DNA from: a virus
Strand: one strand, 5' to 3'
Virus record (IMG/VR): IMGVR_UViG_3300030419_001184
Span: 1-24,982 of that record
DNA length: 24,982 bases
Position numbers and translations under genes: made by a program. Of this stretch, positions 1 through 24,982 are shown piece after piece (positions within the stretch are counted from its first letter, which is position 1; each line of letters opens with the position of its first letter). The notes beneath the pieces are model-generated. The model saw nothing but the letters and a program-made list of their open reading frames with translations. It was not told the DNA's origin and did no database searches.

Positions 1-306
1 GTCTGGGATTTCATAAGAGATCAAGGACTCAACTACCATCTCGGCAACGTCGTTAAGTATGTTTGTCGAGCTGGTCATAAAAAAACAACAGGTAATCCAG
101 AGGGTAATCCTTTGGAAGACCTGGACAAAGCTATCCACTACTTAATGAACGAACGTGACAGCCTCAGAAGACAGCACACTAACTATAACTCCGGATCAAC
201 ACGTCACCTTCCTGAGCAGTCAGGCAAAGGAGTTCCGTTCGACGTATCGAATTGGAAATTCAATCAGCAGGGAGAGCAGGAGCAGACAGAAGGATCTGAT
301 AGTTGA
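1..306 (+). CDS. DUF3310 family protein, C-terminal part (5' truncated by window edge)
   Basis: Frame 1 is open from the first base to a TGA at 304-306, so the N-terminus lies outside the window. The first ~50 residues carry the pattern I associate with the DUF3310 (SaV-like) phage family: WDFI, then YHLGNVVKYVCRAG, then a basic linker, then EDLDKAIHYL. The family is common next to nucleotide-metabolism genes in phages; its biochemical activity is not firmly known, although it is sometimes labelled a nucleotide kinase. The C-terminal ~50 residues are low in hydrophobics, Gln/Glu/Ser-rich, and overlap the next gene (start 155) by 152 nt in another frame, so this tail is probably poorly constrained. 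Context (MazG and ribonucleotide reductase downstream) suggests a role near dNTP metabolism. Family call is fairly sure, function is not. Confidence 0.8.
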   Translation, partial: VWDFIRDQGLNYHLGNVVKYVCRAGHKKTTGNPEGNPLEDLDKAIHYLMNERDSLRRQHTNYNSGSTRHLPEQSGKGVPFDVSNWKFNQQGEQEQTEGSDS

Positions 307-577
307 GGAGTTTAAAGAATTCCTTGAAGCAGATGGTATGATGTTTATGTCAGGTAAAAAGCATAAAGCTGATTGCCTGAAAGAACTAGCTGATCTAGTT
401 TATGTCTGTTATCAGTACGCTGAGAATCAGAGATGGGATTTAGATGAAGCTTTACACCGTGTTCATGAAAGTAATATGTCAAAACTTGACGAAGACGGAC
501 AACCAATTTTTAGAAAAGACGGAAAGGTTCTTAAAGGACCGAACTACGCACCACCTAGTTTAGAAGATTTAGTTTAA
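155..577 (+). CDS. mazG: MazG-like nucleotide pyrophosphohydrolase
   Basis: A 140-residue protein with the all-alpha NTP pyrophosphohydrolase signature: EEFKE at residues 51-55 (EExxE) and ELAD at 77-80 (ExxD), the four acidic positions that bind Mg2+ in MazG and phosphoribosyl-ATP pyrophosphohydrolase-type enzymes. The C-terminal tail (NMSKLDEDG, then KVLKGPNY) is typical of phage and bacterial relatives. Such enzymes hydrolyse (d)NTPs to monophosphates plus PPi; in cyanophages they are proposed to sanitise or recycle nucleotides or affect (p)ppGpp signalling, but the substrate here is unknown. The start is GTG 155, the only plausible early start before Met61; it lies inside the DUF3310 gene, giving a 152-nt overlap. 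The stop TAA shares its last base with the ATG of the next gene (TAATG), which indicates translational coupling to the reductase. Confidence 0.85.
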   Translation: MTASEDSTLTITPDQHVTFLSSQAKEFRSTYRIGNSISRESRSRQKDLIVEEFKEFLEADGMMFMSGKKHKADCLKELADLVYVCYQYAENQRWDLDEALHRVHESNMSKLDEDGQPIFRKDGKVLKGPNYAPPSLEDLV

Positions 578-1947
578 TGACAGCACAAGTGATAGCTCGT
601 ACTGGCCGAGTACAATCATGGATAGACAACCCTGATTCCAGATTGCCAGTCTCATGCACCGTATTCGTAGTCGATGACTCGATGGAGGGTGATGAGGGAA
701 TTGAAAAATCTTGGCGCTATGTTAGCTTTGCTCTCCGCCATGGAGCAGGAGTGGCAGTCCATCTATCCAACCTCAGACCCCGTGGAACTGAGAATGGCAA
801 GGGACTTGTTGCTAGCGGCCCAGTCTCGTTTGCAAAAATCTACTCAGTATTAAATGAAACACTTCGGAGAGGAGGTGTCTACAAGAACGGTGCTTGTGTG
901 GTTCACCTTGACATCGATCACCCTGACGTTCTTGAGTTTGTCACTACTCCCAGACACGAGATCCCATGGATCAAACGGTGCGTCGATCTTGACCACGAAA
1001 AATGGGAAAGTACTGATCAGGAAACACGGGACGCCATAATATATGGTATCAAGTCAGGAGATATCTGGCTGAACAAAATCAAACACGACAAAAATGGGAA
1101 CCGTATCTATGGAAACGTCTGTCTTGAGGTATATTTGCGATCACGAGGAACGTGCCTCCTCCAGCATATCAATCTCGGTGCCTGTACAATCGGCAACATA
1201 CAAGAGGCTTGCTTTACGGGTATGTCCGAGTTGTGCGATCTTCATGGCAGAACAGGTGTTGGAGGGACTGGAGAGTACCTTCCACCAGAAACGGACCGGC
1301 AGGTCGGACTTGGATTCCTTGGACTCGCGAATCTCCTCCGAAGATACCGAATAACTTACAAGGAATTTGGTGAAGCACTCGACCAATTCAATGATGGACT
1401 AGCACCTGCAGGTAATGCAGGCCATCTAGCTGCAGAATTATACAAAGGTATACAATTAGCAGCACAATGTGCTAGAGCTAACAACATGGATAGGGCTTTT
1501 GCCATTGCCCCTACCGCCTCCTGTTCTTACAGGAGTCAAGACTTAGATGGCTATACATGTACACCGGAGATAGCACCACCTATAGCAAGGCAGGTAGACC
1601 GTGACTCTGCCACCTTTGGTGTACAATCATACGATTATGGCAATGTAGAAATTGCTAGTGAAGTTGGATGGGATGCTTACAAGAAAGTAGCCGACGGCTT
1701 CATGACAATGTTAAATAATACGGGACTTCTTCACGGCTACAGCTTTAACTCATGGAGTGATGTTGTAGAATACGACAATGCGTTCGTCGAAGAGTGGCTT
1801 GACAGCCCCCAAACCTCTTTATACTATTCCTTACAGGTTATGGGTGACACTCAGGACAAGTCGAATGCATACGCTGCACTAGAAGACGCTGAAGCTGACG
1901 CATACCTGGAGGAAATACTTGCTCCACAATGCGAATGCGGTGAATGA
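577..1947 (+). CDS. nrdA: Ribonucleotide reductase, class I catalytic (alpha) subunit, short phage form
   Basis: Reduces ribonucleoside diphosphates to deoxyribonucleotides for phage DNA synthesis. Of 456 residues, the catalytic landmarks are all visible: redox Cys27 in PVSCTVF; the radical-site triad N180-V-C182-L-E184 (NxCxE); the partner Cys203 in LGACTIG; a phosphate-binding PTAS at about 312-315; the tandem Tyr416-Tyr417 expected for radical transfer from a class I beta subunit; and a C-terminal CxC (Cys452, Cys454) that would be re-reduced by thioredoxin. The protein is much shorter than cellular NrdA (about 750 residues) and lacks an N-terminal ATP-cone, so it probably has no dATP overall-activity inhibition. 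The TyrTyr pair and the beta gene one base downstream argue for class I over class II, a mis-call made before for cyanopodoviruses. Bases 600-1400 are noticeably more GC-rich than the structural genes. Confidence 0.93.
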   Translation: MTAQVIARTGRVQSWIDNPDSRLPVSCTVFVVDDSMEGDEGIEKSWRYVSFALRHGAGVAVHLSNLRPRGTENGKGLVASGPVSFAKIYSVLNETLRRGGVYKNGACVVHLDIDHPDVLEFVTTPRHEIPWIKRCVDLDHEKWESTDQETRDAIIYGIKSGDIWLNKIKHDKNGNRIYGNVCLEVYLRSRGTCLLQHINLGACTIGNIQEACFTGMSELCDLHGRTGVGGTGEYLPPETDRQVGLGFLGLANLLRRYRITYKEFGEALDQFNDGLAPAGNAGHLAAELYKGIQLAAQCARANNMDRAFAIAPTASCSYRSQDLDGYTCTPEIAPPIARQVDRDSATFGVQSYDYGNVEIASEVGWDAYKKVADGFMTMLNNTGLLHGYSFNSWSDVVEYDNAFVEEWLDSPQTSLYYSLQVMGDTQDKSNAYAALEDAEADAYLEEILAPQCECGE

Positions 1948-1948
1948 A

Positions 1949-2662
1949 ATGAACCCCTATGATAAATTATTAAACAGAAAACGTAAATGGTCTCCAGTAC
2001 AGACCACTGCAGGAAAGTTACAGGACGGGGCGGAGGAAACTCTGCTCCGAGCCCTCGCTATGAGACATATGGAAGTGCCTGTTGGAGACTTCATTCAAGA
2101 AGCCTTGGACAATGAAATTCCAGAGACAGCGAGGAAGCTACTTGTGTCCAATGTCAGGGACGAAGAGAGACACGATCTCGCTCTCGGTTATATCGCCGAC
2201 GCTCACGGAGTGGATGAGAAGGCAGAACAAGAAGCTAAGAGAATCAGAGATGCATGGATATCACATCCAGATCACACAATTCTCAAGGCCATGGTCGCTG
2301 AAAGGGCGATCTTCTTTGTCCTCTTGCCGTTCTTCCGCTTTAACGGTGACGCTGGAATGCGCACGGTGAGTGCAGATATCTCAAGGGACGAACAGGTTCA
2401 CGTCGCCTCGAATTCCCTGGTATGCAGAGAGCTTGGCTTGACAATCTCACCAAGCTTGGACAAGCTGAGGAAAGCAACTATCAACTGGGTTATGTCCCCA
2501 TTGAAGTCAAGCTCTCACAAATATTTGGACAAAAAATTTTGGCTGGATCAGAGCGACTCTTTAATGTATAGAGGTAAAGCCGAAGGCTTAATCGCTACAC
2601 AGAACGCAAGGATGCCAGCTTTCTTTGAACATGCAAACCCCAATCTTCCCAAGTACGCTTGA
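1949..2662 (+). CDS. nrdB: Ribonucleotide reductase, class I radical-generating (beta) subunit
   Basis: A 237-residue ferritin-like four-helix protein. The expected metal ligands can be placed: Glu29/Glu30 (GAEE), E72-x-x-H75 (DEERH), Glu118 (VAERAIFF) and E148-x-x-H151 (DEQVH). It would hold a dinuclear metal centre and pass an oxidising equivalent to the alpha subunit encoded immediately upstream. In E. coli NrdB the radical Tyr122 is four residues after the first-half His118; here that position is Leu79 (H75-D-L-A-L79), so the cofactor may differ from a standard Fe2-Tyr radical. I chose ATG 1949, one base after the nrdA stop; in-frame TTG 1919 and GTG 1940 are possible but add only weak residues. 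Shorter than typical NrdB (about 320-375). Assignment as beta is strong from ligands and position; the subclass is open. Confidence 0.88.
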   Translation: MNPYDKLLNRKRKWSPVQTTAGKLQDGAEETLLRALAMRHMEVPVGDFIQEALDNEIPETARKLLVSNVRDEERHDLALGYIADAHGVDEKAEQEAKRIRDAWISHPDHTILKAMVAERAIFFVLLPFFRFNGDAGMRTVSADISRDEQVHVASNSLVCRELGLTISPSLDKLRKATINWVMSPLKSSSHKYLDKKFWLDQSDSLMYRGKAEGLIATQNARMPAFFEHANPNLPKYA

Positions 2663-2804
2663 CCTGGAGATGCTTGTCAAAGAACTTGACGATCAGTTTC
2701 CAGACAAGATGCCTGAGCTAGCACTATCTGATAAGGAGATAGCCTATCGGATAGGACAGATCAGCGTTGTACGATACCTAAAAAGCAAACTTACAGAGGA
2801 ATAA
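2631..2804 (+). CDS. Small conserved-looking hypothetical protein (57 aa)
   Basis: A small ORF between nrdB and the gp7.3-like gene. From ATG 2631 it encodes 57 residues and overlaps the nrdB end by 32 nt; an internal ATG at 2670, preceded directly by GGAG, would give 44 residues. The product is acidic at its start and mostly helical-looking (MLVKELDDQFPDKMPEL, then SDKEIAYRIGQISVVRYLKS) with no signal peptide or membrane segment. Dense packing with its neighbours and well-formed amphipathic sequence support coding. I do not recognise a function. It bridges the nucleotide-metabolism and morphogenesis modules. Confidence 0.6.
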   Translation: MQTPIFPSTLDLEMLVKELDDQFPDKMPELALSDKEIAYRIGQISVVRYLKSKLTEE

Positions 2805-2807
2805 ATT

Positions 2808-3131
2808 ATGTGCGGCGGCGGCTCAGCCCCTCCACCACCTCCTCCTCCTCCACCCCCACCTCCCCCACCTCCTCCACAGGTGGCACCTCCGGAGCAACTT
2901 CAACTACCTACCACTGGAGAACTTGACGTATCAGAGCAAGGCGAAGGTGCAAAGGTTAAAGAAGCTGGCTCTAGAAAGGCGGCTAGGAAGCAGAAGAGAA
3001 GGAAAGGTACATCCACACTAGCTAAAGATAAACCAAACCAAGCAGGTTCGGTTAGTGCTCTCAATGTAGGCACTGGCGGTGGAGCTACTACAGGTGGCGG
3101 CGGATCAGCATTAAACATATCCAAGAAATAA
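2808..3131 (+). CDS. T7 gp7.3-like virion/tail-assembly protein with a 16-proline run
   Basis: A 107-residue low-complexity protein directly upstream of the portal, where T7 encodes gp7.3, a small virion protein needed for tail assembly and adsorption. It shares the layout of gp7.3: a disordered N-terminus, a basic Arg/Lys block (SRKAARKQKRRKG, residues about 55-67), then a Gly/Ser-rich end finishing in a hydrophobic-plus-basic tail (SALNISKK), reminiscent of the T7 protein's SSGGGINI ending. The N-terminus is MCGGGSA followed by 16 consecutive prolines (codons at 2829-2876, mixing CCT, CCA and CCC). The stop TAA abuts the portal ATG with no gap. Homology to gp7.3 rests on position and compositional layout, so it is probable rather than certain. 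Confidence 0.65.
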   Translation: MCGGGSAPPPPPPPPPPPPPPPPQVAPPEQLQLPTTGELDVSEQGEGAKVKEAGSRKAARKQKRRKGTSTLAKDKPNQAGSVSALNVGTGGGATTGGGGSALNISKK

Positions 3132-4757
3132 ATGGACACAGCACGGCAACGATATAGTAAGTTGACCAGTGGCCGGACAGCATTTCTTGACGTAGCACTT
3201 GACTGTGCTAAGCTAACTCTACCTACACTCATGCTGAATGAGGAACAAAAGGCAGAGTACACGAAGTTCAAAACTCCGTGGCAATCAGTCGGTGCTAAAG
3301 GTGTAGTAACTCTAGCCTCTAAGCTTATGCTAGGGTTACTCCCACCTTCTACTACATTCTTTAAACTTCAACTAGATGATTCTAAGTTAGGAGTTGAGAT
3401 ACCACAAGAAGCTAAGAGTGAAATGGACTTAAGCTTCGCTAAGATTGAACGTATGATTATGGAGAGCATTGCAGCTTCTACTGATCGTGTTCAAATCTTC
3501 ACAGCTCTGAAGCATCTAGTTGTAGCAGGTAATGCTCTACTCTACATGGCTCCTAATGGTATGAAGATGTACCCTTTAAATAGGTACGTAGTGAATAGAG
3601 ATGGTAATGGTAATGTCACTGAGATAATTACAAGAGAGCGGGTCAACCGCCAAATACTAGGCGCACAATACAAGCTCCCTCCTAAGATTGGTGTCGTCGA
3701 TGAAAGCACAGGAGGACACGACAAGGATGTAGATGTCTACACCTGTGTTAGGCTAACAAAGAAAGGATGGTACTGGCATCAGGAAGCTGAAGACTACCCC
3801 TTAAAAGGTACTGAAGGTAAGGCTCCACTAGATAAAAGTCCTTGGCTGCCACTACGTTTTGTAACAGTAGATGGTGAGGACTATGGACGTGGTAGAGTAG
3901 AAGAATTCATGGGAGATCTCAAGTCTCTCGAAGGTTTGATGCAAGCATTGGTTGAAGGATCTGCTGCAGCTGCCAAAGTAATCTTCACAGTATCTCCATC
4001 CTCAACTACTAAACCAGCGTCACTAGCACAAGCTGGTAACGGTGCTATTATACAAGGTAGACCGGAAGACATTGGAGTAGTACAAGTAGGTAAACAAGCC
4101 GACTTCCGTACTGCATTTGATATGGCAGGGGTGTTAGAGAAGAGATTAGGTGAAGCCTTCCTTGTCTTACAGCCACGCCAAAGTGAAAGGACTACTGCAC
4201 AAGAAGTCCAGATGACACAGATGGAACTAGAACAACAGCTTGGAGGTCTCTTCAGTCTGTTAACTACTGAGTTTCTTCGACCTTATCTAAGACGTAAGAT
4301 GCATGTCTTACAAGCTGCTAAGAAGATACCTCCTATACCTAAGAACTTAGTTAAACCTACCATCGTGGCAGGTATAAATGCTTTAGGTAGAGGTCAGGAT
4401 AGAGATGCACTTGTACAATTTATCACTACCATTGCACAAACAATGGGACCAGAAGCTTTACAACAGTACATGAACCCTGATGAAGCTATCAAACGTCTCG
4501 CTGCTGCACAAGGTATTGATTATCTCAACCTCATTAAGAGTGTTGATGAAAGAAACGCTGAGCAACAGCAAGCTATGCAGCAACAGCAACAACAGATGAT
4601 GATGAGCCAGGCAGGACAACTAGCCAAGGCTCCGTTAGCTGATCCATCCAAGAACCCTGGTATACTAGAGGCTATGGGTATGGGCGCTGAACAACAGCAA
4701 GCAGCTGAAGCTCCACCCGACCCTGAACTAACAGCTCCTTTACCAGGCGCACAATAA
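3132..4757 (+). CDS. Head-tail connector (portal) protein, T7 gp8 homologue
   Basis: 541 residues, close to the 536 of T7 gp8. It would form the dodecameric ring at one vertex of the procapsid through which DNA is packaged and ejected. The N-terminal part (RQRYSKLTSGRTAFLDVALDC, LTLPTLM, then GAKGVVTLASKLMLGLLPPS at about 55-75) is the recognisable podoviral portal signature, as are the central DYGRGRVEEFMGDLKSLEGL helix region and ERTTAQEVQMTQMELEQQLG. The C-terminal tail is Gln/Met-rich (about residues 475-495, encoded by CAA/CAG tracts near 4555-4605), followed by a Pro/Ala-rich end, likely flexible. ATG 3132 directly follows the previous stop. Next gene starts 6 nt after the stop. Confidence 0.93.
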   Translation: MDTARQRYSKLTSGRTAFLDVALDCAKLTLPTLMLNEEQKAEYTKFKTPWQSVGAKGVVTLASKLMLGLLPPSTTFFKLQLDDSKLGVEIPQEAKSEMDLSFAKIERMIMESIAASTDRVQIFTALKHLVVAGNALLYMAPNGMKMYPLNRYVVNRDGNGNVTEIITRERVNRQILGAQYKLPPKIGVVDESTGGHDKDVDVYTCVRLTKKGWYWHQEAEDYPLKGTEGKAPLDKSPWLPLRFVTVDGEDYGRGRVEEFMGDLKSLEGLMQALVEGSAAAAKVIFTVSPSSTTKPASLAQAGNGAIIQGRPEDIGVVQVGKQADFRTAFDMAGVLEKRLGEAFLVLQPRQSERTTAQEVQMTQMELEQQLGGLFSLLTTEFLRPYLRRKMHVLQAAKKIPPIPKNLVKPTIVAGINALGRGQDRDALVQFITTIAQTMGPEALQQYMNPDEAIKRLAAAQGIDYLNLIKSVDERNAEQQQAMQQQQQQMMMSQAGQLAKAPLADPSKNPGILEAMGMGAEQQQAAEAPPDPELTAPLPGAQ

Positions 4758-4763
4758 AGCACT

Positions 4764-5618
4764 ATGGCGAATACAATTTCATATGATCCATCCAATGATC
4801 CGCAGGCTATAGCTGAAGCGGAAGCAAGAGATGGAGAGAATCTCGCAGTTGGCGAGAAGATGGTAGAAGAACAGTCAGCACTTCTGGCTGGGAAATATAA
4901 AGACGCTGAGGAACTTGAGAAAGCATACATAGAACTACAGCAGAAGATGGGTGAAGGTCAAACCTCTCAGCCTGACTCTGATAACTGGGAAGCAGTGCCT
5001 GGAAACTCCGGCTATAGTGAAGATGGTTCTGTAGATTATGATGCTGTTGAAGAAGTTTACGGTGAAAACTTAGCAGCTGTATTTGAAGATGCTAACTTAG
5101 ATCCATGGCAGATCAGTAAGCATTTCCATGCTAACAATGGTACAATCACACCTGAAATGTATCAGAGTTTACAAGATGCTGGGTTACCTAAGAATGCTGT
5201 GGATTCCTATCTAGCAGGTAGAGCATCTGAGATGGGATACACTGGTGGCGGGGATGGTTTAGACCAGAACTATGTTAACGAGATGTATAACCTAGCAGGT
5301 GGTAAAGCTAATTATGATTCTATGACTGACTGGGCTGCTCAGAATTTAAGTCAAGAAGATATCCAGGCATTCGATGAGGTTACCAATACTGGTAACAAAG
5401 CAGCTGTACGGTTTGCTGTTAAAGCATTGTTAGGACAGTATGAGGATGCACAAGGTAGACAACCTGAACTAGTTACTGGTAGAAATGCTAGAGCTGGTGA
5501 AACCTATCGTAGTATGGCAGAGGTTGTACGTGATATGGAAAGTCCTAAGTATGAAAAGGATGAAGCATACCGTTACGATGTCATGAGAAAACTAGAACGA
5601 TCTAACCTTAAAGTATAA
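4764..5618 (+). CDS. Capsid assembly scaffolding protein, T7 gp9 homologue
   Basis: 284 residues, acidic, lying between portal and capsid genes as gp9 does in T7. Scaffold proteins line the procapsid interior, drive coat polymerisation and then leave. Visible features: an acidic N-terminal third with a helix (KYKDAEELEKAYIELQQKMG, about residues 45-65); a middle region rich in Asn, Gly and Asp; a segment resembling scaffolds of marine podoviruses (NLSQEDIQAFDEVTNTGN followed by AAVRFAVKALLGQYEDAQG); and a C-terminal ETYRSMAEVVRDMESPKY helical region likely to bind coat protein, ending in basic residues. The stop TAA shares a base with the next ATG (TAATG at 5616-5620). Identification by composition, order and partial similarity. 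Confidence 0.88.
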   Translation: MANTISYDPSNDPQAIAEAEARDGENLAVGEKMVEEQSALLAGKYKDAEELEKAYIELQQKMGEGQTSQPDSDNWEAVPGNSGYSEDGSVDYDAVEEVYGENLAAVFEDANLDPWQISKHFHANNGTITPEMYQSLQDAGLPKNAVDSYLAGRASEMGYTGGGDGLDQNYVNEMYNLAGGKANYDSMTDWAAQNLSQEDIQAFDEVTNTGNKAAVRFAVKALLGQYEDAQGRQPELVTGRNARAGETYRSMAEVVRDMESPKYEKDEAYRYDVMRKLERSNLKV

Positions 5619-5770
5619 TGACTAAAACAGTAGAACAACAAAAGAAAGAAGATCTAGAACTCATCACCTCAACAGGTGGAGTCTGTGGTCTATCTGATGA
5701 ACAGTTCCAGGCTCGCTATGGTCAGACTGTAGCTCAAGCATCAGCCCCGCCTAAGAAGAAAGATGAGTAA
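5618..5770 (+). CDS. Small hypothetical protein (50 aa) after scaffold
   Basis: Starts at an ATG that overlaps the scaffold stop by one base (TAATG) and ends with a TAA that in turn overlaps the next ATG. The 50-residue product has a charged N-terminal helix (TVEQQKKEDLELITSTGG), one Cys (VCGLSDEQF) and a Pro/Lys-rich C-terminus (APPKKKDE). No signal peptide, membrane segment or known motif. The one-base overlaps on both sides are the main support for translation. Function unknown; position between scaffold and capsid suggests an accessory or regulatory role. Confidence 0.6.
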   Translation: MTKTVEQQKKEDLELITSTGGVCGLSDEQFQARYGQTVAQASAPPKKKDE

Positions 5771-5865
5771 TGGCACCCCGTTATAGATTCCTAAGCGGAA
5801 ACAAAAAGAAGAAAAAGAAAAAGACTAAGGAAGATAAACCTAAGAAGGTGAAGTTTAATGGATAG
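5770..5865 (+). CDS. Tiny lysine-rich peptide (31 aa)
   Basis: ATG 5770 overlaps the upstream stop by one base. The 31-residue product is MAPRYRFLSGN followed by seven lysines and further Lys-rich sequence, ending KKVKFNG. Extremely basic, so nucleic-acid or membrane binding is possible, but this is only compositional. A sequence encoded by an A/G-rich tract can look like this by chance; the chained start/stop overlap raises its credibility. No recognised family. Confidence 0.45.
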   Translation: MAPRYRFLSGNKKKKKKKTKEDKPKKVKFNG

Positions 5866-5944
5866 CGGCGGCCCGAACAGTTCATCGTACCCGCCCAGTA
5901 CAATTATTCTAACCCCTAATGCCAAACAACATTCACGCGACTGA
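5858..5944 (+). CDS. Possible tiny peptide (28 aa) bridging to hli
   Basis: ATG 5858 overlaps the lysine-rich ORF by 8 nt and its TGA (5942-5944) lies 26 nt inside hli. The product begins MDSGGPNSSSYPPSTIILTP and is Ser/Pro-rich with no identifiable motif. It fills what would otherwise be a 53-nt gap and may exist mainly to couple translation into hli. Weak evidence: short, no homologue recognised. Confidence 0.35.
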   Translation: MDSGGPNSSSYPPSTIILTPNAKQHSRD

Positions 5945-6080
5945 ACCACAAGTACAAGTAATCGATGTAGATTACTATGAGAATGCTGAACGTGTCAACG
6001 GACAGCTAGCCATGCTTGGATTCATTGCAGCAATCGGTTCCTATATTTTTACTGGACAGATTATACCTGGAATATTCTAG
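5919..6080 (+). CDS. hli: High-light-inducible protein (Hlip/SCP)
   Basis: A 53-residue one-helix protein of the chlorophyll a/b-binding superfamily. The diagnostic helix is AERVNGQLAMLGFIAAIGSY (residues 23-42), followed by the standard TGQIIPGIF C-terminus. Glu24 and Asn27 match the pigment-ligand positions of ExxNGRxAM. Hlips bind chlorophyll and carotenoid in thylakoid membranes, dissipate excess energy and protect photosystem II assembly; phage copies are thought to keep host photosynthesis running during infection. The usual Arg at Glu+5 is Gln29 here. The N-terminus is short and soluble (IHATEPQVQVIDVDYYEN). It sits between scaffold and capsid, a cyanopodovirus position for photosynthesis genes; no psbA follows. 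Strong call, and the best evidence that the host is a cyanobacterium. Confidence 0.93.
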   Translation: MPNNIHATEPQVQVIDVDYYENAERVNGQLAMLGFIAAIGSYIFTGQIIPGIF

Positions 6081-6097
6081 GTCGCACACTCACCTCA

Positions 6098-6153
6098 CGT
6101 CCGTTCATCCCTCACGGGACGCATGACACCAAGGCATGGAACGGGGTCTTGGT
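6098..6153 (+). ncRNA. Candidate cis-regulatory structured RNA (three-way junction with pseudoknot)
   Basis: This stretch lies after hli and ends 17 nt before the next small ORF. By hand folding: P1 pairs CCGTTC 6101-6106 with GAACGG 6139-6144; P2 pairs TCCC 6108-6111 with GGGA 6116-6119 (loop TCAC); P3 pairs CATG 6122-6125 with CATG 6135-6138. The P3 loop contains ACCAAG (6128-6133), exactly complementary to CTTGGT at 6148-6153, giving a 6-bp pseudoknot. A competing fold pairs CGTCC 6098-6102 with GGACG 6117-6121, incompatible with P1 and P2. The strings CGTTCATCC, GGGACG and GGAACG recall the cyanobacterial glutamine riboswitch (glnA/Downstream-peptide) core, but the usual GGAAGUAGG segment is absent. 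It could instead belong to another cyanophage RNA class such as PhotoRC or wcaG. Structure is inferred by eye; identity open. Confidence 0.6.
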
Positions 6154-6170
6154 AGCTTAAGGTAATTCAA

Positions 6171-6233
6171 ATGACTTTAACCTATCGTGGCGTGAAGTAT
6201 ATTAAAACTAACACTTCAACAAAAAACAAATGA
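6171..6233 (+). CDS. DUF4278-like micropeptide (20 aa)
   Basis: ATG 6171 to TGA 6231-6233; the product is MTLTYRGVKYIKT plus a short polar tail. The N-terminal LTYRGVKY matches the M-x-L-x-Y-R-G-x-x-Y pattern of DUF4278 proteins, short proteins widespread in cyanobacteria and cyanophages with no established function. AAGGT at 6159-6163 is a reasonable ribosome-binding site about 7 nt upstream. The stop overlaps the next gene's ATG (ATGA at 6230-6233). It directly follows the structured RNA, so it may be the RNA's regulated peptide. Length is at the limit of what sequence alone can support. Confidence 0.6.
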   Translation: MTLTYRGVKYIKTNTSTKNK

Positions 6234-6592
6234 AAAAAATAGCCTTGATCCTGGCCTCGGTATTTACATCCGCAGGCGCAGCTGTTGCCGGACCTTATGT
6301 TAACGTAGAGTCCAACGCATCCTACACAGGATCTGACTATCAAAGTCGTACTACTGATTTCCACGTTGGTTGGGAAGGTGGTAACGATACTTTTGATTAC
6401 TATGTACAAGGCGGTCCAGCACTTGTCAACACTGACGGTACTGCTGATGGGACCACCGAGATGTCAGGTAAAGTTGGTGCCAGCGTAGCTGCTACTGATA
6501 AGCTTGGCTTCTATGGAGAGGTATCCGTCATCACTGCTGAAGACGTAGATAATTCTTGGGGTACTAAGATCGGAACTAAGTATAGCTTCTGA
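6230..6592 (+). CDS. Secreted small outer-membrane beta-barrel-like protein
   Basis: 120 residues with a clear Sec signal peptide (MKKIALILASVFTSAGAAVA, predicted cleavage after Ala20, AVA|GP). The mature ~100 residues alternate polar and hydrophobic residues in strand-like blocks (YVNVESNASYTG, TTDFHVGWEG, TFDYYVQGG, GKVGASVAATDKLGFYGEVS) and end KYSF, a C-terminal Phe as used for BAM recognition of outer-membrane proteins. It is short for a complete barrel (perhaps six strands), so it may oligomerise or act as a surface decoy. Similar signal-peptide proteins occur in cyanophages, with function unproven; receptor masking or envelope modification are possibilities. ATG 6230 overlaps the DUF4278-like stop; the stop overlaps the following ATG (ATGA). 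Confidence 0.75.
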   Translation: MKKIALILASVFTSAGAAVAGPYVNVESNASYTGSDYQSRTTDFHVGWEGGNDTFDYYVQGGPALVNTDGTADGTTEMSGKVGASVAATDKLGFYGEVSVITAEDVDNSWGTKIGTKYSF

Positions 6593-6726
6593 TGAAGTAC
6601 CTAGATTCCCCATGGATCATCCTTGTGATGGTCCTGGGGTTCTTCACCTTTGTAGAAGTTTCTCATCTACGCTACCATGAGAACTGCAAAGCTGACTGCC
6701 CTTGCCCACTTACTAAAGATTATTAA
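6592..6726 (+). CDS. Small single-pass membrane protein with Cys-rich tail (44 aa)
   Basis: Starts in the ATGA overlap with the outer-membrane-like gene and ends in TAATG overlap with the next. Residues about 8-21 (WIILVMVLGFFTFV) form one membrane helix; the remaining ~20 residues include NCKADCPCPL, three closely spaced Cys that could bind metal or form disulphides. Size and topology could fit a small holin-like or envelope accessory protein, but nothing specific identifies it. Overlaps on both sides support translation. Confidence 0.6.
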   Translation: MKYLDSPWIILVMVLGFFTFVEVSHLRYHENCKADCPCPLTKDY

Positions 6727-6959
6727 TGTATTCATTATTTGATTACTATTTCCAACCACCTACACGCACTGTGTATGTTGTATCAGAGGAGCAGCTTGGA
6801 AAACTTAAACTCACTCAAAAAGAAAACGAGGTCAAAGAAGCTAAAGCGCAACTCGAACAACTTGAGGCTGCGTATGATCGCCGCAAATCAGAACTTGTGG
6901 ATCTACTGGCCAATCTTGAATCCGAAGTAAAAAAACTGGAGCCCTCTAAAGATGGATAA
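6726..6959 (+). CDS. Coiled-coil hypothetical protein (77 aa)
   Basis: ATG 6726 shares a base with the previous stop. An aromatic N-terminus (MYSLFDYYFQPP) is followed by a long heptad-like helix from about residue 22 to 72 (EEQLGKLKLTQKENEVKEAK, then LEQLEAAYDRRKSEL, then LLANLESEVKKLEP). It has no signal peptide or membrane segment of convincing length. It most likely oligomerises through the coiled coil. Function unknown; it lies with small membrane and secreted proteins just before the capsid gene. The next ORF starts 8 nt before its end. Confidence 0.7.
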   Translation: MYSLFDYYFQPPTRTVYVVSEEQLGKLKLTQKENEVKEAKAQLEQLEAAYDRRKSELVDLLANLESEVKKLEPSKDG

Positions 6960-7101
6960 CGCAGTAGTAACTAGGTTTGGAACACAACCAGTTTATAAAG
7001 AAGTAGACATCAAAGATTCTAAAGCCGAAGCTAAAAGGAACGATGACTACATGAACAACGAAGTTGATTATGATTCGCTTGAAGAAGCGCTGACCTCTTA
7101 A
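6952..7101 (+). CDS. Small acidic hypothetical protein (49 aa)
   Basis: ATG 6952 overlaps the coiled-coil gene by 8 nt; the stop TAA 7099-7101 lies in the loop/stem of a hairpin directly before the tRNA. The product (MDNAVVTRFGTQPVYKEVDI at the start, DYDSLEEALTS at the end) is acidic and hydrophilic. No recognised motif. Supported by chained overlap and good codon content. Confidence 0.55.
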   Translation: MDNAVVTRFGTQPVYKEVDIKDSKAEAKRNDDYMNNEVDYDSLEEALTS

Positions 7102-7106
7102 GGTCA
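7091..7106 (+). other. Perfect 6-bp hairpin directly upstream of the tRNA
   Basis: TGACCT (7091-7096), loop CTTA, AGGTCA (7101-7106): a perfect inverted repeat that ends one base before the tRNA's first base. It overlaps the last codons and stop of the upstream ORF. It could be an RNase processing signal that separates mRNA from tRNA or protects the 3' end of the upstream message. There is no following T-tract, so it is not an intrinsic terminator. Confidence 0.6.
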
Positions 7107-7107
7107 G

Positions 7108-7178
7108 GCGGGTATAGTTTAGTGGTAAAACTGCAGCCTTCCAAGCTGTTGTCACCGGTTCGAATCCGGTTACCCGCT
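7108..7178 (+). tRNA. tRNA-Gly (anticodon TCC)
   Basis: A complete cloverleaf can be drawn: acceptor GCGGGTA 7108-7114 with TACCCGC 7171-7177; D arm 7117-7131 (GTTTAGTGGTAAAAC); anticodon stem GCAGC/GCTGT (7133-7137/7145-7149) with loop CTTCCAA, anticodon TCC at 7140-7142; 4-nt variable loop; T arm ACCGG/CCGGT with loop TTCGAAT (7154-7170); discriminator T7178. CCA is not encoded. It would read GGA (and by wobble other GGN) glycine codons. It sits between accessory genes and the capsid gene; no integrase is visible in the window, so an attachment-site role is unsupported. Confidence 0.95.
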
Positions 7179-7303
7179 TTAGGCTTTAAGCCCTTACGAG
7201 GATACCTTATTGCCGCACGTGTGGTGACGTAACACCAATATAAAAAACTAAATATTTTTCTAAAACGTTTTAGAGTAGTCAACTATAAATACTATTCTTA
7301 TCA
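7179..7303 (+). promoter_or_regulatory. Capsid-gene leader: noncoding region with palindrome and AT-rich start-proximal segment
   Basis: The longest stretch in the window lacking a gene or RNA call (125 nt), between the tRNA and the major capsid gene. It holds a short inverted repeat TGGTG/CACCA around 7222-7236, a perfect 14-bp palindrome CTAAAACGTTTTAG at 7260-7273, and then AACTATAAATACTATT at 7281-7296, which resembles both a bacterial -10 region and, loosely, the ACTATA core of T7-type promoters. Late phage genes of this type usually have a strong phage promoter before the capsid gene, so a promoter is expected here, but I cannot assign one with certainty. No clear Shine-Dalgarno precedes ATG 7304. 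Confidence 0.45.
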
Positions 7304-8407
7304 ATGGCTAATGCTACCCAAACCGCGTTAGGTAGAATTAATCTATCTACCGGTACAGGTTATGATGGCGCTACCGATAAGTATGCTCTGTATCTGAAAC
7401 TATTTTCAGGTGAGCTATTTAAAGGTTTCCAGCATAATACAATTGCTCGTGATTTAGTCACGAAGCGTACGCTCAAGTCAGGTAAGAGTCTACAGTTCAT
7501 CTACACTGGACGCATGGGAGCTTCATTCCATACTCCAGGTACCCCCATACTGGGTACAGGTGATCCGCCAGTAGCAGAGAAGACCATCAATGTTGATGAT
7601 CTACTCATCTCTAGCGCATTCGTATATGACCTCGATGAGACTCTTGCTCACTATGAGCTCAGAGGAGAAATCTCCAAGAAGATCGGCTATGCTCTAGCCG
7701 AGAAATATGATAGACTAATCTTTAGAGCTATCACACGTGGTGCACGTAAAGCACACCCAATCTCAGCATCAGGTAAGGTTGAGCCAGGCGGATCTCAGAT
7801 CCAAGTTGGTTCCGGTTCCGGTGCTACATCTGACGCACTTGATTCAGCTAAAATTGTATCTGCTTTCTTCGAGGCAGCTGCAGTACTAGATGAGAAAGGA
7901 GTCAGTCAAGATGGACGTGTAGCTGTACTTTCACCAAGACAATACTACTCACTGATTGAGAACGTATCAACCAACGCTTTGATCAACAGAGATGAGCAAG
8001 GTGACGGACTCCAGTCAGGTTCCGGTGTAATCTCAATTGCAGGAATCAAGATCTTCAAGTCAATGAACATCCCGTTCTTGGCTAAGTATGGTACTGCTTC
8101 TACAATTGATAACGCTGGTTCATTCGTTGGAGTAGCTACTGAAGATCAACGTTCTTCTGTATCTGGTATCAACAATGAGTACGGTAATGCAACATCCTTC
8201 GCCAAGTCCTGTGGACTTATCTTCCAGAAAGAAGGCGCAGGTGTAGTTGAAACCATTGGACCACAGGTACAAGTTACGAGTGGTGATGTGTCCGTGATTT
8301 ACCAGGGTGATGTGATCCTGGGCCGCCTCGCAATGGGTGCTGATTATCTTAACCCAGCAGCTTGCGTTGAGCTTCACGCTACATCTTCTCCTGACGCTGC
8401 ATTCTAA
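7304..8407 (+). CDS. Major capsid protein, T7 gp10 homologue
   Basis: 367 residues, HK97-fold coat protein of T7-like podoviruses; it forms the icosahedral shell. Recognisable segments are the N-terminal LYLKLFSGELFKGFQHNTIA, the LVTKRTLKSGKSLQFIYTGR strand, the spine-helix region YELRGEISKKIGYALAEKYD and the GVSQDGRVAVLSPRQYYSLI motif. Length is close to cyanopodovirus coats and to T7 gp10A (345). No slippery heptamer or downstream extension is seen that would make a 10B-like frameshift product. Uniquely for this window it has its own leader upstream and a strong terminator downstream, consistent with very high, separately controlled expression. Confidence 0.95.
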   Translation: MANATQTALGRINLSTGTGYDGATDKYALYLKLFSGELFKGFQHNTIARDLVTKRTLKSGKSLQFIYTGRMGASFHTPGTPILGTGDPPVAEKTINVDDLLISSAFVYDLDETLAHYELRGEISKKIGYALAEKYDRLIFRAITRGARKAHPISASGKVEPGGSQIQVGSGSGATSDALDSAKIVSAFFEAAAVLDEKGVSQDGRVAVLSPRQYYSLIENVSTNALINRDEQGDGLQSGSGVISIAGIKIFKSMNIPFLAKYGTASTIDNAGSFVGVATEDQRSSVSGINNEYGNATSFAKSCGLIFQKEGAGVVETIGPQVQVTSGDVSVIYQGDVILGRLAMGADYLNPAACVELHATSSPDAAF

Positions 8408-8430
8408 CTATATACTATTAACCAACATAC

Positions 8431-8460
8431 AGGGGGCTTCTCACGGCCCCCTTTTTTTCT
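8431..8460 (+). terminator. Intrinsic transcription terminator after the capsid gene
   Basis: AGGGGGC 8431-8437, 8-nt loop, GCCCCCT 8446-8452: a 7-bp nearly all-GC stem, followed by a T-run (8452-8458) then CT. It sits where T7 has its T-phi terminator, right after gene 10. Expected to be partial, reducing tail-gene transcription relative to capsid. The T-run ends two bases before the next ATG. Confidence 0.93.
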
Positions 8461-8461
8461 T

Positions 8462-9082
8462 ATGGCAACCCCTACTTACGCAACATCTTCAGAACTAGAT
8501 GCTGTCAACTCAATTTTAATGAGTGTCGGTGAGTCTCCAGTTAACACCCTTACAACTCAAAGCCCCGAAGTGGCTATTGCACAGAAGACTCTTCGACAGG
8601 TAGTTCGTGAAGTCCAAGCAGAAGGTTGGGTTTTCAACACGGAGTATGAAGTTGAGTTCAATCCAGATCAGAATGATCAAGTAGCACTATCCGATGCTAT
8701 TTTACAAATCGATATAAATCGTTACAAACATAATGATAATTATGATGTAATTAAAAAAGGTGGATACCTTTATGACCGTTATACCCATTCAAATAAATTT
8801 GCAGATGAAGCAACTATCTATGCAGATGTAGTTTGGATGTATGCATATGAGGACATGCCCCAGCCTTTTAAAGATTATTGTACAGCTAGAGCTACACGTA
8901 TAGCCCATACACGTATGGTTAATGATGGACAGATGGCTCCTATATTCCAGCAAGATGAAACAGTATCAAGAGCACTTGCACTTGAGTATGATACACGTCA
9001 AGCTGATTACAATGTCTTCCAGAATGCTAGAGCTAGAAATCCTTATAATGCTTATAAACCTTATCAAGTTATAGGTAGATAA
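8462..9082 (+). CDS. Tail tubular protein A, T7 gp11 homologue
   Basis: 206 residues (T7 gp11 is 196). It forms the adaptor ring between portal and nozzle. The N-terminal motif LDAVNSILMSVGESPVNTL (residues 13-31) followed by AQKTLRQVVREVQAEGWVFN is the family signature, and the C-terminal helix (YDTRQADYNVFQNARARNPYNAY) is also typical. The start ATG 8462 follows the terminator T-run directly, so there is no room for a Shine-Dalgarno on this side; I still prefer this start because the conserved motif begins only 12 residues later. The stop TAA overlaps the next ATG (TAATG). Confidence 0.93.
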   Translation: MATPTYATSSELDAVNSILMSVGESPVNTLTTQSPEVAIAQKTLRQVVREVQAEGWVFNTEYEVEFNPDQNDQVALSDAILQIDINRYKHNDNYDVIKKGGYLYDRYTHSNKFADEATIYADVVWMYAYEDMPQPFKDYCTARATRIAHTRMVNDGQMAPIFQQDETVSRALALEYDTRQADYNVFQNARARNPYNAYKPYQVIGR

Positions 9083-11958
9083 TGGCAGCTATTAATCAAC
9101 GGATTCCTAACTTTTTAGGAGGCGTATCACAACAACCAGATTTTATTAAATTTCCAGGTCAACTTAGAACCTGTCATAACGCCTATCCTGATGTAACTTT
9201 TGGTTTGCAGAAGCGAGCCCCAGGAGAATACGTTGGTAAGCTTGCTAACGCTACTGATGGCGGAGAATGGTTTGAAATTCTAAGAGATAATGATGAGAGA
9301 TATTTAATTCAAATCACTGCTGGTAATTCTCCTACTATTAAGGTGTGGGACTTAGCAGATGGAACACAAAAAACAGTTAACTTCACAGGTGGTGCTTCTA
9401 GTGACTATAGTTACCTGATTAAAACTGGTACTCAGCCATACGGTAAACTCACTATTAATGATTATACGATCATTACTAACCCTGAGAAAACTATAACCAA
9501 AGCACGTACAACAGCAACTTTCCAAGATAACTATGCTTTCGTTACTCTTAATGAGATTGCTTATAACTCAGAATATGTGGTTTGTCTCGGCAGTAGTTCT
9601 CTTTCCAGTACTACTAAGTACAGGGTTGAATCACTTAAGGTAGTCAAGCAAGGTACAAGCTCACCAACTTGGGAGACAGATTCACCTGATGCTGCTTATA
9701 CAGGTGCTCAGACGTACCATGGCGGTTCATCTGATGGAGCTTGGGAAGATGTTAAGTTTACAGTTACTGTCAATGCAGTTCATTTTGTTAACTCATACGA
9801 TAATAACAACCCTAACTACAATACACAGTATACTGCCACTGTAACATTACAGGAGACAGGTGTTAACGTAGGTTCAAACTATGGCAGTCTTTACAGAGAT
9901 ATAAATGTTAATGGTCAGAACTGGAGAGTTACTATTGAAGCAGTATCAGAGTATCAATCATATACTGATGCTAATGCTGCTGTCTATAGAACACCTAAGA
10001 ATATAAAGAAAGGTGAAATCACTAAGGATACTGTTCTAGGTAACTTAAAAACTAAAATTGAAGCTAAGTATCATGGCCAAGGTAGTAATACTTGTGCTGT
10101 AACTGTAGCTGGTAATGGTTTATATATTCAAACTAACTATGCCTTTAATACTATAGGTGTAAGAGGAGGTTTAGGAGGTGACTCATTAGAAGCTTTTACT
10201 ACTACAGCTCAGAATATATCTAAACTACCAGCGCAATGTAAAGATGGTTATATAGTGAAGGTATCTAATACTGAAGATGCTTCGGCTGATGACTATTATG
10301 TTAAATTTATTACTGATTCTACAGGTGGTGTAGGTGCTGGTGTATGGGAAGAGACAGTTGCTCCTGATATTGATGCTGGGTATAACTATACAACCATGCC
10401 ACATGCTCTGATTAACAATAGAGATGGTACATTTACATGGTCAGCTCTATCATTTGCAGATAGCAACAACGATGGTACTAATGATTACACAGCTGTAGCT
10501 GGTAACTACTGGGTAGATAGGATATGCGGTGATGATAACACAAACCCTATGCCTACATTTGTGGGCAAAAAAATTACACAGCTTTTCTTCGTTCGAAATC
10601 GCCTAGGGCTCCTAGCAGGAGAACAGGTAGTAATTTCTCAACCTTCTGATTACTTTAATTTCTTTGTAGGATCTGCTATATCAGCGTCCGATGCTGACCC
10701 TATTGATATGGGTGCGTCTGATGTTAAACCAGCTATTCTAAACTACGCACTACCTATGCAAAAAGGGGTGATGATGTTTAGTGAAGCAGCTCAGTTCATG
10801 TTATTTACTGAGTCTGAACAGTTCAGTCCTAAGACTGCACAGTTAAAGAAACTGTCTTCATATGAGGTTACAGCTGACTTTTCACCTGTTGATACAGGTA
10901 CAGCTGTTATGTTTGCATCTAACTCTTCATCATTTAGTAAGGTATTTGAACTTATCATCACTGGAGGTGAGACACCACCTAAAGTTGTAGAGCAAACAAG
11001 AGTTGTTCCTGAATATATACCTCGTGATATTAATAGAATCACTAACTCAGCACAAGCTGGGGTAGTTACTTTTGGTAAAATAGGGTCTAGTACACTATAC
11101 CATTACAAGTATTTCGATGGAGGACAACAAAGAGAGCAGTCGTCATGGTTCTCCTGGGAACTGCAAGGCACTCTTATTCATCAGCTTTATAGTACTGGTA
11201 ATTTCTACAGTGTTACTAAACAAGGATCAGACTTTGTTCTACAACGTTATGAATTAATTGTTGATGCTGATACTAATAGAGCTTATTCTATAGGAGAAGG
11301 TACAGTAGGATCACCAACTAATATTGCTAGACGGTTTGAAGCTTGCTTAGATAATATGGTTATATATACTGCTAACGGTGGATCAGGTACTACAACAGGT
11401 GTATCCGTAGCCTATAGTGGTGGTGTAGGTGGTAATTCAACTGTTACCTTACCATTTACCATACAAGGCGGTACAGCTAATCTACAGCTTGTAGAACTAG
11501 CAGATGGAAATGTAAGAACCCCTAATTCTGTTAGTGGTGCTACTGCTACGTTCAATAGCTGTGATTTAAGAACAATTAAATTTGCTTGTGGGTACAAATA
11601 TACCTCTGAAATAGGTCTACCAACATATTATCTCTCTAAAGATAGAGGACAGTATGACGTAGAAGCTGATTTAAGGATACATAGGATGAACTTTGACCTT
11701 GGTGTATCTGGACCATTAGAATTTCACATCACATCACCTCAAAGAGATGACTATATCCACGAAGAAACAGGTATCATAGCCGATATAAGTTCATTAAATA
11801 AAGTACCTTCACAGTTATATAAGAATATTAGAGTACCTATCTATAAAAAGAATAATAAGTACGATTGTACTGTAAAAATTCCTGACCCATTTTCTGCTAC
11901 CCTTGTATCTGCAAGCTGGGATGGTAGCTATAACACCAAACGCCATGCACGCCAGTAA
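9082..11958 (+). CDS. Tail tubular protein B (nozzle), T7 gp12 homologue
   Basis: 958 residues, longer than T7 gp12 (794). The N-terminus (INQRIPNFLGGVSQQPDFIK, then FGLQKRAPGEYV) matches gp12. Beta-rich throughout, with conserved central blocks such as PTFVGKKITQLFFVRNRLGL, LAGEQVVISQPSDYFNFF and DPIDMGASDVKPAILNYALP. The extra length lies mostly in residues about 160-430 (Thr/Asn/Gly-rich strands, NNPNYNTQYTATVTLQETG region), likely an inserted surface domain. The protein forms the hexameric tail nozzle that contacts fibres and channels DNA. Its last 14 nt overlap the following gene. Confidence 0.93.
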   Translation: MAAINQRIPNFLGGVSQQPDFIKFPGQLRTCHNAYPDVTFGLQKRAPGEYVGKLANATDGGEWFEILRDNDERYLIQITAGNSPTIKVWDLADGTQKTVNFTGGASSDYSYLIKTGTQPYGKLTINDYTIITNPEKTITKARTTATFQDNYAFVTLNEIAYNSEYVVCLGSSSLSSTTKYRVESLKVVKQGTSSPTWETDSPDAAYTGAQTYHGGSSDGAWEDVKFTVTVNAVHFVNSYDNNNPNYNTQYTATVTLQETGVNVGSNYGSLYRDINVNGQNWRVTIEAVSEYQSYTDANAAVYRTPKNIKKGEITKDTVLGNLKTKIEAKYHGQGSNTCAVTVAGNGLYIQTNYAFNTIGVRGGLGGDSLEAFTTTAQNISKLPAQCKDGYIVKVSNTEDASADDYYVKFITDSTGGVGAGVWEETVAPDIDAGYNYTTMPHALINNRDGTFTWSALSFADSNNDGTNDYTAVAGNYWVDRICGDDNTNPMPTFVGKKITQLFFVRNRLGLLAGEQVVISQPSDYFNFFVGSAISASDADPIDMGASDVKPAILNYALPMQKGVMMFSEAAQFMLFTESEQFSPKTAQLKKLSSYEVTADFSPVDTGTAVMFASNSSSFSKVFELIITGGETPPKVVEQTRVVPEYIPRDINRITNSAQAGVVTFGKIGSSTLYHYKYFDGGQQREQSSWFSWELQGTLIHQLYSTGNFYSVTKQGSDFVLQRYELIVDADTNRAYSIGEGTVGSPTNIARRFEACLDNMVIYTANGGSGTTTGVSVAYSGGVGGNSTVTLPFTIQGGTANLQLVELADGNVRTPNSVSGATATFNSCDLRTIKFACGYKYTSEIGLPTYYLSKDRGQYDVEADLRIHRMNFDLGVSGPLEFHITSPQRDDYIHEETGIIADISSLNKVPSQLYKNIRVPIYKKNNKYDCTVKIPDPFSATLVSASWDGSYNTKRHARQ

Positions 11959-12406
11959 ATACATTCAAACATGCACCCCTCAACTAGCTCTTGAGGTAGG
12001 AGAGAATCTCCGTCGCGAAGATGCTAGAGAAGTAGAACAGACTATGGGACTGTACGCTCCGGTGGCAGTCCTACAGTCTTACTACAATTCCGCATTTTCT
12101 GTATATTTCACTTCTCCACACGGCAAGGCTGTCGGAGTGGCAGGTGTAACACCAGGTAATATCATCTGGATGTTATGCACAGACGAAGGAGATAACCATC
12201 CACATACTTTTGTGAGAGAAGCTAAACGTTGGATCAATAGTTTAGCTAATCCCTACCTTTATAATCATTGTGACATGAGAAATGAAAGTCATATTAAGTT
12301 GTTAAAACTTCTTAAGTTTACTTTCATAAATTATTATGTACAGAATGGAGTCCCCCTTATAACATTTATAAAACCATGTGCGCTCCCGTCGCTATTGGAA
12401 TCCTGA
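11945..12406 (+). CDS. T7 gp13-like protein with GNAT-type fold
   Basis: 153 residues from ATG 11945, close to T7 gp13 (138). The region GKAVGVAGVTPGNIIWMLCT, then HTFVREAKRWINSL and RNESHIKLLKLLKF, matches the layout of gp13, where an acyltransferase-like segment ends in a SHIRFLKTIGA-type motif. gp13 is needed for T7 virion maturation and internal core assembly, but is not retained as a major virion component. Catalytic acetyltransferase activity is not established. In-frame upstream starts exist (11903, 11921) but would extend further into gp12; 11945 gives the natural MHASKYIQTC N-terminus. It overlaps gp12 by 14 nt and the next gene by 31 nt. Confidence 0.8.
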   Translation: MHASKYIQTCTPQLALEVGENLRREDAREVEQTMGLYAPVAVLQSYYNSAFSVYFTSPHGKAVGVAGVTPGNIIWMLCTDEGDNHPHTFVREAKRWINSLANPYLYNHCDMRNESHIKLLKLLKFTFINYYVQNGVPLITFIKPCALPSLLES

Positions 12407-13092
12407 CTGCAGCTAGCGGTACTATGTCGGCCATTGGTCAGCATCAAGCACAGCAAGCGGCTGTAGCTAGGCAGAACCAAATACAACAGCAACAGTATCA
12501 AAATCAGTTAAGGATAACTGAGGAAAGAGACCGTGCTAAAAAAGAAAAACATGCTGCAGACCTTGAAGCTCACGCTTCAGCTCAGACTGATTTACTGAAA
12601 CAACAACAGTTTAATCAGATGGAAGCTAATAGGGCTAGCCAAGCTGCTGCACGTCAGTTAAAAGAAAAGAAAACAGAAGCAATGTTCGAAGCTCAGGCTA
12701 ATATGGCCTCAGCTATTCAGGCACAAGGACAAATACTATCTACGGGTGGGACAGGTCAATCATTCTTACTACAGACTTTACAATCTGAAAGAGAGTTAGG
12801 AATGCAAGGTGCAATGATTGAGCAATCGCTATATGATGCTAACGCAGCTTATGGTAATGAGATCCTAGGCATCAATATGAGACAATACAGTGCTAACGCT
12901 GAAGCACAGAATAACTTACCTCCAGTCCCACGGGCACCAGGAGCAAGTATGATTCCATTTAAACCAATTAAAGCTAGAGGACCATCTAAGCTTGCACTGA
13001 TGGGTAACATCGGTAGTGCTATTATGGGCGGTGTATCTGCAGGATACTCAGCTGAATCCGCCATCAATGGCGTTAAAATAAAACAGCCGTAA
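12376..13092 (+). CDS. Internal virion protein B, T7 gp14 homologue
   Basis: 238 residues (T7 gp14 is 196). Like gp14 it starts MC, then a small hydrophobic helix (PVAIGILTAASGTMSAIG, residues 4-21) and a long Gln/Ala-rich helix (about 22-115, HQAQQAAVARQNQIQQQQYQ and onward). gp14 is ejected into the host outer membrane and forms the channel entry with gp15/gp16. The middle has GQILSTGGTGQSFLLQTL; the C-terminus is Gly/Ala-rich (ALMGNIGSAIMGGVSAGYSA), as in gp14, compatible with membrane insertion. The start overlaps the gp13-like gene by 31 nt. Confidence 0.88.
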   Translation: MCAPVAIGILTAASGTMSAIGQHQAQQAAVARQNQIQQQQYQNQLRITEERDRAKKEKHAADLEAHASAQTDLLKQQQFNQMEANRASQAAARQLKEKKTEAMFEAQANMASAIQAQGQILSTGGTGQSFLLQTLQSERELGMQGAMIEQSLYDANAAYGNEILGINMRQYSANAEAQNNLPPVPRAPGASMIPFKPIKARGPSKLALMGNIGSAIMGGVSAGYSAESAINGVKIKQP

Positions 13093-13097
13093 CAATC

Positions 13098-15602
13098 ATG
13101 CCAGAAGGATACAAAAGGAGTTGGGGGAGCGTTAGTAAAAACTTCTCCCCATCCAGAGGTTTCACAAGTGAGACCAAACGTATGTCAAAGGAAGCTGAGG
13201 ATGTCTATAACAAGGCAATGGCTCAGCTTAAAACTAAGCAAGAAGTCTACAACCTACAAACAGCACAAGCCAAGGTAACAGCACAAACAGATGCCAGTAC
13301 TTCTAAGTACGAGATGGCAGCTTTAAGTAACTTTAGTAAAAGCTTGAACAATTTTCTATCAACTACGGTTGTAGATTATGCTAAAGAACAGGAGAAGAAG
13401 GATCTTGAAAAATGGAGAGAGAAGTGGAAGACTCATGATGCTGATGTCATAGCAGAAAGAAAGAAGATCAAAGAGAACATCGCTGCTATCTCAGATAATG
13501 CAGCTGAAGTAGCTCGTTTAGAAGAGAAGCTAAAAGAACTTAAACTCTTCAATGAACTTGATCCTACACAGATGACAGGTAATGAGCAGTTTGCTTATTA
13601 TGCACAGAAGGCAGATAATTTAGTAAAAAATTCTGAGATAGGTTTTTTTAATTTTAAAGAGGAACAGAATGATAACTATATACCTGCTACGTGGAAACCA
13701 CAGATTAAAAATGAAAAGACAGGTAAGCTAGAATGGGAACAGATACGAGTAGGTGATATCACTGACCCTAGAGGGCATCAAGCTGTTAAGGAAATGTACC
13801 TTAATAAGGTCTTAGATGATAACCCTATGGGTGGTCTGAAGCCACAGCTCAGGACTCATTTACTTACCGATCCACTAGATACTAAACTAGAAGCTGTAGT
13901 AGATAAGAACTGGCAATCGTATGCTAAAGATATTATTGTTAATAAAGGTAACGCTAATCTCCAAGCACTCGATAACCGAATTCAAGGTGTAAATGGTTAT
14001 GAAGATATCTCACTGGTTGCTTCTGAATTAGATGCTGTATTAACATTCAATGGTAATAACGCTTCTACCATGGGTCACCATGATGGAAGAGCCGGTGTTA
14101 TTGCAGGTCTAGAGACCAGGATGTATGATACCTTAATTAATAATACTAGAACTATAGCTGATTTAAACAAAGTAAGTGATAATATTAGGTATACATTAAC
14201 TAAAGCAATAATTAAAAATGGTCCTAATAAAGGTAAAACTTTAATAGAAGCCCATCCAGGTGCGTTTAAAGATGATCCTGACTTAACTAGACTTACTAAA
14301 ACGGTAGCAAAAAGAGCTAAAGAGATTGCAAATGAAGAAGCTGAAACTGAAGTAGGTTCATTCACTATAAGTATAAACCAAGGCATCGATAAAATTGCAG
14401 CCGATCATATTGCCCGTCAAGAACAAGGTATGTCTGAAGCTGCTTCTGCTGTTATAGCAGAGAAAGAGAAGGATCAACTGTTCAAAGATGCTAACAAAGG
14501 AGCAAAGACTACAAAAGGTAAAGAGTATATTTTCTCTATGATGGGTGATACCAGACTACTGTTTACTAAAGAACAGTGGATGGATCATGCTAAAGATTTA
14601 GCTGAAAAATGGAATGGTGTTATACCAGAACAAGAACTTATACGAATGCCTGATAGTGTACGAGAAGAGTTAAAGAAATTTGATATACGAATTGAAGAGA
14701 ACGTACCAGGTGGAGCTAATGAAGCTGAAGTAAAGATAACTGGAGCTAATGTAAAATTCCTGCAAAATCAACTTAAAGGAGTAGAAAAAGAGTTAACTCT
14801 TAATTCAAGAGGTAATGCTGATTCAGGGGTAATGGCTGATCTAGCTAATGATTGGTACCATAAACGCTTACAGTATTATATGCTAATAGCTGATCCACCT
14901 CATACTCATAATATAGCAGCACAGCTTGCTAGAGAAGAGGTCTCAGCAATGATTACTTCAGGTGGTCAAGGTCAGGAGTTCGTTCAAGGAGGCCCAATGG
15001 ATGGTATGAAGAACCCATTCTGGGCACAACATCCTTCTACTACTAGTTCTAATAATCCATGGGAAGCTAATCCAGCAACTGATGCTCATAGACAATCTGG
15101 GTTAAGATTACTTAGCTTACCTGAAAGACATTATCAAAGCATAGAGAATGCAGTAGAACGTCAGTCAAATAAGAGTGGTGGTTTAGATCTTAGCAATGAT
15201 TATATATTCGCTCCAATTAATAAAGTAGCTATTGAAAATGGGGATCTATCAAGTATAGAACATTTAGGAATTAATCCTGGTCTAGATAACGTAAGAAAAA
15301 ACCATGTTTTAACAAACGCTTTTGATAAACTAGGATTAGCAGAAACAGGCGGTAATCTTGATATACTGGTAGGTCAGCAAAGAGGTGCTGCTATTAGATC
15401 AACAGGTGGATTGAAATCACCATTGCTTCAGAACGAGACGCTTATGAAAGCTTGGTTCCCTCCAAATGGTGATATAGCTGCTCTTAAGGAACAACTTAGA
15501 GTACAAGAGATAAAGGTAAAAGCTAAAGAAACTAAAGAACGACTCGAAAGAGCTCGGAATAATCCATTGTATAAGGTTTACTCCTTGGGGGGTTTATTAT
15601 GA
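13098..15602 (+). CDS. Internal virion protein C, T7 gp15 homologue
   Basis: 834 residues (T7 gp15 is 747). Assignment is by order between gp14 and gp16, size and composition: a soluble, helix-rich protein with a coiled-coil segment near residues 97-150 (EKWREKWKTHDADVIAERKK, ARLEEKLKELK) and many short helices. gp15 forms a ring in the internal core and, after ejection, part of the periplasmic conduit with gp16. The N-terminus (SWGSVSKNFSPSRGF) is basic. Coding bases are very AT-rich (for example 14161-14220 has only 11 G or C of 60). The stop TGA overlaps the next ATG (ATGA at 15599-15602). Confidence 0.85.
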   Translation: MPEGYKRSWGSVSKNFSPSRGFTSETKRMSKEAEDVYNKAMAQLKTKQEVYNLQTAQAKVTAQTDASTSKYEMAALSNFSKSLNNFLSTTVVDYAKEQEKKDLEKWREKWKTHDADVIAERKKIKENIAAISDNAAEVARLEEKLKELKLFNELDPTQMTGNEQFAYYAQKADNLVKNSEIGFFNFKEEQNDNYIPATWKPQIKNEKTGKLEWEQIRVGDITDPRGHQAVKEMYLNKVLDDNPMGGLKPQLRTHLLTDPLDTKLEAVVDKNWQSYAKDIIVNKGNANLQALDNRIQGVNGYEDISLVASELDAVLTFNGNNASTMGHHDGRAGVIAGLETRMYDTLINNTRTIADLNKVSDNIRYTLTKAIIKNGPNKGKTLIEAHPGAFKDDPDLTRLTKTVAKRAKEIANEEAETEVGSFTISINQGIDKIAADHIARQEQGMSEAASAVIAEKEKDQLFKDANKGAKTTKGKEYIFSMMGDTRLLFTKEQWMDHAKDLAEKWNGVIPEQELIRMPDSVREELKKFDIRIEENVPGGANEAEVKITGANVKFLQNQLKGVEKELTLNSRGNADSGVMADLANDWYHKRLQYYMLIADPPHTHNIAAQLAREEVSAMITSGGQGQEFVQGGPMDGMKNPFWAQHPSTTSSNNPWEANPATDAHRQSGLRLLSLPERHYQSIENAVERQSNKSGGLDLSNDYIFAPINKVAIENGDLSSIEHLGINPGLDNVRKNHVLTNAFDKLGLAETGGNLDILVGQQRGAAIRSTGGLKSPLLQNETLMKAWFPPNGDIAALKEQLRVQEIKVKAKETKERLERARNNPLYKVYSLGGLL

Positions 15603-16120
15603 ACAATTTTTTTATACCCCCTCAAACAAGTCCAAGTGACTGGGGTATGACCTATGATAAAATTAAAAGACTAACAAGCAGTGACCAGCGTTCAGCTTCT
15701 AATAGTATTATGCCAGGTCTCTTGTCACAAAGAGGTTATGCTAATACTGTATGGCTTGGTGCAATAACTGATATGATAGAACGTGGTGTAGTTGGACGCA
15801 GACCTATAGTAAAGGAGAATCAAGTTAATCCTAAGTATGTCAGCCCTTATCCGTTATATCCAGAAGAACTACCTGAACTAATGAGAGAAGCAGGAGAAAT
15901 ACCAGCTGACTCAAGAGTTGATAATATTAAAAAGGTTAGTGGTAATCCTGGTTTAGCAGCTAAATTATGGAGAGTAAAAGGACAACGAGATGTTGATGAT
16001 TGCCAAGCAAAATATCCTGGTAGCTGTGCTATGCAATTAGGGTTTTTAGCTGATAAATGGGATCTTGATGCACGTCATCTTAAAACTAATTATAGAGCCT
16101 ATGGAGGTATGATGACATGA
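15599..16120 (+). CDS. Hypothetical protein between gp15 and gp16 (173 aa)
   Basis: ATG 15599 overlaps the gp15 stop and its TGA overlaps gp16's ATG at 16117, so it is embedded in the internal-core operon and probably translated with it. No T7 counterpart at this place. Visible: an N-terminal segment with Pro and aromatics (MNNFFIPPQTSPSDWGMTYD), a middle with SPYPLYPEELPELMREAGEI, and a C-terminal block with two Cys (DDCQAKYPGSCAMQLGFLAD) followed by KWDLDARHLKTNYRAYGG. No signal peptide or membrane helix. It may be a core or ejection accessory. A split-off domain of gp16 is possible, but I see no catalytic motif. Confidence 0.75.
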   Translation: MNNFFIPPQTSPSDWGMTYDKIKRLTSSDQRSASNSIMPGLLSQRGYANTVWLGAITDMIERGVVGRRPIVKENQVNPKYVSPYPLYPEELPELMREAGEIPADSRVDNIKKVSGNPGLAAKLWRVKGQRDVDDCQAKYPGSCAMQLGFLADKWDLDARHLKTNYRAYGGMMT

Positions 16121-19100
16121 CACAAACTCCTCAAGTAAACGAAGAAGAGCTTTCTGGAAATGATTACGGTGTCAGCAGTGATGTTGAGCAAAGAATTCGT
16201 GATCAAACACCTCAGATAGAAGGTATTAACGTTGCAACTCCACAACCTCAAACACCTCAAGCACCTGGACAGATTGATGTCCAACAGCTGATGACACAAT
16301 ATGGTATCAGCCCAGAATCAGTACAAGCTAGTATGGGTGGTACCCAGCAATGGCTGGAAGATAATGTCTATGTCCCGTTAGGTGCTAGACTACGTGGTAG
16401 ATCTGAAGAAGAAGAAAGAGCCTGGAGACTCCAACAGCAAGCAGAGTGGCAGGCTAGAGGAGCCGACTATGACCAACAATTAAATGAAGCTGGTGGTGCT
16501 ACTGCTGTAGCTAGAGAAACAACTAGAGCCGTTTTAGGCGGTGGTCAGGATGCTATTAAGAGTCTTGGTGAGTTTGCTGATCTCTCAGGTGACAGCCTGA
16601 AGGTAGGTCTAGCTAACATATTAGGAGAAACTGTAGATCCTACTCAGAACCCATGGGATGAGAACTATGAAAAAGGTAACTGGTTAAATATCCCTTATGC
16701 AGTTAAGGAAAATAAAACTGGATGGGGTAAACTAGCTAGAGGATTAGTAGAATTCGGTCTCCTTACGAGGTGGACTGGTAATGTTACAGGAGCTGTTGGT
16801 GCAGCTACAGGTGTAACTAGAACTGCTAACGCAGCTATTGCTGGTAATAAATATATTAACTTTGTAACTAAAGGCGCTAAAATATCCCTAGACGGTGGTG
16901 CTGCTGATCTTATATCTAGTAGCTCAGAGATGGGTAATATAGCTAACCTAGTAGAAGAACATGTACCCTGGTTAATGCCAGAGTTAATGTCCTATCTAGC
17001 CGTACGTCCAGAAGATAACCCTTGGGAAGCTCGTATTAAAACTGTAGCAGCTGGAGCTGGCATGAATCATGTCGCTCATTTTATAGGTGCAATAGGTAAA
17101 GGAGCTTGGAGAGCTATTGATGATGTAAAAGCAGGTAAAACTCTAGCAGAAGCTAACGAGAATGGAAATAAAGTCTTCAGAAAAGACATGGCAGAATCGC
17201 TTCAAAACTCAGAAGCGAATGCTACAGAAGCTGCTGCTGATCGGTTCGCTGAAGGTAGGGGTATATCTCGTGCGGATCCTAGAGACGAGTACCTTCGTCA
17301 ATACCTCTCAGAAGAAGACTATGCACGACATTCTGATCCACTTACAAGTGAAGCTGACAGAGCTGCTTTGGATGATCTAGCTAATAAAACTGGATTAGAA
17401 GCGGGTGATGAGTTTGACTGGGTAGAGTATAGAAGTGCAAGTCAGGCTGCTGAAATGACTGGTAGAACTCCTGATCCTCTTGTTAACCCTGAAGGTTTTA
17501 ATGCCTCAGAAAGAGCTACCTATGCTAAACAGCCTAATGCTACTAAGAGAGCTGCAGCTGAAGCTATTATAGATGCTAAGAAAGGCGGAGATGGTAAGGT
17601 TTATACAAACGTAGCCAGTGAGCCTATGATTAGGAACATTGCTCTAGGTAATAAAGCTTTAAGAGAAATAGTAGAAGAAGTTACAGAAGATATTACAAAC
17701 TCTGTATTCCATCAAAAAGATCTATCAGCTGCTCTACCTAAAGGTATGAGCTTTGAAGAGTTCCAGTTAGCAGCTTATAAAATAGCTGATCCACTACTAC
17801 AGCAATTAGATGATGTTCTTAATGGTAAGCAAGTAGATTTAGCTGCTACTTATCGTAAGATGCTGAAAGAAGGTGGTAAGGATTGGCGTGGTTATGGTGA
17901 AGTAGATGGTCAGATTGTTAGAACAGTAGGGCCAATACAGAAGTCAGCTAATATAATTGTACTAAGATCACTGGGTAGAACAGTGTCTGACATGGCTACA
18001 GCAGGTCTTTCTATCTCTGATGACTTACCTATTGGCCGTCAAGCTGAAATGATGTTTGATGCTATGAAGGTGTTATTCATAGAGAATAAGAAGTTTGCTT
18101 ATATGGCAGGTTTAGATCTACAAAGCTTTACCAAGGATGGATTTACTCTTAACCCTATGGCAAAGAGTGGTCTAGAAAGTCAGATAGCTGAGATGGCTAG
18201 ACAAGCTGAAGAATTCTTTAGTGAACTAGATAACCTCCGTAAAGAAGGTGACTGGTATAGCATGAGAGATCTTCTAGAACTTAATAGATTATCTGATGGT
18301 AAGGTAAGAACTTTAAACCATATCTATGAATTCCTCCAAGCTAAGTTATATGGAGGTCAGATGGATGGACTCGTTATACGAGGACAGACTAGAAAGCAGT
18401 TACAATCTACATTCTTTAACTCAATCCTTAGTGGACTAAAGACAGCCCCTAAAGCTATTATTGGTACTAATATGATTGCCTACTCCCGTCCTCTTATGGC
18501 GGCTATGGGATCAATCATAAAAGGAGATCGTAAGGAACTAGCTATTGCATTAGCCACAATAGATGGTATGCAAAGAGCAAGTGCTGAAAGTTGGGCAATG
18601 TGGAAGTATAACTGGGATTTAGGTGTTAATAGAAAGACTCAGGTATATGCAGGTAAGTTTGATATCGGTCAAGATATGGCTGAATGGAATCAACTAGGAA
18701 AGCATATAGCTAAGTATGGATCTGAGACCGATAAGATGGCTTTTGGGTCTCTTGACTTTACTACTAAATTCAATAATAGTCCATGGGTTAAGTATAGTGC
18801 TAATGCTATGGGAGCAGGTGATGCTTTCGCACGTACTATAATTGGTCGTCAGTATATGATTCAAAGAGCAGCTAGACAAGCTTTAGATGAAGGTATTGAT
18901 CCAAAACACCTGAATGATTTTGTAAGAAAGAAAGAAGAGTTATTCCGTAAGGAAATCTTTGTTAAGAATAAGGATGGAATGTGGATAGTATCTGATAAAG
19001 CAGCTGCTATGGCAGGTGATGAAGCCGCTATGACAACAGCTTTACAAGGTAGTATTAAAGGATTTGAAGCTATTGCTAATATCCCAGGCATGAGAGCCTT

Positions 19101-20358
19101 CTTCCCATTCGTTAGAACTGGTTTTAACTATCTAGATGTAACTTTCCAGCATACTCCAGTAGGTTTGTTCAGAGAAAAGTATAAGATGCTTACCAAAAAA
19201 GGTGGGCCAGCTCCTCATGAACTAGCTAAATATGGTATACGTCCAGAGGATGTAGCTCAGGAGATTGCATTAGCTGAAGGTCGTGTCGCTGTAGGTACTA
19301 TGGCTACTTTAGGTATAGTCGCAGCTGGCTTAAGTGGTAATATTACAGGTAATATACCTTGGGATCCTGCTGAAAGGAAGCGTTGGAGAGATTTAAACAT
19401 CCAACCATTCTCTATTAAGATAGGAGATGCATGGGTATCTTATAAAGGTGTGGAAATATTCAATACATTATTTGCATTTGGTGCAGATATACACTACGGT
19501 AGCTACTTATTAGGTGAGAAAGGTACCGATCATGCTATCAGAAAGTTAGTATGGATGTTCTCTAACGTTGTTGTAGAGCAATCTATGCTTGGTGGAATGG
19601 GAGATTTACTACAAATCCTTAGCCCAGAAGCCAGTAATGAGATGAGAACTAGTGCACTGACTAGAGTTCTTAGATCTCAGGCGCCTTTTAAAGGTTTATC
19701 TGGTGATTTAGGTACTATTATAGATGCTAACCATAAGGAATCACAAGGATTCTGGGAAGGTCTTATTAAAAAAGACCTAGCCTTTAAACAAGGTTTACAT
19801 CCTAAGTATGATATATTAAGTAAAGATAAAAAGGGGAGAGTAAAACGCTTCCAAACTGAACCATTGAATCCTCTTCTGAGGATATACAACCGTATAAGCC
19901 CTGTTGCTATTGTACCTATAGATAATGATCCTGTTAGACAGGCTCTTATAGATATACGTTTTGATCTACCTCAAGCTATGAGTGAGATTGACGGTGTTAA
20001 ACTTGATAATAGACAACGTTCTCAACTACAGTACTATCTAGCAAAAGGTAGACTAAGAGAACGATTAGATAGGCTTGTTAGAAGTGGTAAATTCAAAGGA
20101 ACTTTAGAGTCTTATAAAATAGATGGCTTAAAGGACTCCGATGGATGGGATCATAAACAAGCATGGTTCTATAATGCAGTTAGAACAATCTTTAGAGAAG
20201 AGAAAGCTATTGCTAAGAGACTAATGGCAACTGATCCTAACAATGCAGATCTCTTAAGATCTATAAAAACTCTTGAAAGACAGAAAGCTGTACTTAAATC
20301 AGGTAATGTGAATCAAGCAAGGAATTTAAAGCAGCGAATACAACAACATGGCTATTAA
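16117..20358 (+). CDS. Internal virion protein D, T7 gp16 homologue
   Basis: 1413 residues (T7 gp16 is 1318), the largest internal-core protein. In T7, gp16 carries an N-terminal lytic transglycosylase domain and spans the cell envelope to pull in DNA. Here the N-terminal ~120 residues are Gln/Pro-rich and disordered-looking (TPQPQTPQAPGQIDVQQLMT), and I do not see the transglycosylase catalytic-Glu context, so wall digestion may lie elsewhere. Later segments include hydrophobic or amphipathic stretches (TMATLGIVAAGLSG near residue 1060) and a basic helical C-terminus (RERLDRLVRSGKFKGTLESY, KAIAKRLMATDP, QARNLKQRIQQHGY). Assignment rests on order, size and general character. 13 nt separate it from the tail fibre. 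Confidence 0.87.
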   Translation: MTQTPQVNEEELSGNDYGVSSDVEQRIRDQTPQIEGINVATPQPQTPQAPGQIDVQQLMTQYGISPESVQASMGGTQQWLEDNVYVPLGARLRGRSEEEERAWRLQQQAEWQARGADYDQQLNEAGGATAVARETTRAVLGGGQDAIKSLGEFADLSGDSLKVGLANILGETVDPTQNPWDENYEKGNWLNIPYAVKENKTGWGKLARGLVEFGLLTRWTGNVTGAVGAATGVTRTANAAIAGNKYINFVTKGAKISLDGGAADLISSSSEMGNIANLVEEHVPWLMPELMSYLAVRPEDNPWEARIKTVAAGAGMNHVAHFIGAIGKGAWRAIDDVKAGKTLAEANENGNKVFRKDMAESLQNSEANATEAAADRFAEGRGISRADPRDEYLRQYLSEEDYARHSDPLTSEADRAALDDLANKTGLEAGDEFDWVEYRSASQAAEMTGRTPDPLVNPEGFNASERATYAKQPNATKRAAAEAIIDAKKGGDGKVYTNVASEPMIRNIALGNKALREIVEEVTEDITNSVFHQKDLSAALPKGMSFEEFQLAAYKIADPLLQQLDDVLNGKQVDLAATYRKMLKEGGKDWRGYGEVDGQIVRTVGPIQKSANIIVLRSLGRTVSDMATAGLSISDDLPIGRQAEMMFDAMKVLFIENKKFAYMAGLDLQSFTKDGFTLNPMAKSGLESQIAEMARQAEEFFSELDNLRKEGDWYSMRDLLELNRLSDGKVRTLNHIYEFLQAKLYGGQMDGLVIRGQTRKQLQSTFFNSILSGLKTAPKAIIGTNMIAYSRPLMAAMGSIIKGDRKELAIALATIDGMQRASAESWAMWKYNWDLGVNRKTQVYAGKFDIGQDMAEWNQLGKHIAKYGSETDKMAFGSLDFTTKFNNSPWVKYSANAMGAGDAFARTIIGRQYMIQRAARQALDEGIDPKHLNDFVRKKEELFRKEIFVKNKDGMWIVSDKAAAMAGDEAAMTTALQGSIKGFEAIANIPGMRAFFPFVRTGFNYLDVTFQHTPVGLFREKYKMLTKKGGPAPHELAKYGIRPEDVAQEIALAEGRVAVGTMATLGIVAAGLSGNITGNIPWDPAERKRWRDLNIQPFSIKIGDAWVSYKGVEIFNTLFAFGADIHYGSYLLGEKGTDHAIRKLVWMFSNVVVEQSMLGGMGDLLQILSPEASNEMRTSALTRVLRSQAPFKGLSGDLGTIIDANHKESQGFWEGLIKKDLAFKQGLHPKYDILSKDKKGRVKRFQTEPLNPLLRIYNRISPVAIVPIDNDPVRQALIDIRFDLPQAMSEIDGVKLDNRQRSQLQYYLAKGRLRERLDRLVRSGKFKGTLESYKIDGLKDSDGWDHKQAWFYNAVRTIFREEKAIAKRLMATDPNNADLLRSIKTLERQKAVLKSGNVNQARNLKQRIQQHGY

Positions 20359-20371
20359 CCCCTATTAAATT

Positions 20372-23300
20372 ATGGCACAAACATCAAATACACACATAGT
20401 AGGTGGTTCAGGTCAAGCTGGTCCCTACAATTATTCCTTTCCTATACTCGCAGATGCTGATGTTAAAGTCAGTGTTAACGGTGTAGTCAAGTCTGTGACC
20501 ACTCATTACACCTTAGATTCAAGTAACACTCGTATAACATTTGTCAGTGGACAAGAACCGAGCACTGGTGATAAAGTTATTATTTATCGGGATACCGATG
20601 AAGATCCTATTAACTCTACTTTTGTATCAGGTTCTACGATCAGGTCTAACGAACTAAATGATAACTTTAGTCAACTTCTATATATTGCCCAGGAATCCGA
20701 TAACCAGTCACTAAGTACACTTGGTGGTGTTATGGAAGGAGACCTAGGTTTAGGTCTTAAGACTAATCTTTATTTTGAAGGAGCTACTGACGACGCTTAT
20801 GAGACTACTCTTACTGTTGCTGATCCTACAGCTGACCGTACTATTACCCTACCTAACGTTACAGGTACGGTAGTAACAACTGGTGATACAGCTACAGTTA
20901 CAGCTACAATGATGGCAGCTAACTCTGTTGATTCTTCTGAATTAGTAGATGGTAGTATAGATACTTCACATATATCAAGTCAAGCTGTCACTAATGCTAA
21001 GTTAGCTGGATTATCAGTTGCAACAGCTAATATAATAAATAGTAATGTAACAAGAGAGAAGATAGCAAACGATGCTGTTGATGGAACTAAGATAGCAGAT
21101 GACTCAATTAATTCAGAACACTATGTTGATGGATCAATTGATACAGCTCATATAGCTGCTGATGCTATAACAGCTGCTAAGATTGCAAATAGTCAAATTA
21201 ATTCTGAGCATTATGCTGCAGATTCAATTGACACAGCTCATATAGCCAACGCACAGATCACTACAGCTAAAATAGCTGACAATGCAGTAACTACAGCTAA
21301 GATAGCAGACAGTGCTATTACTGCAGCTAAAATAGCTGATAATACAATCACTGCAACTCAGATTGGAGCAAATGCTGTAGGAGCAAGTGAGCTTCAAGAC
21401 GGAGCAGTTGATTCAGCAGCAATCATTTCTGGAGCAGTAACTACAGCTAAGATAGATGATGATGCTATAACTGGAGCTAAACTTGCAGATAACAGTATCA
21501 GCTCACAGCATATAATTGCAGATCAAGTTGGTCAAAGTGAGATAGCAGATAATGCAGTTCAAACTACACATATAACTAATAACGCTGTTAATTCAGCTAA
21601 AATAGTAGATGATGCAGTAATTACATCTAAAATACCAGATAACGCCGTAACAACCGCAAAGATAGCAGATGCTGAACTCAAGACGCTTGCTGGTATGCAG
21701 TCAGGTACTGCTTCTAAGTTGGCGGATAGTACAGCTCTTACCGCTGATATTGCAGACCTTAACCTGTTGGATGGTAAGAGCATCGTCACGACGATTGGCG
21801 GAAGTGCTACTGATGTTCAACTCCCTACAGCTCAAGCTGTCAATGAAAGAGTTGTAGAATTAGTCACTGAAGTTGGTGGATTCCACCCTATTGCAAATGA
21901 AACTTCTTTTCCAAGCACTAATCCCGATATTAATGATGGCGCCGGTACTATTGTTAGCGTTAAAGCCCTCGCTAGTAATCTTACCTCTAATGGTAGCGGC
22001 GTGGCAACAATCGCTAATGGAGCTGGCAGTGGAAACACTGTAACCATTAATGGGATGTCCAACAGCACAACATATGCTGCTGGAAAAGGTTTGATATTAG
22101 AAACAACTTCTACATTACATACCTATACTTTCCATAGATTAGTAATGGATGAGACAGGTGTGAATGATGCTCAGACACTTGTTACTGATTTCAATGAAAG
22201 ATATCGTGTAGCTTCTAGTGCTCCTTCCTCCTCATTGGATGACGGAGATCTATACTTTGATACTACTGTAAATAAGATGAAGGTATATAATGCCTCATCT
22301 AGTACATGGGATGATGTAGCTACACCTGGTGATTTTTATATATGTACATTTAGTGAATCATTTGATGGAAGTCGAACTGCCTTCACAGTTACCAACGCTC
22401 CAACTAGCGCACAGCAACTTATTGTTAGCGTCAATGGAGTCGTTCAGAAACCTAATGCTGGAACAGGCCAACCAAGCGAAGGATTTACTCTCAGTGGCTC
22501 TACTGTTACTTTTAGTAGTGCTCCTGCTAGTGGCAGCGATTATTACGTCGTCGCCCTTGGATCAACAGTAAATATTGGTACACCAAGTAATAATACAGTA
22601 AGTACAGATAAATTACAGAATGGTGCTGTTACTAACGCTAAGTTAGGTGCTGACGCTGTAACTGGAGCTAAGATTGCTGACGATGCAATCGGTGCTGAAC
22701 ATATAGAACAGTTAGACGCTGATTTATCTTTTGCAGATAGTGCTAAAGCTAAGTTTGGTACTGGTAATGATCTAGAAATTTATCATAATGGTTCGGATAG
22801 TTATATTGTAGATAATGGAACTGGTAACTTAATAATACGTGGACAATCTATCGTTGCTATCCAAGATACCAGTGGTAATGCTTCTGCTTTATTTAATGAT
22901 GGAGGCTCTGTAGATTTATATCATAACGGTTCTAAGAAGTTTGAGACAACAAGTAATGGTGTTAAGGCAACTGGACGAGTACAAGTAAGTGATTTTATAG
23001 AAACATTTACAAATGATACTGATTTAAAACTAAATTCTGCTGGTTCTAGTGGTACAATTAAGTTTCACATTAATGGCTCAGAGAAAGCAAAATTCGACTC
23101 AAGTGGAAATTTCTTAATCAATAACGATTCTGGTAAGGCAATACTGGGAGCTGGATCAGATCTGCAACTCTACCATAATGGAACAGATAGCTACGTTCAA
23201 AATGATACAGGAGTTCTTCGTATTAATAACGATGGAACTGATTTAGTCATTTCAACTGATGATAATATACATCTAAGAGTTAATGGAACTGAAGAAGGTG

Positions 23301-24982
23301 TAAAGGTTATTAAAGATGGAGCCGCTGAACTCTACTATGATAACGCTAAAAAGGCAGAAACAGTAACCGGAGGCTTCACTGTAACTGGTACATGTACTGC
23401 AACAGCCTTTGCTGGTGATGGTTCAGCTTTAACTGGATTATCTGCAGGTGTATCTAGTGATGCACAATCTAATACTGTAGCTGGTACAGAAGCTGGAGAT
23501 AGTTTCAGTGGTACAGATGCAAATGGTAATGCTTTATTTGGATATCAAGCTGGAACTGCAATAACGACTGGTGATTACAACGTAGCTCTAGGTAGACATG
23601 CTTTAAAAGCAACTACTACAGCAAGTCAAAACGTAGGTATAGGTGTTGCATCATTAACTGATAATGTAACAGGTGGTAATAATACTGCAGTTGGAAGTAA
23701 CTCTTTACAGAGCAACACAGCTTCTTATAACACTGCATTTGGTCAATCTGCCTTAACTGCTAATACTACAGCAAGTGGAGGCGTAGCAGTCGGTGCATAT
23801 GCATTAGATGCTAATACAACAGGTGCAAAAAATGTTGGTATAGGTTATTATGCATTAAGTACAATTACAACAGGATCAGATTGTACGGCTGTAGGTTATG
23901 AAGCACTTAAAGTAAATACAGGTGGTAATAATACAGCTATTGGTAGACAAACTTTATTAGATAATACTTCAGGTGTTGGTAATACTGCTGTCGGTTCTCT
24001 AGCACTTTATGAAAACACAACAGGAGATACTAATACTGCTATTGGATATTCAGCACTGGATTCAAATACAGCAGGAGAACATAATGTAGCTGTTGGTTAC
24101 TGTCTTTACGATAATACTACTGGTTCAAGGAATACTTCTATTGGTACATATTCTCTAGCTAATAACACAACAGCTAATAATAATGTTGCTGTTGGTTATG
24201 AATCATTAGGTGCTAATACAACTGGTACATCTAACACGGCTGTAGGTAAAGATTCACTGCTAGCTAATACCACAGGTAATAGTAATGTTGCTATCGGTAT
24301 TGATGCATTAACTGCTAATACTACTGGTTATGAAAACGTTGCTGTTGGCCAATCGGCCTTGGACAGTAATGTTTCAGGTGGTGGAAACGTTGCCATAGGC
24401 CATCATGCATTAACTGCTTGTACTTCCTCTAATAATGTAGCTATCGGTAAGCAGGCATTAAAAACACTAGGAGGTAATAGTGGTTGTATTGCTATTGGAT
24501 ATAAAGCTGGAGAGGCTTGTGCAGAGGATGAAAACATCTTTATCGGAGACTATGCTGGTTATCAATATGTAAATGGTAATAATGGTCGAAATGTTGTTAT
24601 AGGTAACACTGCTGGTACAGAGATGACTGGTGGTACTAATACTTATGTTGGTTATAGAGCAGGAAAACATACCACTAGTGGATATGGCAACACCTTCATG
24701 GGCGCCTATGTAAAAGATGAAAGTGGTTCTGCTTTTACTGGTGCGTACAACGTTTCTCTAGGCTACTATAGTTTTGTTTATGCAACTTCTGCTGCACATA
24801 ACACGTGTATTGGTACCAATGCTGGACTCTCACTATCTTCTGGTTCAAATAATGTTTGTTTAGGATCAAGTGCAGGTCGTTCTTCTTCACCATCTGGTAA
24901 CCTTACAACCCATGACGACCGAGTTGTCTTAGGTAATAATGATACTTCAGAACTTTATTGTGCTGATACAAGTATCTCATCT
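20372..24982 (+). CDS. Tail fibre, T7 gp17-type N-terminus with long repeat shaft (3' truncated by window edge)
   Basis: Open in one frame from ATG 20372 to the last base: 1537 codons with no stop. Residues 1-115 match the T7 tail-fibre anchor domain: YNYSFPILADADVKVSVNG, YTLDSSNTRITF, KVIIYRDTDEDP, and the IRSNELNDNFSQLLYIAQE helix that docks on the tail. Then comes a shaft of AKIADNAVT-type repeats (20909-21673), a beta domain, a second SVNGVVQKP domain, YHNG repeats (22769-23400), and about 26 YadA-head-like repeats (23582-24901). The end (DDRVVLGNNDTSELYC) is a usual lead-in to a C-terminal S74 intramolecular-chaperone domain, which would lie beyond the window. It determines host recognition. 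T7 gp17 is only 553 residues, so this fibre is nearly three times as long at least. Confidence 0.92.
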   Translation, partial: MAQTSNTHIVGGSGQAGPYNYSFPILADADVKVSVNGVVKSVTTHYTLDSSNTRITFVSGQEPSTGDKVIIYRDTDEDPINSTFVSGSTIRSNELNDNFSQLLYIAQESDNQSLSTLGGVMEGDLGLGLKTNLYFEGATDDAYETTLTVADPTADRTITLPNVTGTVVTTGDTATVTATMMAANSVDSSELVDGSIDTSHISSQAVTNAKLAGLSVATANIINSNVTREKIANDAVDGTKIADDSINSEHYVDGSIDTAHIAADAITAAKIANSQINSEHYAADSIDTAHIANAQITTAKIADNAVTTAKIADSAITAAKIADNTITATQIGANAVGASELQDGAVDSAAIISGAVTTAKIDDDAITGAKLADNSISSQHIIADQVGQSEIADNAVQTTHITNNAVNSAKIVDDAVITSKIPDNAVTTAKIADAELKTLAGMQSGTASKLADSTALTADIADLNLLDGKSIVTTIGGSATDVQLPTAQAVNERVVELVTEVGGFHPIANETSFPSTNPDINDGAGTIVSVKALASNLTSNGSGVATIANGAGSGNTVTINGMSNSTTYAAGKGLILETTSTLHTYTFHRLVMDETGVNDAQTLVTDFNERYRVASSAPSSSLDDGDLYFDTTVNKMKVYNASSSTWDDVATPGDFYICTFSESFDGSRTAFTVTNAPTSAQQLIVSVNGVVQKPNAGTGQPSEGFTLSGSTVTFSSAPASGSDYYVVALGSTVNIGTPSNNTVSTDKLQNGAVTNAKLGADAVTGAKIADDAIGAEHIEQLDADLSFADSAKAKFGTGNDLEIYHNGSDSYIVDNGTGNLIIRGQSIVAIQDTSGNASALFNDGGSVDLYHNGSKKFETTSNGVKATGRVQVSDFIETFTNDTDLKLNSAGSSGTIKFHINGSEKAKFDSSGNFLINNDSGKAILGAGSDLQLYHNGTDSYVQNDTGVLRINNDGTDLVISTDDNIHLRVNGTEEGVKVIKDGAAELYYDNAKKAETVTGGFTVTGTCTATAFAGDGSALTGLSAGVSSDAQSNTVAGTEAGDSFSGTDANGNALFGYQAGTAITTGDYNVALGRHALKATTTASQNVGIGVASLTDNVTGGNNTAVGSNSLQSNTASYNTAFGQSALTANTTASGGVAVGAYALDANTTGAKNVGIGYYALSTITTGSDCTAVGYEALKVNTGGNNTAIGRQTLLDNTSGVGNTAVGSLALYENTTGDTNTAIGYSALDSNTAGEHNVAVGYCLYDNTTGSRNTSIGTYSLANNTTANNNVAVGYESLGANTTGTSNTAVGKDSLLANTTGNSNVAIGIDALTANTTGYENVAVGQSALDSNVSGGGNVAIGHHALTACTSSNNVAIGKQALKTLGGNSGCIAIGYKAGEACAEDENIFIGDYAGYQYVNGNNGRNVVIGNTAGTEMTGGTNTYVGYRAGKHTTSGYGNTFMGAYVKDESGSAFTGAYNVSLGYYSFVYATSAAHNTCIGTNAGLSLSSGSNNVCLGSSAGRSSSPSGNLTTHDDRVVLGNNDTSELYCADTSISS
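20909..21673 (+). repeat. AKIADxAVT-type repeat shaft in the tail fibre
   Basis: Imperfect ~10-residue units with the pattern (T/S)AKIADNAVT, for example TTAKIADNAVTTAKIADSAI, along with variants DTAHIAADAIT and SSQHIIADQVG. The DNA repeats around GCTAAAATAGCTGAT are degenerate. Short additional copies recur at about 22610-22730. Such units form extended trimeric beta-structures and are prone to copy-number change by recombination. Confidence 0.85.
22769..23400 (+). repeat. YHNG repeat block in the tail fibre
   Basis: Four related segments: LEIYHNGSDSYIVDNGTGNL (from about 22772), VDLYHNGSKKFETTSNGVKA (about 22910), LQLYHNGTDSYVQNDTGVLR (about 23162) and a diverged AELYYDNAKKAETV (about 23325). 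These are common in cyanophage and marine-phage fibres and likely form repeated beta units. They suggest internal duplication. Confidence 0.8.
23582..24901 (+). repeat. About 26 YadA-head-like 16-17-residue repeats in the tail fibre
   Basis: Units follow the consensus (V/T)A(V/I)GxxALxxNTTGxxN, mostly 17 residues (51 nt): for example TAVGSLALYENTTGDTN, TAIGYSALDSNTAGEHN, VAVGYESLGANTTGTSN, TAVGKDSLLANTTGNSN. I count about 19 regular units to ~24530, then about 7 looser ones with AG in place of AL. The pattern resembles the left-handed beta-roll of YadA-type adhesin heads. Confidence 0.85.

Follow-up and report, generated by a model that had tools for sequence, protein, structure and literature searches.

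A glutamine-II riboswitch aptamer and a YRG micropeptide gene at a fixed site in T7-like cyanophages

The stretch of DNA analysed here (the window, 24,982 nt; IMG/VR record IMGVR_UViG_3300030419_001184) is part of the genome of a marine T7-like cyanophage, and the element between its hli gene and a 20-codon ORF is very probably a glutamine-II riboswitch aptamer preceding a YRG peptide. In T7-like cyanophages the riboswitch and peptide form a near-constant pair at a fixed position; most of those examined carry it, usually unannotated. While the RNA class, its ligand and the host peptide family are already known, the literature on riboswitches in cyanopodoviruses, of which our coverage was partial, contained no account of this fixed element in T7-like cyanophages.

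Genomic setting and distribution among cyanophages

The element lies within the structural genes of the window, in the order portal, scaffold, hli, riboswitch, micropeptide, outer-membrane-like protein, tRNA-Gly, major capsid protein and tail tube:

3132: portal gene, an upstream neighbour
4764: scaffold gene, upstream of hli
5919-6080, + strand: hli (high-light inducible protein), 53 aa, directly upstream of the riboswitch
6099-6153, + strand: glutamine-II riboswitch aptamer (RF01704, 54.2 bits)
6159-6163, + strand: ribosome-binding site AAGGU, spaced to the ATG at 6171
6171-6233, + strand: 20-aa micropeptide MTLTYRGVKYIKTNTSTKNK, a single LxYRGxxY repeat, DUF4278-like
6230-6592, + strand: cyanophage outer-membrane-like beta-barrel protein ("gp222", Phage_OMP PF24653), 3' of the micropeptide
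7107-7179: tRNA-Gly (anticodon TCC), after the outer-membrane-like gene region and before the capsid gene
7304: major capsid protein gene, downstream of tRNA-Gly
8462: tail tube gene, downstream of the major capsid protein gene

The hli assignment was made from a weak Pfam chlorophyll a/b-binding match together with DNA similarity to annotated cyanophage hli genes. A tRNA-Gly is annotated at the same place in cyanophage NATL1A-7. The gp222-like gene was observed just 3' of the micropeptide in the window, P-SSP6, NATL2A-133 and NATL1A-7, whereas in phages such as S-TIP37, S-RIP2 and S-SBP1 it precedes the riboswitch; its position is mobile around a fixed riboswitch.

Using a search model built from phage copies of the aptamer, we observed the aptamer in 63 of 80 viral loci that had been fetched only for their capsid gene (one match was cut by a contig end). 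Full aptamers were also present in 18 of 26 loci of cyanophages or their relatives besides the window, including the cultured Prochlorococcus phage P-SSP7, while S-SBP1 contributed an additional degenerate copy. The aptamer was always on the coding strand between the scaffold and capsid genes, at a distance from the capsid gene ranging from 238 to over 1,100 nt (often 240-320 nt), and because of this range most of the capsid loci without a match are too short upstream to judge. A scan by a phage-like pattern of the aptamer sequence returned at least 99 loci and is not a census; among the matches listed, 99 viral loci were chosen on the aptamer sequence alone, and 96 of them had cyanopodovirus neighbours in the expected order. 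An earlier scan with a loose DNA pattern returned mostly unrelated contigs and was excluded from these results.

Neither the riboswitch nor a YRG ORF was observed at the locus in seven related phages (WH11-B, S-CBP2, S-CBP42, P60, Syn5, S-SRP01 and Roseobacter phage CRP-114). A wild cyanopodovirus contig (L200), which reaches far enough upstream for absence to be judged, carries near 3293-3330 the sequence CGTCCGTTCA fused to sequence resembling the end of the YRG ORF; this looks like a natural deletion running from the 5' strand of the pseudoknot helix (PK) into the peptide, by which the aptamer and most of the ORF would have been lost. In S-SBP1 (L445, 3060-3212) and its relative L130 (240-414), unrelated sequence stands in place of the PK 5' strand and P1, with P2 and the YRG ORF retained.

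Aptamer class, helices and covariation

The aptamer matched RF01704 (Glutamine-II, formerly Downstream-peptide) over its full length (1-60), with 54.2 bits against a gathering cut-off of 33 (E 9e-11), while membership of the type I glutamine family (glnA, RF01739) was rejected at 16.1 bits against a cut-off of 35. An earlier note on this DNA had likened the phage RNA to the glutamine riboswitches of cyanobacteria, which often precede short peptides; this comparison is borne out, but the RNA is not a variant of glnA. The aptamer occupies the 5' UTR of a short peptide ORF, the ATG following 17 nt after it; this 20-codon ORF (6171-6233) and the ribosome-binding site at 6159-6163 were both confirmed as the note had given them. 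The parts of the aptamer are as follows:

6102-6106, + strand: PK helix, 5' strand (C1-C5 in crystal numbering; covariation set, PMC6698751)
6108-6119, + strand: P1 hairpin (6108-6111/6116-6119), two-sided changes in 4 of 4 pairs
6120-6126, + strand: linking strand CGCAUGA (C17 G18 C19 ...; PMC6698751 mapping)
6128-6135, + strand: P2, 5' strand, two-sided changes in 7 of 8 pairs
6139-6143, + strand: PK helix, 3' strand (G36-G40; covariation set)
6146-6153, + strand: P2, 3' strand, its last three bases (GGU) also starting the candidate P3

Core nucleotides were mapped from the structure of a Prochlorococcus glutamine-II RNA crystallised with bound glutamine (PMC6698751), and all of them (C1, G2, U3, C17, G18, C19, A33, A38, C39, G40, G41 and G42) were found in the window, as was the long-range pair C19:G41 (6122:6144). 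In 60 distinct phage aptamers chosen independently of motif, the majority of core nucleotides at the ligand site and in PK were invariant and the core as a whole was near-invariant, the exceptions being C5, G36 and C17, each varying in 2. From these sequence matches we take glutamine to be the probable ligand. The earlier note had suggested a variant sensing another metabolite, and phage copies do share two features not seen in the host copies examined, CATG in the PK loop and a phage-typical CGTMC preceding PK. However, at the mapped ligand-contacting and PK positions the nucleotides agree with the glutamine-bound crystal structure (PMC6698751) and the Rfam score is well above its cut-off, so that an unusual ligand is unnecessary and a changed one extremely improbable. 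The GCATGAC that had been read as replacing a conserved GGAAGUAGG likewise reflects no loss, GCAUGA being the normal type-II linker; a linking strand of the GCATGAC type also occurs in the crystallised Prochlorococcus RNA (...GGACGCAUGA...; PMC6698751).

Across 23 cyanophage sequences, 96.9% of cells paired under the type-II structure as compared to 80.2% in shuffles, and two-sided changes were observed in 12 of the 18 pairs. Cells with both sides changed numbered 56 against 13 in shuffles, and the helix covariation was matched by 0 of 500 shuffles. P1 and P2 covary strongly across cyanophages, while support for PK comes from one compensatory change (C-G to U-A, in SS120-1), the remaining PK pairs being invariant. 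The element is therefore described neither by absence of covariation nor by conservation at the codon level only, the two outcomes that the note had named as speaking against it. Folding energy was unremarkable (z of -0.39 for the aptamer and -1.07 for the region) and would be insufficient on its own to detect the element. RNAalifold on a MAFFT alignment recovered the aptamer helices only, and neither P0 nor P3.

All of the complementarities listed in the note exist in the sequence, and three of its helices are real under other names. What it called P1 (6101-6106/6139-6144) stands as 6102-6106/6139-6143 and is the pseudoknot helix; its P2 (6108-6111/6116-6119) covaries and is P1; and its 6-bp pseudoknot (6128-6133/6148-6153) is P2, with eight pairs (6128-6135/6146-6153). 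Two further pairings found no support. The CATG/CATG stem designated P3 (6122-6125/6135-6138) never covaries and clashes with C19:G41, and we therefore consider it spurious. The alternative hairpin CGTCC/GGACG (6098-6102/6117-6121) had no two-sided change and one pair broken in 9 of 23 sequences, and covariation does not support the model of two mutually exclusive folds that was built on it.

The apparent deletion in L200, the missing PK 5' strand and P1 in S-SBP1 and L130, and the seven related phages with no element would fit a riboswitch that was acquired from the host and has decayed, or persists as a passenger, without regulating anything in the phage today. We regard this as very unlikely, since P1, P2 and one PK pair show compensatory changes and the binding-site nucleotides are near-invariant across the 60 distinct copies, both of which point to continued selection.

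The window RNA shares with the Prochlorococcus glutamine-II element (RF01704, type 2) the same pseudoknot, P1, P2, linking strand and conserved binding-site bases, and both have a short ORF about 15 nt downstream. The window copy differs in its location within the structural-gene region of a phage genome, its single-repeat peptide, its phage-typical leader and a candidate P0/P3 platform drawn from the peptide's codons. Compared with glnA type I (RF01739), the fold and the CGUUCA...GGAACG core are related, but the window RNA is without a three-way junction or loop E. Virus-borne glutamine riboswitches have also been reported in the Melnitz methylophage, Pelagibacter phage Mosig and T4-like cyanophages; PMC9004378 describes them in other marine phages, and PMC9964418 and PMC9602691 mention them for T4-like cyanophages. 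The methylophage riboswitch is similar to glnA (type I) and is located at a tmRNA gene (PMC9004378), whereas the window element is type II and holds a fixed place in T7-like cyanophages. The original Downstream-peptide RNAs numbered 634 (PMC2864571) and may already include phage copies.

The YRG micropeptide

A YRG-containing ORF followed the aptamer in 82 of 82 isolate or capsid-locus cases (aptamer >45 nt). Short forms are mostly 14-22 codons in length, while long forms of 32-38 codons have an N-terminal extension and one repeat, and the core consensus is [LYF]xYRG[VI]xY[TK][KR]. Although the ORFs were selected by YRG, the position five codons after the first (YRG) Tyr played no part in that selection; all 102 cores have Tyr there, and both Tyr codons occur. 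Five Arg codons are in use within YRG (CGT, CGC, CGA, AGA and AGG), and overall peptide pN/pS was about 0.5, only moderate.

The micropeptide in the window scored 20.5 bits against the DUF4278 (PF14105) cut-off of 25.3 (E 6e-4), matching the first 18 of 57 positions, as is expected for one repeat out of three; host DUF4278 relatives score above the Pfam cut-off. Prochlorococcus genomes contain three to six RF01704 copies each; the YRG proteins encoded downstream of them have either three repeats (57 aa) or two (33-34 aa), and a different family of 50-56 aa (MNNLLQIREK...) is found there as well. Next to these host peptides of two and three repeats, the phage peptide is a single-repeat DUF4278-like form. 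It has in common with DUF4278 proteins and the N-terminal part of the glutamine synthetase inactivating factor IF17 (gifB) the LxYRGxxY motif and the arrangement as a riboswitch-controlled small protein, but holds its single repeat within 14-22 aa, or 32-38 aa with the extension, and the rest of IF17 is missing. No IF7-like domain, of the kind that binds and inhibits glutamine synthetase, was recognisable in the 20-aa peptide.

The second host family (MNNLLQIREKIKRANRL...VTPYRRSVFEERI, ~50-56 aa), which is without a Pfam match, was observed 3' of glutamine-II aptamers in the Prochlorococcus genomes L471, L473, L475-L479 and most of L318-L394. The long-form phage peptides bear a faint resemblance to its N-terminus. 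A search of solved structures with the host downstream peptides gave no matches.

The peptide might instead be incidental, a leader ORF coupling translation to host nitrogen state, with the aptamer responding to glutamine but actually controlling the downstream gp222-like or capsid gene. Consistent with this are the fixed place just before the capsid gene, often 240-320 nt upstream, and the overlap of the micropeptide stop with the next start in the window (ATGA, 6230-6233). We nevertheless find it doubtful, as the YRG peptide is invariably present although the next gene differs from phage to phage, the peptide sequence is conserved with synonymous changes, and a leader ORF has no need of an invariant YRGxxY. 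With the peptide as the regulated product, its role may be nitrogen-related, which we consider somewhat less likely than not, and could plausibly concern glutamine synthetase; given the link with the N-terminal part of IF17 (PMC6316151), nitrogen metabolism or glutamine synthetase is where a function would first be sought.

Candidate expression platform and proposed working

Permutation tests and folding support two further pairings, P3 and P0, as candidates for an expression platform:

6151-6186, + strand: candidate P3, a hairpin sequestering the ribosome-binding site (6151-6163/6174-6186, 12 pairs), with the AUG in or next to its loop
6091-6099, + strand: candidate P0, 5' arm, in the leader directly before the aptamer (8 of 9 pairs with 6186-6194; moderate statistical support)
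6186-6194, + strand: candidate P0, 3' arm, codons R-G-V inside the YRG codons

The P3 of short-form loci joins a segment running from the P2 end across the ribosome-binding site to the first codons, as far as UAU-C. The window hairpin was predicted at -7.1 kcal/mol, a value equalled by 11 of 200 shuffles. When arms were swapped between clusters of short forms, own arms were better (-8.1 versus -5.2 kcal/mol, 0 of 400). Removal of the P2 3' end weakened P3 by 4.6 kcal/mol on average (from -7.1 to -2.2 in the window), an upper estimate in that four bases were removed, three of them in P2. P2 and a full P3 are mutually exclusive, because the three terminal bases of the P2 3' strand (GGU, 6151-6153) are also part of P3. 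P3 was absent in the long-form peptides. Own P0 partners were better than swapped ones in both short (P 0.0125) and long forms (P 0.0025), and apparent register shifts, read by eye, restore pairing in some loci; fixed-register covariation of P0 was modest to weak, and a number of loci are without P0. Support for P0 and P3 is drawn from few independent clusters (9 of short form).

No terminator-like site was found between the aptamer and the ORF, and a transcription-termination platform was rejected; this result, together with the position between co-oriented genes, makes translational control probable. At low glutamine PK would be loose, so that GGU 6151-6153 could extend P3 and bury the ribosome-binding site. 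At high glutamine the ligand would lock PK and P2, P2 would retain GGU, and the weakened P3 would let translation begin. We judge this P2/P3 translational ON mechanism to be moderately probable on the modelling above. Nested folding with the PK bases held barely changed ribosome-site accessibility and gave no consistent shift, and the switch model therefore depends on the P2/P3 overlap. The glutamine-ON direction is proposed by analogy, in line with the Prochlorococcus type-2 switch, which according to PMC6316151, reporting Klahn 2018, is activated in expression by glutamine. With its start overlapping the peptide stop, the outer-membrane-like gene may be expressed along with the peptide in the window phage, possibly through translational coupling to the micropeptide.

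A more speculative proposal, and one we think unlikely in its entirety, is that the glutamine-gated micropeptide is a minimal single-repeat mimic of host DUF4278/IF17-type regulators with a platform made from its own codons (P3 and the long-range P0), by which the phage would tune host glutamine synthetase or nitrogen flow with glutamine during infection.

At a single conserved site within the structural genes, viruses of the most abundant marine cyanobacteria maintain a nitrogen sensor of host type together with a matching micropeptide, mostly unannotated, and P-SSP7 offers a ready system in which to study the element. If the peptide acts on nitrogen assimilation, the element would be a testable route for phages to read and change nitrogen status.
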